DNA from: Pseudogemmobacter humi
Lineage (GTDB): Bacteria; Pseudomonadota; Alphaproteobacteria; Rhodobacterales; Rhodobacteraceae
Reading direction: 5' to 3'
Length of the DNA: 64,000 bases
NCBI RefSeq assembly: GCF_900609055.1
Contig: NZ_UXAW01000048.1
Coordinates: forward strand, 1 to 64,000
Shown: positions 1-64,000 of the stretch, one piece after another
Layout of the letters: every line of letters starts with the position of its first letter
How positions within the stretch are numbered: position 1 is the first letter of the stretch
The notes under the pieces: model-generated
What the model was told of the DNA's origin: nothing
The model's input: only the letters and a program-made list of their open reading frames with translations
Databases searched by the model: none
Made by a program: the position numbers and the translations under genes

Positions 1-25
1 CTGGGCGTCGGAAAGCCAGTAAAGG

Positions 26-1011
26 TTGCTCATGATTCAGGTCTCCTTGCGGGGCCTGAATCATGCCAAGGTCCTGAAATCAATGGGTCCTGAGCCTAGC
101 GAGCTGGTTAAGGCGCGCAGACTGCACTCGGTTGTTTCTGCCGCCCAGACCTTGGGGAGGACACCCGCGATGATAGACGGGATTCTGACCGCTGCCGGGG
201 TCTTTCCGGCTGACGACCCGCGGGCACACAACCGTAAGGTATTCTCTGCCGAAACTTATGCCGATCTGCTTGCGGAAATCCCGACATGGGTCGGCTCCGG
301 CGAAATGATGACCGCGATCGGAGCCAAGAAAAGTTCCTTCGCCTTCCTGGAGAGCGACGGCGTGCTCACGCCTCGCACCAATGCGCCAAAGGTCATCGCG
401 CGCTGGCGTCTATCAGACGGTCTCGCGTTGCTCGAGCGGCTGTCGGCCGTCGCACAGCCGCTTTCTGCGGAAGCGGGTGGGTGGGAAGGCATCCAGCAAG
501 CCCAGAAGCGCAAAGGCGTCCCGGTCGGGCAGATCATTGATCGCATGTTGTCCGGAAAACTTGCTCTCGGCAAAGACGAGAGCGCCTTCGGCTACAATGG
601 CTTTCGCGTTCGCGTTCGCGGGGTCAACGCATTGGCGCAGAACTCGAGGCCCTCGCTTCGGAAGCGGGGGCTCTCGCCGGCACCATATCGGCGGCGACCT
701 TCGGGCGTAGCGTGGGTATGCGGGATGGCGGTCATTTCCACGCGCTGATCGCGGCTGGCCACAGTCCGGCGCGACAAGTGATGAACCCGAAAACCAACAT
801 GCAGCAATTCAGGATGACGCCAGATGACATCACAGCATTACATCGCAAGTTCCTGACCACGACGACGATCGAGGCCGAATTCGGGCTGCATCCCAACAGG
901 ATTCGTGCGGTTTTGAGTGCCGCCGGAGCGCTGCCTTTCACCATTGACGGGGCGTCGGTCGGGCCAGTTTGGCTACGTGAGGAATTTGAACGTCACTTCA
1001 GAGATAGCTGA
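26..1011 (+). pseudogene. Frameshifted TniQ-like transposition protein remnant
   Basis: One reading frame runs from about base 26 to about 620 and a second from about 622 to the stop at 1011. They join smoothly around the repeat gcgttcgcgttcgcgggg (about 605-622), so this looks like one coding sequence broken by a small indel. The 5' end is also doubtful, because a stop at 20-22 blocks extension to the left. The content (helical repeats, a motif near TPDDITALHRKF, then EFGLHPNRIRAVL and a final WLREEF) resembles the C-terminal part of TniQ-family proteins, the accessory or targeting subunits of Tn7/Tn5053-like transposons. It is less GC-rich than its neighbours and lies on the 3' side of tRNA-Arg, as expected for an integrated element. 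The TniQ assignment is from general similarity only. A sequencing error at the G run could also explain the break. Confidence 0.5.
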
Positions 1012-1195
1012 GAAGCAGGAGAGATGATTGCGTGCCACTCCTGTCATTGCGGCACGGAAGATCAAATACCTCTATGATAACAGCTTGCTGACATTCTTTC
1101 GGCGCGTGCGGCGAAAACTTATCTTGACAGGGGGTGTGCGTGAAAACGCCAAAATGCGCATGCTTATGCCTCGTTGGCATGGTGGCATTATAGTA

Positions 1196-1272
1196 TGGCG
1201 ATCCCGGGACGACTCGAACGCCCAACCTAGTGATTAGAAGTCACTTGCTCTATCCAGTTGAGCTACGGGACC
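1196..1272 (-). tRNA. tRNA-Arg (anticodon UCU)
   Basis: On the minus strand a 77-nt cloverleaf starts GGTCCCG and ends CGGGATC-G-CCA, so the CCA tail is encoded. The acceptor stem closes with one G-U pair. The anticodon loop CTTCTAA gives UCU, which reads AGA/AGG. The T arm carries GTTCGAGTC. The 3' end faces the TniQ-like remnant, the usual geometry for an element integrated at a tRNA 3' end. Confidence 0.95.
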
Positions 1273-1490
1273 GTTTCTCTCTGATAGCGGTTCGGAGAAC
1301 GGTTCGCAACGCCGCCCTCTCCGCCTGGTGTGTGGTTCCGCCACCCGTTTTCCGGCGAGAGCGGGGACCTTGGAGGGCAGCTGCTTTGTCCAGATGGACT
1401 ACGGGGTAACGCCTGAACCATGCCGGTTCGTCGGGTCAAATAGCGGCAAGGAGGCCGGGTTTCAAAGGTGAATCCTGCTGCGACACCCGG

Positions 1491-1886
1491 TCAGCGGGTC
1501 AAGTCCGGCGCGGGGGTGCGCCGCAACAGGAGGCGCAGCGCCAGCCCTGTCAGCGAGCCGGTGGCGATGCCGGCCAGATTGGCCAACCAGTCCATCAGGT
1601 CGCGGCTTCGGCCGACGAAAGGCTGCACCAGCTCGATCAGCCCGCCGTAAAGCGCCAGCGCCAGCGCGGTTTGCAGCATCCAGCGCGGGCGCAGCAGGGC
1701 GACCGGCAGCGCGAGCACCGTGAAGGCCAGCATATGATGCAGCTTGTCCGAGCCGCCGACCGCGGGCAGCGCGGCCACGGGAGTCAGCGTCGCCACGCCG
1801 GTGGCCAGCGCTGCAAGCAGGGTGGCCAGAATGGCCAGGGCGCTTTGGGTTGACATCCCTTGCTTATCGGGGTCGGCTTCGCGCAT
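1491..1886 (-). CDS. VanZ-family small membrane protein
   Basis: A protein of about 131 aa with four hydrophobic segments. The pattern GGSDKLHHMLAF followed by YGGLIELVQPFVGRSRDLMDWLANLAG is typical of VanZ-like proteins: an invariant HH pair, then an E/Q-rich helix and a D-W-NxxG segment. VanZ itself gives low-level teicoplanin resistance in enterococci; the role of the proteobacterial members is unknown. Two starts are possible: ATG at 1884-1886, used here, and ATG at 1854-1856 (10 codons shorter). Neither has a well-spaced ribosome binding site. The gene is divergent from the RND efflux operon. Confidence 0.75.
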   Translation of the reverse strand: MREADPDKQGMSTQSALAILATLLAALATGVATLTPVAALPAVGGSDKLHHMLAFTVLALPVALLRPRWMLQTALALALYGGLIELVQPFVGRSRDLMDWLANLAGIATGSLTGLALRLLLRRTPAPDLTR

Positions 1887-2039
1887 GTCCAGAGCGGCAA
1901 TGCCGGGCTCACGCCGGTTTGACCCCCTCGGGGCGTCTCAAGGAATTGTGAGGCCGGGGGGGAACGGAATGCGGCTTCGCTGTCGTAAGAGTCCCACTGC
2001 TAGGGTAACAGCGGCGAAAACCGGGCCGGAGAGGAAACG

Positions 2040-3194
2040 ATGACGCATGTGATCCGACGGTTTGCCGCTGCGATGGCCGTGGCGCTGGCTTTTGCCGGCC
2101 CGGCGGCCCGCGCGCAGGAGGCGGCGACGGCGGGCTATGTCGAGCTGAGCCTGACCGAGGTTCCGGTGCGCGTCACCCTGACCGGCCGCGCGGTGGCGCA
2201 GAGCGCGACGCAGTTGCGCCCCAGGGTCGGGGGCGAGATCACCGCGATCCTTTACACGCCCGGCAGCCGGGTCGAGGCGGGCACGCCCCTTTTCGCAATC
2301 GACCCGCTGGCCTGGCGCGCGGCGCTGGCCTCGGCCGAGGCCAGCCTCGCCCGGGCGGCGGCGGACCTTCAGCAGGCGGAAACCGCCTTCGCCCGCGTCA
2401 CCGCGCTGCGCGGAACCGCGGCCAGCCAGGCGGCGCTGGACCAGGCCGGGACGGATCTGCTGAAAGCGAAGGCCAGCCATGCCGAGGCCGAGGCGGCGGC
2501 CGAACTCGCCCGCGCCGAACTGGACTGGACCACGGTGCGCGCGCCGATCACCGGCATCGTCGGCGTGGCCCAGGTGGCGGTGGGCGATCTGGTGACGCAG
2601 AACCAGACCCAGCCCCTGGCCGAGATCGTCCAGGTCGATCCGATCCATATCGACCTGTCGGAACCCTATCCGGTCCGGCTGCGGATCGAGGCCCGCGCGG
2701 CGCGCGGCGAGATCGTCATGACCGAGCCGCAGCTTACCCTGGTGCTGGACGGCGGGCGGCGGATCGAGGGGCGATCAAAGCTGATTTCCTCGGGGGCCAC
2801 GGTTTCGGCCACCACCGGCACCCGTATCCTGCGCTTCGTGACCGACAATCCCGGCGGGCTGATCGCGCCCGGCATGTTTCTGCAAGGCGAGCTGGTGCTG
2901 GGCCGCCAGCAGGCGATCCTGGTGCCGCAGCGCGCCACGCAGCGCGAGCGTGACGGCAGGCTCTCGGCCTGGGTGGTCGAGGACGGCAAAGCCGCCAAAC
3001 GCTGGCTGACCGAGACCGGCACCTGGGGCTCGTCCTGGATCGTCCAGGCGGGGCTGACGCCCGGCGAATGGTTGCTCATGGACGGCACCACCAACCTGCG
3101 CGAGGGGGCGGAGATCGCCCCGGTGCCGGTGGTGATCGACGATCAGGGCGTGGTGCGCGACCGCACCGGCGATCTGACCGGCGCGGGCAACTGA
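2040..3194 (+). CDS. RND efflux periplasmic adaptor subunit (AcrA/MexA type)
   Basis: A 384-aa membrane fusion protein that should link the inner-membrane pump encoded next to it to an outer-membrane channel. It starts with a cleavable signal peptide (hydrophobic to about residue 25, ending ARAQE). A biotinyl-lipoyl half-motif follows (RPRVGGEITAILYTPGSRVEAG, about residues 60-81), then an alanine/glutamine-rich coiled-coil hairpin (about 100-165) and the second lipoyl half (APITGIVG). Beta-barrel and membrane-proximal domains complete it. The stop is 3 bp before the pump start, so the two form an operon. SD is gagagg upstream of ATG. No TolC-like gene is present in the window. Substrates cannot be inferred. 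Confidence 0.93.
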   Translation: MTHVIRRFAAAMAVALAFAGPAARAQEAATAGYVELSLTEVPVRVTLTGRAVAQSATQLRPRVGGEITAILYTPGSRVEAGTPLFAIDPLAWRAALASAEASLARAAADLQQAETAFARVTALRGTAASQAALDQAGTDLLKAKASHAEAEAAAELARAELDWTTVRAPITGIVGVAQVAVGDLVTQNQTQPLAEIVQVDPIHIDLSEPYPVRLRIEARAARGEIVMTEPQLTLVLDGGRRIEGRSKLISSGATVSATTGTRILRFVTDNPGGLIAPGMFLQGELVLGRQQAILVPQRATQRERDGRLSAWVVEDGKAAKRWLTETGTWGSSWIVQAGLTPGEWLLMDGTTNLREGAEIAPVPVVIDDQGVVRDRTGDLTGAGN

Positions 3195-3197
3195 GCC

Positions 3198-6100
3198 ATG
3201 GCGCAGTTCTTCATCTCGCGTCCGGTTTTCGCCTGGGTTCTGGCGATCATCACCATGCTGTTCGGCGGCTGGTCGCTTTATACCCTGCCGATCGAGCAAT
3301 ATCCCGACATCGCGCCGATCCGCATCACCGTCACCGCGAACTACCCCGGCGCCTCGGCCGAGGCGACCGAGAACTCGGTCACTTCGGTGATCGAGGATGC
3401 GATGACCGGGCTCGACGGGCTGCTCTTTATGACCTCCAGCTCTTCGGCCACCGGGCGCAGCCGGGTCGAGCTGACCTTCGATGACAGCATCAGCCCGGAA
3501 ACCGCGCAGATGCAGGTGCAGAACAAGGTGGCGCTGGCGGAATCCGGCCTGCCGACCATCGTGCGCGAACGCGGCACCAGCGTCGAGCGCGCGGGCGAAA
3601 GCTCGCTGATGGTGGGGGCGCTGGTGTCGCGCGACAACCGCTATTCCACGCTGGAACTGGGCGATCTGACCACCCAGATGATCGAGGATGCGGTCTTGCG
3701 CGTCGACGGCGTGGGGGCGATCGACAGCTTTTCCTCGGGCTATGCGATGCGGATCTGGCTGGATCCGCTGAAAATGGCCGAATTCCAGGTCACGCCGGGC
3801 GATGTGACCGCGGCCATCGCCGACCAGAACTCGACCGTCTCGGTCGGCTCGCTGGGCGCCGATCCGGTGGTGCCGGGCCAGCAACTGACGGTGGCGCTGT
3901 CGTCGCAGAGCCAGCTTTCCGGCGTGGATCAGTTCGCCGCCATCCGGCTGCGGGTCGAGGAAGGCGGCGGCGAGGTTCTCCTGGGCGATGTGGCGCGGAT
4001 CGAGATCGGCCAGACCAGCTATGGCCGCTCGGCCCTGTTCAACGGCGCCAATGCGGCGGGCTTCTCGGTGACGCTCGCCACCGGCGCCAATGCGGTCGAG
4101 ACCGCCGAACGGGTGCGCCAGGTGCTGACCGCCCTGACCCCCGCGCTGCCCCCCGGGGTCGAGGTCGCCTATCCGTTCGACACCTCGCCCTTCATCGAGG
4201 AATCCATCGGCACCGTCTATCAGACCCTGTTCGAGGCGGTCGGCCTCGTGTTCCTCGTGATCCTGATCTTCCTGCAAAGCTGGCGTGCGACGATCATCCC
4301 GGTGATCGCGATTCCGGTGGTTCTGCTGGGCGCCTTCGGGGTGCTGGCGGCGCTTGGCTATTCGATCAACACGCTGACCATGTTCGCCATGGTGCTGGCC
4401 ATTGGCCTCCTGGTCGATGACGCTATCGTCGTGGTGGAAAACGTCGAGCGCGAGATGGAGGAGCACCCCGGCCTCGACGCGGGGACCGCGACGCGGCGGT
4501 CGATGGCGCAGATCTCTTCGGCGCTGGTCGGGATCGTGCTGGTGCTGTCGTCGGTGTTCCTGCCGATGGCCTTCATGTCGGGCTCGACCGGGGTGATCTA
4601 CCGGCAGTTCTCGGTCACGATCATCTCGGCCATGGTGCTGTCCCTGGGCGTCGCGCTGATCCTGTCGCCCGCGATGTGCGCGGCGCTTCTGAAGCCGCGC
4701 GGCCATGGCGGCGGCAATATGCTGTCGCGCGGCTTCAACCGCGGCATGGCGGCGGTGACGCGCGGTTACGGCAGCGTGGCGGGGCTGGCGATGCGGGTGC
4801 CGCTGCTGGTGCTGCTGGCCCTGGGCGGCATCGCCTGGGGGTCGTATCTGCTGTTTCGCGACCTGCCATCCTCATTCGTGCCGCAAGAGGACCAGGGCGT
4901 GATGATGGCGCAGCTTCGCCTCGCCGAGGGTTCGACCACCGCCCAGACCCAGGCCGTGACCGAGGAGGTCAGCGCCTGGCTGATGAGCGAGCAGGGCGAG
5001 ACGGTGGAAACCGTGATGACCGCGCTCGGCTTCTCCTGGGGCGGCGGCGGGCAGAACACCGCCATGCTTTACGTCAAGCTGCGGCCCTTCACTGAGCGCC
5101 CCGGCAAGAGTGCCGCGATGCTGGAGGCGGCGGCGACCGCGCGTTTCCGCGGCCACCGTGCCGGGAACATCACCTTCAGCCAGCCGCCGGCGATCCAGGG
5201 CGTGGGCAGTTCCGCCGGCATCGCCTTTTACCTGATTGACCAGGCCGGGCTGGGCCAGGCCGCGCTGGAAGAGGCGGCGGGGCGGCTGGCGGGCCTGGCC
5301 GAGGAACGCGGCATCGCCACCGGCTTCCGCGGCCACGAGCCGAGCCGCCGCCCGGCGCTGCGGCTCGACATCGACCAGAGCAAGGCGCGCGCCATGGGGC
5401 TGACGGTGTCCGAGGTCAACGCCATGCTCTCGGTGATCTTCTCGGGCCGCCAGGTCAACGATTTCGAGCTGGGGGCCGAACTGCGCCCGGTGATCGTCCA
5501 GGGCGTGGCCGACTGGCGGATGCAGCCCGAACATGTCGATATGTGGCATGCCCGCAATCGCGCGGGCGAGATGGTGCCCTTCGCCAGTTTCGTGACCCAG
5601 GTCTGGTCCGAGAACTCGCCCACGCTGAACCGCTACGGCGGCACAAGGGCGATCTCGGTCTCGGCCAATCCGGCGGCGGGCGTCTCCACCGGCGAGGCGA
5701 TGGAACGGCTGGAGGCGCTGCTGGCCGAGATTCCCGGCGGTTACGGCATCGCCTGGACCGGGCTTTCCTATCAGGAGAAGCTGGCGGGGAACCAGGCGCC
5801 GCTTCTGTTCGCCATGTCGGCGCTGGTGGTGTTCCTGTCGCTGGCCGCGCTTTACGAAAGCTGGTCGGTGCCGTTCTCGGTGATGCTGGCGGTGCCGGTG
5901 GGGATCCTCGGCGCGCTCCTGGCGGCCTGGAGTTTCGGCCAGTCGAACGATGTCTATTTCAAGGTGGGGCTTCTGACGACCATCGGCCTTGCCTCGCGCA
6001 ATGCGATCCTGATCGTGGAATTCGCCGAGGCGCGGCGCAAACAGGGGATGGAGCTGCTCGCCGCCACCCGCAGCGCCGCCGAGACCCGGCTGCGGCCGAT

Positions 6101-6326
6101 CCTGATGACCTCGTTCGCCTTCGCGCTCGGCGTGCTGCCGCTGGCTCTGGCCTCGGGCGCGGGGGCGGCGGCGCAGCATGCCATCGGCATCGGGGTGCTG
6201 GGCGGCATGGTGGCCTCGACGGTGATCGCCTTGTTCATGGTGCCGGCGCTTTATGTGCTGGTGATGCGGGTGACCGGCAAGGCGCGGGCGGCGGATTCCG
6301 CTCCGGTGCAGGCGCCGGGGGAATAG
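3198..6326 (+). CDS. RND multidrug efflux permease (AcrB/HAE1 family)
   Basis: A 1042-aa inner-membrane proton/drug antiporter of the AcrB/MexB class, with 12 transmembrane segments and two large periplasmic loops. It begins in the family manner (MAQFFISRPVFAWVLAI). The proton-relay aspartates are at D407 and D408 (LLVDDAIVVVENV), the same numbers as in E. coli AcrB. In the second half the segment corresponding to AcrB K940 reads SRNAILIVEFAE, with arginine (R934) replacing the lysine. The relay arginine and threonine of RLRPILMTS are kept. It follows the adaptor gene by 3 bp. A minus-strand gene lies downstream, so the operon ends here without its own outer-membrane factor. Confidence 0.95.
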   Translation: MAQFFISRPVFAWVLAIITMLFGGWSLYTLPIEQYPDIAPIRITVTANYPGASAEATENSVTSVIEDAMTGLDGLLFMTSSSSATGRSRVELTFDDSISPETAQMQVQNKVALAESGLPTIVRERGTSVERAGESSLMVGALVSRDNRYSTLELGDLTTQMIEDAVLRVDGVGAIDSFSSGYAMRIWLDPLKMAEFQVTPGDVTAAIADQNSTVSVGSLGADPVVPGQQLTVALSSQSQLSGVDQFAAIRLRVEEGGGEVLLGDVARIEIGQTSYGRSALFNGANAAGFSVTLATGANAVETAERVRQVLTALTPALPPGVEVAYPFDTSPFIEESIGTVYQTLFEAVGLVFLVILIFLQSWRATIIPVIAIPVVLLGAFGVLAALGYSINTLTMFAMVLAIGLLVDDAIVVVENVEREMEEHPGLDAGTATRRSMAQISSALVGIVLVLSSVFLPMAFMSGSTGVIYRQFSVTIISAMVLSLGVALILSPAMCAALLKPRGHGGGNMLSRGFNRGMAAVTRGYGSVAGLAMRVPLLVLLALGGIAWGSYLLFRDLPSSFVPQEDQGVMMAQLRLAEGSTTAQTQAVTEEVSAWLMSEQGETVETVMTALGFSWGGGGQNTAMLYVKLRPFTERPGKSAAMLEAAATARFRGHRAGNITFSQPPAIQGVGSSAGIAFYLIDQAGLGQAALEEAAGRLAGLAEERGIATGFRGHEPSRRPALRLDIDQSKARAMGLTVSEVNAMLSVIFSGRQVNDFELGAELRPVIVQGVADWRMQPEHVDMWHARNRAGEMVPFASFVTQVWSENSPTLNRYGGTRAISVSANPAAGVSTGEAMERLEALLAEIPGGYGIAWTGLSYQEKLAGNQAPLLFAMSALVVFLSLAALYESWSVPFSVMLAVPVGILGALLAAWSFGQSNDVYFKVGLLTTIGLASRNAILIVEFAEARRKQGMELLAATRSAAETRLRPILMTSFAFALGVLPLALASGAGAAAQHAIGIGVLGGMVASTVIALFMVPALYVLVMRVTGKARAADSAPVQAPGE

Positions 6327-6389
6327 GCCACCGGCGGGAGAGGTGCAGGCTCGGCCAGTCCGCCTCTTTCGGCGCGGCGCGGGGGACTG

Positions 6390-7577
6390 TCAGCGCAGCC
6401 GGATCTCGACCCAGACCGGGAAATGGCGCGAGGCGGCGGCGAGCTCTGCCGCCAGAGGATCTTCGCGCGCCGGGCGCAACAGGCCCGCGCCGGTGACATC
6501 AAGCCCCGCCGAGGGCAGGATCACGGAAACCCGCAGCCCGCCGGTCCGGGCAAAAACCGCGGTGTCCAGCGCCGGATCGCCCTTTTGGCCGGGGTCGGGA
6601 GCGAAATGTTCCGCGCGCGGCCCGGGATCCTGCAACATGGGATTCGCCAGCAGCGCGCGGATCGCATCCGGCCGCCCCTCGCCATCCTCGGGGTCGAGGT
6701 TCGGAGTGCCCAGCAGAACGAAGGGACCGGGCGGTGGCGGTTCCGTCAGCCGCCCCTCCAGCAGCGCCAGCCAGAAGGCGGTTTCGTCGTGGTTGCGCCT
6801 TCCGTTGCGGTCCTCGGGGCCGTCGAAGACCGGGGCGGTGGCGTGGAAGGCCAGCAGGCTCAGACGAGAGCCGTCGGGCAGGATCAGCGGCACCTCCCAA
6901 TGGCCGGTGGTCGGCAGCCGTTGGAGCGCCAGCGCTTCGGGTGTCATGTTGTGGGGCGGAATCGCGCCGGGCAGAGCGGTCCAGAGGAAGCCGCTGAAAT
7001 CGCGCACCGCCGCGGTGTCGAGAGGCAGGCGCGACAGGATCAGCATCCCCGACTGGCCCGAGAACCAGCCCCAGCCCTGGGCGTCGCCCGGACCGCCGGT
7101 CCTGCCGTCGCCGTCGAGATCGAGGCCGGTCTGCATGCCGCGGTTCGGCCGCAGGGCGAAGGCATGCGGGTAATCCGGGCCGATCACCGCCAGCCGTTCG
7201 GCGAAGCTGCGCGCCGCGACGAGGCCGTGATCGTAGTCGAACCCGGTCAGCAGCAGCACATCGGCATCCAGCGCCGCCAGCACCCGCAGCGCGGCTTCGA
7301 CCTGCCGGTTCTTGCCGCCGGCGATGTCGCGCAGCAGAAGCCCCGGACCCTTGCGTTCGAGATCGGTGTTCCAGGTTGCGATCCGCAGCGTCTCTGCCGC
7401 AACGCCTGGCGTCAGACAGAACGCCGCAAGCAGAAGCGCGATCAGCAGCCCGCTCAGACCGGAGCCAGCGCCTCTCGCCCCGGCCCGCCGCGCGCCGCGC
7501 GGTTCCAGCGGATCATGGCGGCGATCCGTCCCATCGCCACGCCACGCATCAGAAGACTTGCCGGCAGGAAGGCCCAT
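6390..7577 (-). CDS. Exported endonuclease/exonuclease/phosphatase-family protein
   Basis: The protein carries the EEP fold signatures: LRIATWNTDLER near the mature N-terminus, a segment around VLLLTGFDYDH, an RGMQTG/DGDGRTG region, a late LLGTPNLDPEDG (replacing the usual GDxN) and a PSAGLDV end (variant of SDHxP). Mature length is about 350 aa. A hydrophobic stretch GLSGLLIALLLAAFCL before AAET looks like a signal peptide. The start is uncertain. The only in-frame ATG (7575-7577) lies 124 bp inside the upstream gene and adds about 40 low-complexity residues, so a non-ATG start near 7470 is likely. Several catalytic positions look altered, so activity is not assured. The gene probably forms an operon with the membrane protein upstream. 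Confidence 0.75.
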   Translation of the reverse strand: MGLPAGKSSDAWRGDGTDRRHDPLEPRGARRAGARGAGSGLSGLLIALLLAAFCLTPGVAAETLRIATWNTDLERKGPGLLLRDIAGGKNRQVEAALRVLAALDADVLLLTGFDYDHGLVAARSFAERLAVIGPDYPHAFALRPNRGMQTGLDLDGDGRTGGPGDAQGWGWFSGQSGMLILSRLPLDTAAVRDFSGFLWTALPGAIPPHNMTPEALALQRLPTTGHWEVPLILPDGSRLSLLAFHATAPVFDGPEDRNGRRNHDETAFWLALLEGRLTEPPPPGPFVLLGTPNLDPEDGEGRPDAIRALLANPMLQDPGPRAEHFAPDPGQKGDPALDTAVFARTGGLRVSVILPSAGLDVTGAGLLRPAREDPLAAELAAASRHFPVWVEIRLR

Positions 7578-8347
7578 GCTGCCATCGTCCAGATCAGAGT
7601 TTGCGGCGAGGTGAGGGTCAAAGGCTCGAACCCTGCCGAGGCCAGATTCACCACCGCCGGGATCAGGAATGGCAGCAGAAACCCTAAGGAAAGGTTAATC
7701 CGCGCATCGCGCTCCAGCCGGTCGACCACATCGCCGCCCGCCGTGGGCTCGAAAGTGGGCAGGTTGATCCAGACGTTGAAAGCCTGGTGCCGCGCGGGCC
7801 AGCCCTTGATCCTGAACACCAGCACGAAGAACGCAAGCGACAGAAGCGACAGGATATAGGCGGTGCCCGCGGCGGTGCGGACGCTGGCGACCTGGGCGGG
7901 GCCTGCGCCCTCGGCCATCATCAGCGTGGCGAGGCGCACCGGCGAATAGGGGAAATCCATCGCATGGCCGATCAGCAGCCCCACCGCCTCGAACAGCCGG
8001 GTGAAGGGGGTGGGGGCAAGGCTGGCCGCCTGGATGCAGGACAGGACGAAGACGATCAGGAACAGTGTCAGGAAGCGCACGCGGTTGAAGGGCGGCGCGT
8101 CGCGGAATTCCACCAGGCTGGGGTAGACGGCGTTGTATTCGGCGAAGGTCAGCGCGCCGCCGAACAGGGCGATCAGCGCAACCATCTGCTGGGTATCAGT
8201 GCCCGTCCCCGGCAGAATGACCGAGGGCGTGGCGATCAGGATCATCACCAGAAATGCGCGCACCAGCGCGCCGGTCATCCGCGAGACCACTGCCTTCACA
8301 TCCTCAACATGGACGGAAGCGATGCGACGCCGCTTCCTTGTTCCCAT
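7454..8347 (-). CDS. Integral membrane protein of unknown function
   Basis: A protein of about 297 aa starting at ATG 8345-8347, with a basic N-terminus (MGTRKRRRIAS) and about six hydrophobic helices. A conserved-looking central region reads GGALTFAEYNAVYPSLVEF and FDAPPFNRVRF-like; the C-terminus is basic. An upstream extension is open but poor in coding character, so the MGTRKR start is preferred. No known domain is recognised. Its 3' end overlaps the possible 5' end of the EEP-family gene, suggesting co-transcription. Upstream lies a gap of about 230 bp with several TTGCC-type repeats (about 8371-8415), then the leuD terminator. Confidence 0.7.
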   Translation of the reverse strand: MGTRKRRRIASVHVEDVKAVVSRMTGALVRAFLVMILIATPSVILPGTGTDTQQMVALIALFGGALTFAEYNAVYPSLVEFRDAPPFNRVRFLTLFLIVFVLSCIQAASLAPTPFTRLFEAVGLLIGHAMDFPYSPVRLATLMMAEGAGPAQVASVRTAAGTAYILSLLSLAFFVLVFRIKGWPARHQAFNVWINLPTFEPTAGGDVVDRLERDARINLSLGFLLPFLIPAVVNLASAGFEPLTLTSPQTLIWTMAAWAFLPASLLMRGVAMGRIAAMIRWNRAARGGPGREALAPV

Positions 8348-8574
8348 GAGACCGCCGACATTATGGCGTATTGCCCCAATTTTGCCCAACTTTTGCCTAC
8401 TTTCGCCAGTTGCCGCAACAATCAGGTGCAGATAACCGCAGTCCTGTGGCCGGAATGGGGCGAGGGTGTTGCAGGATTGAAGCAAGCCCGGGCTGAGAAT
8501 GCGGCCCGTTGGGGAACATGGCGGCGGCCCTTACAAGATGTTGTGTCCGCCTGAACTCTACCCCACGAAAGTTA

Positions 8575-8610
8575 ACAGGCGCCGAAGACCGGCCGGCCTT
8601 CGGCGCCTGT
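8575..8610 (-). terminator. Hairpin terminator of the leu genes
   Basis: A perfect 12-bp inverted repeat: ACAGGCGCCGAA at 8575-8586 and its complement at 8599-8610, around a 12-nt GC-rich centre. It lies 19 bp downstream of the leuD stop. The minus strand continues TTAACTTTCG, a modest T-rich tail. It probably ends the leuC-hdeD-leuD transcript. Confidence 0.8.
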
Positions 8611-8629
8611 AACGCTCAGACAGATTCGC

Positions 8630-9235
8630 TCAGGCCCAGGGGCGGGCCATGGCGTTCGCCCTCTCGAAAGCGTCGATCGCGGCGGATTTCTCCATCGTCA
8701 GGCCGATATCGTCCAGACCGTTCAGCAGGCAATGCTTCTTGAACGCATCCACCTCGAAGGCAAAGCTGGTGCCATCGGAGGCCGAGACGGTCTGATTCTC
8801 CAGATCGACGGTGATCCGGGCATTGGCGCCCTTCTTCGCGTCATCCATCAGGTGATCGACCGCCTCTTGCGGCAGCACCACCGGCAGGATGCCGTTCTTG
8901 AAGCAGTTGTTGAAGAAGATGTCGGCGAAGCTGGTCGAGATCACGCAGCGGATGCCGAAATCCAGCAGCGCCCAGGGCGCGTGCTCGCGCGAGGAGCCGC
9001 AGCCGAAATTGTCGCCGGCGACGATGATCTGGCTCTCGCGCCAGGCCGGCTGGTTCAGCACGAAATCGGGGATTTCCTTGCCGTCGGGGGTATAGCGCAT
9101 CTCATCGAACAGGTTCACGCCAAGGCCCGAGCGCTTGATCGTTTTCAGGAACTGCTTCGGGATGATCATATCGGTGTCGATATTGACCAGCGGCATGGGG
9201 GCCGCGATGCCGGTGAGGGTGGTGAATTTGTCCAT
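8630..9235 (-). CDS. leuD: 3-isopropylmalate dehydratase small subunit
   Basis: A 201-aa swivel-domain subunit of isopropylmalate isomerase, which with LeuC interconverts 2- and 3-isopropylmalate in leucine synthesis. The N-terminus is typical ([26 protein letters not shown]), and the substrate loop has [17 protein letters not shown] at about residues 74-90. Length is normal for the family. It lies 9 bp downstream of an HdeD-like gene that separates it from leuC, with a strong hairpin after its stop. Confidence 0.97.
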
Positions 9236-9244
9236 GGGTTCTGC

Positions 9245-9772
9245 CTATTGGATTTTCTTCAGCGCGAGGCCCAGAGCGATCAGGGCGGCACCGGCCGAGA
9301 GGAGCTCGATGGCGATGAGGGTGCCGAGCAGGAAGGGGCTGGCCTGAAGCGGGAAGATCAGCACCCAAAGGCCAAGGGCCGCCGAGATCACGCCGCTGAG
9401 CAGGAACAGCCAGAAGCCCTGGCCGCGCCCCGCGAGATTGCCGATGCGGAAGGCCCAGACCACCCGCAGCAGGCCGGTGGCAAGGAACAGCGCCCCCGCC
9501 ATCACCGTCAGCGAGATCATCCCCGCCAGCGGATTGGCGAGGATCCAGATTCCCAGCACCAGCTGTAACAGCGAGAACAGACCAAGCCAGCCGCGGTCGG
9601 GCAGATTGCGGTCCGAGAAGGCCGCGAACAGCCCGAGGGCGCCCGAGACCAGAAAGACGCCGCCGACCAGCCCCGTCACCGCCAGCGAGGCGAAGAGCGG
9701 GAAGATCAGCGCCGCAAGCCCGCCGAGAATGGCGAGCCCGCCTGCCAGAAAACTTGCCGTTGAGCCTTTCAT
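9245..9772 (-). CDS. HdeD-family (DUF308) membrane protein
   Basis: A 175-aa protein of six predicted transmembrane helices in three similar hairpins, as in the HdeD/DUF308 acid-resistance membrane family. It has no catalytic motifs. It sits between leuC and leuD with 9-16 bp gaps, so it is almost certainly translated from the leu mRNA. In E. coli HdeD helps acid survival at high cell density; a role here is inferred from family only. The link with leucine synthesis has no obvious biochemical reason. Confidence 0.85.
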   Translation of the reverse strand: MKGSTASFLAGGLAILGGLAALIFPLFASLAVTGLVGGVFLVSGALGLFAAFSDRNLPDRGWLGLFSLLQLVLGIWILANPLAGMISLTVMAGALFLATGLLRVVWAFRIGNLAGRGQGFWLFLLSGVISAALGLWVLIFPLQASPFLLGTLIAIELLSAGAALIALGLALKKIQ

Positions 9773-9788
9773 GATCGCCTCCTGTGAT

Positions 9789-11207
9789 TCAGACGGCTTC
9801 CGCCATGATCTCGCGCACGTCGGTCAGATGGCCGGTGATCGCCGCCGCCGCCGCCATGACGGGCGACATCAGATGCGTACGGCCGCCGCGGCCCATCCGT
9901 CCCTCGAAATTGCGGTTCGAGGTGGCGGCGCAGCGCTCGCCCGGGGCCAGCTGGTCGGGGTTCATGCCCAGACACATTGAGCAGCCCGCCAGGCGCCATT
10001 CAAACCCGGCGTCCTGGAAGATCTGCGCCAGACCCTCTTCCTCGGCCTGGAGCCGGACGAGACCCGAGCCCGGCACCACCATGCCGCGCACGCCGGGCGC
10101 CAGTTTCCTGCCCTTCAGGATCGCGGCCGCGGCGCGCAGATCCTCGATCCTTCCGTTGGTGCACGAGCCGATGAACACCGCATCCACCCTGATGTCGGTC
10201 AGCTTCATCCCCGGGGTCAGGCCCATGTAATCAAGGCTGCGCTGTGCCGCCTGGACCTTGCCGCCCTCGAAATCTTCGGCGGCGGGCACGGTTGCGGTGA
10301 TCGGCAGCACGTCCTCGGGGCTGGTGCCCCAGGTCACGACGGGGGCGATGTCCTCGCCTTTGATCGTCACCACCTTGTCGAAATGCGCGCCCTCATCGGT
10401 GAAGAGGGTTTTCCAATAGGCCAGCGCAGCCTCCCATTTCGCGCCCTTGGGCGCATGGGGGCGGCCCATGACATATTGGAAGGTCTTTTCATCGGGCGCG
10501 ATCAGGCCGGCGCGGGCGCCGCCTTCGATCGCCATGTTGCAGACCGTCATCCGGCCTTCCATCGACAGATCGCGGATCGCCTCGCCGCAATATTCGATGA
10601 CATAGCCGGTGCCGCCCGCCGTGCCGGTCTTGCCGATCACCGCAAGCGTGATGTCCTTGGCCGTGACGCCCGGGCGCAGTTTCCCGGTGATCTCGACCTT
10701 CATGTTCTTCGATTTCTTCTGGATCAGCGTCTGGGTGGCCAGGACGTGTTCCACCTCGGACGTGCCGATCCCATGCGCCAGCGAGCCGAAGGCGCCGTGG
10801 GTCGCGGTATGGCTGTCGCCGCAGACCACGGTCATGCCCGGGAGCGTCCAGCCCTGTTCGGGGCCGACGATATGGACGATGCCCTGGCGGATATCGGTCA
10901 CCGGGTAATAGACCACGCCGAATTCGCGGGCGTTCTTGTCCAGCGCCTCGACCTGGATGCGCGATTCCTCATTGTCGATATGGGTCTCGCGGCCGGCGGT
11001 GGTGGGGACGTTGTGGTCCGGCACGGCGATGGTCTTTTCCGGCGCGCGCACCTTGCGGCCGGTCATCCGCAGCCCCTCGAACGCCTGGGGGCTGGTCACT
11101 TCATGGACCAGATGGCGGTCGATATACAGAAGGCAGGTGCCGTCTTCGGAGGTATGGACGACGTGGTCGTCCCAGATCTTGTCATAGAGGGTTCTCGGAG
11201 CGGTCAT
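9789..11207 (-). CDS. leuC: 3-isopropylmalate dehydratase large subunit
   Basis: The 472-aa catalytic subunit of isopropylmalate isomerase, an aconitase-family [4Fe-4S] enzyme. Visible motifs are [12 protein letters not shown] at the N-terminus, [32 protein letters not shown] (substrate and cluster region), [14 protein letters not shown] (first cluster cysteine) and [12 protein letters not shown] (the remaining cysteines). The start is ATG at 11205-11207, because AAGGTGAG lies 8 bp upstream; a GTG three codons earlier is less well placed. It heads the leuC-hdeD-leuD unit. Confidence 0.97.
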
Positions 11208-11300
11208 GGCTCTCACCTTGGATCTTTGGGATAGCTTTGCGGTAGGGTCGTTCAGGGGCCGGCGGCATCGGGCGCGGGACCGTGCCCGCGGCCAGCCGCG

Positions 11301-11393
11301 TCAAAGACGCGCGAGAACGCAGCGGGTCGCGCCGAAGAACCGCGCGGGCAGCCGCGCGTGATCGGTGATGTTGAAATAGATGAACCCGTTCAT
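11301..11393 (-). CDS. Possible 30-aa small ORF in the leuC leader
   Basis: A minus-strand frame from ATG 11391-11393 to TGA 11301-11303 encodes 30 residues beginning MNGFIYFNITDHARLP and ending CVLARL. It lies about 94 bp upstream of leuC on the same strand, where a leader peptide could sit. It is not leucine-rich: three Leu, no run. No good Shine-Dalgarno precedes it (aacgggcc just upstream). It could be a short independent protein, an attenuation leader or chance. The only reasons to list it are its position and non-random composition. Confidence 0.3.
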   Translation of the reverse strand: MNGFIYFNITDHARLPARFFGATRCVLARL

Positions 11394-11503
11394 GGCCCGT
11401 TATTTAGCCGCGAATCCGCCGCGAGGCAAGAGAAGCGCGTGGCTGCGGGGCGTCTGGCCCCTTGCACTTTGCACGCGAGTGACGATATCCCCCGCAACCT
11501 TTG

Positions 11504-11532
11504 TTGAGATTGCCGGGCCAGGGCGTTACCCT
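11504..11532 (+). promoter_or_regulatory. Candidate sigma-70 promoter for rsfS-rlmH
   Basis: TTGAGA at 11504-11509, a 17-bp spacer and TACCCT at 11527-11532. It lies 34 bp before the GTG start candidate of rsfS, in the only non-coding stretch upstream. Seen by eye only; moderate match. Confidence 0.35.
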
Positions 11533-11565
11533 GAGCGCGAAAGGCCCTGCGCCGGGGCTGAATCG

Positions 11566-12009
11566 GTGCGCCATCAGGAGGACCAGGTCCTGTCTCATAC
11601 TGACCCAACGACCGGCCTGCCGGTCGCCCCGCGCGCCGGACGTCCGGCGCAGTCGGATCACCGCCCCGAAGAGATCCGCGATGCGGTGCTTGCCTCGCTT
11701 GAGGACGACAAGGCCGAGAGCATCGTCGAGATCGACCTGCGCGGCCGCTCGGATGTGGCGGATTTCATGGTGATCTGCTCGGGCCGCTCGTCGCGCCAGG
11801 TCGCCGCCATCGCCGAGAAACTGGCCGACCGGCTGAAGCAGGTCTTCGGCATCGGCGTCAAGATGGAAGGCAAGGAAACCGGCGACTGGGTGCTGATCGA
11901 CAGTGGCGATGTCATCGTCCATGTCTTCCGCCCCGAAGTGCGCGATTTCTACCAGCTGGAAAAGATGTGGCTGCCCGCCGGTCAGGTCGGGGCGGCACGC
12001 ACCCTCTGA
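11566..12009 (+). CDS. rsfS: Ribosome silencing factor RsfS
   Basis: RsfS/Iojap family: binds uL14 of the 50S subunit and blocks subunit joining under starvation. The core runs from EEIRDAVLASLEDDKAESIVEIDLRG through SDVADFMVICSGRSSRQVAAIAEKLADRL to GDWVLIDSGDVIVHVFRPEVRDFYQLEKMW, all family hallmarks. The start is ambiguous. GTG at 11566 is used, giving about 147 aa. A GGAGG at about 11577-11581 is better spaced for a CTG start at 11590, which would give about 139 aa. The stop TGA is 1 bp before the rlmH ATG, so the two genes are coupled, as in many bacteria. Confidence 0.92.
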   Translation: MRHQEDQVLSHTDPTTGLPVAPRAGRPAQSDHRPEEIRDAVLASLEDDKAESIVEIDLRGRSDVADFMVICSGRSSRQVAAIAEKLADRLKQVFGIGVKMEGKETGDWVLIDSGDVIVHVFRPEVRDFYQLEKMWLPAGQVGAARTL

Positions 12010-12010
12010 G

Positions 12011-12481
12011 ATGAGGGTGCATCTCTGCGCGGTGGGCCGGCTGCGCGCCGGGCCGGAACGCGCGCTGACCGACGATTATCTCGACCGTTTCGCCCGTCAG
12101 GGCCGTGCGCTGGCGCTCGGCCCTGCAAGCGAGCATGAGGTCGAGGATAAAAAGGGCGGCGGGATGGAGGCCGAGGCGGCGCTGCTGACCCGCGCCATCC
12201 CCGCGGGCGCGCTGATCTGCACGCTCGACGAGCGCGGCCAGGTCCTGTCCTCGCCCGACTTCGCCGCGATGCTGGCGAAATGGCGCGACGGCGGGCGGCA
12301 GGATGCGGCTTTCGTGATCGGCGGCGCCGACGGGATCCACCCGGATCTGCGGGCGCGGGCCGATGCCTCGCTCAGCTTCGGGCGGATGGTCTGGCCGCAT
12401 ATGCTGGTGCGGGTGATGCTGGCCGAACAGCTTTACCGCGCGGCGACGATCCTCGCGGGCGGGCCCTATCACCGGGTCTGA
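12011..12481 (+). CDS. rlmH: 23S rRNA (pseudouridine1915-N3)-methyltransferase
   Basis: A 156-aa SPOUT methyltransferase that modifies pseudouridine 1915 in helix 69 of 23S rRNA. It begins MRVHLCAVGRLRAGPE. The knotted SAM-binding core is visible as FVIGGADGIHPDLRARAD, followed by LSFGRMVWPHMLVRVMLAEQLYRAATILAGGPYHRV, the highly conserved family C-terminus. ATG follows the rsfS stop by one base. Confidence 0.97.
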   Translation: MRVHLCAVGRLRAGPERALTDDYLDRFARQGRALALGPASEHEVEDKKGGGMEAEAALLTRAIPAGALICTLDERGQVLSSPDFAAMLAKWRDGGRQDAAFVIGGADGIHPDLRARADASLSFGRMVWPHMLVRVMLAEQLYRAATILAGGPYHRV

Positions 12482-12493
12482 AACGGGGGGCGC

Positions 12494-12513
12494 GCGGCGG
12501 GTCGCCCCGCCGC
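12494..12513. terminator. GC-rich hairpin between convergent rlmH and secB
   Basis: GCGGCGGG (12494-12501) pairs with CCCGCCGC (12506-12513) across a TCGC loop. It lies in the 42-bp gap between two convergent genes and so could serve both. No U tract is present on either strand, so this is a weak intrinsic terminator at best. Confidence 0.5.
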
Positions 12514-12523
12514 CGTGCCGTTG

Positions 12524-13045
12524 TCAGTTCGCGATCTCGGTCGGCGCGGCCGCGGCCTGGGCGGCCTGGCGGCGGGCGATCTCCTGACGGTAGAGCGCGA
12601 GGAAATCCACGTTGTCGATGTTGAGGGGCGGGAAACCGCCGTCGCGCGTCACGTCCGAGACGATACGGCGCACGAAGGGGAACAGCAGCCGCGGGCATTC
12701 GATCAGCAGGAACGGGTGCAACTGGTCCTCCGGCACGCCCTCGATCAGGAAGGTGCCGCCGTATTCCAGTTCCAGCAGGAACAGCGTCTCGTTGTTGGCC
12801 TTGTTGGTCGAGGTGATCTTGAACTTGGTGATCACGTCGAACTGGTTTTCCACGCTGCGCTTGCGCGCGTCGAGGCTGACCGCGACCTGAACGTCGGGCT
12901 GAACCTCGCCGCCGGTGTTGCCCTTGCGCACCACCGCATTCTCGAAGCTCATGTCGCGGATATATTGCGCAAGCACCTGCATGCGGAGTTGCGGAGCCGC
13001 GGCTCCGTTGCCGGTGGCGCCGGTCGCCGGGGTTTCTTCGGCCAT
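12524..13045 (-). CDS. secB: Protein-export chaperone SecB
   Basis: A 173-aa tetrameric chaperone that keeps preproteins unfolded and delivers them to SecA. Motifs include QVLAQYIRDMSFENAVV, then QPDVQVAVSLDARKR, ETLFLLELEYGGTFLIEGVPEDQLHPFLLIECPRLLFPFVRRIVSDVTRDGGFPPLNIDNVDFLALY, almost the family consensus. The start is ATG 13043-13045 with AGGATTCC just upstream; the longer upstream extension is not SecB-like. It is followed by a hairpin, and FxsA is encoded upstream on the same strand. Confidence 0.97.
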   Translation of the reverse strand: MAEETPATGATGNGAAAPQLRMQVLAQYIRDMSFENAVVRKGNTGGEVQPDVQVAVSLDARKRSVENQFDVITKFKITSTNKANNETLFLLELEYGGTFLIEGVPEDQLHPFLLIECPRLLFPFVRRIVSDVTRDGGFPPLNIDNVDFLALYRQEIARRQAAQAAAAPTEIAN

Positions 13046-13157
13046 GGAATCCTCCTTGGGCTGGCGCTGCGCCCTCTGGACGGCGCCCGGTAAATGTCCG
13101 GCCTTGTCCCTAGCAGAGCGGCGCGGATCGCTCAATGGCCCGGGAGCCGGGGCGGGG

Positions 13158-13628
13158 TCAGTCCTCTTCGGTCCAGCGCGAGGGCATCTGGCGGCGGCGG
13201 TTCGCCTCGGGCGGCACCTCGACCCATTCGCCGTTGATCACCTCGTCGCGGGCGCCTGGCCCCTGGCCCGGCCGGCGCAGGATGGTGATGCGGCTCATCA
13301 CCGCGCCCGAGACCAGGGTCTGAACCGGCGGCAACAGCAGCAAAAGCCCGAGCGCGTCGGTCAGAAAGCCCGGCAGGATCAGCAGCACCGCCGCCAGCGC
13401 GCGCATCAGCCCGGCGACCGGCGCCCCTTCGGGCAGGGCATGGCCCGACAGCCCGCCGCGGATCAGCACCGCGCCGCGCGCGGCCTCGAACTTCAGCAGC
13501 GCCACCCCGGCCACCCCGGTCAGCACCACCCAGGCCAGGGTGGCCCAGAGGCCGATCTGCCCGCCGATCACCACGAAAAGGCCGATCTCGATCAGCGGCC
13601 AGGCCAGAAAGGCCATAAAGCGCAACAT
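13158..13628 (-). CDS. FxsA-family membrane protein
   Basis: A 156-aa FxsA family protein, a cytoplasmic membrane protein that in E. coli alleviates F-exclusion of phage T7 when overproduced. The N-terminus (MLRFMAFLAWPLIEIGLFVVIGGQIGLW) and the P-G-FLTDALGLLLLLPP segment around the third helix are characteristic. The start at 13626-13628 has GGGAGG about 9 bp upstream. A hydrophilic tail rich in Arg/Glu ends in WTEED. The gene lies between secB and the divergent timA-like gene. Confidence 0.88.
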   Translation of the reverse strand: MLRFMAFLAWPLIEIGLFVVIGGQIGLWATLAWVVLTGVAGVALLKFEAARGAVLIRGGLSGHALPEGAPVAGLMRALAAVLLILPGFLTDALGLLLLLPPVQTLVSGAVMSRITILRRPGQGPGARDEVINGEWVEVPPEANRRRQMPSRWTEED

Positions 13629-13686
13629 TAAACGGTGCCTCCCGCGCAAAGGTTCATGCCGCAAGGTTTACTTGCGGTCGCTGAAA

Positions 13687-13701
13687 ACCTACATAGTAGG
13701 T
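13687..13701. promoter_or_regulatory. Palindrome in the fxsA/timA divergent region
   Basis: ACCTAC-ATA-GTAGGT is a perfect 6-bp inverted repeat with a 3-bp centre, placed between two divergent genes. It is the size of a small operator half-site pair. No regulator is assigned. Confidence 0.35.
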
Positions 13702-13780
13702 CAACCGCGCCGCCCCAAGCCCCGCCTGTGTTCCGGGGGCCTGAACAGGCGGCGGATGCGTCTTGATTATGGGATAACCG

Positions 13781-14440
13781 ATGAATTCCTCGTTGATCCA
13801 GTTGCTCGTTCTCGCCGGGATCGCCATTTTCCTGATCCTCAAGCTGCGCTCGGTGCTGGGAACGCGCGACGGGTTCGAAAAGCCGCCCGTTCCGCTGGAA
13901 GACGTGCGCCCGCAGGTGAAGCGCGAGTTCGAGGTGATCGAGGGCGGCACTGATCGCGACATCACCGATCACGTTCCCGAAGGCTCGGACGCCGCGAAGG
14001 CGCTGGCCGAGATGAAACGCGCCGAGCCCGATTTCGCGCTGACCCCGTTCCTGCAAGGCGCGCGCCAGGCCTATGAGATGATCCTGATGGCCTTCGAGCG
14101 CGGCGATCTCGACGCGATCCGCGACTTCCTGTCGGATGAGGTCGAGGCCAGTTTCGAAGAGGTGATCCGCGCCCGCGAAGCCCAGGGCCTGACGGTCGAG
14201 GCGAATTTCATCGGGCTGAAGGAAATGGCGGTGCAGGAGGCCACTTTCGACAAGGTTTCCGGCTTCGCCGAACTGACCGTGCGGTTCATCGGCGAGCTGA
14301 CCTCGGTGGTGCGCGACAAGAACGGCAATGCGATCGAGGGCGACAGCAAGTCGATCAAGCGCCAGCGCGATGTCTGGACCTTCGCCCGCAAGATGGGCTC
14401 CAGCGATCCGAACTGGCAACTGGTCGCCACCGGCGAATGA
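13781..14440 (+). CDS. Tim44-domain protein (TimA-like)
   Basis: A 219-aa protein with one N-terminal membrane anchor (MNSSLIQLLVLAGIAIFLIL), a charged linker, and a C-terminal Tim44/mL45-like domain from about residue 85 (GARQAYEMILMAFERGDLDAIRDFLSDEV to the C-terminal KRQRDVWTFARKMGSSDPNWQLVATGE). This architecture is the bacterial Tim44 homologue TimA of alphaproteobacteria, an inner-membrane protein. The mitochondrial relative recruits Hsp70 to the import channel. mltA starts 1 bp after its stop, and secB lies nearby, a conserved arrangement in the order. Confidence 0.88.
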   Translation: MNSSLIQLLVLAGIAIFLILKLRSVLGTRDGFEKPPVPLEDVRPQVKREFEVIEGGTDRDITDHVPEGSDAAKALAEMKRAEPDFALTPFLQGARQAYEMILMAFERGDLDAIRDFLSDEVEASFEEVIRAREAQGLTVEANFIGLKEMAVQEATFDKVSGFAELTVRFIGELTSVVRDKNGNAIEGDSKSIKRQRDVWTFARKMGSSDPNWQLVATGE

Positions 14441-14441
14441 G

Positions 14442-15485
14442 ATGCTGCGGCGCCCCGTTCGTGGCTGGTTGTTCTGCGTCTGGTTTCTGCTGGCGGCGCT
14501 GATGGGCGCGGGCGGCGCGCGGGCGGAACTGCTGGAGTTCGAGGCGCTGGACGGCTGGCGCGATGGCGGTCAGGCCGAGGCTCTGGCCGCCTTTCTCGTC
14601 ACCTGCGACCAGCTTGACGCGCCGTCCTGGCGGCCGGTCTGCAAGCTGGCGGCGGATGTGCCGAAGGACGACGCCTCGGCGCGGGCCTTTTTCGAGCTTC
14701 TGTTCCGCCCGGTGATCGTCGGCCATCCGCCGGCGCTGTTCACCGGCTATTACGAGCCGGAACTGAACGGCTCGCCGGTGCGGACCTCGCGTTACGCCTG
14801 GCCGCTCTACGCCCGCCCGCCCGAGCTGAAGGACGGCGTGGTCTACCACAGCCGCGCCGCGATCGAGGCGGGCGCGCTGCGCGGGCGGGGGCTGGAGATC
14901 GCCTGGATCGACGATCCGGTCGAGGTGTTCTTCCTGCATATCCAGGGCTCGGGCCGGATCCGCATGACCGACGGCAGCGTGATCCGCCTGGGCTATGCAG
15001 GCCGCAACGGCCATGCCTACCGCTCGGTCGGGCAAGAGATGGTGCGCCGCGGCATGTTCTCGGCGCATGAGGTTTCGGCCCAGACCATCGCCGCCTTCGT
15101 GCGGGCCAATCCGGGCATCGGGGCCGAGCTTCTGAACCACAACCCGTCTTACATCTTCTTCCGCCGGATCAGGGGCCTCTCCACCGAAAAGGGGCCGATC
15201 GGGGCGATGGGGCGCTCGGTCACGCCGATGCGCTCGCTGGCGGTGGACCCGGCTTTCGTGCCGCTCGGGGCGCCGGTCTGGATCGAGAAAGAAGGCGCGG
15301 CGCCTTTGCGCCGGCTGATGGTGGCCCAGGACACCGGCGGCGCGATCAAGGGCGCGCAACGGGCGGATATCTTCTATGGTTTCGGCGACGGGGCGGGCCA
15401 GGCGGCGGGCGCGGTGAAGGACAGCGGGCGGATGGTGCTTTTGCTGCCCATCGACCGCGCCTTCGCCATGGCCGACGGGAACTGA
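14442..15485 (+). CDS. mltA: Membrane-bound lytic murein transglycosylase A
   Basis: A 347-aa exported enzyme that cleaves the MurNAc-GlcNAc glycosidic bond of peptidoglycan. It has a signal peptide (to about ARAELLEF), then the MltA domain with FTGYYEPELNGSPV, FFLHIQGSGRIRM and LGYAGRNGHAYRSVG, followed by the 3D domain (SLAVDPAFVPLGAPVWI, then VAQDTGGAIKGAQRADIFYGFGDGAGQAAGAVKDSG). The catalytic Asp is expected in VAQDTGGAI. There is no lipobox cysteine, unlike E. coli MltA. ATG is 1 bp after the timA-like stop, and the smr gene follows after 3 bp. Confidence 0.95.
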   Translation: MLRRPVRGWLFCVWFLLAALMGAGGARAELLEFEALDGWRDGGQAEALAAFLVTCDQLDAPSWRPVCKLAADVPKDDASARAFFELLFRPVIVGHPPALFTGYYEPELNGSPVRTSRYAWPLYARPPELKDGVVYHSRAAIEAGALRGRGLEIAWIDDPVEVFFLHIQGSGRIRMTDGSVIRLGYAGRNGHAYRSVGQEMVRRGMFSAHEVSAQTIAAFVRANPGIGAELLNHNPSYIFFRRIRGLSTEKGPIGAMGRSVTPMRSLAVDPAFVPLGAPVWIEKEGAAPLRRLMVAQDTGGAIKGAQRADIFYGFGDGAGQAAGAVKDSGRMVLLLPIDRAFAMADGN

Positions 15486-15488
15486 ACC

Positions 15489-16136
15489 ATGGCCCGCCGC
15501 CGTCAGCTTCGCCCCGAAGAGCGCGAATTGTGGCAGGCCGTCGCCCGCACGGCGCGGCCGCTGCGGGGCGAGGCGGCGTCAGAGGATCCCTCGCCTGAGG
15601 GGGCAGCACCGGCGGAGGGCGCTGCCGCCCCGTCGCGCTTCGGTCCGGGCGGCAAAACGGCCGCCGATGTTTTCGTAGAACCGGGCGGTGGGACGGTTCC
15701 CGATCCGGTCCGGGCGCCGGGTCTGCCACGCTTCCGGCTGGGCGAGCGATCCGTCGCCCCCGCCCGCACTCTGCTGCCGCAGGCGCCGTCCGAGGCGTTG
15801 CGGATGGATTCCCGCACCCATCAGCGCATGACCCGCGGCAAGCTGGTGCCCGAGGCGCGGCTGGATCTGCACGGCATGACGCTCTCCGAGGCCCATGCCG
15901 AGCTGATCCCCTTCCTGCTGCGTGCCCAGGCTCAGGGGCTGCGGCTGGTGCTGGTCATCACCGGCAAGGGCAAGGCAGTGCATGAGCCGGTGCCGCGCCC
16001 GATGGGCGCCCTGCGCCATCAGGTGCCGCAATGGATGCGGCTGCCGCCCCTGTCCTCTGCGGTGCTCCAGGTTTCCGAGGCGCATCTGAAACACGGCGGC
16101 GCCGGGGCGTTCTACGTCTATCTGCGCCGCCGCTGA
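15489..16136 (+). CDS. Smr-domain protein
   Basis: A 215-aa protein with a disordered Ala/Pro/Gly-rich N-terminal half and a C-terminal Smr (small MutS-related) domain, about residues 120-215: ARLDLHGMTLSEAHAELIPFL, LVLVITGKGKAVHE and the end HGGAGAFYVYLRRR. LDLHGMT and TGxGxH-like segments are the nuclease signatures; Smr domains are structure-specific or RNA endonucleases. It is the last gene of the timA-mltA-smr unit. The biological substrate is unknown. Confidence 0.9.
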   Translation: MARRRQLRPEERELWQAVARTARPLRGEAASEDPSPEGAAPAEGAAAPSRFGPGGKTAADVFVEPGGGTVPDPVRAPGLPRFRLGERSVAPARTLLPQAPSEALRMDSRTHQRMTRGKLVPEARLDLHGMTLSEAHAELIPFLLRAQAQGLRLVLVITGKGKAVHEPVPRPMGALRHQVPQWMRLPPLSSAVLQVSEAHLKHGGAGAFYVYLRRR

Positions 16137-16960
16137 TCGTGGCTCCGGCAGGCGGTGCCTCAGGGCAATGCCGGAGAGGATCCTGGCCCGGGCTGGCGCA
16201 AAGACGGCGCTTGGCGAGTGCATTGCACCTCTCCTCAGCCCCGAAGCGGGATCCCTGCTAATCCGGGAATGATCTCTTTCGGTGCTGTCCCGGTTTCGCC
16301 CGGCGAAGGGCGCGGCGGTCCCGATCCTTTGGAGGCGCGGTTCCGCATCGGTCGCCGGAGGGGCTTCTCCGCGGGCCAGCGGATTCGGGGCAGGGCCGGG
16401 CAAGCCCCGGATCGCATCTCGCCACAACCTGCGCCGCTCGCACGACCAGGCCGTCCGCACTTATGTGCTTTCTTCCAATCCGGTGAGCTGCCCCATGCCA
16501 GCTCTGCCAGGCCTCGTCACTCGATGCGGCACCAGAGGCCCGCATATGCGGGCAGGCCGGAAGGCGGACCGGAGAGGAGAGGCACGCCGGCATTCCCGGA
16601 CGAGCGATTGCAATGCCTCGGCCGCCTGCTGTCCTGCGGTTGCATCGGCGCAGGCTGTGGTGATGAGTCCTCGCCACCTTCGTCGCTGGCGCCTGCCGTG
16701 CACCGGGACTGGCCGCCGCTATCTGCCCGAGGATGGAGAGAGGCAGTTCCGGGGATCGCCGGTGCAACGGCCGTGTCTCGGGGGCAGAGGCCGCCGGCAT
16801 GATCAGAGCTGATGCGGGGCGGGCGGTGTCGAATGGGTTCCGCAGCCTGGCAGGGTGGTGAGGGCCAGGGCTGAAGGACTGTCGAGCAGCCGGAGTGCCG
16901 TGAGCGGCGCCGGTCTCCCCCGGATCGGTAAAGATGGTGTCGGTCCCCGGGGGGAGGGCG
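16137..16960. other. Long gap of about 0.8 kb without a credible gene
   Basis: No frame here shows normal codon usage or a recognisable protein. The open frames (for example about 16155-16802 plus and 16258-16800 minus) are Pro/Arg/Ser/Gly-rich translations of GC-rich DNA with no domain and no ribosome binding site. A perfect 16-bp palindrome with arms GCCCGCAT/ATGCGGGC lies at 16539-16554. The stretch is unusually long for this compact genome. It may hold a decayed gene or an RNA gene that I cannot identify. Confidence 0.6.
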
Positions 16961-16990
16961 GGCTCAGGCGGATGCCCGCCCGCCTGAGCC
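16961..16990 (-). terminator. Terminator hairpin of the PAS-domain gene
   Basis: A perfect 11-bp stem: GGCTCAGGCGG at 16961-16971 and its complement at 16980-16990, loop of 8. It lies 65 bp after the stop of the minus-strand PAS gene. No strong U tract follows. Confidence 0.6.
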
Positions 16991-17055
16991 GGTGAGAGCA
17001 GCGTGCATTCTGATCAGGCGGTGGGTCCGGGTCCCGCCGTCCCTGCAATCCGGCC

Positions 17056-18645
17056 TCAGGCGATCAGGATCGCCCTTGCCGCCGGATCGTCGCGGCCGGC
17101 ATTGGCCGGGGGGCTGAGGCGGAAGGTCACAAGCGTGGTGCCATGCGGCATCGGCGCCACGCGGCAGGTCAGCGACCGCCCGTCCGCCATGCGCAATTCG
17201 CCGTCCCAGGGATCGCGCGGGCCGAACAGGCCGATGAAATCCTCCAGATCGTTCCAGAGCAGGGTGGGCGCGGTCTGCCTGCGCCAGCGGGCGATCGGCT
17301 TCTCGTCCCCCGGCCCGGCGGTGAGGCGCAGCAGGTCTTCCTCCCACAACTCGCGCGCGGCGGCATTGGCCATGGCGACCGAGCCGTCCTGGGCGAAGAC
17401 CACCACCGCATCCGGCAGCCCGTCGATCACCGCCTGGCCGAGTTCCAGATCGGCGCGGTAGCGGCGGGTGCGCGACATTTCGGTCGAGATGTCCTCGATC
17501 ATGAAGGCCAGCGCGCCGTTCGGATGCGGCCGCCCGCTGACCCGCCAGGTCTGGCCCGAGGGCAGGGTCCAGGTCTCCTCGAACAGGCCCGAGGCGGCGG
17601 CTTCCTCCATCTCGGCCACCTGCCGCCGCCAGGAGCGGTAGTCCTTCGGCTCGGGCAGCATCGAGCGTTCGCGCAAAGCGTCGAGCAGGGCAGGGATCGT
17701 CGGCCGGGAGATCAGGAATTCCACCGGCAGGCCGGTCAGATCCATCAGCGCCGGGTTGAACATCTGAAGCACCCGCGAATGGTCGAAGATCGCCAGCCCG
17801 ATCGGCAGTTGCGCGAAGGTCTTGGCAAGGGTCTGGGTGAATTCGCGCAGGCTGTTCTCGGCCGCGACCAGCCGTCCGGCGGGCAGGGCGTAGCAGAAAC
17901 GTGCGCCCGGTGGCTGTTCCGGCACCGCGCGGGTGATCACGTCGAACCATTCCATATGATCCCCCTGGCCCAGGGCGCGGCGCAGCGGGCCGGTTTCCCC
18001 GCATCCGGCGGGGATCGGTTCGGCAAAGATCGCGGGCAGCGGCCAGGACAGTTCCTTGCCCGGGTCGAGCTGCGCCGCGGCGGCGGCGAGCCAGGGACCG
18101 TTGGCCCAGACCACCTCGCCCTCGGCATTCTCGCGCCAGATCGGCAGCGGCGCGCGCGCCAGCATGTCGCGCAGATGGGCAAGCTCGTCGCGCAGCGCAA
18201 GCTCGGCCAGCCCGTCGCTGCCGGGCCGGGCCGCCTCGCCGTCGCCTTCGACCAGGCTGAGCCGGGTCAACCCGCCCAGATGTTCGGCGCGCAGGACCAG
18301 CGGCGGCGCGATGTCCTCGCGCGAGCAGAGGATGAACCGCCCCTCGCGTTGCAGGCCCTCCAGCCGGGTCAGCAGGCCGGGGAACATCGGCTCCAGCCGG
18401 GCCAGCGCGCGGAACCAGGCCCCGCCCGATTCCATGCCGTCGGCGATCATGGCCCGGGCCTGGGGGGTGGCGTCCACCAGCGTTTCGCCATCGAAGATGA
18501 GGACCGTTCCGCCGGTCTGGCCTGCGAAGACCGAAACCGGGGCGCTGTCGCGGCGCTGGAGGGCGGTGATCATCAGCAGGCAGGCCATGGCGATCAGCGC
18601 CGCCGTGATCACCAGCCCGAAGGCGAGAGTCCAGTCCGTTTCCAT
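17056..18645 (-). CDS. PAS-domain protein, DivL-like, without kinase domain
   Basis: A 529-aa protein with one N-terminal membrane helix (about residues 8-27), an N-terminal PAS-like region, a PAS domain from about 165 (PLPIWRENAEGEVVWANGPWL), a short coiled segment (LREFTQTLAKTFAQLPIGLAIFD) leading into a second PAS (to about 390), and a third near the C-terminus (VIDGLPDAVVVFAQDGSVAMANAAARELW). No H-box or HATPase motifs follow. In Rhodobacter a PAS protein of this type is called DivL and acts on the CckA-ChpT-CtrA pathway; assignment here is by architecture and position next to regB. A terminator hairpin lies downstream. Confidence 0.7.
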   Translation of the reverse strand: METDWTLAFGLVITAALIAMACLLMITALQRRDSAPVSVFAGQTGGTVLIFDGETLVDATPQARAMIADGMESGGAWFRALARLEPMFPGLLTRLEGLQREGRFILCSREDIAPPLVLRAEHLGGLTRLSLVEGDGEAARPGSDGLAELALRDELAHLRDMLARAPLPIWRENAEGEVVWANGPWLAAAAAQLDPGKELSWPLPAIFAEPIPAGCGETGPLRRALGQGDHMEWFDVITRAVPEQPPGARFCYALPAGRLVAAENSLREFTQTLAKTFAQLPIGLAIFDHSRVLQMFNPALMDLTGLPVEFLISRPTIPALLDALRERSMLPEPKDYRSWRRQVAEMEEAAASGLFEETWTLPSGQTWRVSGRPHPNGALAFMIEDISTEMSRTRRYRADLELGQAVIDGLPDAVVVFAQDGSVAMANAAARELWEEDLLRLTAGPGDEKPIARWRRQTAPTLLWNDLEDFIGLFGPRDPWDGELRMADGRSLTCRVAPMPHGTTLVTFRLSPPANAGRDDPAARAILIA

Positions 18646-18726
18646 TGCCGTCCCATGCCGTCACGCATCCGTGAGCGACCCTAGGACGGCAGGTATTAAC
18701 ACGCAGTTAATCATGGCCCGGGCAGA

Positions 18727-20112
18727 TCAGGGCAGGATCGGCTCGTTGGGGGCGGCGGTCGCGCCGGGGGGCGCGAGGATGTCGTCATTGTCCCAGACCG
18801 CCTCGACCAGCGCGCCGCCGCGTTCGGGCCGCTCGGCCGGGGCGAGGAACGGATCCGAGGCATTGGCGAAGGTCAGCTCCGCCCCGGTGCGTTCGAGCAG
18901 CGTCTTGGCGATGAACAGGCCGAGGCCCATCCCCTCGTATTCCGGGCGGCGCGAGGGCCGGTCGCCCTTGCGCACCCGCACGAAGGGGTCGCCGATCCGG
19001 TTGATGACGTTGGGCGGGTAGCCCTCGCCATCGTCGATGATGCGCAGCGCGAGCGCCGAAGGCGTCCATTCGCATTCGACCCAGACCTTGCTGCTTGCGA
19101 AATCCACCGCGTTCTGCACCAGGTTGCGCAGCCCGTGGATGACCTCGGGGCGGCGCTGGACGATGGGCTCGCGCTCATCGGCGCCGGGGCCGGGGATCAG
19201 CTCGAAGATCACCTCCTTGCCGCGGTTCATATGCGGCTCGGCCGCCTCGCGCAGCAGCGCCGAGACCGGGGCCTGGCGCAGTTGCAGATCGTCTTTCCCG
19301 GCCCGGCCCATGCCGCGCAGGATGCCGGCGCAGCGGTCGGCCTGTTCGCGGATCAGCCTGGCGTCGTCGTAAAGGCCGGGCTGATCCTCCAGCTCGCTCA
19401 TCAGTTCCGACGACACCAGCTTGATCGTGGCGAGCGGCGTGCCCAGTTCATGCGCCGCCGCCGCCACCACGCCGCCCAGATCGGTCAGCTTCTGCTCGCG
19501 CGCCAGCGCCATCTGTGTGGCCAGCAGCGCATCCGCCAGCGCCCGCGCCTCTTTGGCAACCCGGCGGGCATAGACGCCGAGGAACAGCAGCCCCACCACG
19601 ATCGCCAGCCAGAAGCCGAAGGTGAACAGCCGCGGCGTTTCCAGCGCCGATCCGTCCGGCAGCCGGATCGGAACGGCGACGAAGGCCGAAAGGCTGACGA
19701 TGATCACCGCCGCGGCCCCGAGGATCAGCGTCGGCCCCAGGCCGAGGATGCTGGCCGAGATCGTCACCGGGGCCAGGATCAGCAGCGCGAAGGGGTTGGT
19801 CAGCCCGCCGGTGACGAAGACCAGAAAGCCGAGCTGCCCGAGGTCGAACATCAGCGAGGCCAGCGCCTCTGGCTCGCTGAGACGGCGGTTTCCGGGGAAG
19901 ACGAAGGTCGCCGCCAGATTGACGATGATCGAGGCGCCCACGGCCAGGTAGCACAGGCCGAGCGGCAGGCCGAGGCCGAACCAGCGGTCCGCCGCGGTGA
20001 TGGCGGCAAGCTGGCCCGCGATGGCCAGCCAGCGCAGAAGGATCAGCGTCCTGAGCCAGACGCGATCGCCGCCGGTTCCCGCGACGAGGCCGTAACCCGC
20101 GATTTGTCGCAT
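18727..20112 (-). CDS. regB: Redox sensor histidine kinase RegB (PrrB/ActS)
   Basis: The membrane sensor of the RegB/RegA global redox system. With the start at 20110-20112 it has 461 aa, matching the family. AAGG about 10 bp upstream supports this start over an ATG 11 codons earlier. It has six transmembrane helices, the quinone-binding heptapeptide GGLTNPF (102-108), the phosphorylated H221 in AAAAHELGTPLATIKL, and the redox-active cysteine C261 in EQADRCAGIL. The HATPase domain is complete (N box near RNLVQNAVDFA, G boxes DDGEGYPPN and GMGLGLFIAKTLLERTGA). Kinase activity falls when quinone is oxidised or C261 is oxidised. It is divergent from senC-regA-hvrA, as in Rhodobacter. Confidence 0.97.
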   Translation of the reverse strand: MRQIAGYGLVAGTGGDRVWLRTLILLRWLAIAGQLAAITAADRWFGLGLPLGLCYLAVGASIIVNLAATFVFPGNRRLSEPEALASLMFDLGQLGFLVFVTGGLTNPFALLILAPVTISASILGLGPTLILGAAAVIIVSLSAFVAVPIRLPDGSALETPRLFTFGFWLAIVVGLLFLGVYARRVAKEARALADALLATQMALAREQKLTDLGGVVAAAAHELGTPLATIKLVSSELMSELEDQPGLYDDARLIREQADRCAGILRGMGRAGKDDLQLRQAPVSALLREAAEPHMNRGKEVIFELIPGPGADEREPIVQRRPEVIHGLRNLVQNAVDFASSKVWVECEWTPSALALRIIDDGEGYPPNVINRIGDPFVRVRKGDRPSRRPEYEGMGLGLFIAKTLLERTGAELTFANASDPFLAPAERPERGGALVEAVWDNDDILAPPGATAAPNEPILP

Positions 20113-20204
20113 TGAAAATGCGCCTTCCCTGTCCAGATTAGCCATTGTGAATTATCATGTGCCGCAGGATATGGGCGGGCGCAGCGGAACGGAAGGGGCG
20201 CGGA

Positions 20205-20828
20205 ATGAACAGGTTCTATGCGATCGGGGCGGCCGGAATTGTCGCGGCTTTCCTGGGCGGCACGGCGGGCTGGCTCTGGCTGAGCAATGGCGCCGCGGCC
20301 GATCCGCTGGCGAAATGCCGCGAGGGCAATGTCGGTGGCGCCGATATCGGCGGGCCTTTCACATTGCTGGACAAAGACGGGCAGAGCGTGAGCGACAAAG
20401 ACGTGCTGACCCGTCCGGCCCTGGTCTATTTCGGCTATACTTTCTGCCCCGATGTCTGTCCGGTCGATATGTCGAGGAATGCCGAGGCGCTCGATCTTCT
20501 GGAAGAGCAGGGCAGGGAGGTGGATCTGGTTTTCATCACCGTCGATCCCGCGCGGGATACGCCCGAAGTGGTGGGGGAATATGCCTCGGCCATGCACCCG
20601 CGCGCCATCGGCCTGACCGGATCCGAAGAACAGATCAAAGCGGCGGCGAATGCCTATAAGGTCTATTATCGGGTCCAGCCGGCCGAGGACGAATATTACC
20701 TGGTGGATCATTCGGCCTTCACCTATCTGATGCTGCCGGGGATCGGTTTCGCCGATTTCTACAAGCGCGAGGCCACCCCGGAAGACATGGCGAAAGGCGT
20801 TGCCTGCATGCTTGATGCCGCAGGCTGA
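20205..20828 (+). CDS. senC: SCO1/SenC copper chaperone (PrrC)
   Basis: A 207-aa membrane-anchored thioredoxin-fold protein needed for CuA and other copper-oxidase assembly. It has a single N-terminal helix (about residues 6-27), the copper-binding CPDVC (C81, C85) and the third ligand H169 in VDHSAF. The start is ATG 20205 with ggaagggg upstream; an earlier ATG would add a non-conserved extension. It is the first gene of the senC-regA-hvrA transcript, divergent from regB. It is also called prrC, and its loss affects signalling through RegB in Rhodobacter. Confidence 0.96.
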   Translation: MNRFYAIGAAGIVAAFLGGTAGWLWLSNGAAADPLAKCREGNVGGADIGGPFTLLDKDGQSVSDKDVLTRPALVYFGYTFCPDVCPVDMSRNAEALDLLEEQGREVDLVFITVDPARDTPEVVGEYASAMHPRAIGLTGSEEQIKAAANAYKVYYRVQPAEDEYYLVDHSAFTYLMLPGIGFADFYKREATPEDMAKGVACMLDAAG

Positions 20829-20900
20829 ATTGACCATCGGCTGAAAGCTTTCTAGGGTCCGTCCGAGGGCGCGCGGCGCCGGGACGGATGGAGAAAGCTC

Positions 20901-21455
20901 ATGTCGGACGATCTGAACCCCGAACTGGGAGCCGACAGGACGTTGCTGCTCGTCGATGACGACGAGCCATTCGTGAAGCGCCTGGCCAAAGCGATGGAGA
21001 AACGCGGCTTTCAGGTGGAAACCGCCGAAAGCGTGGCGGCGGGCAAGCTGATCGCGCAATCGCGCCCGCCGGCCTATGCGGTGGTGGATCTTCGGCTGGG
21101 CGACGGCAACGGTCTTGATGTGGTGGAAACCCTGCGCGAACGCCGCCCCGATTGCCGGATCGTGGTGCTGACCGGATATGGCGCCATTGCGACGGCGGTG
21201 GCGGCGGTCAAGATCGGCGCGACGGATTATCTCTCCAAACCCGCCGATGCGAATGACGTGATGAATGCGCTCCTGGCGAATGGCGAGGCAATGCCCGCGC
21301 CGCCCGAAAATCCGATGTCGGCCGATCGCGTCCGCTGGGAACATATTCAGCGGGTCTATGAAATGTGCGACCGCAATGTCTCGGAAACCGCCCGCCGGCT
21401 GAATATGCATCGCCGGACATTGCAGCGAATTCTGGCAAAACGCAGTCCGCGCTGA
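20901..21455 (+). CDS. regA: Redox response regulator RegA (PrrA/ActR)
   Basis: A 184-aa response regulator that activates or represses photosynthesis, respiration, nitrogen-fixation and CO2-fixation genes. The receiver domain has LLLVDDDEP, phospho-acceptor D63 (VVDLRLGDGNG) and the lysine of LSKPAD. A proline linker (about 130-140) leads to the Fis-type helix-turn-helix RVYEMCDRNVSETARRLNMHRRTLQRILAKR, which is almost invariant across alphaproteobacteria. The cognate kinase is RegB, encoded divergently. It is 72 bp after senC and 66 bp before hvrA. Confidence 0.98.
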   Translation: MSDDLNPELGADRTLLLVDDDEPFVKRLAKAMEKRGFQVETAESVAAGKLIAQSRPPAYAVVDLRLGDGNGLDVVETLRERRPDCRIVVLTGYGAIATAVAAVKIGATDYLSKPADANDVMNALLANGEAMPAPPENPMSADRVRWEHIQRVYEMCDRNVSETARRLNMHRRTLQRILAKRSPR

Positions 21456-21521
21456 CAGCGTTAATTGCGGAACCTGGAAAACACCGATATACAGGGCTCA
21501 CATCATATTCTGGAGTCCAAA

Positions 21522-21839
21522 ATGGAACTGGATGTCAATTCGCTGGATCTGAAGGAACTGAAGTCCCTTCAATCTAGGATTGCACGCGCAATCGCGACTT
21601 ACGAAGACCGCCGCCGGAAAGAGGCGCTGGTCAGTCTGGAGGAAAAGGTCCGTGAAATGGGCTTCTCCTCTCTCGCGGAACTGACCGGCGGTCAGGTTTC
21701 GCGCAAGCGTCCCGCCGGTGGCCCGAAATTCGCCAATCCCGCCAATCCGTCGGATACCTGGTCGGGCCGCGGTCGCAAGCCGCGCTGGTTCAGCGAGGCG
21801 CTTGCCGCCGGCAAATCCGAAGCCGATATGGCGATCTGA
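21522..21839 (+). CDS. hvrA: H-NS-family trans-acting regulator HvrA
   Basis: A 105-aa H-NS/MvaT-like DNA-binding protein. The N-terminal oligomerisation helix (LKELKSLQSRIARAIATYEDRRRKEAL) is followed by a linker and the C-terminal DNA-binding motif TWSGRGRKPRW (79-89). In Rhodobacter capsulatus HvrA activates light-harvesting and reaction-centre genes in dim light and affects nitrogen fixation. The start is ATG 21522 with GGAG 6 bp upstream. It is last in the senC-regA-hvrA unit. In R. capsulatus ahcY follows; here an amidohydrolase on the other strand follows instead. Confidence 0.93.
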   Translation: MELDVNSLDLKELKSLQSRIARAIATYEDRRRKEALVSLEEKVREMGFSSLAELTGGQVSRKRPAGGPKFANPANPSDTWSGRGRKPRWFSEALAAGKSEADMAI

Positions 21840-21848
21840 ATCCGGCCG

Positions 21849-21891
21849 GAACCCGCCGCTGCCGTTTTATTCGGCGGCGAGCGGCGGGTTC
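21849..21891. terminator. Bidirectional hairpin between hvrA and the amidohydrolase
   Basis: GAACCCGCCGCT (21849-21860) pairs with its exact complement at 21880-21891, and GCCG/CGGC (21861-21864, 21872-21875) extends it inside. It begins 10 bp after the hvrA stop and includes the last codons of the convergent minus-strand gene, so it could end both transcripts. Confidence 0.75.
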
Positions 21892-22745
21892 TGCCGGTCT
21901 TCCCATGGCCGGACCAGTCCGGCGATGACTCCGGTTATCAGGCTGTGGAAGGCGGAAAATCCCTCATGCGGGGCGATCCGCGTCTCGTCCATGTAAAGCG
22001 CGCGGTCGATCTCGACCTGGATCACATGCACCCGGCGCGAGGGCCGGCCGTAGGCCTGGGTGATATAGGCCCCGGCGAAGGGCGTGTTGCGGCTGACGCG
22101 CAGCCCGGCGCCGGTGAAGGCAGCCTCGACCCGCTCCACCACCTCGCGCCCGGCGGCGGCGCCGAAACGGTCGCCCAGCACGATATCGGGCCTCGGGCCG
22201 CCGGGGCGGCCATGGGCCTCGATCGCCTCATGCGGCATGGAATGGCAGTCGATCAGCACCGCCTCGCCAAAGGCGGCGTGGGTTTCCTCGATCAGCCCCT
22301 GCAAGGCCTGGTGCCAGGGATGCCACCAGTCGCGGATGCGGCCCGCGGCCTCGTCGCGGCTCAGCTTGCCGCTATAGATCGCCCGCCCGCCCGAGACCAC
22401 GCGGGGAATCACGCCGAGGCCCGAGGAGATGCGCGGATTGTGCGGCGGCCGGTCGATCCCCTCGATCACCGCCGGGTCCAGCTCGTCCGCGGCCCGGTTC
22501 AGGTCGATGAAGGCGCGCGGCGCCCGGGCCGCCAGCAGCGGCGCGCCGTGATCGGGCGCGGCGCCGAACAGGACATCGACGAAAGCGTCTTCCGAGGAGC
22601 GGATCGCATGCGAATCCAGCGCGCTGCGGGCAAGGAAATCGGGCGGATAGTGATTGCCGGAATGCGGTGAGGAAAAGATCACCGGGCCGGTCTGGCGCCG
22701 GGGCCGGTTCAGAGAATAGGCATCTGAGCGCTCGGTTTCCTTCAA
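21867..22745 (-). CDS. N-formylglutamate amidohydrolase-family protein
   Basis: A 292-aa protein of the FGase family (HutG-like), zinc-dependent hydrolases that release formate from N-formylglutamate. Motifs: VIFSSPHSGNHYP at about residues 22-34, DLNRAADELDP, a central IDCHSMPHE with metal-binding His, and FAGAYITQAYGRPSRRVHVIQVEIDRALYMDE near the C-terminus. No histidine-degradation genes are nearby, so the substrate in this organism is open. Its 3' end lies inside a hairpin shared with hvrA. Confidence 0.85.
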   Translation of the reverse strand: MKETERSDAYSLNRPRRQTGPVIFSSPHSGNHYPPDFLARSALDSHAIRSSEDAFVDVLFGAAPDHGAPLLAARAPRAFIDLNRAADELDPAVIEGIDRPPHNPRISSGLGVIPRVVSGGRAIYSGKLSRDEAAGRIRDWWHPWHQALQGLIEETHAAFGEAVLIDCHSMPHEAIEAHGRPGGPRPDIVLGDRFGAAAGREVVERVEAAFTGAGLRVSRNTPFAGAYITQAYGRPSRRVHVIQVEIDRALYMDETRIAPHEGFSAFHSLITGVIAGLVRPWEDRQNPPLAAE

Positions 22746-22954
22746 GGCGGCCCCGGTCTGGCTGGCGGTCTGGCTGCGGCGGGAACGGGTCTGCCGTTCT
22801 CCTCTGCTTGCTTCGGATATAACGGCATAATTCTCCGATCCGAAACCCCTTGCGGGCGGCGGCGGGGTTGAGTATAGACCCCGGCACGCCGACGCGGTCA
22901 GCCCGCGTCCTTTTCGTTTTCGGAAGGGATGCTGACGGACCGCAGGGCCGGAGT

Positions 22955-23029
22955 GGGCGGTTAGCTCAGCGGTAGAGCACTACGTTGACATCGTAGTGGC
23001 CACTGGTTCGATCCCAGTACCGCCCACCA
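22955..23029 (+). tRNA. tRNA-Val (anticodon GAC)
   Basis: A 75-nt cloverleaf with acceptor GGGCGGT/ACCGCCC, discriminator A and encoded CCA. The D arm has AGCTCAGCGGTAGAGC. The anticodon stem CTACG/CGTAG encloses TTGACAT, anticodon GAC. The T arm carries GGTTCGATCC. Confidence 0.96.
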
Positions 23030-23108
23030 TTTCATCGCTTTTGGGGTCATACCCGGGGGCACGGGTCAATCAAGGCGCGTGATGCGCCGCGAAGGATAGG
23101 AGACAGCC

Positions 23109-23234
23109 ATGAAGGTTGCCAACTCGCTCCGCTCGCTGAAGACGCGTCACCGCGATTGCCAGGTCGTGCGCCGCAAGGGCCGGATCTATGTGATCAACAA
23201 GACGCAGAAGCGCTACAAAGCCCGCCAGGGCTGA
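23109..23234 (+). CDS. rpmJ: 50S ribosomal protein bL36 (41 aa)
   Basis: A short gene translating to a 41-aa protein beginning [20 protein letters not shown] and ending YKARQG, the alphaproteobacterial bL36 consensus. Only one of the zinc-ligand cysteines of the classical bL36 (Cys-Cys-Cys-His) remains, so this is the zinc-independent type. It stands alone, 79 bp after tRNA-Val, with AGGAGACAGCC upstream of ATG. Confidence 0.96.
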
Positions 23235-23478
23235 GCGCCGTTTCCGGCAAGAATCAAGGGCCGTCCGGGGAAACCCGGGCGGCCTTTGCCTTTGGGCATG
23301 GTCTGCCGGAGAGGATCCGGTGATTTCTGCCGCTGCCCGGGCCATGTCCGCGGATCCGGCGTTCCCGGGGGGCGGAACGCCGCCACCCCGGCCGGCGCGC
23401 TTCGGCCCCGCCATGAGTTTACAGCGCGACTCGCTGGCCCTACGATCCGTTGCGCCCTGTCTGCGCCGGAGGATCCCG

Positions 23479-23784
23479 ATGCCGCTGCCCATAGCTCCGT
23501 TTCTGCCGCTGATGATGCGAATCGGTGCGGTCGCCGTCGCGGGCTATGCCGCGCGGCGCTGGATCCGGAGCCGCGCTTATCCGGGGCGCCTCGATCAGCG
23601 CGCCGAAGAGGCGCTGGACGATCTGGACGAAGGGCTGACGCTGCTCCACCCCCGGGGCGAGCCCGATACCCGCCAGACCAACGCCACCCTGCGCTGGCGC
23701 CGCACCATCGGCTTTCGCGGCCGGACATGGGAGGTGGACGCCGGTGTCATGGCCCGGTTCAGCCTGCGCGGGCAGCAGTCATGA
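23479..23784 (+). CDS. Small hypothetical protein upstream of a GST
   Basis: A 101-aa protein starting MPLPIAPFLPLMMRIGAVAVAGYAARRW, a single hydrophobic N-terminal segment followed by a basic patch, then an acidic helix (QRAEEALDDLDEGLTLLHP) and a beta-like tail (RWRRTIGFRGRTWEVDAGVMARF). The ribosome binding site is GGAGG 6 bp before ATG. It overlaps the start of the GST gene by 4 bp (ATGA), so the two are co-translated. No domain is recognised. Confidence 0.75.
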   Translation: MPLPIAPFLPLMMRIGAVAVAGYAARRWIRSRAYPGRLDQRAEEALDDLDEGLTLLHPRGEPDTRQTNATLRWRRTIGFRGRTWEVDAGVMARFSLRGQQS

Positions 23785-24398
23785 ACGGGCGGCTTACGCT
23801 CTTTTCCAGCCTGACCTCGCCCTATGTGCGCAAGGTGCGCGTGCTGATCCGCGAGGCCGGGATCGTCGGGATCGACGAGATCATGGGCGGCGGCACGCCG
23901 CTCGATCAGACCGGGGCGCCGGTCGGGCAGAACCCGCTGGGCAAGGTGCCCGCGCTGGTCACGGATACCGGAGAGGCGCTGTTCGACAGCCGGGTGATCT
24001 GCCGCTGGCTCGACGATCATGCCGGGGCGGGGCTCTACCCCGGCGGCGAGGCGCTCTGGCGGGTGCTGGTGCTGGAGTCTCTGGCGGACGGCATCCTCGA
24101 TGCGGCGCTGCTGATGATCTACGAATCGCGGCTCAGGCCCGAGGAGATCCGCTTCGCCCCCTGGGTCGAGAGCCAGTGGCTCAAGGTGGCGCGCAGCCTC
24201 GATACGCTGGAAAACGGCTGGGCGGGCGATCTGGAGCAGCCGCTGAACATGGGGCAGATCGCGCTCGGCTGCGCGCTCGGCTATCTGGATTTTCGTCATT
24301 CCGCCCGGAACTGGCGCGACGGCCATCCCCGTCTCGCCGCCTGGGAAGAGGCTTTCGCGCGCCGCGCCCCGATGCGTGAAACCCGGCCGGTGGGCTGA
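23781..24398 (+). CDS. Glutathione S-transferase family protein
   Basis: A 205-aa GST-fold protein. The N-terminal thioredoxin-like domain has LFSSLTSPYVRKVRVLIREAG, with a serine-rich active-site region, the cis-proline loop GKVPALVTDTGEALFDSRVICRWLDDH (about residues 56-80) and then an all-helical C-terminal domain ending in a WRDGHPRLAAWEEAFARR segment typical of bacterial GSTs. It starts within the stop of the preceding small gene. The physiological substrate is unknown. Confidence 0.9.
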   Translation: MNGRLTLFSSLTSPYVRKVRVLIREAGIVGIDEIMGGGTPLDQTGAPVGQNPLGKVPALVTDTGEALFDSRVICRWLDDHAGAGLYPGGEALWRVLVLESLADGILDAALLMIYESRLRPEEIRFAPWVESQWLKVARSLDTLENGWAGDLEQPLNMGQIALGCALGYLDFRHSARNWRDGHPRLAAWEEAFARRAPMRETRPVG

Positions 24399-24590
24399 AA
24401 ATGCGCCCTCAGCCTGCGGCATGTTCGCACCAATCAGCTTTTACATCGAAATCAGGGGGGCTTGCGTCCGATTGTCCGCTGGACGATCCGCCGCAGCTTG
24501 TCTAAAACCGCGCCCGTCAGGGTAAGCGGTCCTCCGCCTGCCCCCGCAAATTTTGGCCGCGGCCCGCGGCCGTGCCAGGGAGAGGAACTC

Positions 24591-25157
24591 GTGTCCCAAG
24601 CAGACGATCACGCAGGCAGCCGCCGCGACTTCCTGTATTATGCCACCGCAGGCGCCGGAGCCGTTGCCACCGGCGCGGCGGTCTGGCCGCTGGTCAACCA
24701 GATGAACCCCTCGGCCGACACCCGCGCGCTGTCCGCGATCTACGTCGATGTCTCGGGCGTCGAGGTCGGCACCCAGCTCACGGTGAAATGGCGCGGCAAG
24801 CCGGTGTTCATCCGCCGCCGCTCTGCCGAAGAGATCGAGGCCGCCCGCGCGGTCGATCTGGGCGACTCGACGCTCATCGACAAAGGGTCGGAAAACCACA
24901 ACAAGCCCGGCACCGATGCCAGCGATGAAAACCGCACGCTCGACGAGGCCGGCGAATGGCTGGTGATGATGGGGGTCTGCACCCATCTGGGCTGCGTTCC
25001 GCTGGGCAACGGCGCCGGTGAGTTCGGCGGCTGGTTCTGCCCCTGCCACGGCTCGCACTACGATACCGCGGGCCGGATCCGCAAAGGTCCGGCACCCCGG
25101 AACCTTGAGATCCCGGTGGCGCAGTTCACCGACGAAACCACGATCCTGCTGGGCTGA
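24591..25157 (+). CDS. petA: Ubiquinol-cytochrome c reductase Rieske iron-sulfur subunit
   Basis: A 188-aa [2Fe-2S] subunit of the cytochrome bc1 complex, which accepts an electron from ubiquinol and passes it to cytochrome c1. It has a Tat-type N-terminus ([19 protein letters not shown]) acting as uncleaved anchor. Cluster ligands are C130, H132 (CTHLGC) and C150, H153 (CPCHGSHYD), with the disulfide pair C135/C152. The start is GTG at 24591 with GGGAGAGG upstream. It is first in petABC. The 190-bp leader is the expected site of RegA control, but no site was identified by eye. Confidence 0.97.
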
Positions 25158-25168
25158 GGTAACGCAAC

Positions 25169-26482
25169 ATGGCCGGAATTCCGCACGACCATTACGAACC
25201 CGGGACCGCACCCGAAAAGTGGCTGCACAAGCGGCTGCCGATCGTGGGCCTGGTCTACGACACGCTGATGATCCCTACGCCCAAGAACCTGAACTGGATG
25301 TGGATCTGGGGCATCGTCCTTGCTTTCTGCCTCGGGCTTCAGATCGTCACGGGGATCATCCTCGCGATGCATTACACGCCGCATGTGGACATGGCCTTCG
25401 CCAGCGTCGAGCATATCATGCGCAACGTGAACGGCGGGCATATGATCCGCTATCTGCACGCCAACGGCGCCTCGCTGTTCTTCTTCGCAGTCTATCTGCA
25501 TATCTTCCGCGGCCTGTACTACGGCAGCTACAAGGCGCCGCGCGAAGTCACCTGGATCGTCGGCATGCTGATCTATCTGATGATGATGGGAACCGCCTTC
25601 ATGGGCTATGTTCTGCCCTGGGGGCAGATGTCGTTCTGGGGCGCGACCGTGATCACCGGCCTGTTCGGCGCCATCCCCGGCATCGGCGAGCCGATCCAGA
25701 CCCTGCTTCTGGGCGGCCCGGCGGTGGACAATCCCACGCTGAACCGCTTCTTCTCGCTGCATTATCTGCTGCCCTTCGTGATCGCGGGCCTGGTGATCGT
25801 CCATATCTGGGCCTTCCACCACACCGGCAACAACAACCCCACCGGGGTCGAGGTGCGCCGCGACAGCAAGGAAAATGCGCAGAAGGACACCGTGCCGTTC
25901 TGGCCCTATTACGTGATCAAGGATCTGTTCGCGCTGGCGGTGATCCTGATCGTGTTCTTCGCCATCGTCGGCTTCATGCCGAACTACCTGGGCCACCCCG
26001 ACAACTATATCGAGGCCAACCCGCTGGCGACGCCCGCGCATATCGTGCCGGAATGGTATTTCCTGCCGTTCTACGCGATCCTGCGCGCCTTCACCGCCGA
26101 TGTCTGGGTGGTGATCGCGGTGGAATGGATCACCTTCGGCATCGTCGACGCCAAGTTCTTCGGCGTGCTGGCGATGTTCGGCGCCATCGCCGTGATGGCG
26201 CTGGTGCCCTGGCTCGACACCTCGTCGGTGCGCTCGGGCAAATACCGGCCGATGTTCAAATGGTGGTTCGTGCTGCTGTGCATCGACTTCGTGGTGCTGA
26301 TGTGGGCCGGGGCGATGCCCGCCGAATATCCCTACGACTGGATTTCGCTGATCGCATCGGCCTATTGGTTCGCCTATTTCCTCGTCATTCTGCCGCTGCT
26401 CGGGGTGATCGAAAAGCCGCTGGCCCCGCCGGCGACGATCGAGGAAGACTTCAAGGCCCATTACCCCCACGCGGCCGAGTGA
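25169..26482 (+). CDS. petB: Cytochrome b of the bc1 complex
   Basis: A 437-aa integral membrane subunit with eight helices and two b hemes. Family landmarks are [37 protein letters not shown], the heme His pairs in helices B and D ([28 protein letters not shown] and [30 protein letters not shown]), the Qo-site [15 protein letters not shown] motif, and a C-terminal extension typical of Rhodobacter. It starts 11 bp after petA and is followed by petC after 19 bp. Confidence 0.98.
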
Positions 26483-26501
26483 CGGAAAGGATCTGACGCA
26501 A

Positions 26502-27293
26502 ATGTTTGGCAAGATCATTCTCTCTGCCGCCACCTCGCTGGCCCTTGCGGGCGCGGCGCTGGCAGCTGGTGACGCAGGCCATATCGAGGACGTGACCTTC
26601 TCTTTCGAGGGTCCGTTCGGAACCTATGACCAGCTTCAGCTTCAGCGCGGGCTTCAGGTCTATACCGAGGTCTGCTCGGCGTGCCACGGCTTGAAATATG
26701 TCCCCATCCGCACCCTGGCGGATGAGGGCGGCCCGCATCTGCCCGCGGATCAGGTTCGCGCCTATGCGGCGGGCCTCGACGAGGTGGAAAGCCTCGGCGC
26801 CGATGCGCGGCCGCGCGAATGGACCGACAAGTTCCCCGCCCGCTCGGGCGAGGGGACCGGGCCGGATCTCTCGCTGATGGCCAAGGCGCGCGCCGGGTTC
26901 CACGGACCCTATGGCACCGGCATCAACCAGATGCTGCGCGGCATCGGCGGGCCGGAATACATCCATGCGATCCTCACCGGCTATACCGGCGAGACCAAGG
27001 AAGAAGCCGGCACCACCTTCTACGAGAACCACGCCTTCCCTGGCGGCTGGATCTCGATGGCGCCGCCGCTGTCGGACGATCAGGTCAGCTTCGAGGACGG
27101 CAGCCCCACCACGCTGGACGCGATGGCGATGGATATCTCGGCCTTCCTGATGTGGTCGGCCGAGCCGAAGATGATGGACCGCAAACAGGCGGGCTTCGTC
27201 GCGGTGATCTTTCTCCTGGTGCTGACGGTTCTGCTCTATCTGACGAACAAGAAGCTCTGGGCCAGGATCAAGGGCAAAGAGTTCACCGGCTGA
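26502..27293 (+). CDS. petC: Cytochrome c1 of the bc1 complex
   Basis: A 263-aa periplasmic c-type cytochrome with a cleavable signal (to about residue 21), heme motif CSACH (C58, C61, H62) and the methionine-ligand region with [10 protein letters not shown]. It is held by one C-terminal membrane helix ([22 protein letters not shown]). It takes electrons from the Rieske protein and reduces cytochrome c2. It is last in petABC, with a strong terminator 35 bp after the stop. Confidence 0.97.
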
Positions 27294-27327
27294 TCAGGAC
27301 ATCATCCGGCGCTTTGATGAAAATCGG

Positions 27328-27357
27328 AAAACCCCCGCCCCTTGTGGCGGGGTTTTT
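27328..27357 (+). terminator. Rho-independent terminator of petABC
   Basis: CCCCGCC (27333-27339) pairs with GGCGGGG (27346-27352) and is followed by TTTTT. An A run precedes the stem, so it can also act on the convergent thiQ transcript, whose stop is at 27357. Confidence 0.9.
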
Positions 27358-28058
27358 CATTGCCGGTGGCCGAGATAGTCGCGCAGCACCGCGGGCGGGT
27401 CGGCGAACAGCGCGGCGGTGGGCTGCGGCGCGGCCGCGAGGCCCCCTGCCACGATCACCGTCAGCGCGGCGAACTCCAGCGCGTCGCGCGGGTCGTGAGT
27501 GACCATCAGGACGGTCGCGCCGGTGTCCCCGGCGACCTCTGCCACCAGCGCCAGCATCTCCTGTTTCAGCGCGGGCCCGAGCGCGGCGAAGGGCTCGTCC
27601 AGCAAGAGAAGCGGCCGCGCGCGCAGCAGTACCCGCGCCAGCGCGGCCCGGCTGACCTGGCCGCCGGAAAGCTGCGCCGGGCGGCGTGCGCCCATGCCCG
27701 TCAGCCCCACCCGGTCCAGCGCCTCTGTCACCCGGGCGCGCTCGCCGGGCGTCAGCCGCAGGGCGGGCCGCAGCCCGAGGCCGAGGTTTTCGGCCAGGGT
27801 CAGATGCGGAAACAGGTTCTGGTCCTGGAACAGGATCGAGAGCGGCCGCTCTCCCGGTGTCAGGGGCGTCAGATCCCGCCCGTCCCACAGCACCCGGCCC
27901 GAGGCTGGGGCGTAAAACCCGGCGATGGCGGCGAGCAGAGAGCTTTTCCCCGCGCCCGAAGGCCCGATCAGCGCGATGCGCGCGCCCGGTGGCACCTGCC
28001 AGTCGGCCGCCAGCCGGAAGTCGCCTTGCGTCAGCAGCAGTTCATCGAGGCGAAGCAC
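27357..28058 (-). CDS. thiQ: Thiamine ABC transporter ATP-binding protein
   Basis: A 233-aa ABC ATPase powering thiamine/TPP import by ThiBPQ. Walker A GPSGAGKS (32-39), Q-loop LFQDQNLFPHLTLAENLGLGL, signature LSGGQVSRAALARVLL, Walker B LLLLDEPFAALGP and switch His VTHDPRDA are all visible. The short length and Q-loop wording fit ThiQ. It overlaps the end of thiP by 17 bp, third gene of thiBPQ. Confidence 0.95.
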   Translation of the reverse strand: MLRLDELLLTQGDFRLAADWQVPPGARIALIGPSGAGKSSLLAAIAGFYAPASGRVLWDGRDLTPLTPGERPLSILFQDQNLFPHLTLAENLGLGLRPALRLTPGERARVTEALDRVGLTGMGARRPAQLSGGQVSRAALARVLLRARPLLLLDEPFAALGPALKQEMLALVAEVAGDTGATVLMVTHDPRDALEFAALTVIVAGGLAAAPQPTAALFADPPAVLRDYLGHRQ

Positions 28059-29568
28059 GGCGCCCTCCCGCGTCGAAGATCCAGAACAATGCGAAACTCA
28101 GCGACACCAGCACGAGGGCCGCGCCCGCGGCGGCCCCGGTCCGGTAAGAGCCCATAAGCTGCTGCACGAGCAAGGGCAGCGTCACCTCGCGCCCGGTGGC
28201 GAACAGGGCGATCACGCCGAGGTCGCCCATCGACAGCGCTGCCGCCAGCCCGGCGCAAAAGCCGAGCGGACGCGCGAGGCGCGGCAGCACCAGAAGCCGC
28301 AGCCGGGCGAAGCCGCGCAGGCCGAGCGAGGCCGCCAGTCGGCCATAACCGGCCTCCAGCGCGCGGGCCTCGGGCAGAAGCAGGCGAAAGACGAAGGGCA
28401 GCGTCATCAGCGTATTGACCAGCAGCGTCACCGGCAACGCAAGGCGCGGGGGTGGGAGAACCGGCTGGATCAGCAGAAAGAGCCCCGTTCCCAGCACCAG
28501 CCCCGAGGCGGCGAGCGGCAGCACCGCCGCCAGCTCCAGCCAGCGCGGCCCGCCGCGCGCCACCGCCAGCGCGAGGCTCAGCCCGGCGGAAACCGCGATC
28601 AGCGCCGACAGCAGCGCGACCGTGATCGAACGCAGCGCGGCTTCCGCCACCGACCAGGGCAGATCCGCCAGCCCGGGAAGGCCGCGCGTGACCAGCGCGG
28701 CGAGCGGCAGCAGCAGGAACCCGCCCGCCAGCACCAGCACCAGAACGTCGCCCGCGCGCCGCCAGCCGCCGGGCGCTCGCGTGGCCAAAGGACGGTCCAT
28801 CCCGGCGCCGAAGCCCGATTCGCGCGTCAGATGCCAGGCTGCCAGCGCCGCAGCGGCGCCGAGCCCGGTCTGTATCAGCGCCAGCCCCGCGGCATGCGAG
28901 AGGTCGAACTCGAACCGCACCGCCTGATAGATCGCCAGTTCCAGCGTGGTCGCCGCCGGGCCGCCGCCCAGCGTCAGCGCCACCGCGAAAGAGGTCAGGC
29001 AGATCGCGAAGACGGTGGCCAGCGCGCCGGGAAGCACCTCGCGCAGCATCGGGCGCTCGATATGGCGGAAGATGTCCGCCGGGCAGAAGCCGAGGCTTTC
29101 GGCCAGCCGGAACCGCTCGGACGGCACCGCGAGCCAGCCTTGCAGGATCATCCGCACCGCGAGCGGCAGGTTCAGGAACACATGCGCCAGCAGCACCCCA
29201 TGCAGCCCGTAGACCGGCACCGGCGGCAGGCCGACGGCCGCCCCGAGGCTGTTGAGCCAGCCCGCCCGACCGAAAACCGTGACCAGCGCCAGCACCGCGA
29301 CGATCACCGGCAGAAGGAACGGCGCCCCCATCAGCGTGATCAGCAGACCCCGCCCGGGAAACCGCCGCCGCGCCAGCGCCCGCGCCACCGGCACCGCCAG
29401 CGTAACCGAGATCAGCGCGGAAAGCGCGGCCTGGGTCAGGGTGAAGCGCAAAGCGGCCAGATCCGGGCCGGAGAGCGAAAGCCCCCCGGCGTGGAACGCC
29501 ACCGCCCCGAGCGGCAGCAGAACGAGGGCGAGCGCCCCCGCCCCTAGCGCGACAGCGCCGCCTGCCAT
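28042..29568 (-). CDS. thiP: Thiamine ABC transporter permease
   Basis: A 508-aa double permease, two fused BPD_transp_1 units of about six helices each, as in ThiP. EAA-like loops: RLAESLGFCPADIFRHIERPMLREVLPG in the first half and RLAASLGLRGFARLRLLVLPRLARPLGFC in the second. The start is ATG 29566-29568, inside the end of thiB (25-bp overlap); the frame stays open upstream but is only a shadow of thiB. It works with ThiB and ThiQ. Confidence 0.94.
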   Translation of the reverse strand: MAGGAVALGAGALALVLLPLGAVAFHAGGLSLSGPDLAALRFTLTQAALSALISVTLAVPVARALARRRFPGRGLLITLMGAPFLLPVIVAVLALVTVFGRAGWLNSLGAAVGLPPVPVYGLHGVLLAHVFLNLPLAVRMILQGWLAVPSERFRLAESLGFCPADIFRHIERPMLREVLPGALATVFAICLTSFAVALTLGGGPAATTLELAIYQAVRFEFDLSHAAGLALIQTGLGAAAALAAWHLTRESGFGAGMDRPLATRAPGGWRRAGDVLVLVLAGGFLLLPLAALVTRGLPGLADLPWSVAEAALRSITVALLSALIAVSAGLSLALAVARGGPRWLELAAVLPLAASGLVLGTGLFLLIQPVLPPPRLALPVTLLVNTLMTLPFVFRLLLPEARALEAGYGRLAASLGLRGFARLRLLVLPRLARPLGFCAGLAAALSMGDLGVIALFATGREVTLPLLVQQLMGSYRTGAAAGAALVLVSLSFALFWIFDAGGRRASPR

Positions 29569-30518
29569 TCCGCCAGAGCCTCGGCCCGGATCGCCTGCGC
29601 GTCTTCGGCGCCGAGCAGCAGGGAGGTTTCGGGCCGATGGGTCTCGAACCCCTCGGGCAGCGGGATCTCGGTCGCGGGATACATCCAGTTGGTCTCGGGG
29701 ATCACCGACTGGAAGGCCGGCGACTGGGTGAAGGCGAGGAAATCGCGGGCAAGCCCGGGCTGGTCGGACGAGGCGAGCACCGCGCCGAGCTCGATCTGGA
29801 GATAATGACCCTCGGCGAAGGGTGCCCAGTCCTTGCTGTCGTCCTCTTCGGCGATGCGGTGATAGGCGGGCGAGGTGGTGTAGGAGAGCACCATATCCGC
29901 CTCGCCGTCCACGAACAGGCCGTAAGCCTCGGACCAGCCGGGGGTGACGGTCAGCACATTGTCGGCGAGGCTGGACCAGATCGCGGGGGCCTCGTCGCCG
30001 TAAGCCGCCTTCACCCACATCAGCAGGCCGAGGCCGGGGGTGGACGAGCGCGGATCCTGGATCACCACTTTCAGATCCGATTCCGCCAGCGCCCGGAAAC
30101 TGTCGGGCGGGGTCTCAAGGCGGGTCTTGTTGTAGACGAAGGCGAACCAGCCCCAGTCGTAGGGCAGGAAATGCGCGTCGTCGAAATCGACCGGCAGGCC
30201 GGAGGCGGGCTCTTGCCCGTGCGGCGCGAAAAGGCCCGAGGCCAGTCCTTGCGCGGTCAGATTGGTGTCGAGGCCGAGGACCACATCGGCCCCGGTCGCC
30301 GTGCCTTCGAGTTGCAGCCGCGCGAGCAGCGCCGCGCCGTCGCCGCCGGTGATGAATTGCAGATCGCAGCCGCAGACTTCCTCGAAAGCCTTTTCCACCG
30401 CCGGGCCGGGGCCCCAGTCCGAGGTGAAACTGTCATAGGTCATGACGGTCAGAACGGGCGTCTCAGCCGCCGCGAAAGCGGGCAGGCAGGTCAGGCACGC
30501 CGCAAGGAAGGGTCGCAT
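29544..30518 (-). CDS. thiB: Thiamine ABC transporter substrate-binding protein
   Basis: A 324-aa periplasmic binding protein with signal peptide (to about AFAAAETP). Family motifs are LTVMTYDSFTSDWGPGPAVEKAFEEVCGCDLQF, DVVLGLDTNL, PYDWGWFAFVYNK and a C-terminal MYPATEIPLP segment, all typical of ThiB. SD GGAGGA lies 7 bp upstream of ATG. A TPP riboswitch lies in its 5' leader, so the thiBPQ operon should shut down when TPP is plentiful. Confidence 0.95.
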   Translation of the reverse strand: MRPFLAACLTCLPAFAAAETPVLTVMTYDSFTSDWGPGPAVEKAFEEVCGCDLQFITGGDGAALLARLQLEGTATGADVVLGLDTNLTAQGLASGLFAPHGQEPASGLPVDFDDAHFLPYDWGWFAFVYNKTRLETPPDSFRALAESDLKVVIQDPRSSTPGLGLLMWVKAAYGDEAPAIWSSLADNVLTVTPGWSEAYGLFVDGEADMVLSYTTSPAYHRIAEEDDSKDWAPFAEGHYLQIELGAVLASSDQPGLARDFLAFTQSPAFQSVIPETNWMYPATEIPLPEGFETHRPETSLLLGAEDAQAIRAEALAEWQAALSR

Positions 30519-30571
30519 CGTTCGTCCTCCAGTTGCGACGGATGGCCGGGCATGGGGATCTGGATCCGATG

Positions 30572-30656
30572 CACCTTCCCTCCGCCGGTATGATCCGGTT
30601 CAGGTTCAACGGGTCCGCTTGCGCATCTCAGCCCTTTAAGGGGGCACCCCGAGGTG
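30572..30656 (-). promoter_or_regulatory. TPP riboswitch (THI element) controlling thiBPQ
   Basis: On the minus strand the leader contains the conserved THI-box parts in order: CGGGGTGCCC, GGCTGAGA, GGACCCGTTGAACCTGA and CCGGATCATACCGGCG, then GGAGGGAA. The closing P1 stem pairs CACCT (30652-30656) with AGGTG (30572-30576). The 3' end is 53 bp before the thiB start, a distance compatible with sequestering the Shine-Dalgarno. Confidence 0.96.
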
Positions 30657-30692
30657 AGGCCGAGCATAGGGGATTGTGGTGCCGCCGCAAGA

Positions 30693-30753
30693 GGGGGGCC
30701 AGCCCCCCGTCGCGTGCCGCGACTCCCCCCGGGATATTTTCAGACAGAAAATG
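30693..30753 (+). repeat. Modular intergenic repeat, copy 1
   Basis: Three parts follow each other: a G6/C6 hairpin (30693-30698 with 30703-30708), a second hairpin GTCGCG-tgc-CGCGAC (30709-30723), and a tail CCCCCCGGGATATTTTCAG... (30725-30753). The same order of parts occurs at 45041-45105 and, inverted, at 45112-45168. It lies between the TPP riboswitch side of thiB and the 3' end of the TerC gene. Confidence 0.6.
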
Positions 30754-30771
30754 AGGAGGGCGCGGGCGCCC

Positions 30772-31794
30772 TCAGGGACGGGCCGGATGTTCGTCGCCGG
30801 GCTCGCCGGGCAGGGTCTCGTGGACCGGCTGGCCGCGGGTCTTCCACAGGGAAACCGCGACCCCGGCGCCGAGGATGGCGAAGGTGACGCCGAGCGAGAT
30901 GCTGGCGGGGAATTTCTCAAGCCCCATCAGATCGGCCACGAAAACCTTGGAGCCGATGAAGATCAGCAGAACCGCCAGCGCGTATTTGAGGTAAGCGAAG
31001 CGGTGCAGGATCGCCGCCAGCGCGAAATAGAGCGCGCGCAGCCCGAGGATCGCGAAGATGTTCGAGGTGAAGACGATATAGGGGTCGGAGGTGATGGCGA
31101 AGACCGCCGGCACCGAATCGACCGCGAAGATGACATCGGCGATTTCCACCATGATCAGCGCCATCAGCAAGGGCGTGGCGAAGCGGCGGATGCGGCCGGT
31201 CTTCGGGTCGGGCTGGCGCACGGTGAAGGCATGGCCGTGCAGCTCATCCGTCACCCGCAGATGTCTGCGCAGGAATTTGAGCGCCGGGTTGGCGCCGATA
31301 TCGACCTCGTGATTGTCGCCGGAGAACAGCATCTTTATCCCGGTGAAGACGAGGAAACCGGCGAAGATGTAAAGCACCCAGTGGTAGTTCTGCACCAGCG
31401 CCGCGCCGAAGCCGATCATCAGCCCGCGCAGCACGATCACGCCCAGGATGCCCCAGAACAGGGCCCGGTGCTGGTATTTGCGCGGGATGGCGAAGAAGCC
31501 GAAGATCATCGCGATGACGAAGACATTGTCCATCGCCAGCGATTTCTCGACCACGAAGGCGGTGAGGTAGAGGCCCGCCGCCTCGGCCCCGATCTGCCAC
31601 CAGACGAAGCCCGCGAAGGCGACGCCGAGGGTGATGTAGAAGGCCGAGAGCTTCAGGCTGCGGGCGACGCCGATCTCCTGATCGCCCTTGTTCAGAACGC
31701 CGAGGTCCAGCACCAGAAGCACCAGCACCAGCGCGAGGAAGGTCAGCCACAGCCAAAGCGGCTTGCCCAGAAACAATGTCAGCAGGATATCCAT
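30772..31794 (-). CDS. TerC/Alx-family membrane protein
   Basis: A 340-aa protein with about nine hydrophobic helices. The TerC signatures are present: [30 protein letters not shown] (conserved acidic residues in the membrane) and [23 protein letters not shown]. Length and wording are closest to Alx/YkoY-type TerC proteins, which handle Mn(2+) export or alkaline stress; tellurite resistance is not implied. No metal-responsive yybP-ykoY leader could be recognised upstream. The C-terminus is hydrophilic and ends DEHPARP. Confidence 0.9.
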
Positions 31795-31814
31795 CCCCGC
31801 GAGCCCTTTATCTT

Positions 31815-31918
31815 CTGGCGCCAGGGGGATTGCGGGTCAGCACAGGGGAAAAGCCGGGCAATCCATCGGGCGCGTGATCCCGATGCGGTCCGACATCACG
31901 CCAGAGAACTGGCGCCAG
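31815..31918. promoter_or_regulatory. Pair of CTGGCGCCAG palindromes between terC-like gene and aroC
   Basis: The 10-bp perfect palindrome CTGGCGCCAG occurs at 31815-31824 and 31909-31918, centres 94 bp apart (nine helical turns), in the 262-bp divergent intergenic region. Such phased operator pairs can bind one dimeric regulator at both sites. The first begins 21 bp upstream of the terC-like start. No regulator is assigned. Confidence 0.35.
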
Positions 31919-32056
31919 AGGGGCCCGGCCCGCAGATGCCAGATGGGGGCGGGCGCGGCCATTTCAACCCGCGCCATCAACTTTTTGTGGATTTCGGTTG
32001 AAGCGGCGCCGCGCCGGGGGCTATGGCGCAGGGGTATCATTCCCGGAGCCCGCGCC

Positions 32057-33157
32057 ATGAGCCTGAACACCTTCGGCCATCTCTTCCGCGTCACCACCTG
32101 GGGCGAAAGCCACGGGCCCGCGCTCGGCTGCACGGTGGACGGCTGCCCGCCGGGGGTGGAACTGTCCGAGGCGCTGATCCAGCCCTGGCTGGACCGCAGG
32201 AAGCCCGGCACGTCGAAATTCACCACGCAAAGGCGCGAGGCCGATGAGGTGAAGATCCTGTCGGGGGTGTTTGAGGGCGTGACGACCGGGACGCCGATCC
32301 AGCTGATGATCGGGAACACCGACCAGCGCAGCAAGGATTACGGCGATATCGCCCGGGCCTTCCGTCCGGGTCATGCCGATATCGCTTATCATCTGAAATA
32401 CGGGGTGCGGGATTATCGCGGCGGCGGGCGGTCCTCGGCGCGCGAGACGGCGGCGCGGGTGGCGGCCGGGGGCGTGGCGCGGGCCGCGCTGGCGGCTTTG
32501 GTGCCGGGGCTGACGATCACCGGCTATATGATGCAGATGGGGGCCAGGGCCATCGAGCGGGCGCGGTTCGACGCCAGCCAGATTGGCGAGAACCCGTTCT
32601 GGTGCCCCGATCCGGTGATGGCCGCGGAATGGGCAGAGTATCTCGATGAGTTGCGGCTGTCGCATAACTCGGTGGGGGCGGTGATCGAGGTCGTGGCCGA
32701 GGGTGTGCCGCCGGGTCTTGGCGCGCCGCTTTACGGCAAGCTCGATTCCGACCTGGCGGCGGCGATGATGTCGATCAACGCGGTGAAAGGCGTTGAGATC
32801 GGCGAGGGTATGGCCTCGGCGGCGCTGACCGGCGTGGAGAACGCCGACGAGATGCGGATGGGGCCTTCGGGTGTGGAATATCTCTCGAACCATGCCGGGG
32901 GGGTGCTGGGCGGGATTTCGACCGGGCAGCCGGTGGTCTGCCGGTTCGCGGTCAAGCCGACATCCTCGATTCTGACGCCGCGGCGGGCGGTGAGCGCCTC
33001 GGGCGAAGAGATCGATCTGGTGACCAAAGGCCGCCACGACCCCTGCGTCGGCATCCGCGCGGTGCCGGTGGGCGAGGCGATGATGGCCTGTGTGCTGCTC
33101 GACCATCTGCTCATGGATCGCGGCCAGACCGGCGGCGTCCGGGGGCGGATCGGCTGA
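32057..33157 (+). CDS. aroC: Chorismate synthase
   Basis: A 366-aa FMN-dependent enzyme that converts 5-enolpyruvylshikimate-3-phosphate to chorismate, last step of the shikimate pathway. Start [24 protein letters not shown], with the conserved GESHG, then RRxP-like [45 protein letters not shown], and [26 protein letters not shown]. The long upstream open frame is not conserved. tsaE follows after 38 bp. Confidence 0.98.
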
Positions 33158-33195
33158 GGCTTGCGCGCCCGGCGCAGGCGGCTAGGGTCGTGCTG

Positions 33196-33657
33196 ATGAA
33201 ACCGCTCGCAGAATTCCTGTTGCCCGACGAGGAAGCCGGCCGCCGCTTCGGGGCGCGGCTCGGGCTGTGTCTGCGGCCGGGGATGACGGTTCTGTTGCAG
33301 GGGCCGGTGGGGGCGGGGAAATCGCATCTCGCCCGCGCTGCGATCCGCGCGCTGGCGGGCGAAGCGGTGGACGTGCCCTCGCCGACCTTCACGCTGGTGC
33401 AGACCTACGAGACGCCGCAGGGCGAGGTCTGGCACGCCGATCTGTATCGGCTGGGGGACGCGGGCGAGGTCGCGGAACTGGGGCTCGCGGATGCGATGGG
33501 GCGCGACATTCTGCTGATCGAATGGCCCGACCGGCTGGGGGATTATACGCCCACGGACGCGATCACCGTGACGCTTGCTTATGAAGGCGAGGGGCGGCGG
33601 CTGGCGATTTCCGGCGCGGCGGAGGGGCTGCTGGCCTGTCTTGAGGGCAGCGCATGA
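33196..33657 (+). CDS. tsaE: tRNA threonylcarbamoyladenosine biosynthesis ATPase TsaE
   Basis: A 153-aa P-loop ATPase that with TsaB and TsaD makes t6A37 in ANN-decoding tRNAs. Walker A is LLQGPVGAGKSHLAR (about residues 35-48), followed by VPSPTFTLVQTYE and VWHADLYRL, then an LGLADAMGRDILLIEWPDRLG Walker B-like segment: the family pattern. The start is ATG 33196 (a GTG two codons upstream is possible). It overlaps amgK by 4 bp; TsaE-AmgK-MurU linkage is common in alphaproteobacteria. Confidence 0.95.
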   Translation: MKPLAEFLLPDEEAGRRFGARLGLCLRPGMTVLLQGPVGAGKSHLARAAIRALAGEAVDVPSPTFTLVQTYETPQGEVWHADLYRLGDAGEVAELGLADAMGRDILLIEWPDRLGDYTPTDAITVTLAYEGEGRRLAISGAAEGLLACLEGSA

Positions 33658-34655
33658 GGGCGGCGGAGGTTGAGGATTTTCTGGCGGCGGCCGGATGGGC
33701 GGCTGCGGAGCGTCGCGCGCTGGCTGGCGACGCCTCGGCGCGCAGCTATCAGAGGCTGCGTATGGGTGGTGCGCGGGCGGTGCTGATGGATGCGCCGCCG
33801 GGCTGCGGCGACGATGTGGGGGATTTCCACCGGATCGGCTCGTATCTCGCTGCGCTCGGGCTCTCGCCGCCGAAGACCTTCGCGATGGACGAGGCGCGCG
33901 GGCTGATGCTGATCGAGGACCTGGGCGAGGCGCTCTTCGCTGTGCTCATCGCTGAGGAGCCGGCGCGCGAATTGCCGCTGTATCTGGCGGCGGCGGATGC
34001 GCTGGCGGTGGTGCAGGCGGCGCCGGCGCCGGCGGGCCTGCCGGATCTGAGCGCGGCGGAATGGGCGGAGTCGACGCTGCTCGCACCGGAGGTTTATGCC
34101 CGCGCCGTGACCGGGGCCGCGCCCGATGCGCGCGCCTTCCGGGCCGCGATGGAGGCGGCCTTGCGCGCCCATGCCGACGGGCCGCGGGTGCTGATCCTGC
34201 GCGATTTCCATGCCGAGAACCTGCTCTGGCTGCCCGAGCGCGAGGGCGCGGCGCGGGTGGGCTTGCTCGACTTCCAGCTTGGGCAGATGGGGCAGCCGGA
34301 ATACGATCTGGTCTCGCTCTTGCAGGACGCGCGCCGCGATGTCGCGCCCGCGACCGAGGCCGCGGTTCTGGCGCATTTCGCCGCGGCGCGCGGGATGCGG
34401 GCCGGGGATCTGGCCGCGCCCTACGCGGTGCTCGGCGCGCTCAGGGCGCTGCGGATCATCGGCATCTTCGCCCGGCTTTGCGTCACGGTGGGGAAGGACC
34501 GCTACCTTGCCTTCCTGCCCCGGGTCTGGGGGCAGTTGATGCGCAACCTCGGAAATCCGGCGCTGGCCGACCTGCGGGCCGGGGTGCTGGAGATCCTGCC
34601 CGAGCCCACGCCGGAGGCCATCGAAAGGATCAGGCAGTCATGCCCTTCCCGCTGA
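33654..34655 (+). CDS. amgK: N-acetylmuramate/N-acetylglucosamine anomeric kinase (AmgK)
   Basis: A 333-aa aminoglycoside-phosphotransferase-fold kinase. Motifs: GDASARSYQRLRM (nucleotide loop), VLILRDFHAENLLWLP (catalytic HxD-like loop) and GLLDFQLGQMGQPEYDLVSLLQDARRDV (metal-binding). With MurU directly downstream it fits AmgK, which phosphorylates MurNAc at C1 in the UDP-MurNAc recycling shortcut that bypasses MurA and fosfomycin. It overlaps tsaE (ATGA) and murU (16 bp). Confidence 0.88.
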   Translation: MRAAEVEDFLAAAGWAAAERRALAGDASARSYQRLRMGGARAVLMDAPPGCGDDVGDFHRIGSYLAALGLSPPKTFAMDEARGLMLIEDLGEALFAVLIAEEPARELPLYLAAADALAVVQAAPAPAGLPDLSAAEWAESTLLAPEVYARAVTGAAPDARAFRAAMEAALRAHADGPRVLILRDFHAENLLWLPEREGAARVGLLDFQLGQMGQPEYDLVSLLQDARRDVAPATEAAVLAHFAAARGMRAGDLAAPYAVLGALRALRIIGIFARLCVTVGKDRYLAFLPRVWGQLMRNLGNPALADLRAGVLEILPEPTPEAIERIRQSCPSR

Positions 34656-35317
34656 TGATCTTCGCCGCCGGTTTTGGCACCAGGATGCGCGAGTTGACCG
34701 CCACCCGCCCGAAGCCGCTGATCCCGGTGGCGGGGCGGGCGCTGCTCGACCGCGCGCTGGATCTTGCGGAGGACGCGGGGCCGGTGGTGGTGAACACGCA
34801 TTACCTCGGGCAGCAGATCGCCGCGCATCTGGCGGGCCGTGACGTGGCGGTCAGCCATGAGGAGGAGATCCTGGAGACCGGCGGCGGGCTGAAGCGGGCT
34901 TTGCCGCTGCTCGGTGATGGCCCGGTGATGACGCTGAACCCCGATGTGGTCTGGCAGGGTGGCAATCCGCTGGCGGCGCTGGCGGCGCATTGGGACGCCA
35001 CGCGGATGGATGCGCTGCTTCTCGTGAAAGAGCGCGCGGGCCTGCCGGGGCGCAAGGGCAAGGCCGATTTCCTGCTGGACGATGCGGGCCGCATCACCCG
35101 CGCGCCGGGCGAGCGTGGCGTGGTCTACCTTGGTGCGCAGATCATCGCGACCGGCGATCTGAGCGTGATCGCCGGGGAAGCGTTCTCGCTCAACCTGATC
35201 TGGGACCGGATGATCGCCCGCGGTCGGGCTTTCGGGCTGGTCTGGTCCGGCGGCTGGTGCGATGTGGGCAGCCCCGAGGGGCTGGCCGAGGCCGAAGCCC
35301 TGCTGGCGGCGCCATGA
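34640..35317 (+). CDS. murU: N-acetylmuramate 1-phosphate uridylyltransferase (MurU)
   Basis: A 225-aa nucleotidyltransferase. N-terminal signature FAAGFGTRMRELTATRPKPLIPVAGRALLDRAL (NTP and metal binding), then TLNPDVVWQGG and a C-terminal WCDVGSPEGLAEAEALL. It makes UDP-MurNAc from MurNAc-1-P and UTP, the step after AmgK. It starts inside the end of amgK, and its stop overlaps the addB ATG. The pair lets the cell reuse peptidoglycan sugars. Other partners (MupP, NagZ) are not in the window. Confidence 0.92.
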   Translation: MPFPLMIFAAGFGTRMRELTATRPKPLIPVAGRALLDRALDLAEDAGPVVVNTHYLGQQIAAHLAGRDVAVSHEEEILETGGGLKRALPLLGDGPVMTLNPDVVWQGGNPLAALAAHWDATRMDALLLVKERAGLPGRKGKADFLLDDAGRITRAPGERGVVYLGAQIIATGDLSVIAGEAFSLNLIWDRMIARGRAFGLVWSGGWCDVGSPEGLAEAEALLAAP

Positions 35318-38235
35318 TGTTCGACCGGCCCGGCCCGCGCCTTTACGGCCTGCCGCCCGGGGCGGATTTCCCGCGCCGCCTGGTGGCGGGGCTGCTTTCG
35401 CGCATGGAAGGGCGCCCGGCGCAGGATCTGGCGCGGGTGACGATCTGGCTCAACAGTCAGCGGATGCGCCGCCGGGTGCGCCAGGCGTTCCTGGAACGTG
35501 GGCCGGGCTTTCTGCCGCGCCTTCGGCTGGTGTCAGAGCCCGGCGCCGATCCGCTGCTGACCGGCGGCGTGCAGGCGGTCTCGCCTCTGGGGCGGCGGCT
35601 GGAGCTTGCGGTGCTGATCGACCGGCTGCTGACCGCCGAGCCCGATCTGGCGCCGCGTCACGCGCTTTACGATCTCGCGGACAGCCTGGCCGGGCTGATG
35701 GACGAGATGCGGGCCGAGGATGTCGCTCCGGACGCGCTCGACCGGATCGACATCGAGGGCCACGCCGCGCATTGGGCGCGCACCCGGCGCTTCGTCGCGC
35801 TGATCGGGCAGTTCTTCGGCCCGGACGCCGCGCCCGATACCGAGGGGCGGCTGAGGGCGGCGACGCTGGCGCAGATCGCGCTGTGGCGCGAAAGCCCGCC
35901 AGGCGATCCGGTGATCGTCGCGGGCTCGACCGGCTCGCGCGGGACCACGGCGCTGCTGATGCAGGGCGTGGCGGCGCTGCCGCAGGGTGCGGTGGTGGTG
36001 CCGGGTTATGATTTCGATCAGCCCGAAGCGGTGTGGGAGGTGCTGGATGACGGCATCGCGCAGGAGGACCATCCGCAATACCGCTACCACCGGCTAATGG
36101 AGATGCTGGGCCTCAGGCCTGCCGATGTGCGGAACTGGGACGGCCAGCCGCCGCCCGATCCGGCGCGCGGGCGGCTGGTCTCGCTGGCGTTGCGGCCGGC
36201 GCCGGTCACCGATCAGTGGATCGGCGAGGGGCCGTCGCTGGGCGACCTCGGGGCGGCGACCCTGGGCATGACGCTGATCGAGGCGCCGCATCCGCGGGCC
36301 GAGGCCCAGGCCATCGCGCTCCGCCTGCGCGAGGCGGTGGATCGCGGCCAGAGCGCCGCGCTGATCTCGCCCGACCGCGATCTGACGCGGCGGGTGACGG
36401 CGGCCTTGGACCGCTGGCGGCTGGAGCCCGACGATTCCGCGGGCCAGCCGCTGATCCACAGCCCGCCGGGGCGGTTCCTGCGGCTGGTGGCGCGGGCGAT
36501 GGGGCGGCGTCTGACGGCGGACGAATGTCTTGCGCTGCTCAAGCATCCGCTGGCGTTTTCCGAGGCGGATCGCGGCCCCCATCTCCGGCTGACCCAGGAG
36601 CTGGAACTGTATCTGCGCCGGCATGGCCCGGCCTTCCCCGATGCGGACTTTCTGCGGCACTGGGCGGGGGTGAACCGCGACGCTTTCGCCGCGCCCTGGG
36701 CCGAAAGCCTTGGTCAGGTGCTGGAAGGGATCGCCGCCGCCGCGCCCGGCCCGCTGCCCGCGCTGATCGCGCAGCACCGGGCGCTGGCCGAGGCTTTGGC
36801 GCGCGGCACCGGGGAAAGCACCGGCCTCATGTGGGCGCGCGAGGCGGGCGAGGCCGCGCTGGCGGTGATCGGGGAACTGGCGGCCGAGGCGCCCCAGGGC
36901 TTTCACCTCTCGCTCGCCGATTACGCGGCTTTGGCCGATGGGGTGCTGTCGCGCGGCCAGGTGCGCAGCCAGAAGCCCGCCGACGAGCGGATCGTGATCC
37001 TCGGCGCGCAGGAGGCGCGGGTGGCGGGGGCGGATCTGGTGATCCTCGCCGGTCTGACCGAGGGTGTCTGGCCCGCCCAGGCCCCGCCCGACCCCTGGCT
37101 GAACCGCAGGATGCGGCTCGACCTCGGCCTGCTGCTGCCCGAGCGGCGGATCGGCCTTGCGGCGCATGACTTCCAGATGGCGGTGGCCGCGCCCGAGGTG
37201 GTGCTGTCGCACGCCCGGCGCAATGCCGAGGCCGAGACCGTGCCCTCGCGCTGGCTGAACCGGCTGACCAACCTGCTCGACGGCCTGCCGGGGAACGGCG
37301 GGCGCGCGGCTTTGGAGGCGATGCGGGCGCGGGGGGATCGGCTGCTCGACCAGGCGGCGGCGGTCGGTGCGCCTCTGAGCCCGCCTGCGTCGCCGCGCCC
37401 CTCGCCGCGCTCGCCGCTGGCGGTGCGGCCCGCGCGGCTGTCGCTGACCGAGATCGAAAAGCTGATCCGCGACCCTTATGCGATCTATGCCCGCCATGTG
37501 CTGCGGCTGAACCCGCTGATGCCCGCCCGCCCCACGGCGGACGCGCGGCTGCGCGGCGAGGTGCTGCACAAGGTGCCCGAAGCCTTCCTGAAGGACATGC
37601 CGCCCGACCCGGCTGAGGCCGTTGCCGCGCTGATGCGGATCACCGACGAGATCCTTTCCCGCGACGTGGCCTGGCCCGCGATGCGCGCGATCTGGCGCGG
37701 GCGGATGCAGGAGCTTGCCGCGCCCTTCGTCGAGGGGCTGCTGGCCGAAGGCGGCCGGACCGTCTCGATGGAGCGGCGCTATGCGGTGGAACTCGCGGAC
37801 CTCGGCTTCACCCTGGTCGGCAAACCCGACCGGATCGACCTGACCCGCGAGGGGCGGCTGAGGATCGTCGATTACAAGACCGGCCAGCCACCCAGCGAAA
37901 AGCAGCAGGAGGCTTTCGCGAAGCAGCTTCATCTGGCGGCGGTGATGGCGAACCTCGGCGCCTTCCCCGAGGTCGGGCCGCATGACGAGGTGGAGATCGC
38001 CTATGTCCGCCTCGCGCGCGATCTGAAGACGGTGGCCGCCACGCTTGGCCCGGCGGATCTGGAGAAGGTGCTGAACGATTTCCGCCGCCTGATCACGGCG
38101 TATCAGGACCCCGCCCGCGGCTATACCTCGCGCCGGGCGATGGTGGGCACCCGCGAGCGCGGCGATTACGACGATCTGGCGCGCTACGGCGAATGGGAGA
38201 TCACCGATCCGTCGAAGCCGGAGGATGTGCCATGA
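35314..38235 (+). CDS. addB: Double-strand break repair protein AddB
   Basis: A 973-aa subunit of the AddAB helicase-nuclease, which resects double-strand breaks for RecA loading. The N-terminal part is a helicase-like fold with degenerate motifs (RPGPRLYGLPPGADFPRRLVAGLL at the start); the C-terminal RecB-family nuclease is clear (LTEIEKLIRDPYAIYARHVL, then GKPDRIDL and LRIVDYKTGQPPSEKQQEAFAKQL). The cysteine set that holds an Fe-S cluster in Firmicute AddB is not visible. It is overlapped by murU upstream and addA downstream (4 bp each). Confidence 0.95.
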   Translation: MMFDRPGPRLYGLPPGADFPRRLVAGLLSRMEGRPAQDLARVTIWLNSQRMRRRVRQAFLERGPGFLPRLRLVSEPGADPLLTGGVQAVSPLGRRLELAVLIDRLLTAEPDLAPRHALYDLADSLAGLMDEMRAEDVAPDALDRIDIEGHAAHWARTRRFVALIGQFFGPDAAPDTEGRLRAATLAQIALWRESPPGDPVIVAGSTGSRGTTALLMQGVAALPQGAVVVPGYDFDQPEAVWEVLDDGIAQEDHPQYRYHRLMEMLGLRPADVRNWDGQPPPDPARGRLVSLALRPAPVTDQWIGEGPSLGDLGAATLGMTLIEAPHPRAEAQAIALRLREAVDRGQSAALISPDRDLTRRVTAALDRWRLEPDDSAGQPLIHSPPGRFLRLVARAMGRRLTADECLALLKHPLAFSEADRGPHLRLTQELELYLRRHGPAFPDADFLRHWAGVNRDAFAAPWAESLGQVLEGIAAAAPGPLPALIAQHRALAEALARGTGESTGLMWAREAGEAALAVIGELAAEAPQGFHLSLADYAALADGVLSRGQVRSQKPADERIVILGAQEARVAGADLVILAGLTEGVWPAQAPPDPWLNRRMRLDLGLLLPERRIGLAAHDFQMAVAAPEVVLSHARRNAEAETVPSRWLNRLTNLLDGLPGNGGRAALEAMRARGDRLLDQAAAVGAPLSPPASPRPSPRSPLAVRPARLSLTEIEKLIRDPYAIYARHVLRLNPLMPARPTADARLRGEVLHKVPEAFLKDMPPDPAEAVAALMRITDEILSRDVAWPAMRAIWRGRMQELAAPFVEGLLAEGGRTVSMERRYAVELADLGFTLVGKPDRIDLTREGRLRIVDYKTGQPPSEKQQEAFAKQLHLAAVMANLGAFPEVGPHDEVEIAYVRLARDLKTVAATLGPADLEKVLNDFRRLITAYQDPARGYTSRRAMVGTRERGDYDDLARYGEWEITDPSKPEDVP

Positions 38236-41200
38236 GCCCCCATCCCGCCGCCGCGGCGCAGATCGGTGCGTCGGATCCGTCCTCGAACGTCTGGCTGGTC
38301 GCCAATGCCGGATCGGGCAAGACCAAGGTGCTGACCGACCGGGTGGCGCGGCTGCTTTTGCGCGGGGTGGACCCGCAGAACATCCTTTGCCTCACCTATA
38401 CCAAGGCCGCCGCCGCCGAGATGCAGAACCGGCTGTTCCGCCGTCTGGGCGAATGGGCGATGGCCTCGGGGCCGGATCTGCGCAGGAACCTCGCCGATCT
38501 GGGCGAGGGCGGCGCGCTGCCCGAACCCGCCTTGCGCCGCGCGCGGCAGCTCTTTGCGCGCGCGATCGAGACGCCGGGCGGCATCCGCATCCAGACCATC
38601 CATTCCTTCTGCGCCGGCCTGTTGCGCCGCTTTCCGCTGGAGGCCGGGGTCAGCCCCTCGTTCAGCGAGCTGGACGACCGCTCGGCGGAGCTGTTGCGCA
38701 ACAGGATCCTTGAGGAGATGGCCGGGGAAGAGCCGGATCTGTTCACCGCGATCCTGCCCGAGATGGGCGAGCGGGTGGATGAGTTCCTTGCCCAGATCAC
38801 CGGGCGGCGCGGCGATCTGATGCAGGTGCCCGATGACGCGGTTTTGCGCGCGGCTTTCGGCCTTGCCGACGGGCTCGACGAGGCCGCGCTTGAGGCGCAG
38901 GTCTTCGGCCCCGGCGACGGGGCGCTGCTGGCCGCGATCATCCCCGCGCTGGCGGCGGGGAAGGCGACCGACCAGAAGGCCTCGCTTGCGCTCGGGGGGG
39001 TGCCGCTTCCGCTGACGCTTGACGCTCTGCCGGTGCTTGAGGGGCTGTTCCTGTTCGGGGCCACCGCGAAAACCCCGTTCGGGGCAAAGACCGACAGCTT
39101 CCCGACGAAGGACTGCCGCGCTTCGCTTGGCCCGCATCTCGACGGATTGCAGGCGCTGATGCGGCGGGTCGAGGATGCGCGGCCCCTGCGCCTTGGCCTC
39201 GCCAGCTTGCGCAAGGCGCTGGCGCTGCACCGTTTCGCCGCCGGTTTCCTGCGCCGCTATGAGGCCGCCAAAGCCGCCCACGGCTGGCTGGATTTCGACG
39301 ATTTCATCACCCGCGCGAGCCGCCTTCTGACCGATCCGGCGGTGGCGCCCTGGGTGCTTTACCGGCTGGACGGCTCCATCGACCATGTGCTGGTCGATGA
39401 GGCCCAGGACACCAGCCCCGGCCAGTGGCGCATCATCGCCGCGCTGACCGGGGAATTCGTCGCGGGCGAGGGCGCGCGCGAGGCGGAACGCTCGTTCTTT
39501 GTGGTGGGCGACAAGAAGCAGTCGATCTATTCCTTCCAGGGCGCCGACGTGGCCGGATTCGACGCGGTGAAGGCGCGGTTTGCGGAAGGGTTCGCAGGGG
39601 CGGGCGTGCCGATTGCGGAACGGACGCTGGAACACTCCTTCCGCTCGTCGCAGGCGATCCTCGCGCTGGTGGATCTGTGTTTCCAGGGCGGGATGCAGGA
39701 GGCGCTCGGCGGCGCGTTCCGGCACCGGCCGTTCCATGAGGCGCTGCCCGGACGGGTGGACATCTGGCCCGTGGTGCCGAAGCCCGAGGCGCCGGAGGAA
39801 CGCGAATGGTTCGATCCGGTCGATCTGGTGGGCGAGACCGACGCCACCGTGGTGCTGGCCCGTCAGGTCGCCGAAGAGATCGCCGCGATGATCCGCGAGG
39901 GGCGGCAGATCCCCGACCACCGCGCGGAGGGTGGGTTCCGCCCGGTGCGGGCGGGGGATGTGCTGATCCTCGTCCAGCGGCGCGGCCCGATCTTCGAGGC
40001 GATCATCCGGGCCTGCAAGGCGCTCGGCCTGCCGATCGCGGGGCCGGACCGGCTGACGCTGACCGGGGAACTCGCGGTGCGCGACCTGCTGGCGCTGCTG
40101 TCCTTCCTGAACACGCCCGAGGACGATCTGGCTTTGGCCACGGCTTTGCGTTCGCCCCTCTTCGGCTGGTCCGAGGCGCGGCTTTATTGCCTCGCGCATG
40201 GGCGGCCGGGCTATCTCTGGCAGGCTTTGCGCCACGCGGGCGAGGAGGAGACCCGCGAGGTGCTGGACGATCTGCGCCGGCTGTCGGAATACCTGCGGCC
40301 CTATGAACTCCTGGACCGGATCCTGACCCGCCACCACGGCAGGGCGAAGCTGCTCGGGCGGCTCGGCGAAGAGGCGGCGGATGCGATTGACGAGCTTTCG
40401 CAGCAGGCTTTGGCCTATGAGCGCGCCGAGGTGCCCAGCCTGACCGGCTTTCTGGTGTGGATGGAGGCGGGCGAGGTCGAGGTCAAACGCCAGGCCGAGG
40501 GCGAGGGCGAGCTGATCCGGGTCATGACGGTGCACGGCTCGAAAGGGCTGGAGGCGCCAGTGGTGATCCTGCCCGACACCGCCGACCGGCGGCTGAGCGA
40601 CAAGGATCTGATCCTGCCGCTGGCGCCGGGGGTGGTGACCTGGGCCGGGCGCAAGACCGACGATCCGGTCGCTTTGGCCGCGGCCAAGGCCGGGCGGGCG
40701 GCGGCGCGCGAGGCCGAGAACCTGCGGCTTCTTTACGTCGCGATCACCCGGGCGAAGCACTGGCTGATCGTGGCGGCCTCGGGCGAGGCGGGGGACGGGT
40801 CCTGGTATGGCATCATCCGCAAGGGGGCCGGGAACCTTGCGCTGACCGAAGGTCCGGGCGGCAGGCTGCGCCACGAATACGGCGCCTGGCCACCGGATGC
40901 GCCCGCGCCTTATGCGGCCCGCGCGGCTATTCCCGCGCCGGAGTTCGCGCAGCGCAGGGCGCCCGCGCCCGTGGCGCCGCCGAGGGTCTGGTCGCCCTCG
41001 GGCCTCGGCGGCGGACCTGCGACGGTGCGGGCCGCCCCCGCCGATTTCGACGAGGACGACCCGCTGGAGCGCGGCACCAAACTGCATCTGCTGCTTCAGC
41101 ACCTGGCCGGGGTGCCCTCTGACCGCTGGCCCGGCCTTGCCGCCCGGCTGGGGGCCGGTGACGCGCTCATGGCCGAGGCGCGCGACATTCTGACCGACCC

Positions 41201-41537
41201 GGATCTGGCCTGGATCTTCGGCCCGGACTCGCTGGCCGAGGCCGAACTCGCCGCGCCCTGGAATGGCGGCTGGCTGGTGGGATCGGTCGACCGGCTGGTC
41301 GTTGCGCCCGATCTGGTGACGGTGGTCGATTTCAAATCGAACGCCGCGCTGCCCGGCACCGCCGCAGAGGTGCCCGAGACCTATCTGCGCCAGTTGGGCG
41401 CCTATGCCCATGCGGTGGCGGCGATTTATCCCGGGCGGCGGGTGGAAACCGCGATCCTCTGGACCCGGGCGCGGCGGCTGATGCGGCTCGGCCCGGCAGA
41501 GGTGGAGGCGGCTTTGCGTCGCGCGCAGGACTCGTAG
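38232..41537 (+). CDS. addA: Double-strand break repair helicase AddA
   Basis: The 1101-aa UvrD-type helicase/nuclease partner of AddB. Walker A is ANAGSGKT (24-31), with LTYTKAAAAEMQNRL, HSFCAGLLRRFPLEAG, DEAQDTSPGQW (motif II), VGDKKQSIYSFQGAD (motif III), RVMTVHGSKGLEAPVV (motif V), LLYVAITRAKHWLIV (motif VI) and a C-terminal nuclease VVDFKSNAALPG. The start is ATG 38232, within the addB stop. A trxA promoter lies directly after the stop. Confidence 0.97.
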   Translation: MSPHPAAAAQIGASDPSSNVWLVANAGSGKTKVLTDRVARLLLRGVDPQNILCLTYTKAAAAEMQNRLFRRLGEWAMASGPDLRRNLADLGEGGALPEPALRRARQLFARAIETPGGIRIQTIHSFCAGLLRRFPLEAGVSPSFSELDDRSAELLRNRILEEMAGEEPDLFTAILPEMGERVDEFLAQITGRRGDLMQVPDDAVLRAAFGLADGLDEAALEAQVFGPGDGALLAAIIPALAAGKATDQKASLALGGVPLPLTLDALPVLEGLFLFGATAKTPFGAKTDSFPTKDCRASLGPHLDGLQALMRRVEDARPLRLGLASLRKALALHRFAAGFLRRYEAAKAAHGWLDFDDFITRASRLLTDPAVAPWVLYRLDGSIDHVLVDEAQDTSPGQWRIIAALTGEFVAGEGAREAERSFFVVGDKKQSIYSFQGADVAGFDAVKARFAEGFAGAGVPIAERTLEHSFRSSQAILALVDLCFQGGMQEALGGAFRHRPFHEALPGRVDIWPVVPKPEAPEEREWFDPVDLVGETDATVVLARQVAEEIAAMIREGRQIPDHRAEGGFRPVRAGDVLILVQRRGPIFEAIIRACKALGLPIAGPDRLTLTGELAVRDLLALLSFLNTPEDDLALATALRSPLFGWSEARLYCLAHGRPGYLWQALRHAGEEETREVLDDLRRLSEYLRPYELLDRILTRHHGRAKLLGRLGEEAADAIDELSQQALAYERAEVPSLTGFLVWMEAGEVEVKRQAEGEGELIRVMTVHGSKGLEAPVVILPDTADRRLSDKDLILPLAPGVVTWAGRKTDDPVALAAAKAGRAAAREAENLRLLYVAITRAKHWLIVAASGEAGDGSWYGIIRKGAGNLALTEGPGGRLRHEYGAWPPDAPAPYAARAAIPAPEFAQRRAPAPVAPPRVWSPSGLGGGPATVRAAPADFDEDDPLERGTKLHLLLQHLAGVPSDRWPGLAARLGAGDALMAEARDILTDPDLAWIFGPDSLAEAELAAPWNGGWLVGSVDRLVVAPDLVTVVDFKSNAALPGTAAEVPETYLRQLGAYAHAVAAIYPGRRVETAILWTRARRLMRLGPAEVEAALRRAQDS

Positions 41538-41549
41538 CCGCGGGCGACC

Positions 41550-41578
41550 TTGATCTTCCCCGGGGGCAAACCTAGTTT
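41550..41578 (+). promoter_or_regulatory. Candidate promoter of trxA
   Basis: TTGATC (41550-41555), a 17-bp spacer and TAGTTT (41573-41578), 31 bp upstream of the trxA ATG and just after the addA stop. Sigma-70-like by eye. Confidence 0.45.
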
Positions 41579-41609
41579 CGATTCCGACCATCCATTCAGG
41601 AGAACCACT

Positions 41610-41936
41610 ATGGGCGCTGCCACCATCGCCGTTACCGACGCCACTTTTGATCAGGAAGTCCGCCAGTCGGCGATTCCGGTCGTGGTGGATTTCTGGGCCG
41701 AATGGTGCGGCCCCTGCCGGATGATCGGCCCGGCGCTGGAAGAACTGGCCGCCGAATACCAGGGCCGGGTCAAGATCGTGAAGGTCAACGTGGACGAGAA
41801 CCCCGACAGCCCGGCGCAACTGGGCGTGCGCGGGATTCCGGCGCTGTTTCTGTTCCGGGATGGCCAGGTCGTCTCGAACAAGACCGGCGCCGCGCCCAAG
41901 GCGGCGCTGGCGAACTGGATCAACTCGGCGATCTGA
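41610..41936 (+). CDS. trxA: Thioredoxin 1
   Basis: A 108-aa cytoplasmic dithiol reductant with active site WCGPC (C33, C36) in [18 protein letters not shown], the buried Asp in VDFWAE and the cis-Pro in [18 protein letters not shown] is 8 bp before ATG. A monocistronic unit is likely: its own promoter candidate and a terminator flank it. The position immediately after addAB is common in Rhodobacterales. Confidence 0.97.
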
Positions 41937-41957
41937 ACCGAAGCGTGAGATGCGCGA

Positions 41958-41980
41958 ACGGGCCCTCCGGGGCCCGTTTT
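41958..41980 (+). terminator. Rho-independent terminator of trxA
   Basis: ACGGGCCC (41958-41965) and GGGCCCGT (41970-41977) with a TCCG loop, followed by TTT, 22 bp after the trxA stop. Confidence 0.9.
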
Positions 41981-42011
41981 CCTGTCGGGCAGACAGCAAC
42001 CGGAAGGGCGA

Positions 42012-42572
42012 ATGATGGCGGATGACAAGTTTCCCGGCTGGCACGGCACCACGATTCTCGCGGTGCGCCGCGGCGGCGAGGTGGTGGTGGCCGGAGACGG
42101 CCAGGTCAGCCTGGGCCAGACCGTGATCAAGGGCTCGGCCCGCAAGGTGCGCCGGTTGTCGCCCGGGGGCCATCCGGTGGTCTGCGGCTTCGCGGGCTCC
42201 ACCGCCGATGCCTTCACCCTGCTGGAGCGGCTGGAGAAGAAGCTGGAGGCCGCGCCGGGGCAACTTGCCCGCGCCTGCGTCGATCTGGCGAAAGACTGGC
42301 GGATGGACAAATACCTGCGCAACCTTGAGGCGATGCTGATCGTGACCGACGGCGATCAGGTCTTCGTGCTGACCGGCGCGGGCGATGTGCTGGAACCCGA
42401 ACATGACGTGGCCGCCATCGGCTCGGGCGGCAATTACGCTCTGGCCGCCGCGCGCGGGCTGATGGAGACCGGCCTCTCCGCCGAAGAGGTGGCGCGCAAG
42501 GCCATGGCCATCGCGGCCTCGATCTGCGTCTATACGAACGGCAATCTCACCGTCGAGAAGATCGCGAAATGA
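42012..42572 (+). CDS. hslV: ATP-dependent protease subunit HslV
   Basis: A 186-aa peptidase of the HslUV (ClpQY) proteasome-like protease. The N-terminus [12 protein letters not shown] precedes [25 protein letters not shown], so the catalytic threonine (T13) must be exposed by removing a 12-residue propeptide. The family continues with [31 protein letters not shown] and the C-terminal [16 protein letters not shown]. Start may be 42012 or 42015 (ATGATG). Its stop overlaps the DUF2157 gene by 4 bp. Confidence 0.97.
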
Positions 42573-43654
42573 CCCCGGAAGATCTGCGCGCCGGTGTCCA
42601 GGCCGGGATCCTGACCGAGGCCCAGGCCGCGGGGCTGAAGGCTTTGGCCGAATCCCGCGCCGGGCGCCGCGCCGCCCTGGCGGGCGAGGACGAACCTTTC
42701 GAGTTCTTCCGCGGCTTTTCCGAGATCTTCATCTCGATCGGCCTGATCATCCTGCTTTCCGGCCTGATGGGGCTGATCGCCTGGGTGGGCGGCGCCGCCA
42801 TCGCGATCTTCCTGCCGCTGATCTGCGCCGCTATCGCCTGGTGGTGGGCGGGTTATTTCACGCTGAAGCGGCGGATGAACCTGCCCTCGATGGTGCTGGC
42901 CGTGACCTTCGGCGGCTCGATCCTGGTGGCGGGCGTCACGCTGATGCTGCAAACCATGGCCGACAGCCTCGATTTCAGCCGCTGGCTGGTGGTGCTGCCG
43001 CTGATCGTGGCGACGCTGGCGATGGGGCTGTGGTATCGCCGGTTCCGGCTGCCGTTTTCGATGTTCGTGCTGGCGGGTTTCGCGCTGCTGACGCTGTATT
43101 CGCTGGTGGCCTCGCCCCAGGTGATCGCCGACGTGCTGATCGGCACCAGTCGCAACGGCCTCGGCCGGTTCTTCGACCTGCGGCAAAGCCCGGTCTTCGC
43201 GCTGACCACGCTGGTCTTCGGGCTGGCGGCTTTCGCAGCCGGCATGTGGTTCGACATGAAGGATCCGAACCGGCTGGGGCGCCATTCGGCCACCGCCTTC
43301 TGGCTGCATCTCTCGGCCGCGCCCGCGCTGGTGAATACGGTGGCGCTGACGCTGTATAACTCGGGCGGCACCCGGGGGATGCTGCTGCTGATCCTCGCGC
43401 TGCTGGTGATCACGGCTCTGGCGCTGGTGATCGACCGGCGCTCGTTCCTGTCGGCGGCCATCGCCTATATCGCGCTGGTGCTGGGCTGGGTCATCGGCGA
43501 GGGTGGGGCCTTCGGCGCCTGGGTGCTGCTGCTGCTGATCCTTGGCGCGCTGATCACCGCCATGGGAACCTGGTGGGTGCAGCTGCGCAACGGGCTGATG
43601 CGGGCCCTGCCGGACTTTCCCGGCAAAAGCCGCCTGCCGCCCTGGGCGGGCTGA
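42569..43654 (+). CDS. DUF2157-type polytopic membrane protein
   Basis: A 361-aa protein whose cytoplasmic N-terminus ([30 protein letters not shown]) matches DUF2157-like proteins, followed by ten or more hydrophobic helices ([19 protein letters not shown] through [14 protein letters not shown]). It is placed between hslV and hslU with a 4-bp overlap to hslV, so it is translated with the protease. No enzymatic motif is seen and the function is unknown. A heat- or envelope-stress role is only suggested by the context. Confidence 0.8.
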
Positions 43655-43727
43655 GACGCCCGGCGCTGCGGTTGAAACGCCCGCCCCCGGTCTTTAAGTG
43701 ATGCGCCATGGATACGAGGAAGCCCCG

Positions 43728-45029
43728 ATGACCGACCTGACCCCGCGCGAGATCGTCTCGGAGCTCGACCGTTTCATCATCGGCCAGCGCGACGCCAAGC
43801 GCGCTGTTGCCGTGGCGCTGCGCAACCGCTGGCGCAGGAAGCGCCTGGCGGACGATCTGCGCGATGAGGTCTATCCGAAGAACATCCTGATGATCGGCCC
43901 GACCGGGGTCGGCAAGACCGAAATCTCGCGCCGCCTTGCCCGGCTGGCGAAGGCGCCGTTCCTCAAGGTCGAGGCGACCAAGTTCACCGAGGTCGGCTAT
44001 GTCGGCCGCGACGTGGACAGCATCATCCGCGATCTGATGGATGTGGCGGTGGTCGACACCCGCGCGCTGATGCGCGAGGAGGTGCGCGAAAAGGCCCGCC
44101 GCGCCGCCGAGGAACGGGTGATCGACGCCGTTGCCGGCAAGGATTCGCGCGAACAGACCCGCGAGATGTTCCGCAGGAAGCTGCGCGCGGGCGAACTCGA
44201 TGACACGATGATCGAGATCGAGATCACCGACGCCGGTCCGGCGCTGCCGATGATGATGGGCGGCGGCCAGGGCATGGAGATGCAGCTCCAGGGCTTGCAG
44301 GAGATGTTCGGCAAGGCCTTCCAGCGCAGTACGAAAAAGCGCGTCACCGTGGCCGAGAGCTACGATCTGCTGATCGGGCAGGAGGCCGACAAGCTGCTCG
44401 ACGACGAGGCGGTGAAGCTCGCGGCGCTCGATGCCGTGCAGTCGAACGGCATCGTCTTTCTCGACGAGATCGACAAGATCTGCGCCCGGGCCGAGGCGCG
44501 CGGCGCCGATGTCTCGCGCGAGGGCGTACAGCGCGACCTGCTGCCCCTGATCGAGGGCACCACGGTTTCCACCAAATACGGCCCGGTGAAGACCGATCAT
44601 ATCCTGTTCATCGCCTCCGGCGCCTTCCATGTGGCGAAGCCCTCGGATCTGCTTCCGGAACTCCAGGGTCGTTTGCCGATCCGGGTGGAGCTGGGCGCGC
44701 TGACCGAGGCGGATTTCGTCCGCATCCTGACCGAGACCGACAATGCGCTGACCCGGCAATATGCCGGGCTGATGGCGACCGAAGAGGTGAAGGTCCGCTT
44801 CACAGAGGACGGAATCGCCGCCATCGCCCGGCTGGCGGCCGAGGTGAACCGCAGCGTCGAGAACATCGGCGCGCGGCGGCTGTATACGGTGATGGAGCGG
44901 GTGTTCGAGGAACTCTCCTTCACCGCGCCGGACCGTTCCGGCGACGAGGTGGTGGTGAATGAGGATTTCGTCGAGAAGAACGTGGGCGAACTGGCGCGTT
45001 CGGCGGATATTTCGCGTTACGTGCTCTGA
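43728..45029 (+). CDS. hslU: ATP-dependent protease ATPase subunit HslU
   Basis: A 433-aa AAA+ unfoldase for Hsl[38 protein letters not shown], Walker A GPTGVGKT (57-64), the pore-loop region [16 protein letters not shown], an I domain, Walker [12 protein letters not shown], sensor-type [16 protein letters not shown] and a C-terminus ending in SADISRYVL, which inserts into HslV. The start is ATG 43728 with GAGGA upstream. A G/C hairpin follows the stop, at the beginning of a modular intergenic repeat. Confidence 0.98.
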
Positions 45030-45040
45030 CTGAGGGCGAA

Positions 45041-45105
45041 AGGGGGCGCCGCCCCCTCGCTGCTTCGCAGCTCACCCCCGGGGTACTTATATCAGGGTGA
45101 AAGCA
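45041..45105 (+). repeat. Modular intergenic repeat, copy 2 (also hslU 3' hairpin)
   Basis: AGGGGGC/GCCCCCT hairpin (45041-45057), small hairpin GCTGC-ttc-GCAGC (45059-45071), then tail CACCCCCGGGGTACTTATATC and AGGGTGAAAGC (45073-45104). It has the same order of parts as the copy at 30693. It starts 12 bp after the hslU stop. The tail forms an imperfect inverted repeat with copy 3. Confidence 0.6.
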
Positions 45106-45111
45106 TAAGGG

Positions 45112-45168
45112 GCTTTCATCCTGACCCAAATACCCCCGCCGGAGGCGTCCGGCGCCTGCCACAGGCGC
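45112..45168 (-). repeat. Modular intergenic repeat, copy 3 (inverted)
   Basis: Read on the minus strand: hairpin GCGCCTG-tgg-CAGGCGC (45168-45152), hairpin CGCCGGA/TCCGGCG (45154-45137), then tail GGGGGTATTTGGGTCAGGAT and GAAAGC (45137-45112). It has the same module order as copies 1 and 2, but faces copy 2 head to head with about 7 bp between the tails. Confidence 0.55.
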
Positions 45169-45257
45169 GGCGGGCGGGGACGGAAGGCGCCCACGCACAG
45201 AGGCGCGCTCCGGCTATGGGCTTGACCGCGGGCGGGCGCGCGGGCGATGGAAGCTGC

Positions 45258-46391
45258 ATGAGAGTGTTTGTCGCGATTCTCGTCTTTCTGTCCGTGGTCG
45301 CCTGCACGCCGCGCGGCCGCATCATCATGCTTGAGGAGCTGCCGCCCGATAAGGTGGCGCTGGCCCAGCAGGTCGCGGTCCGCCAGGCGATCTATGTCGG
45401 CACCTCGCGGCTGGAGGAGAACGGCGAATTCGGCTTCGGCCGCTCGGGCGCGGCGAGTTTCCTGCGTTTCGATATCCTGGTGCCGCGCGACCATGCCCCC
45501 GGCGAGGTGACCTGGCCGCGCAATGCGCGCTCGGCCGATCCGTCGCGGGATTTCCTGACGCTCGCCGATATCAAATTCGCGGGTGAGGCGGCCTTCCGCA
45601 CCGATCTGAAGGCGGCGCTCGGGCGGCGCGGGCAGCGCGACGTGGTCGTTTATGTCCATGGGTTCAACAACACCATGGCCGAAAGCGTCTACCGTGTGGC
45701 GCAGATGCATTACGATCTGAAGGTGCCGGGCGTGGCGGTGCATTACGCATGGCCCTCGCGCGGATCGGCGCTGGGCTATGTCTACGACCGCGATTCGGCG
45801 CTGTTCGGCCGCGACGGGCTTGAGGAGCTGCTGGCCGAGGTGGCCGAGGCCGGGGCGGAGCGGATCGTGATCGTCGCCCATTCGATGGGCGGCGCACTGA
45901 CGATGGAGACTTTGCGTCAGGCCGCGATCCGGGGCGACCGGCGGGTGATGGACCGGCTGGGCGGGGTGATCCTGATCTCGCCCGATCTCGATGTGGATCT
46001 GTTCCGTGCCCAGGCCCATGCGATGGGCGAACTGCCGCAACCCTTCCTGATCTTCGGCAGCCGCCGCGATTCCGTGCTCAATCTGTCGTCGCGGATCGCG
46101 GGCATGCCCGACCGGCTGGGCAATCTGCATGATGTGACGCCGCTTGCGGATCTGAACGTGACCTATTTCGACACCGCCGCCTACAACCAGGGCTCGGGGC
46201 ACAACAATCTGGGCACCTCGCCGGCGCTGTTGCAGCTTCTGGGCGGGATCGCCAATATCGACGCCGCCTTCCGGGCCGAGGCCAGCGCGCGGGTCGGATT
46301 GTTGCCGGGCGTGGTGCTGACGGTCAGGAATGCCACCGCCATCGTGCTGTCGCCGGTCGAGGCGGTGGTCGCGGGCGACCGGGGCCCCTAG
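45258..46391 (+). CDS. DUF900-type alpha/beta-hydrolase lipoprotein
   Basis: A 377-aa lipoprotein: the signal MRVFVAILVFLSVVACTP has a lipobox with C16-type cysteine. The body is an alpha/beta hydrolase of the DUF900 group, with DVVVYVHGFNNTMAESVYRVAQM (oxyanion HGF), VAVHYAWPSRGSALGYVYDRDSA, the nucleophile elbow VIVAHSMGGALTMETLRQ and late Asp/His candidates (SPDLDVDLFRAQ; GHNNLG). Substrate unknown. Its 3' end overlaps the convergent Hint-domain gene by 4 bp. Confidence 0.85.
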   Translation: MRVFVAILVFLSVVACTPRGRIIMLEELPPDKVALAQQVAVRQAIYVGTSRLEENGEFGFGRSGAASFLRFDILVPRDHAPGEVTWPRNARSADPSRDFLTLADIKFAGEAAFRTDLKAALGRRGQRDVVVYVHGFNNTMAESVYRVAQMHYDLKVPGVAVHYAWPSRGSALGYVYDRDSALFGRDGLEELLAEVAEAGAERIVIVAHSMGGALTMETLRQAAIRGDRRVMDRLGGVILISPDLDVDLFRAQAHAMGELPQPFLIFGSRRDSVLNLSSRIAGMPDRLGNLHDVTPLADLNVTYFDTAAYNQGSGHNNLGTSPALLQLLGGIANIDAAFRAEASARVGLLPGVVLTVRNATAIVLSPVEAVVAGDRGP

Positions 46392-47407
46392 GGGCGCATC
46401 CGCGCCAGTGCCGAAAGGAGCGAAAGCGCCTCGTAATCCTCCAGCACCCGGGCGGGCGCCTCTGCCGGGCCGGTAGCCATCAGGCAGCAGCCGTCGGCCT
46501 CGATCAGATGCGGCCCGCCGGTGTCGAGCGCGAGGCAGGGGGTGGTGTCGCGGCGCTGATCGGCGAGCGCGGCCTTGCCATCGATCAGCGATCCGGCGGC
46601 CACCACGATTTCCTCGCTGTCGAAGAGATATTCGATCTCGGACCCGCGCAAGGCGATCATCTGGTCGGCCGAGACCAGCAGGTCGGCGCGGCGCGCGAAC
46701 CAGGGCGCGCGCAGGATCACCGCCGCATGGCTGCCGCGCGAGGGCATCTCGAAATGCCGCACCCCGCGCAGCCGGACCGGCCCGGCGTCGCGGGTGAAGA
46801 TCCAGTCTCCGGTTTGCAATGCGCCCGCCGCCACCGGCCCCGCGGGCGTGTCGATCGGGGTCGCGCGGCCGATCCAGGGGCTGCGCGCGGGCAGCACCCC
46901 GTCCGAGAGCCCGAACCACAGGACCGACAGGTCGCGCCGCCGGATCCCATCGCCCCGGCAGAGCGCCGCCAGCGCCGCTCCGGGCAGGCCCGCCGGAGGC
47001 TGCCCGCGCGGCGGGCGGGCGCGGGCGATCTCCCGGCCCGCGGCGTCCTCCAGCCGCAGCGACCAGGCGCCCGCTTCCCAGGACAGATCCAGCCGCGCGG
47101 CGCGGGTGGTGCAGGGGAGAGGCGCTGCGAGACGCAGGCGCAGCGCGCACTCGCCTTCGCGCCACAACAGCGCAAGGCCCGTGCGCGGGTGGTGGAACAG
47201 CGAGAGCGTCTGCTCACCCGCCTGCCAGTCGAGCAGCACGTCCTGCGGCAGCGGCCAGGACAGCTCGATGCTCAGCCGCCCGCGATCCAGGCGGTCTGGC
47301 AGACGCGCGGGCGCGCTCTGGCCCGAGAGCATCAGCCAGCCGGACCCGGCGACGGAGAGGCCCGCGCATTCAGAGAGGCGATCTGGCTTGTCGGGCTGGC
47401 GGTTCAT
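46388..47407 (-). CDS. Hint-domain protein with altered catalytic residues
   Basis: A 339-aa protein. The N-terminal half (to about residue 165) is beta-rich, with a LamG-like pattern. A Hint_2-type domain starts near 177: WIGRATPIDTPAGPVAAGALQTGDWIFTRDAGPVRLRGV, then LLVSADQMIALRG and EEIVVAAGSLIDG. In active Hint domains the block begins with a nucleophilic Cys, and a later His follows the VSP-type motif; here those positions read W178 and Q249, so self-splicing is not expected. Such Hint proteins are frequent in Rhodobacterales, often with secreted partners; function unknown. Confidence 0.8.
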   Translation of the reverse strand: MNRQPDKPDRLSECAGLSVAGSGWLMLSGQSAPARLPDRLDRGRLSIELSWPLPQDVLLDWQAGEQTLSLFHHPRTGLALLWREGECALRLRLAAPLPCTTRAARLDLSWEAGAWSLRLEDAAGREIARARPPRGQPPAGLPGAALAALCRGDGIRRRDLSVLWFGLSDGVLPARSPWIGRATPIDTPAGPVAAGALQTGDWIFTRDAGPVRLRGVRHFEMPSRGSHAAVILRAPWFARRADLLVSADQMIALRGSEIEYLFDSEEIVVAAGSLIDGKAALADQRRDTTPCLALDTGGPHLIEADGCCLMATGPAEAPARVLEDYEALSLLSALARMRP

Positions 47408-47568
47408 CGTTCCCTGTGTGCCCTGCGGGGGAACAGCTAACCGCGCGCCGCCGCCGCTGTCATCCGGCGATTGCGCGCCTCTGCACTTTCCCGGCCTCCG
47501 GTTGCCGGTGCGCCACGCCGTCGGCGGTTGCCGAAGGACTGCCGCGCGATTAAGCCTGTGCTGCCAGA

Positions 47569-48735
47569 ATGGAGACCATGATGCCCGCCGTTTCCCCCGT
47601 CGATCCTGTGGACCTCACCGCCCGGCTGATCCGCTGCAATTCGGTCACCCCGGCCGAGGGCGGCGCGCTGCTGCTGCTGGAGGACCTGCTGAGCGGCGCG
47701 GGCTTCACCTGCACCCGTGTTGATCGCGGCGGCATCGCCAATCTCTTCGCCCGCTGGGGCGCGCGGGGCGCCAATCGCTCGTTCGGCTTCAACGGCCATA
47801 CCGATGTGGTGCCGGTCGGCGATCTTGCGGCCTGGACGCGCGATCCCTTCGGGGCCGAGGTGGAGGGCGGCTGGATGTATGGCCGCGGCGCCACCGATAT
47901 GAAATCCGGGGTCGCCGCCTTCGCCGCCGCCGCGGTGGATTTCGTGCGCGAGACGCCGCCTCACGGCGCGGTGATCCTCGCCATCACCGGCGATGAGGAA
48001 GACGTGGCGACCGACGGCACCGTGGCTTTGCTGGACTGGATGGCGGTTGAGGGCGAGCGGATGACGCATTGTCTGGTGGGCGAGCCGACCTGCCCTGACC
48101 GGATGGGCGAGATGATGAAGATCGGCCGTCGCGGCAGCCTGACCGCGCGCTTCGCGGCGCAGGGTGTGCAGGGCCATTCCGCCTATCCGCACCGGGCGAA
48201 GAACCCGCTCACCGCGCTGGTGAAGCTGCTGGCCCGGCTGGAGGCGCAGCCGCTGGATCAGGGCAGCGCGCATTTCGACGCCTCGACGCTGGCGATCACC
48301 ACCATCGACTGCGGCAATCCGGCGACCAATGTGATCCCGGCGCGCGGCACGGCGGTGGTGAACATCCGCTTCAACGATCTGCACAGCGGCGAGAGCCTGA
48401 CCGGCTGGCTGCGCGGCCAGGCCGCAGAGGTGCAGGCCGAGACCGGGGTGCAGATCGACACCCGGGTCTCGGTCTCGGGCGAGAGCTTCCTGACGCCCCC
48501 GGGCGATTTCTCGGAGCTGATCCGCCGCGCGGTCGAGGCGGAAACCGGGGTCAGCCCGGAGTATTCCACCTCCGGCGGCACTTCGGATGCGCGTTTCGTC
48601 AAGGACCATTGCCCGGTGGTGGAATTCGGTCTGGTCGGCAAGACCATGCACCAGGTGGATGAGCGGGTCGAGGTGGCGCAGATCCGCCAGCTCAAGGCGA
48701 TCTATACCCGTATCCTGCGCGAGTATTTCGCGTGA
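47569..48735 (+). CDS. dapE: Succinyl-diaminopimelate desuccinylase
   Basis: A 388-aa M20-family zinc hydrolase that forms LL-diaminopimelate for lysine and peptidoglycan. Motifs: [13 protein letters not shown] (metal His/Asp), [29 protein letters not shown] (catalytic Glu pair), [36 protein letters not shown] and [25 protein letters not shown]. Starts at 47569, 47578 and 47581 are all possible. Its stop overlaps a GNAT gene (GTGA). lysA, the last step of the same pathway, is at 62104. Confidence 0.96.
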
Positions 48736-49148
48736 TCGTCGGGCCGACGACCGATCTGGCTGCCTGCCATGCCTTGCGCCGCCGGGTGTTCATCGAGGAA
48801 CAGCTTGTCTCCGAGGCCGAGGAACTCGACGGGCTGGACGAGGGCGCGCTGCATCTGCTGGCGCAGATCGACGGCCGCCCGGTCGGCACCGCCCGCATCC
48901 TGATCAGGGGCGAGACCGGCAAGATCGGCCGGGTCTGCGTGCTGGCAGAGGCCCGCGGCCAGGGCATCGGCGCGGCGCTGATGCGCGCGGCGCTGGCGGA
49001 ACTGCGCACCCTCCCCGGTATGACCCGGGCGAAGCTGGGCGCGCAGATCCATGCGCTCGGCTTCTACGAGGCGCTCGGCTTCCGCGCCTTCGGCCCGGAA
49101 TACGACGACGCCGGCATCGCGCATCGCGACATGGAGCTGATGCTGTGA
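48732..49148 (+). CDS. GNAT-family N-acetyltransferase
   Basis: A 138-aa acetyltransferase of the ElaA/YjcF type. [43 protein letters not shown] leads into the acetyl-CoA-binding motif [23 protein letters not shown] and the end [33 protein letters not shown]. The start is GTG, overlapping the dapE stop, so translation is coupled. The substrate is unknown. Confidence 0.9.
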
Positions 49149-49207
49149 TCCTTTACCTCGGGCGCGCGGGGGGGTAATCCCTCCCCGTCCAGTCTGAGAG
49201 GCTTGCC

Positions 49208-51769
49208 ATGTCGTCGCGCTACGAACCTTCGGTCATCGAAACCAAATGGCAGTCCGCCTGGGACGAGGCCGGGGTCTTCACCGCCAAAGCCGATCCGGCA
49301 AAGCCGAAATATTACGTGCTTGAGATGTTCCCCTATCCGTCGGGGCGCATCCATATGGGCCATGTGCGCAACTACACGATGGGCGATGTGGTGGCGCGCT
49401 ATAAGGCGTCCTGCGGGTTCTCGGTGCTGCATCCGATGGGCTGGGACGCGTTCGGGATGCCCGCCGAGAATGCCGCGATGGAGCGTGGCGGCCATCCGCG
49501 CGACTGGACCTATGGCAATATCGCTGACATGAAGGCACAGATGAAGCCGCTCGGCCTGTCGATCGACTGGAGCCGCGAATTCGCCACCTGCGACCCGGAA
49601 TATTACGGCCAGCAGCAGGCGATGTTCCTCGACATGCTGGAGAAGGGTCTCGTCTATCGCAAGGCGGCGGTGGTGAACTGGGATCCGGTCGATATGACCG
49701 TGCTCGCGAACGAGCAGGTGATCGACGGCAAGGGCTGGCGCTCGGGCGCGGCGGTGGAGCGGCGCGAGCTGACGCAATGGTTCTTCCGCATCTCGGATAT
49801 GGCCGGGGATCTGCTCGATTCGCTCGACGGGCTGACGCACTGGCCCGAGAAGGTGCGCCTGATGCAGGCCAACTGGATCGGCAAGTCGCGCGGGCTGCAA
49901 TTCGCCTTTGAAACCGTGGGCGCGCCGGAAGGGTTCGACCGGCTGGAGGTCTATACCACCCGCCCCGATACGCTGATGGGCGCGAGCTTCGCCGGGATCT
50001 CGCCCGACCATCCGCTGGCAAAGGCGCTGGAAGCGCAGGATCCGAAGATCGCCGCCTTCGTCGCCGAGGCGCGCCGCGGCGGCACCACCGAAGAGGCGCT
50101 GCAAACTGCCGAGAAGCTGGGGATGGACACCGGCATCCGGGTGAAGCACCCGCTCGACCCCGCGCGCGAACTGCCGGTTTATATCGCGAACTTCATCCTG
50201 ATGGATTACGGCACCGGCGCGATCTTCGGCTGCCCGGCACATGACCAGCGCGATTTCGAGTTCGCCAGCAAATACGGCCTGCCGATCCCGTCGGTCTTCG
50301 TGGCCGAGGGCGCGCAGGAGGCTCCGCTGGCCGAGGCCTTCACCCCCGCGAAATCCGAGCCCGTGCAATATATCCGCGGCGTGGTCACGAACCGGGTGAT
50401 GACCGGCGACGAGGCTTTGGCCGAGGCGATCAAACTGGCCGAGGACAAGGGCTTCGGCCAGGGCGTCACAAAGTTCCGCCTGCGCGACTGGGGCCTGTCG
50501 CGCCAGCGCTACTGGGGCTGCCCGATCCCGGTGGTGCACTGCCCGGCCTGCGGCGTGGTGCCCGAGAAGAAGGAAAACCTGCCGGTCGAACTGCCCTATG
50601 ACGTCAGCTTCGACAAGCCCGGCAATCCTCTGGATCGCCATCCCAGCTGGCGCGACGTGGCCTGCCCGAACTGCGGTGCCGCGGCGAAGCGCGAAACCGA
50701 CACGATGGACACGTTCGTCGATTCGTCCTGGTATTACGCCCGCTTCACCTCGCCGCGCGCGCAGACGCCGACCGTTGCGGCGGATGCGGATTACTGGATG
50801 AACGTCGATCAGTATATCGGCGGCATCGAACACGCGATCCTGCATCTGTTGTATTCGCGTTTCTTTGCCCGGGCGATGAACGAGACCGGCCACCTGCCCG
50901 CCAGATCGCGCGAGCCCTTCGAGGCCCTGTTCACCCAGGGCATGGTCACGCATGAGATCTACAAGACCACCGACGACAAGGGCCGCCCGGTCTGGCATCT
51001 GCCTGAAGAGGTCATTCGCACCGATGAGGGCGCCACGCTGAAAGACGGCACCCCGGTCGAGATCATCCCCTCGGCCAAGATGTCGAAATCGAAGAAGAAC
51101 GTCGTCGATCCGATGAACATCATCGCGGCCTACGGCGCCGATACCGCGCGCTGGTTCGTGATGTCGGACTCCCCGCCCGAGCGCGATGTGGAATGGACCG
51201 CCGCCGGGGCCGAGGCCACGCATAAACACCTCTCGCGGGTCTGGTCGCTGTGTTCGCGCATCGGCACCATGCCCGCGGATCACACCGGCCCGGGCGACAC
51301 CGATCTGCGCAAGGCCACCGCCCGCGCCGTGGAGGAGGTGACGCGCTCGATCGAGAGCTTCGCCTTCAACAAGGCGATCGCCGGGCTTTACGCCTTCACA
51401 AACACCATCGCGAAGGCCGATGCCTCGACCCCGGTGATGAAGGAAGCCATGCGCACGCTTGGCCAGCTCATGTCGCCGATGACGCCGCATATCGCGGAAT
51501 CGATCTGGGCCTATCAGGGCGGGCAGGGGCTGTGCGCCCGCGCGCCTTGGCCCAAGGCCGATCCGGCGCTGCTGGTGGACGATACCGTCACCCTGCCGAT
51601 CCAGATCAACGGCAAGAGGCGGGCGGAAATCAGCGTGGCGAAGGATCTGCCCGCGCCCGAGGTTGAAAAGCTGGCGCTGGCGCATGAGGATGTGGTCAAA
51701 TTCCTTGCCGGAAACCCGGTGAAGAAGATCATCGTCGTCCCGGGTCGCATCATCAATGTCGTCGCCTAG
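49208..51769 (+). CDS. leuS: Leucyl-tRNA synthetase
   Basis: An 853-aa class I synthetase. It has the HIGH-type motif HMGH (49-52) in [20 protein letters not shown], a CP1 editing domain with [19 protein letters not shown] and the T-rich and D-containing editing sites, a zinc-like Cys pair region ([27 protein letters not shown]), and [14 protein letters not shown], the KMSKS loop. The C-terminal domain ends RIINVVA. The lptE start lies 14 bp inside its 3' end, and holA follows: the common alphaproteobacterial order. Confidence 0.98.
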
Positions 51770-52253
51770 AAAATCAGGGCCTGACCGCCGCGCCTTCCTG
51801 ATCATGCCGCTGGCGCTTGCCGCCTGCGGCTTCACCCCGGCCTATCAGAAGGGCGGCCCGGCCGAGGCGCTGCTCGGCACGGTGCGCGCGGCGGATCCCT
51901 CGACGAAGGACGCTTTCGCCTTCGTGCAGCGGATCGAGGAACGCCTGGGCCGCCCCGAGCGCCACGCTTACGACCTGACCTATGAGATCGGCACCCGCAC
52001 CGTGGGCGTCGGCATCACCGCCGACAACCGCACCACGCGCTACAATCTTGAGGGCTGGGTCCGCTACCGGCTGGTGGACGGCGCGGGCACCACGGTCGCC
52101 CAGGGCCGGGCGCAGAGCTTCACCGCTTTCGCGGCCACCGGCTCGACCGTGGCGATGCTGGCGGCGGAAGAAGACGCCCAGGTCCGCCTGATGCGGATCC
52201 TCGCCGATCAGGTGGTGGCGCAGATGATCGCGCAACTCGCGCGGCGGGGCTGA
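51756..52253 (+). CDS. lptE: LPS-assembly lipoprotein LptE
   Basis: A 165-aa outer-membrane lipoprotein that plugs LptD for LPS insertion. The N-terminus has a Tat/Sec-like signal [21 protein letters not shown] with lipobox cysteine; the CGFxPxY start after the lipobox is a hallmark of alphaproteobacterial LptE. The body is beta-strand-rich ([32 protein letters not shown]). It lies between leuS and holA with a 14-bp overlap and a 1-bp gap. Confidence 0.9.
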
Positions 52254-52254
52254 G

Positions 52255-53268
52255 ATGCTCTTACGCGGGGCCGAGGCCAGCCGCTATCTCGCCAAACCCG
52301 ATCCTGCGCGGGCGGGGCTTCTGATCTTCGGCGCCGATGCGATGCGGGTCGCGCTGAAACGGCAGGAGGCGATCCTCGCGCTGATCGGCCCCGAGGGCGA
52401 GGCCGAGATGCGGCTCTCGCGGATGTCCGGCGCCGATCTGCGCAAGGACGCCGCCGCGCTGAACGACGCGGTGAAGGCGGTCGGCTTCTTCCCCGGCCCG
52501 CGCGCGGCCTTCGTCGAGGATGCGACCGACGGGCTGACCGAAACCATCGCCGCCACGCTGAAAGACTGGAGGCCGGGCGATGCGGTGGTGGTGGTGACCG
52601 CGGGCGAGCTGAAGGGCAAATCCGCGCTGAAAACCCTGTTCGAGAAACATCCGAACGCGATCTGCATCGGCCTCTACGACGACCCGCCCACCCGCGAGGA
52701 GATCGAGGCCGAGTTGAAGAAGGCCGGCCTCTCGCGGATCGAGCCCGAGGCGATGGCCGATCTGAACACGCTGGCCCGCGCGCTCGACCCCGGCGATTTC
52801 CGCCAGACGCTGGAGAAGATCGCGCTCTACAAATGGCACGACGATACGGCCCTGACCCCGGCCGAGGTGGCGGCGCTGGCGCCCGCGACCATCGAGACCG
52901 AGGTGGACGAGCTGCTCCATGCCGTGGCCGAGGGCGAGGGGCGGCGGGTGGGCCTTCTGATGCAGCGGCTGGCGGGGCAGGGGATGCTGCCGGTCACTTT
53001 GTGCATCCAGGCGCTCAGGCATTTCCGCAGCCTGCATATCGCGGCCAGCGATCCGGGCGGGCCGCAGATCGGGCTGCAAAAGGCGCGGGTGTTCGGCCCG
53101 CGCCGCGACCGGATGCAGAATCAGCTGCGCGCCTGGGGCCAGCGCACGCTGGAGCCGGTGATCGCCGATCTGGTCGAGGCGGATCTGACTTTGCGCTCCT
53201 CGGCCAAGGTTCCGGGCCTGGCGCTGATGGAGCGCACGCTGCTGCGCATCGCCATGACGCGGCGCTAG
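52255..53268 (+). CDS. holA: DNA polymerase III subunit delta
   Basis: A 337-aa clamp-loader subunit that opens the beta clamp. It matches HolA in order and length: GLLIFGADAMRVALKRQEAILALIGPEGEAEMRLSRMSGADLRKD, VKAVGFFPGPRAAFVEDATDGL, the RecQ-like AGELKGKSALKTLFEKHPNAICIGLYDD, RALDPGDFRQTLEKIALYKWHDD and the C-terminal ALRHFRSLH domain. The start is 1 bp after the lptE stop. A hairpin follows between it and the convergent DUF3576 gene. Confidence 0.95.
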   Translation: MLLRGAEASRYLAKPDPARAGLLIFGADAMRVALKRQEAILALIGPEGEAEMRLSRMSGADLRKDAAALNDAVKAVGFFPGPRAAFVEDATDGLTETIAATLKDWRPGDAVVVVTAGELKGKSALKTLFEKHPNAICIGLYDDPPTREEIEAELKKAGLSRIEPEAMADLNTLARALDPGDFRQTLEKIALYKWHDDTALTPAEVAALAPATIETEVDELLHAVAEGEGRRVGLLMQRLAGQGMLPVTLCIQALRHFRSLHIAASDPGGPQIGLQKARVFGPRRDRMQNQLRAWGQRTLEPVIADLVEADLTLRSSAKVPGLALMERTLLRIAMTRR

Positions 53269-53281
53269 CGGCAAAGGAAAA

Positions 53282-53301
53282 GGGCGGGATCTCTCCCGCC
53301 C
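53282..53301 (-). terminator. Hairpin terminator, mainly for the DUF3576 gene
   Basis: GGGCGGGA (53282-53289) pairs with TCCCGCCC (53294-53301), TCTC loop. On the minus strand the stem is followed by TTTTCCTTT, so it works for the DUF3576 gene. It can also end holA. Confidence 0.85.
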
Positions 53302-53339
53302 GCCTGTCCGTCGATATCCGTGCGTTTACTTCCGTCGGA

Positions 53340-53855
53340 TCACAGCCTGCTGTCGCGGATGCGCAACTGGCGCGCGCGGGTCAGGATTGCATCCTCGACC
53401 GCGCGGACGGTTTCGGGCGCCACCGCCCCGCCGCCCTGGCTTTGCAGCGAGACCCGAAGGCTGCGCGCTTCCAGCGCCGGATCCTGGACATAGATCGTCG
53501 CGCGATAGGCCCGCCCGCCGCCGGGGGGGCGGCCATAGCCGGTGACGATCACCCCGGTGAAGGGATCGACCGTCTCGATGGGCAGGAAATTCAGCACCTC
53601 AAGGCTGGCCTGCCAGAGATATTTGTTCACCTCGACCGTGACATTGGGGTCTTCAGAGCGGAACATGCCCCAGATGGTGCCGCTTTTCGCGCGCGCCTCG
53701 CGCTCGCGCGCGGTTCCCAAGAGCGGTGAGTTCTGGCCGGTGGCGAATGTGCGCTCGCCCGAACCGCCGGTGCCGGTGGAATTCCCGCCACAGGCGGCAA
53801 GGATCAGAATCATGCCCCCGCTGAGCGCGAGACGCGCGGCATTTGCCAAGGTCAT
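53340..53855 (-). CDS. DUF3576 lipoprotein
   Basis: A 171-aa lipoprotein of the alphaproteobacterial DUF3576 family. Signal and lipobox: LALSGGMILILAACGGN. The conserved core is GTIWGMFRSEDPNVTVEVNKYLWQASLEVLNFLPIETVDPFTGVIVTGYGRPPGG and then YRATIYVQDPALEARSLRVSLQSQGGG. The start is ATG 53853-53855 with GGAGGATCCCA upstream; a good promoter precedes it. In several alphas the family lies by leuS-lptE-holA, and an outer-membrane role is suspected from that. Function is not established. Confidence 0.9.
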   Translation of the reverse strand: MTLANAARLALSGGMILILAACGGNSTGTGGSGERTFATGQNSPLLGTAREREARAKSGTIWGMFRSEDPNVTVEVNKYLWQASLEVLNFLPIETVDPFTGVIVTGYGRPPGGGRAYRATIYVQDPALEARSLRVSLQSQGGGAVAPETVRAVEDAILTRARQLRIRDSRL

Positions 53856-53881
53856 TGGGATCCTCCGGTCAACACAGATGT

Positions 53882-53910
53882 TGTCTAGCCTGGGGCCTGG
53901 GGCCGAACAA
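53882..53910 (-). promoter_or_regulatory. Candidate promoter of the DUF3576 lipoprotein
   Basis: On the minus strand TTGTTC (53910-53905), a 17-bp spacer, TAGACA (53887-53882). It would start transcription about 20 bp before the ATG, which just leaves room for the ribosome binding site. Confidence 0.5.
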
Positions 53911-54150
53911 GGGCTTTCGGGCGGCTGTCCGCCCGGCAGGGCAAGGCTTCGCCGCGCCCGGGCGGCGGTGCCGGCCGCGAAAAGCCCGGTGGCGCGACTG
54001 TGGCATTGGTGCACCATGGTTGCGGCGTTTCCGGGGCGCCCCCGCCATCATCATTGCAATCAGGGGCGCAGAGGCGGAAATACACTCCATACCCAATTCG
54101 GATTCCCCTGAGTTGGGCTGCATCCTTAGAAGTCAATCGAGGGAAAACGA

Positions 54151-55143
54151 ATGAAAAAGCTTCTCATCGCAACCACCGCTCTGGTCGCCACCGGCGGTAT
54201 GGCTGCCGCTGACGTCACCATCTCGGGTTACGGCCGCTTCGGTCTGGAATATATCGAAGACCGCAACAATGATCCGCTTGCGGAAGACACCGTGATCTCC
54301 AGCCGTCTGCGTTTCAACATCGACGCAACCACCGAAACCGATGTCGGCGTGACCTTCGGCGCCCGTCTGCGCGTTCAGTATGACGATGGCGATACCTATG
54401 GCGACTTCAACACCGCCCAGTTCTCGGTCGGCTACGAAGGCCTGACCGTCTCGGTCGGCAACGTCGACACCGCTTTCGACTCGGTCGCCCTGACCTACAA
54501 TTCGGAAATGGGCTACCAGGACTTCTCGTATGGCGACGCTGACGGCGGCAACACTTCGAACTTCTTCGCCTACAACTCGAAGGGTTCGATCAGTTCGGTG
54601 ACGCCCGGCTATACCGGCGTCGCTGCGACCTACTCGATCTCGGGCGTGAATCTGTACTTCTCGTATGTCGACCCGGATCAGTATGCCAGCTCGCTGCCGG
54701 CCACCGTTGGCGAAGAGCTCGGCATCGCCGCCGACTGGACGAACGGCCAGTTCTCGGTCGCCGGTTCGTTCGTGTCGAACGCCGCTGGCGTGGACGGTGC
54801 TGACCTTCTGTTCGTCGGTGCTGCCTATAACTTCGGCGCCGGCAATGTCGGCCTGAACTACTACGATCAGGACATCCTGAGCATCGTTCCGGGCGACAGC
54901 GGCAGCCAGGTTACCCTGTGGGGCGACTACAACTTCGGCGCGACCACCGTCAAAGCCTACATCTCGGAACTGGACCTCGACAGCGGTCTGAACACCGACA
55001 CCGCCTACGGCCTCGGCGCTGACTACTCGCTGGGCGAAGGTGCTCGCCTCTCGGGTTCGATCCAGTCGGGCTGGGGTGACGCGGCAAGCGGCTGGACCAA
55101 CACCTCCACCCGCGCCGACATCGGCGTTCGCTTCGACTTCTGA
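54151..55143 (+). CDS. Rhodobacter-type outer-membrane porin
   Basis: A 330-aa porin with signal MKKLLIATTALVATGGMAAA and a mature start DVTISGYGRFGLEY as in the R. capsulatus porin family; a C-terminal aromatic residue (RADIGVRFDF) signals BAM insertion. Alternating beta strands, Tyr/Trp girdles, acidic loops and a low Cys count are visible. It forms a general diffusion trimer. Codon use is strongly biased, as for a highly expressed protein. About 295 bp of leader lies upstream, and a strong terminator follows 21 bp after the stop. Confidence 0.95.
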   Translation: MKKLLIATTALVATGGMAAADVTISGYGRFGLEYIEDRNNDPLAEDTVISSRLRFNIDATTETDVGVTFGARLRVQYDDGDTYGDFNTAQFSVGYEGLTVSVGNVDTAFDSVALTYNSEMGYQDFSYGDADGGNTSNFFAYNSKGSISSVTPGYTGVAATYSISGVNLYFSYVDPDQYASSLPATVGEELGIAADWTNGQFSVAGSFVSNAAGVDGADLLFVGAAYNFGAGNVGLNYYDQDILSIVPGDSGSQVTLWGDYNFGATTVKAYISELDLDSGLNTDTAYGLGADYSLGEGARLSGSIQSGWGDAASGWTNTSTRADIGVRFDF

Positions 55144-55164
55144 TCTTACGATCAGCGGTTACGG

Positions 55165-55197
55165 AAAGAGCGGGCTTTTGCCCGCTCTTTTCTTTTC
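55165..55197 (+). terminator. Rho-independent terminator of the porin gene
   Basis: AAAGAGCGGGC (55165-55175) and GCCCGCTCTTT (55080+100 to 55190, i.e. 55180-55190) form a perfect 11-bp stem with a TTTT loop, followed by TCTTTTCT. Confidence 0.95.
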
Positions 55198-55308
55198 TGC
55201 GCCTCGCTGTCGGAGCACCGCCCCGTCCTTTCCTTTTCCCGCCGCTCTGCCTAACCTGCGCCGGAGAAGGCCGCCTCTCTCTCGCGGGCGGAAAGGAAGG
55301 AAGACGGC

Positions 55309-55962
55309 ATGGCTCTGGCAGAGATCACGACACGCATCGCGGCGGCGGAGCAGGCGGCGGGCCGGGCCGCGGGTTCGGTGACGCTGATCGCGGTGTCCAA
55401 GGTGCAGCCCGGCCCGCGGGTGCAGGCGGTGCTGGATCAGGGCCATCGGGTGTTCGGCGAGAACTACGTCCAGGAGGCGGCGTTCAAATGGCCGGCCTGG
55501 CGCGCGAAATACCCCGGCGTGAAGCTGCATATGATCGGTCCGTTGCAGACCAACAAGGCCAAGGTCGCGGTCGATCTTTTCGACGCGATCCATACGGTGG
55601 ACCGGCCCTCGGTCGCAGAACGGCTGGCGCGGCTTGCCGATGCGCGCGGCGCAAGCCCCGATCTGTTCATCCAGGTCAACACCGGCGAAGAGGCGCAAAA
55701 GGCCGGGATCCTGCCCGGCCAGGCCGATGATTTCATCGCCGCCTGCCGGGGGATGTTCCTGCCGGTGGTCGGGCTGATGTGCATCCCGCCCGAGGACGAG
55801 GACGCCGCGCCGCATTTTCGGATGCTGGCGGAGATCGCCGCGCGCAACGGGCTGAGCGGTCTGTCGATGGGGATGAGCGCCGATTTCGAGACCGCCATCG
55901 CCCATGGCGCGACCCATATCCGCGTCGGCAGCGCGATCTTCGGAGACCGGGCGCCGCGCTGA
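55309..55962 (+). CDS. YggS-family PLP homeostasis protein
   Basis: A 217-aa single-domain alanine-racemase-fold protein (YggS/YBL036C/PLPBP) that binds PLP and buffers its concentration. Motifs: VTLIAVSKVQPGPRVQAVLDQGHRVFGENYVQEA (the PLP lysine is in AVSK), LHMIGPLQTNKAKVAVDLFDAIHTVDR, FIQVNTGEEAQKAGI, GLMCIPP and LSMGMSADFETAIAHGATHIRVGSAIFG (phosphate loop). SD GAAGGAAGA. It converges on the L,D-transpeptidase gene; a twin palindrome lies between. Confidence 0.95.
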   Translation: MALAEITTRIAAAEQAAGRAAGSVTLIAVSKVQPGPRVQAVLDQGHRVFGENYVQEAAFKWPAWRAKYPGVKLHMIGPLQTNKAKVAVDLFDAIHTVDRPSVAERLARLADARGASPDLFIQVNTGEEAQKAGILPGQADDFIAACRGMFLPVVGLMCIPPEDEDAAPHFRMLAEIAARNGLSGLSMGMSADFETAIAHGATHIRVGSAIFGDRAPR

Positions 55963-55969
55963 CGCCGCG

Positions 55970-56015
55970 CCGGTTTCTTGCAAGAAACCGGACCGGATTT
56001 CGTTACGAAATCCGG
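55970..56015. repeat. Twin-palindrome intergenic element, site A
   Basis: Two palindromes in a row. First: CCGGTTTCTTG (55970-55980) and its exact complement (55981-55991). One base later: CCGGATTTCGT (55993-56003) and ACGAAATCCGG (56005-56015) around a single T. It lies between the convergent yggS and L,D-transpeptidase genes; the latter's stop codon TAA is in the centre of the second palindrome. Site B (59616-59660) has the same design with other flanks. A bidirectional terminator is likely. Confidence 0.7.
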
Positions 56016-56527
56016 CGCGGGACGATCAGCCGCGCGCCCGGCGCGATCCGCGCCGCCAGCCACAACAGATCCGCCCGCGCGAAGGCGACGCAGCCCGCGG
56101 TCGGGTATCCGGGCCGGCGCCAGCTATGCAGGAAGATCGCCGAGCCGCGGCCCGGCACCGCAGGCTCGGTGTTCCAGTCGGTCAGCAGCACAAGATCGTA
56201 AAGCGGATCGGCGCGGCGCAGATCCTCATGCGAGAAACCATGCGGTGCGCGCACGGAACGGTTGTAGGCCGGATCGCGGCTGTCGTCCGACCACAGATCG
56301 CCGGGCCGGATCGGCCGCGCCCAGGGCGGCACCCGGCGCGCGCTCAGGCGGTCGGGGCGATAAAGCGCGCCGGTGATGCGCAGGACGCCTGCGGGCGTCG
56401 CCCCGTCGCCCTCGCGCTTGTCGCCCGAGACACCGCCGCGCCCGATGGAGCAGGGGATCAGCCGCCCCATGAAGCGCAGGCCGATGGGCGTCAGCACCAG
56501 ATCCTGCGGGCTTTGGCCGGGGATCAC
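56003..56527 (-). CDS. L,D-transpeptidase (YkuD-family) protein
   Basis: A 174-aa protein with a YkuD/ErfK-type catalytic centre: [18 protein letters not shown], with H134 and nucleophile C146, equivalent to the HxxxxxxxxxSHGC motif; earlier [17 protein letters not shown] and [14 protein letters not shown]. Such enzymes crosslink peptidoglycan through meso-DAP residues or attach lipoproteins. There is no obvious signal peptide with the GTG start (56525-56527), which overlaps the ribA stop as GTGA; export is unclear. The long upstream open frame is a shadow of ribA. Its last codons lie in the site A palindrome. Confidence 0.82.
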
Positions 56528-57636
56528 AACAGATGCCCGGATTTCGCCGCCTTGGTCGCCAGATAGGCGGCGTTCTCGGCGGTCTTGCCCACCTTCAGCG
56601 GCACCCGGTCCACCACCCGCAGCCCGCAGCTTTCCAGCATCGCCACCTTGCGCGGGTTGTTGGTCAGCAGCCGCACGGCCGAGAAGCCCAGGCCGCGCAG
56701 AAGTTCGGCCCCGATGCGGAAATCGCGCTCGTCGTCCTCGAAGCCGAGCCGGTGATTGGCCTCGACCGTGTCGAAACCCTGATCCTGGAGCGAATAGGCC
56801 CGCATCTTGTTCGCGAGCCCGATCCCGCGCCCCTCCTGGTTCAGATACAGCAGCACCCCCGCGCCTTCCTCGCCCATCTGGGCGAGCGCGGCGTGAAGCT
56901 GCGGGCCGCAGTCGCATTTCAGGCTGCCCAGAACGTCGCCGGTGAAACAGGCCGAATGCAGCCGCGTCAGCACCGGGCGGTCGCGCGGCGGCTGGCCGAT
57001 CTCGATGGCGTAATGCTCGTCGCCGCCGTCGTCGGGACGGAAGACATGCAGCCGCCCCGCGCCGGCCAGCGCCATCGGCAGCCGCGCCGCGACCACATTG
57101 TCCAGAGGCGACAGCCGCGACAGTGCGGGCATCGTCTCATCGAGCCGCAGGAAGGTCAGCCCGTGATCGGCGGCCAGCGCCAGCGGGTGTTCGACCTTCA
57201 CGAGCAGCGCCGCCGGGAGCAGCCGCGCTGATTTCGCCAGCAGGACGGCGGCGCGATGCAGCGCGCCCGATCCGCCGTAAAGCCCGCGCACCGGGCCCTT
57301 CATCGGCACCCGCAGATCGTCCTGCGGATCGGCGATCGCCTTCAGCCAGCTGGTATCGGCGTCTTTCGGCACCGCGATCCGGGCGATGTCTCCGTCGCAG
57401 GCGAAGGCTTTCAGCGTCTCGGCGCGATGCGAGGTCAGCGCCAGTTCCGGGGTGCCGAGCGCCCGCAGGGCAGTCAGCCGCGCCGGGTCCAGCGCCTCGA
57501 CCGCGACGGCGAGCGCCGCCTCGCCCTCGCCCGCCAGCACCACCGGCACCCCCATCCGCAGATCGCCGCGCGCGCGGGCAAGCCGTTCGGTGATGCCGGG
57601 GCCGAGGCTGGAAAAAGGCCGGGGGTCTGCTGTCAT
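56524..57636 (-). CDS. ribA: GTP cyclohydrolase II (with N-terminal extension domain)
   Basis: A 370-aa enzyme for the first step of riboflavin synthesis. The C-terminal catalytic part has zinc ligands C230, C241, C243 ([21 protein letters not shown]), [31 protein letters not shown] and LLTNNPRKV. The first 170 residues are a diverged DHBP-synthase-like domain without its acidic active site, as in other alphaproteobacterial RibA proteins; a separate RibB would be needed. The start is ATG 57634-57636. Overlaps the L,D-transpeptidase gene. Confidence 0.93.
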
Positions 57637-57720
57637 CGCTAATCTCCTGCGCCAATCTCTAGCGAAAGGATGACAGGATTGAAACATTCCCCGCCAAAGC
57701 GACACGAGCCCGTGAGTCCA

Positions 57721-57741
57721 TTGTCGCAAATCTTGCGGCAA
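57721..57741. promoter_or_regulatory. Inverted repeat in the ribA/cenR divergent region
   Basis: TTGTCGCAA (57721-57729), 3-bp spacer, TTGCGGCAA (57733-57741): inverted repeats with 8 of 9 matches, placed 50 bp upstream of cenR and 85 bp upstream of ribA. This is operator-like; the binding protein is unknown. Confidence 0.35.
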
Positions 57742-57791
57742 ATGTGATGCGGGCGCATCTGTTGGGCCAGAGAAACGAAAGGACCACGATC

Positions 57792-58478
57792 ATGGCCCAG
57801 CTTCGCAAGATCCTTCTGGTGGACGACGACGACGACCTGCGCGAGGCGCTGTCGGAACAACTGGTGATGACCGAGGATTTCGACGTGTTCGAGGCCGGGA
57901 CCGGCGCCGAGGGGATGGAGAAGGCCAAGGCCGCGATCTACGATCTGGTGATCCTGGACGTGGGCCTGCCCGACACCGACGGGCGCGAATTGTGCCGGCG
58001 GATGCGGAAATCCGGGGTGAAATGCCCGATCATGATGCTGACCGGGCACGATACCGACAGCGACACCATTCTGGGCCTCGACTCGGGCGCCAATGACTAT
58101 GTGACGAAGCCGTTCAAATTCCCGGTGCTGCTGGCCCGGATCCGGGCGCAGCTGCGCACGCATGAGCAGTCGGAAGACGCGATCTTCCAGCTTGGCCCCT
58201 ATACTTTCCGCCCGGCGCAGAAGCTGCTGGTCGACGAGAAGGACCGCAAGATCCGCCTGACCGAGAAAGAGACCAATATCCTGAAATACCTCTACCGCGC
58301 GCAATCGGGCGTGGTGGCGCGGGATGTGCTGCTGCATGAGGTCTGGGGCTACAACGCCGGGGTGACCACCCATACGCTGGAGACCCATATCTACCGGCTG
58401 CGCCAGAAGATCGAGCCCGATCCCTCGAACGCGCGGCTGCTGGTGACCGAGAGCGGTGGCTATCGGCTGGTGGCGTAA
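57792..58478 (+). CDS. cenR: OmpR-family response regulator, CenR-like
   Basis: A 228-aa regulator. The receiver has LLVDDDDDLREALSEQLVMTEDF, phospho-acceptor D56 (VILDVGLPDTDG) and KPFKFPVLLARIRAQLR; the winged helix has IRLTEKETNILKYLYRA, LLHEVWGYNAGVTTHTLETHIYRLRQKIEPD and LVTESGGYRLV. The wording is close to CenR, the essential envelope regulator of Caulobacter and Rhodobacter. No kinase (CenK) gene is adjacent; this is usual. SD GAAAGGA. The 3' region continues into a hairpin and the sRNA-like units. Confidence 0.8.
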   Translation: MAQLRKILLVDDDDDLREALSEQLVMTEDFDVFEAGTGAEGMEKAKAAIYDLVILDVGLPDTDGRELCRRMRKSGVKCPIMMLTGHDTDSDTILGLDSGANDYVTKPFKFPVLLARIRAQLRTHEQSEDAIFQLGPYTFRPAQKLLVDEKDRKIRLTEKETNILKYLYRAQSGVVARDVLLHEVWGYNAGVTTHTLETHIYRLRQKIEPDPSNARLLVTESGGYRLVA

Positions 58479-58501
58479 AATCGCGCCATAATGTCGCCAG
58501 G

Positions 58502-58542
58502 CTGGTGTCTTTTTTCCGCGATATGGGAAAGGCTGACACCAG
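58502..58542 (+). terminator. Hairpin in the cenR 3' region
   Basis: CTGGTGTC (58502-58509) pairs with GACACCAG (58535-58542), with a further TTTCC/GGAAA-type inner stem. It starts 23 bp after the cenR stop. No U run follows, so it may protect the 3' end or serve as an RNA processing site rather than terminate. Confidence 0.5.
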
Positions 58543-58555
58543 AGAGTTCCCCTTG

Positions 58556-58622
58556 CCGTGTCGGGGTTATGACACGGTTCCTCCCTGTTGGACTGGCCGG
58601 GCCCTCGGGTCCGGCCTTTTTT
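58556..58622 (+). ncRNA. Putative small RNA, unit 1 of a tandem pair
   Basis: It has a three-part RNA shape: hairpin CCGTGTC-loop(8)-GACACGG (58556-58577), an unpaired linker TTCCTCCCTGTTGGACT (58578-58594), and an intrinsic terminator with a 10-bp stem GGCCGGGCCC/GGGTCCGGCC (58595-58616) followed by TTTTTT. The 14-mer CTCCCTGTTGGACT in the linker recurs exactly in unit 2. No clear promoter was seen; release from the cenR 3' UTR is possible. Family unknown to me; pyrimidine-rich CUCCC linkers recall antisense-type trans-acting sRNAs of alphaproteobacteria. Confidence 0.6.
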
Positions 58623-58700
58623 CAACCTGAGGGAGAGTTGCGAAAATGCCATGACGGCGCGCTGCGTGATCGGCCCCCATTCGCAAAAGCCAGATTTCAT

Positions 58701-58778
58701 GGTACGTAATTACCACTCCCTGTTGGACTTTGCCCGGTGTTTCGCGTGATCCGTATCAGCGTGCCGGGCTTTCTTTTT
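58701..58778 (+). ncRNA. Putative small RNA, unit 2 of a tandem pair
   Basis: Same layout as unit 1: a short hairpin GGTA-cgtaat-TACC (58701-58714), the identical 14-mer CTCCCTGTTGGACT at 58716-58729, then a long terminator stem GCCCGG (58732-58737)/CCGGGC (58764-58769), with CGC/GCG and TGAT/ATCA pairs inside, and a TTTCTTTTT tail (58770-58778). The hairpin sequences differ from unit 1 while the linker is unchanged. A weak promoter TTCGCA-17-TACGTA (58680-58708) is possible; if used, the transcript starts just before the linker. xth starts 46 bp downstream. Confidence 0.58.
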
Positions 58779-58824
58779 GGCCCCGCGCTTGTTAGGGCTC
58801 GGGCCGTGCCACAGGAGAGACCCG

Positions 58825-59613
58825 ATGCCCTTCACCCTCGCCACCTGGAACATCAATTCCGTCCGTCTGCGCGAGGGGCTGGTGTCGCGGCTGCTGAGTT
58901 CCGAACTGCCGGATGTTCTGTGCCTGCAAGAGATCAAGACCCCGCTCGACAAATTCCCGACCGAGGGGTTTGCGGCGCTTGGCTACCGTTACATGGTGGC
59001 GCGCGGGCAAAAGGGCTACAACGGCGTGGCGATCCTGTCGAAACTGCCGCTGACCGATGCGGGCGACCGCGATTATGCCGCGCTCGGCCATGCAAGGCAT
59101 GTGGCGGCGCGGCTTGAGAACGGCGTCACCATCCATAATTTCTATGTCCCGGCGGGGGGCGACATTCCCGACCGCGCGCAGAATGTGAAATTCGGCCAGA
59201 AGCTGGATTTCATCGCCGAGATGCGTGACGTTTTTCATGCCGACCGGCCGGAGAAGGCGATCCTCGTCGGCGATCTGAACATCGCGCCGCGCGAGGATGA
59301 CGTGTGGAATCACAAGGCTTTGCTGAAGATCGTCAGCCATACGCCGGTCGAGGTCGAGCATCTGGGCGCGGCGCAGGATGCCGGGAAATGGGTGGACATC
59401 ACCCGTCAGGACATGCCCGAGGGGCGGCTCTATTCCTGGTGGAGCTATCGCAGCCCCGACTGGAACGCCGCCGACAAGGGCCGGAGGCTGGACCATATCT
59501 GGGCCACGCCGGACATCTCGAACGCGGGCCACGGCTCGCGCATCCTGCGCGACGCGCGGGGCTGGGAGCAGCCCTCGGACCATGTGCCGGTTTTCGCGAC
59601 ATTCGATCTTTAG
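58825..59613 (+). CDS. xth: Exodeoxyribonuclease III
   Basis: A 262-aa AP endonuclease/3'-5' exonuclease of base excision repair. EEP motifs: LATWNINSVRLRE, VLCLQEIKT (catalytic Glu), GYNGVAILSKLPL, HNFYVPAGGD, ILVGDLNIAPREDDVW (GDxN), SWWSYR, RRLDHIWATPDI and SDHVPVFATFDL (SDH). The start is ATG 58825 with AGGAGAGACCCG upstream. It converges on tlpA, with a twin palindrome between. The sRNA-like units lie upstream. Confidence 0.97.
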   Translation: MPFTLATWNINSVRLREGLVSRLLSSELPDVLCLQEIKTPLDKFPTEGFAALGYRYMVARGQKGYNGVAILSKLPLTDAGDRDYAALGHARHVAARLENGVTIHNFYVPAGGDIPDRAQNVKFGQKLDFIAEMRDVFHADRPEKAILVGDLNIAPREDDVWNHKALLKIVSHTPVEVEHLGAAQDAGKWVDITRQDMPEGRLYSWWSYRSPDWNAADKGRRLDHIWATPDISNAGHGSRILRDARGWEQPSDHVPVFATFDL

Positions 59614-59615
59614 GC

Positions 59616-59660
59616 GCAAATTTCTTCGAAGAAATTTGCAAATTCGTTCAAACGAATTTG
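59616..59660. repeat. Twin-palindrome intergenic element, site B
   Basis: First palindrome: GCAAATTTCTTC (59616-59627) and its exact complement (59628-59639). Second: CAAATTCGTT (59639-59648), CA, AACGAATTTG (59651-59660). It starts 3 bp after the xth stop and ends 5 bp before the tlpA stop. The inner TTTCTT..AAGAAA and TTCGTT..AACGAA cores match site A, whose flanks are CCGG instead of CAAA. A terminator for both genes is likely. Confidence 0.7.
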
Positions 59661-59664
59661 GCGC

Positions 59665-60207
59665 TCAGGGACCGGCCATCAGCGCGGACAGCACCGCCTG
59701 GGCGCTGGCGCTGTCCCATTCGGCATCGCCGATCAGCCGGGCGACCTCCTGGCCTTCGGGGTTCAGGATCACCGTCACCGGCAGCGCCATGATCCCCATC
59801 TGCCGCGACAGGCCGGATTTCGGATCGCGCAGCACGGGCAGATTTGCGATCCCGGCCTCCTCGTAGAAGCGGGTGATCGCGGCGGGCTCGTTGCGACCCG
59901 TGGCGACCGGCACCACCGCCAGATCCGGCAGCGCGGCCTGGAGCCGGTCCAAAGACGGCATCTCGGCCCGGCAGGGCGCGCACCAGGTGGCCCAGAAGTT
60001 CAGCACCACCCATTTGCCGCGATACTCCGCCAGCGAGGCCGGGGCGTCGTCCAGCGTCACCAGCGCGGCCTCGGGCAAAGCGACCGGCGCCTCGTGCAGC
60101 GCGAGCTTCTTCATATCGCCCTCGCGCAGGGCCGCGGGATCTTCCGCCAGGGCGGGGTTTGCGCCAAGCGCCAGCACGGTATAAAGCACCGCCAGAGTTT
60201 TCCGCAT
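59665..60207 (-). CDS. TlpA-family thiol:disulfide reductase
   Basis: A 180-aa exported thioredoxin-like protein: signal [22 protein letters not shown], then [25 protein letters not shown] with C76 and C79, [53 protein letters not shown] (cis-Pro in ALPVT). TlpA proteins reduce periplasmic cysteines, for instance during cytochrome oxidase copper-site or cytochrome c assembly. The start is ATG 60205-60207 (one of two adjacent ATGs), the better spaced from GGAGAGG. Divergent from argH. Confidence 0.92.
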
Positions 60208-60250
60208 CATCCTCTCCATACCCGCCACTCAATCCCCGGGACCAGCCCCC

Positions 60251-61654
60251 ATGAGCGCATCCGACCAGACCAAAGCCGCCAACCAGATGTGGGGCGGGCG
60301 TTTCGCCGAAGGGCCGGATGCGATCATGCAGGCGATCAACGCCTCGATCGGATTCGACAAACGGCTTTACGCGCAGGACATCGCCGGTTCGCGCGCCCAT
60401 GCCGCGATGCTGGCGGCGCAGGGCATTCTTACCGATAGCGATGCGCAGGTTATCAGGGAAGGGCTGCTCACCGTCTTGTCAGAAATCAAGGCGGGCACGT
60501 TTCCGTTCCGGGTGGAGCTGGAGGACATCCATCTGAACGTGGAATCGCGGCTGACAGAGATCGTGGGCGAGGCTGGCAAGCGCCTGCACACCGGCCGGAG
60601 CCGCAACGACCAGGTGGCGGTGGATTTCCGGCTCTGGGTGCGCGAGCAATGCGACGCGGCGATTTCCGGCCTGACCGCGCTGATGCAGGCGTTCCTGGTG
60701 CAGGCCGAACAGGGCGCCGATTGGGTGATGCCGGGCTTCACCCATCTGCAAACCGCGCAGCCGGTGACCTGGGGCCACCATATGATGGCCTATGTCGAGA
60801 TGTTCGCCCGCGACCGCTCGCGGTTCCAGGATGCGCGGGTGCGGATGAACGAATGCCCGCTCGGGGCGGCCGCGCTGGCGGGAACCAGCTTTCCCATCGA
60901 CCGGCATATGACGGCCGGGGCGCTCGGGTTCGACCGGCCGACGGCGAACAGCCTCGATTCCGTTTCCGACCGCGATTTCGCGCTGGAGTTCCTGTCGGCG
61001 GCCTCGATCTGCGCCATGCACCTTTCGCGCTTCGCCGAAGAGCTGGTGATCTGGTCCAGCGCGCAGTTCCGTTTCGTGCGGCTGTCGGACAAATGGACCA
61101 CCGGCTCGTCGATCATGCCGCAGAAGAAGAACCCCGACGCGGCGGAACTGTTGCGCGCCAAGCTCGGGCGGATCCTCGGGGCGACGGTGGCTTTGTTCAC
61201 CATCATGAAGGGCCTCGCGCTGACCTATTCCAAGGACATGCAGGAGGATAAGGAGCAGGTTTTCGACGCCGCCGACAATCTGATGCTGGGGCTGGCCGCG
61301 ATGACCGGCATGGTCAGCGACATGGCGGCAAACCGCGAGAGCCTGGCGGTGGCGGCGGCAAGCGGATTCTCGACCGCGACCGATCTGGCCGACTGGCTGG
61401 TGCGGCGCCTCAATCTGCCGTTCCGCGAGGCGCATCACGTGACCGGCGCCCTGGTCGCCATGGCCGAGCAGGCCGGGATCGACCTGCCCGACCTGACGCT
61501 TGACCAGATGCGCTCGGTGCATCCCGGCATCACCGACGAGGTGTTCTCGGTCCTAGGCGTGGAAAACTCGGTGAACTCGCGCACCTCTTACGGCGGAACC
61601 GCGCCGGTGCGGGTGCGCGAGCAGATCGCGCGCTGGAAAGCCGCGCTGGCCTGA
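60251..61654 (+). CDS. argH: Argininosuccinate lyase
   Basis: A 467-aa fumarase-superfamily enzyme releasing arginine and fumarate. [29 protein letters not shown] at the start, the [16 protein letters not shown] and [18 protein letters not shown] substrate loops, and the superfamily signature [20 protein letters not shown]. Length is normal. Divergent from tlpA (43 bp between starts), followed by two small lipoprotein genes and lysA, the usual order in Rhodobacterales. Confidence 0.98.
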
Positions 61655-61681
61655 GGCAGGCTGCCCGCGAAGGAGACACCG

Positions 61682-61813
61682 ATGCGCCTTGCCCTTTCCC
61701 TGCCGCTGATCGCGTTCCTCGCCGCCTGTGGCGTGGCGGGCGAGCCGAGCCATCCCGATGCGGGCGTCACCTTCTCGGGCCATATGGCGATCGGTACGAG
61801 CCGCAGCTTCTGA
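61682..61813 (+). CDS. Small lipoprotein, LptM-like (43 aa)
   Basis: A 43-aa lipoprotein with signal MRLALSLPLIAFLAACGVAG, lipobox LAAC. The wording after the cysteine (CGVAGEPSHP) and the place between argH and lysA match the LptM/YifL-type small lipoproteins of proteobacteria, which assist LptD maturation. SD AAGGAGACACCG is well placed. Its TGA overlaps the ATG of the next gene (TGATG). Confidence 0.8.
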   Translation: MRLALSLPLIAFLAACGVAGEPSHPDAGVTFSGHMAIGTSRSF

Positions 61814-62037
61814 TGCGCGGTGTTTCAAAAGATTGGGCCGCCGCCCTTTGCCTGTTCCTTGCGGGTTGTGCCGGGCAGCCGGTCTATGATCCGGTGCTGG
61901 GGGTGTATGTGGGGCGGGACGGCCAGGTCTACCCTTCGGTTTCGGGCGCGGTCGGCGGCGTCAGTGTCGGCGCGGGTTCCGGCGGCGGCTATGTCAGCAC
62001 CGGGTTTGGCCCGATCCGGCTGGGCGCCGGGTTCTGA
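61813..62037 (+). CDS. Small Gly/Val-rich lipoprotein (74 aa)
   Basis: A 74-aa protein starting within the stop of the preceding gene: signal with lipobox LAGC (MRGVSKDWAAALCLFLAGCAGQP), then PVYDPVLGVYVGRDGQVYPSVSG and a glycine-rich tail ending GFGPIRLGAGF. No domain recognised. Translational coupling to the LptM-like gene suggests a joint envelope role, but this is inference. Confidence 0.7.
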   Translation: MRGVSKDWAAALCLFLAGCAGQPVYDPVLGVYVGRDGQVYPSVSGAVGGVSVGAGSGGGYVSTGFGPIRLGAGF

Positions 62038-62103
62038 GCGGAATTGCGCGCGGCCCCGCCTCTGCTATAGCAGGCGTCGCAGGACCAGGGAAAGGCGCGG
62101 GCA

Positions 62104-63369
62104 ATGGATCATTTCCTCTACCGGGGCGGCGTGCTTCATGCCGAGGACGTGGCCGTGCCCGAGATTGCCGCCGCGGTCGGCACGCCGTTCTACGTCTATT
62201 CCACCGCCACCCTGACCCGGCATTTCCGGCTGTTCTCCGAGGCGCTGGCGCCTTTGCCGCATCTGGTGTGTTTCGCGATCAAATCGCTGTCGAATGTCGC
62301 GGTGCTGAAGGTGCTGGGCGATCTGGGCGCCGGGATGGATGTGGTTTCCATCGGCGAATATCTGCGCGCCCGCGCCGCCGGGGTGCCGGGCGAGCGGATC
62401 GTGTTTTCCGGCGTCGGCAAGACCCGCGACGAGATCCGCATGGCCCTGGAAGGCGGCATCCGCCAGTTCAACGTCGAATCCGAACCCGAGATGCGGGCGA
62501 TTTCCGGGATCGCCAGTGCGCTCGGCAAGACCGCGCCGATCACCCTGCGCGTCAACCCTGACGTTGACGCCAGGACCCACGCCAAGATCGCCACCGGCAA
62601 GAGCGAGAACAAATTCGGCATTCCGATTGCCCGCGCGCGCGAAGTCTATGCCGAGGCCGCCCGGCTGCCGGGGCTGAAGGTGGTGGGCATCGACGTGCAT
62701 ATCGGCAGCCAGCTTACCGAACTCGCCCCGTTCGAGGCGGCTTTCGCCAAGGTGGCCGAGCTGACGCAGACCCTGCGCGCCGATGGCCACACGATTGAAC
62801 GGCTCGATCTCGGCGGGGGTCTCGGCATCCCCTACACCCGCTCGAACGAGGCGCCGCCCTTGCCGGTGGAATATGGTGCGATGATCCAGCGCACGCTCGG
62901 GCATTTGGGCTGCGAGATCGAGATCGAGCCGGGGCGGCTGATTTCCGGCAATTCCGGCATTCTCGTCAGCGAGGTGATTTACGTGAAGAACGGCGAGGGG
63001 CGGGATTTCCTGATCCTCGACGCCGCGATGAACGATCTGGTGCGCCCGGCGATGTATGAGGCGCATCATGACATCATCCCGGTGATCGAAGGCGCTCCGG
63101 GCGATCCGGTGCAGAACTTCGACGTGGTGGGTCCGGTCTGCGAAACCGGCGATACTTTCGCCAAGGGGCGCAGCCTGCCCTTGCTGGCCGAGGGCGATCT
63201 GGTCGCCTTCCGCTCGGCAGGCGCCTATGGCGCGGTGATGGCCAGCGAATACAACACCAGGCCGCTGGTGCCGGAGGTGCTGGTGAACGGGCATCAATTC
63301 GCCGTCATTCGGGAACGCCCGACCTTTGACGAAATCCTCGCGCGCGATAAACTGCCCGAATGGCTGTGA
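62104..63369 (+). CDS. lysA: Diaminopimelate decarboxylase
   Basis: A 421-aa fold-type III PLP enzyme, last step of lysine synthesis. GTPFYVYSTATLTRHFRLF, CFAIKSLSNVAVLKVLGDLGAGMDVVSIGEYLRA (PLP Lys in FAIKS), ERIVFSGVGKTRDEIRMAL, HIGSQLTELAPF, LDLGGGLGIPY, EPGRLISGNSGILVSEVIYVK, GPVCETGDTFAKGR (substrate Cys-Glu) and AFRSAGAYGAVMASEYNTRPLVPEVLV. The start is ATG 62104 after AAAGGCG. The DUF4175 gene follows after 39 bp. Confidence 0.98.
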   Translation: MDHFLYRGGVLHAEDVAVPEIAAAVGTPFYVYSTATLTRHFRLFSEALAPLPHLVCFAIKSLSNVAVLKVLGDLGAGMDVVSIGEYLRARAAGVPGERIVFSGVGKTRDEIRMALEGGIRQFNVESEPEMRAISGIASALGKTAPITLRVNPDVDARTHAKIATGKSENKFGIPIARAREVYAEAARLPGLKVVGIDVHIGSQLTELAPFEAAFAKVAELTQTLRADGHTIERLDLGGGLGIPYTRSNEAPPLPVEYGAMIQRTLGHLGCEIEIEPGRLISGNSGILVSEVIYVKNGEGRDFLILDAAMNDLVRPAMYEAHHDIIPVIEGAPGDPVQNFDVVGPVCETGDTFAKGRSLPLLAEGDLVAFRSAGAYGAVMASEYNTRPLVPEVLVNGHQFAVIRERPTFDEILARDKLPEWL

Positions 63370-63408
63370 GGACGCCGCCCGCCGGGGGCGTGCGGGAACG
63401 GAGGCCGG

Positions 63409-64000
63409 ATGAACCTCGACAGGATCGGCGCTGACACGCTGAAATCGCTGGTCTGGCCGCGCCGTCTGACGCTTCTGGGGCTGTGGGCCGAGCGGATCAG
63501 CCGCGCTTTCTGGCCGTTCTGGACGATTCTGCTGCTGGCTTTCTCGGCCGCGGCCTTCGGGCTGCATGAGGTCGGCAGCCTGACGCAGTTGCGGATCGGG
63601 CTGACGGTGGTCGGCGTTGCCGCGCTGGCGGCGCTGGCCTCTGGGCTGTGGCGGTTCCGCAGGCCGGGGGCCGATGAGGCGCTGGCGCGGCTGGACGCCA
63701 GCCTGCCGGGGCGCCCGATTTCGGCCCTGCGCGATGCCCAGGTGATCGGGGCGGAGGATCCGGCCTCGGTCGCGGTCTGGCGGGTGCATCTGGCGCGGAT
63801 GGCGGGGCTGGCGCGCGGCGCGAAGCCGGTGGCGCCCGATCTGCGGCTGTCCTCACGCGATCCCTATGCGCTTCGCTACGTTGCGCTGACCGCCGCCGTC
63901 ATGGCGGCTTTGTTCGGCAGTTTCTGGCGCGCGACCGAGGTGGCGGGGCTGACCCCCGGCCCGGCGGTGGCGATGCCCGGCGGCCCGGTCTGGGAGGGCT
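63409..64000 (+). CDS. DUF4175 / TIGR02302-family membrane protein (5' part)
   Basis: The reading frame starts MNLDRIGADTLKSLVWPRRL at 63409 and is still open at the window end, so only the first 197 residues are seen. There are two membrane helices near the start (FWPFWTILLLAFSAAAFGL; IGLTVVGVAALAALASGLW), then a charged segment and a third helix (YALRYVALTAAVMAALFGSFW). The layout and position after lysA match the long alphaproteobacterial TIGR02302 proteins. GGAGGCCGG precedes ATG. Function unknown. Confidence 0.85.
   Translation, partial: MNLDRIGADTLKSLVWPRRLTLLGLWAERISRAFWPFWTILLLAFSAAAFGLHEVGSLTQLRIGLTVVGVAALAALASGLWRFRRPGADEALARLDASLPGRPISALRDAQVIGAEDPASVAVWRVHLARMAGLARGAKPVAPDLRLSSRDPYALRYVALTAAVMAALFGSFWRATEVAGLTPGPAVAMPGGPVWEG

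Follow-up and report, generated by a model that had tools for sequence, protein, structure and literature searches.

The 346-bp gap between cenR and xth in Pseudogemmobacter humi contains two exact copies of a 14-nt sequence, CTCCCTGTTGGACT, each of them followed by a terminator, which raises the question of what, if anything, is transcribed from this gap besides the cenR mRNA. The window analysed here, to which all coordinates below refer, comprises 64,000 nt (positions 1 to 64,000 of contig NZ_UXAW01000048.1); corresponding loci of related bacteria were compared with it. The genes and the two copies are located as follows.

57792–58478, + strand: cenR, an OmpR-family response regulator gene, orthologue of RSP_0847/ompR-1 and host mRNA of SorX (open reading frame; relatives)
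58581–58594, + strand: seed copy 1, CTCCCTGTTGGACT, exact match
58716–58729, + strand: seed copy 2, CTCCCTGTTGGACT, exact match
58825–59613, + strand: xth, exodeoxyribonuclease III, the downstream neighbour (open reading frame; conserved neighbour in relatives)

The positions of the two copies agree with an earlier note on this DNA. We estimate at roughly 0.68 the probability that the gap holds two sRNA genes with one common anti-Shine-Dalgarno seed, the first of which is SorX and the second a promoter-driven sRNA that we name SorX2.

The 14-nt motif is shared beyond chance and conserved next to cenR

A direct repeat of 14 nt inside 346 bp has a chance expectation of ~4 × 10−4. Apart from the two exact copies, no further matches with up to 2 mismatches were found in the window (0.25 expected by shuffling), and the whole genome contains three copies, the third at position 5940 of contig C98. 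The earlier note had proposed other cenR–xth gaps as the place to look for conservation of the motif, and there it was indeed present: in 59 of the 78 named Rhodobacterales loci with enough sequence it lies at most 400 bp past the cenR stop codon. The view of this stretch as a conserved single-stranded seed is thereby supported.

Unit 1 is the sRNA SorX

58502–58542, + strand: hairpin within the cenR 3′ UTR, where pre-SorX would be expected (fold −21 kcal/mol, z −3.2)
58549–58622, + strand: SorX sRNA (Rfam RF02784; fold z −3.5)

In the Rfam covariance scan unit 1 reached 70.1 bits with the SorX model RF02784 (cut-off 46.6), while it scored 32.4 bits with the SorY model (cut-off 111) and 20.1 bits with the alphaR8/MmgR model (cut-off 41). 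Both by covariance model and by location, 71 bp past the cenR stop codon, unit 1 is the already known sRNA SorX of Rhodobacter sphaeroides. It consists of a 9-bp hairpin (58555–58578), the seed, a 9-bp terminator (58595–58616) and a U tract extending to 58622. A further match to the SorX model, at C18:25720 (28 bits), lacks the motif and was set aside.

The host gene is well conserved (80 named relatives, 84–96% identity); RSP_0847 has been identified as CenR (PMC9275681) and appears in a table of RpoHI/RpoHII regulon genes (PMC3441632). In R. sphaeroides, SorX was reported to be processed from the 3′ end of the ompR-1 mRNA, and its RNase E processing and Hfq binding are described for that species alone. 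By homology, SorX would be made here by processing of the cenR mRNA 3′ end, and the suggestion that cenR gives rise to a 3′-UTR-derived sRNA is true of unit 1. The block beginning at 58502 is a separate hairpin inside the cenR 3′ UTR, and conservation of its sequence was looked for in relatives but not found.

Unit 2 carries a promoter-like element in place of the hairpin

58700–58708, + strand: TGGTACGTA, predicted extended −10 promoter of sorX2 (TGnTA in relatives)
58715–58778, + strand: SorX2, predicted primary sRNA with the seed at its 5′ end (12 of 13 genomes of the genus; 24-sequence alignment)

Unit 2 has the 14-nt core and the terminator arrangement in common with SorX, but it lacks the 5′ hairpin, appears to have a promoter of its own and, with 24.8 bits, remains below the SorX cut-off that unit 1 exceeds. 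None of the six scanned loci with SorX2-type copies reached this cut-off. With the SorY model unit 2 scored 18.5 bits (cut-off 111), and no alphaR8/MmgR match was listed for it in the scan. Its terminator (58732–58769) is bulged and longer than that of unit 1, and is followed by a U tract (58770–58778), the tail after the terminator being TTTCTTTTT. The unit 2 fold is weaker than that of unit 1 (z −2.6 for 58690–58779 and z −1.5 for 58702–58779).

The linker and the terminator of unit 2 as first described were borne out, whereas the hairpin drawn at 58702–58714 is weak, and no conserved 5′ hairpin was found before the seed when the loci were aligned on the motif. This spot is taken by TGGTACGTA. 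Of 24 second copies, 18 have the pattern TGnTA 16–17 nt ahead of CTCCC, as opposed to 0 of 74 SorX copies, and a near-invariant AC directly precedes the motif in second-copy loci. The “same layout” assigned to both units therefore had to be abandoned, since the predicted promoter of unit 2 occupies the place of the unit 1 hairpin. The extended −10 puts the predicted start of SorX2 at ~58715, with the seed at the very 5′ end; the RNA is predicted to be 45–65 nt long and to start at the seed, give or take 1–2 nt. Judging from conservation, SorX2 would be transcribed from this promoter, begin with 5′-(A)CCUCCCUGUUGGACU without any 5′ hairpin and end at its own terminator. A scan for the sigma-70 consensus did not find a promoter in the window, and the extended −10 emerged only from the comparison of loci.

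The first 13 nt of the seed are invariant across 24 aligned second copies, whose terminators differ in both sequence and length; as these copies were gathered by near-exact seed match, the invariance is partly built into the sampling, and the predicted promoter element is independent evidence for unit 2. Since stem lengths vary, the RNAalifold consensus of the alignment contained no terminator stem; the SorX2 terminators were judged from single-sequence folds and no covariation is claimed. Unit 2 may have arisen from unit 1 by duplication, as had been proposed, though only ~14 nt and a generic terminator are common to both. SorX-type true tandem duplicates, complete with 5′ hairpins, were found at two loci (L067 and L111), thus tandem copies arose in more than one form. 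A literature search of incomplete coverage did not find a description of SorX2, which looks like an unannotated shorter relative of SorX with its own promoter.

SorX2 is retained in relatives and separable from both neighbouring genes

Of the 13 genomes of the genus, 12 have a second motif copy between sorX and xth, 135–320 bp or ~1.4 kb downstream of the first, and several other named relatives have one as well, e.g., Pseudotabrizicola formosa and Rhodobacter sp. Har01. The idea that SorX2 is sometimes placed after xth proved wrong, as the distant copies reflect a gene inserted between sorX and the copy. In G001 and L038 this is an opposite-strand gene of MFS type; G010, L053 and L137 have the same sorX–sorX2 spacing, their inserts not being annotated separately.

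These arrangements bear on the alternatives. Unit 2 could be a second product processed from cenR read-through, with both RNAs derived from the 3′ UTR in tandem like CcsR1-4, and its closeness to unit 1 on the same strand, as well as the genuine hairpin-bearing SorX tandems mentioned above, would fit this. We nevertheless consider it improbable: the strong terminator at 58595–58622 separates the units, a conserved promoter-like element precedes unit 2, and where the opposite-strand MFS gene intervenes, read-through from cenR cannot make SorX2. Neither does it seem likely, although this deserves somewhat more credit, that unit 2 is a terminated xth leader, whose promoter drives xth and whose terminator serves as an attenuator or yields a 5′-UTR-derived sRNA. 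Within the genus sorX2 precedes xth by ~90–170 nt, in the same orientation, and the published UpsM is a precedent for a leader-derived sRNA. At five loci, however, sorX2 is at least 500 bp away from xth (L043, L050, L051, L058 and L118), with a small secreted-protein ORF between them in L043 and L050, thus it is not simply the xth leader, and a pure attenuator does not explain a seed identical to those of SorX and SorY.

The weaker fold of unit 2 and the missing sigma-70 consensus match in the window would agree with a motif copy that arose by chance or has decayed, lies next to a backup terminator and is not transcribed. We regard this as very improbable, given that 12 of 13 congeners as well as other genera have retained the second copy, and that a promoter-like element precedes it at constant spacing. 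A promoter-driven SorX2 next to SorX is the reading followed below.

Possible regulatory elements upstream of sorX2

58635–58657, + strand: degenerate copy of the GTTGTGGCCAAAAAGCCATGG upstream element, which roughly half of the relatives have as a conserved sequence before sorX2

A TTGAT-N4-ATCAA-like box with at most 2 mismatches (one is perfect) is centred 42–45 nt before the motif in 8 of 26 second copies. This is near −41.5 from the predicted SorX2 start, where a class II FNR site would lie, and suggests low oxygen as the SorX2 signal in some relatives. The box is degraded in the window (4 mismatches), and we make no claim of FNR control in this genome. The GTTGTGGCCAAAAAGCCATGG element lies ~65–85 nt upstream in about half of the second-copy loci and, among the loci fetched, the pattern was found upstream of sorX2 only; no known regulator was recognised for it.

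The seed complement precedes genes of nutrient uptake

The complement of the seed CUCCCUGUUG is CAACAGGGAG and includes a Shine-Dalgarno sequence. In this genome six sites have CAACAGGGAG 1–14 nt before an ATG, and all are at uptake genes, namely those for two SBP_bac_8, one SBP_bac_3, one Peripla_BP_5 and one OpuAC protein and one ammonium transporter. Since other alphaproteobacterial genomes have 0–8 such sites, we did not accept enrichment by count only as evidence and used the identity of the downstream gene instead, in comparison to two permuted controls. These controls gave 18 and 10 hits versus ~49 for CAACAGGGAG outside sRNA genes.

Of 38 genes examined behind CAACAGGGAG in the genus, 28 encode substrate-binding proteins (Pfam scans covered 25 of the 38 gene products, and the remainder were assigned by similarity to those). 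The corresponding figure in the permuted controls was 6 of 18 (Fisher p 0.007), two substrate-binding proteins of the second control being judged from their N-termini, and in other alphaproteobacterial families ~12 of 34 genes look, by their N-termini, like substrate-binding proteins (p 0.002); both p-values are optimistic, as the genomes are related and not independent. The result for the other families implies that the bias is partly generic, possibly owing to widespread related anti-Shine-Dalgarno sRNAs such as alphaR8, and the excess in the genus is moderate. At individual loci of far families (L298, L302, L304, L305, L307, L310, L311 and others) CAACAGGGAG followed by ATG stands before substrate-binding proteins and one ammonium transporter; these sites may likewise reflect related anti-Shine-Dalgarno sRNAs.

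Duplexes of seed and target are predicted at −19 to −23 kcal/mol. Exact seed-complement sites outside sRNA genes were absent from genomes G001 and G005. Repression of potA is a published trait of SorX; no exact complement was found near 12 starts of PotA-type ATPase genes, whose start codons are uncertain. The published targets, a spermidine transporter for SorX and a malate transporter for SorY, fit the uptake theme. An envelope role, once suggested by the neighbouring cenR, is not indicated, as nutrient transport is the function common to these targets and to the genes identified here behind the seed complement. We infer that the seed most likely pairs with CAACAGGGAG where ribosomes bind the mRNAs of periplasmic substrate-binding proteins and of other uptake genes; the pairing, probably with Hfq, would block translation, whereby different signals would lower nutrient import.

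A proposed set of sRNAs with one seed under several promoters

The third copy in this genome belongs to a SorY-like unit upstream of purL (C98:5899–5980, equal to L006 1460–1543), which is conserved in most congeners. SorY is its best match, at 54.8 bits, below the strict cut-off of 111. Upstream of it, CTTG...CCATAAAT resembles, by eye, an RpoH promoter, which agrees with the control by RpoH published for SorY. SorY (RF02651) has the identical core CCUCCCUGUUGGACU and, as published, its own promoter, but unlike unit 2 it has a 5′ hairpin, and in this genus it is located upstream of purL. One seed may thus be placed under three controls in this genome, those of SorX, SorX2 and the SorY-like copy.

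Further copies were noticed in congeners. A fourth SorX-like unit with the same seed, away from both cenR and purL, occurs in L128, L131 and L132 (genomes G009, G011 and G012), and that of L128 exceeds the SorX cut-off (51.8 bits). In G003 two more copies of the 13-mer (L122 and L123) have another context in common, TTGGGTCAATGGG-CACCTCCCTGTTGGACTGGCTAG, with a possible ATG start closely after.

A single-stranded CCUCCCU seed before a terminator, as seen here, is also a property of the alphaR8 family, with MmgR (RF00519) and SisA-D of Caulobacter, and the SisA-D siblings have separate promoters (PMC12559287). The alphaR8 core, however, is UUUCCUCCCU and usually lies beside an N-formylglutamate amidohydrolase gene, while the units described here remain below the alphaR8 cut-off and depart from its 10-nt core (unit 1 has GUUCCUCCCU, 9 of 10 positions, and unit 2 UACCACUCCCU). 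In Sinorhizobium and Agrobacterium, the sibling sRNAs AbcR1 and AbcR2 (alpha-r15) have common anti-Shine-Dalgarno seeds and different promoters, and repress mRNAs of substrate-binding proteins (PMC8844928), but they differ in seed sequences and structure and possess two anti-Shine-Dalgarno motifs per RNA. In design, one-seed siblings under different promoters would resemble AbcR1/2 and SisA-D; by sequence, the units appear to belong with SorX and SorY.

What is new here is a predicted, unannotated and promoter-driven sibling that adds to a characterised group of stress sRNAs. It suggests that SorX-type RNAs may, like AbcR in rhizobia, act on a broad regulon of nutrient uptake beyond their published targets, and the FNR-like sites of relatives allow a direct test of whether a single seed integrates signals of oxygen and of stress. 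Tentatively, and at slightly less than even odds, we propose that SorX2, with its start at the seed, is an sRNA not described before but widespread in Rhodobacterales, and that it links the SorX/SorY regulon to a signal of its own (low oxygen via FnrL in some lineages, another regulator elsewhere). Together the three RNAs would then make up a circuit with one seed and several promoters that shuts down the synthesis of substrate-binding proteins.

Other RNA elements in the window

The window also contains a TPP riboswitch (RF00059, 75.2 bits) at 30560–30661 on the − strand and, ~1.2 kb from it, a terC RNA motif (RF03067, 62.9 bits) at 31881–31936, likewise on the − strand. Directly after xth, at 59618–59660, there is an AT-rich self-complementary stretch (aaatttcttcgaagaaatttgcaaattcgttcaaacgaattt), and L006 has a comparable stretch behind a LysR-type gene, near 1270–1310.
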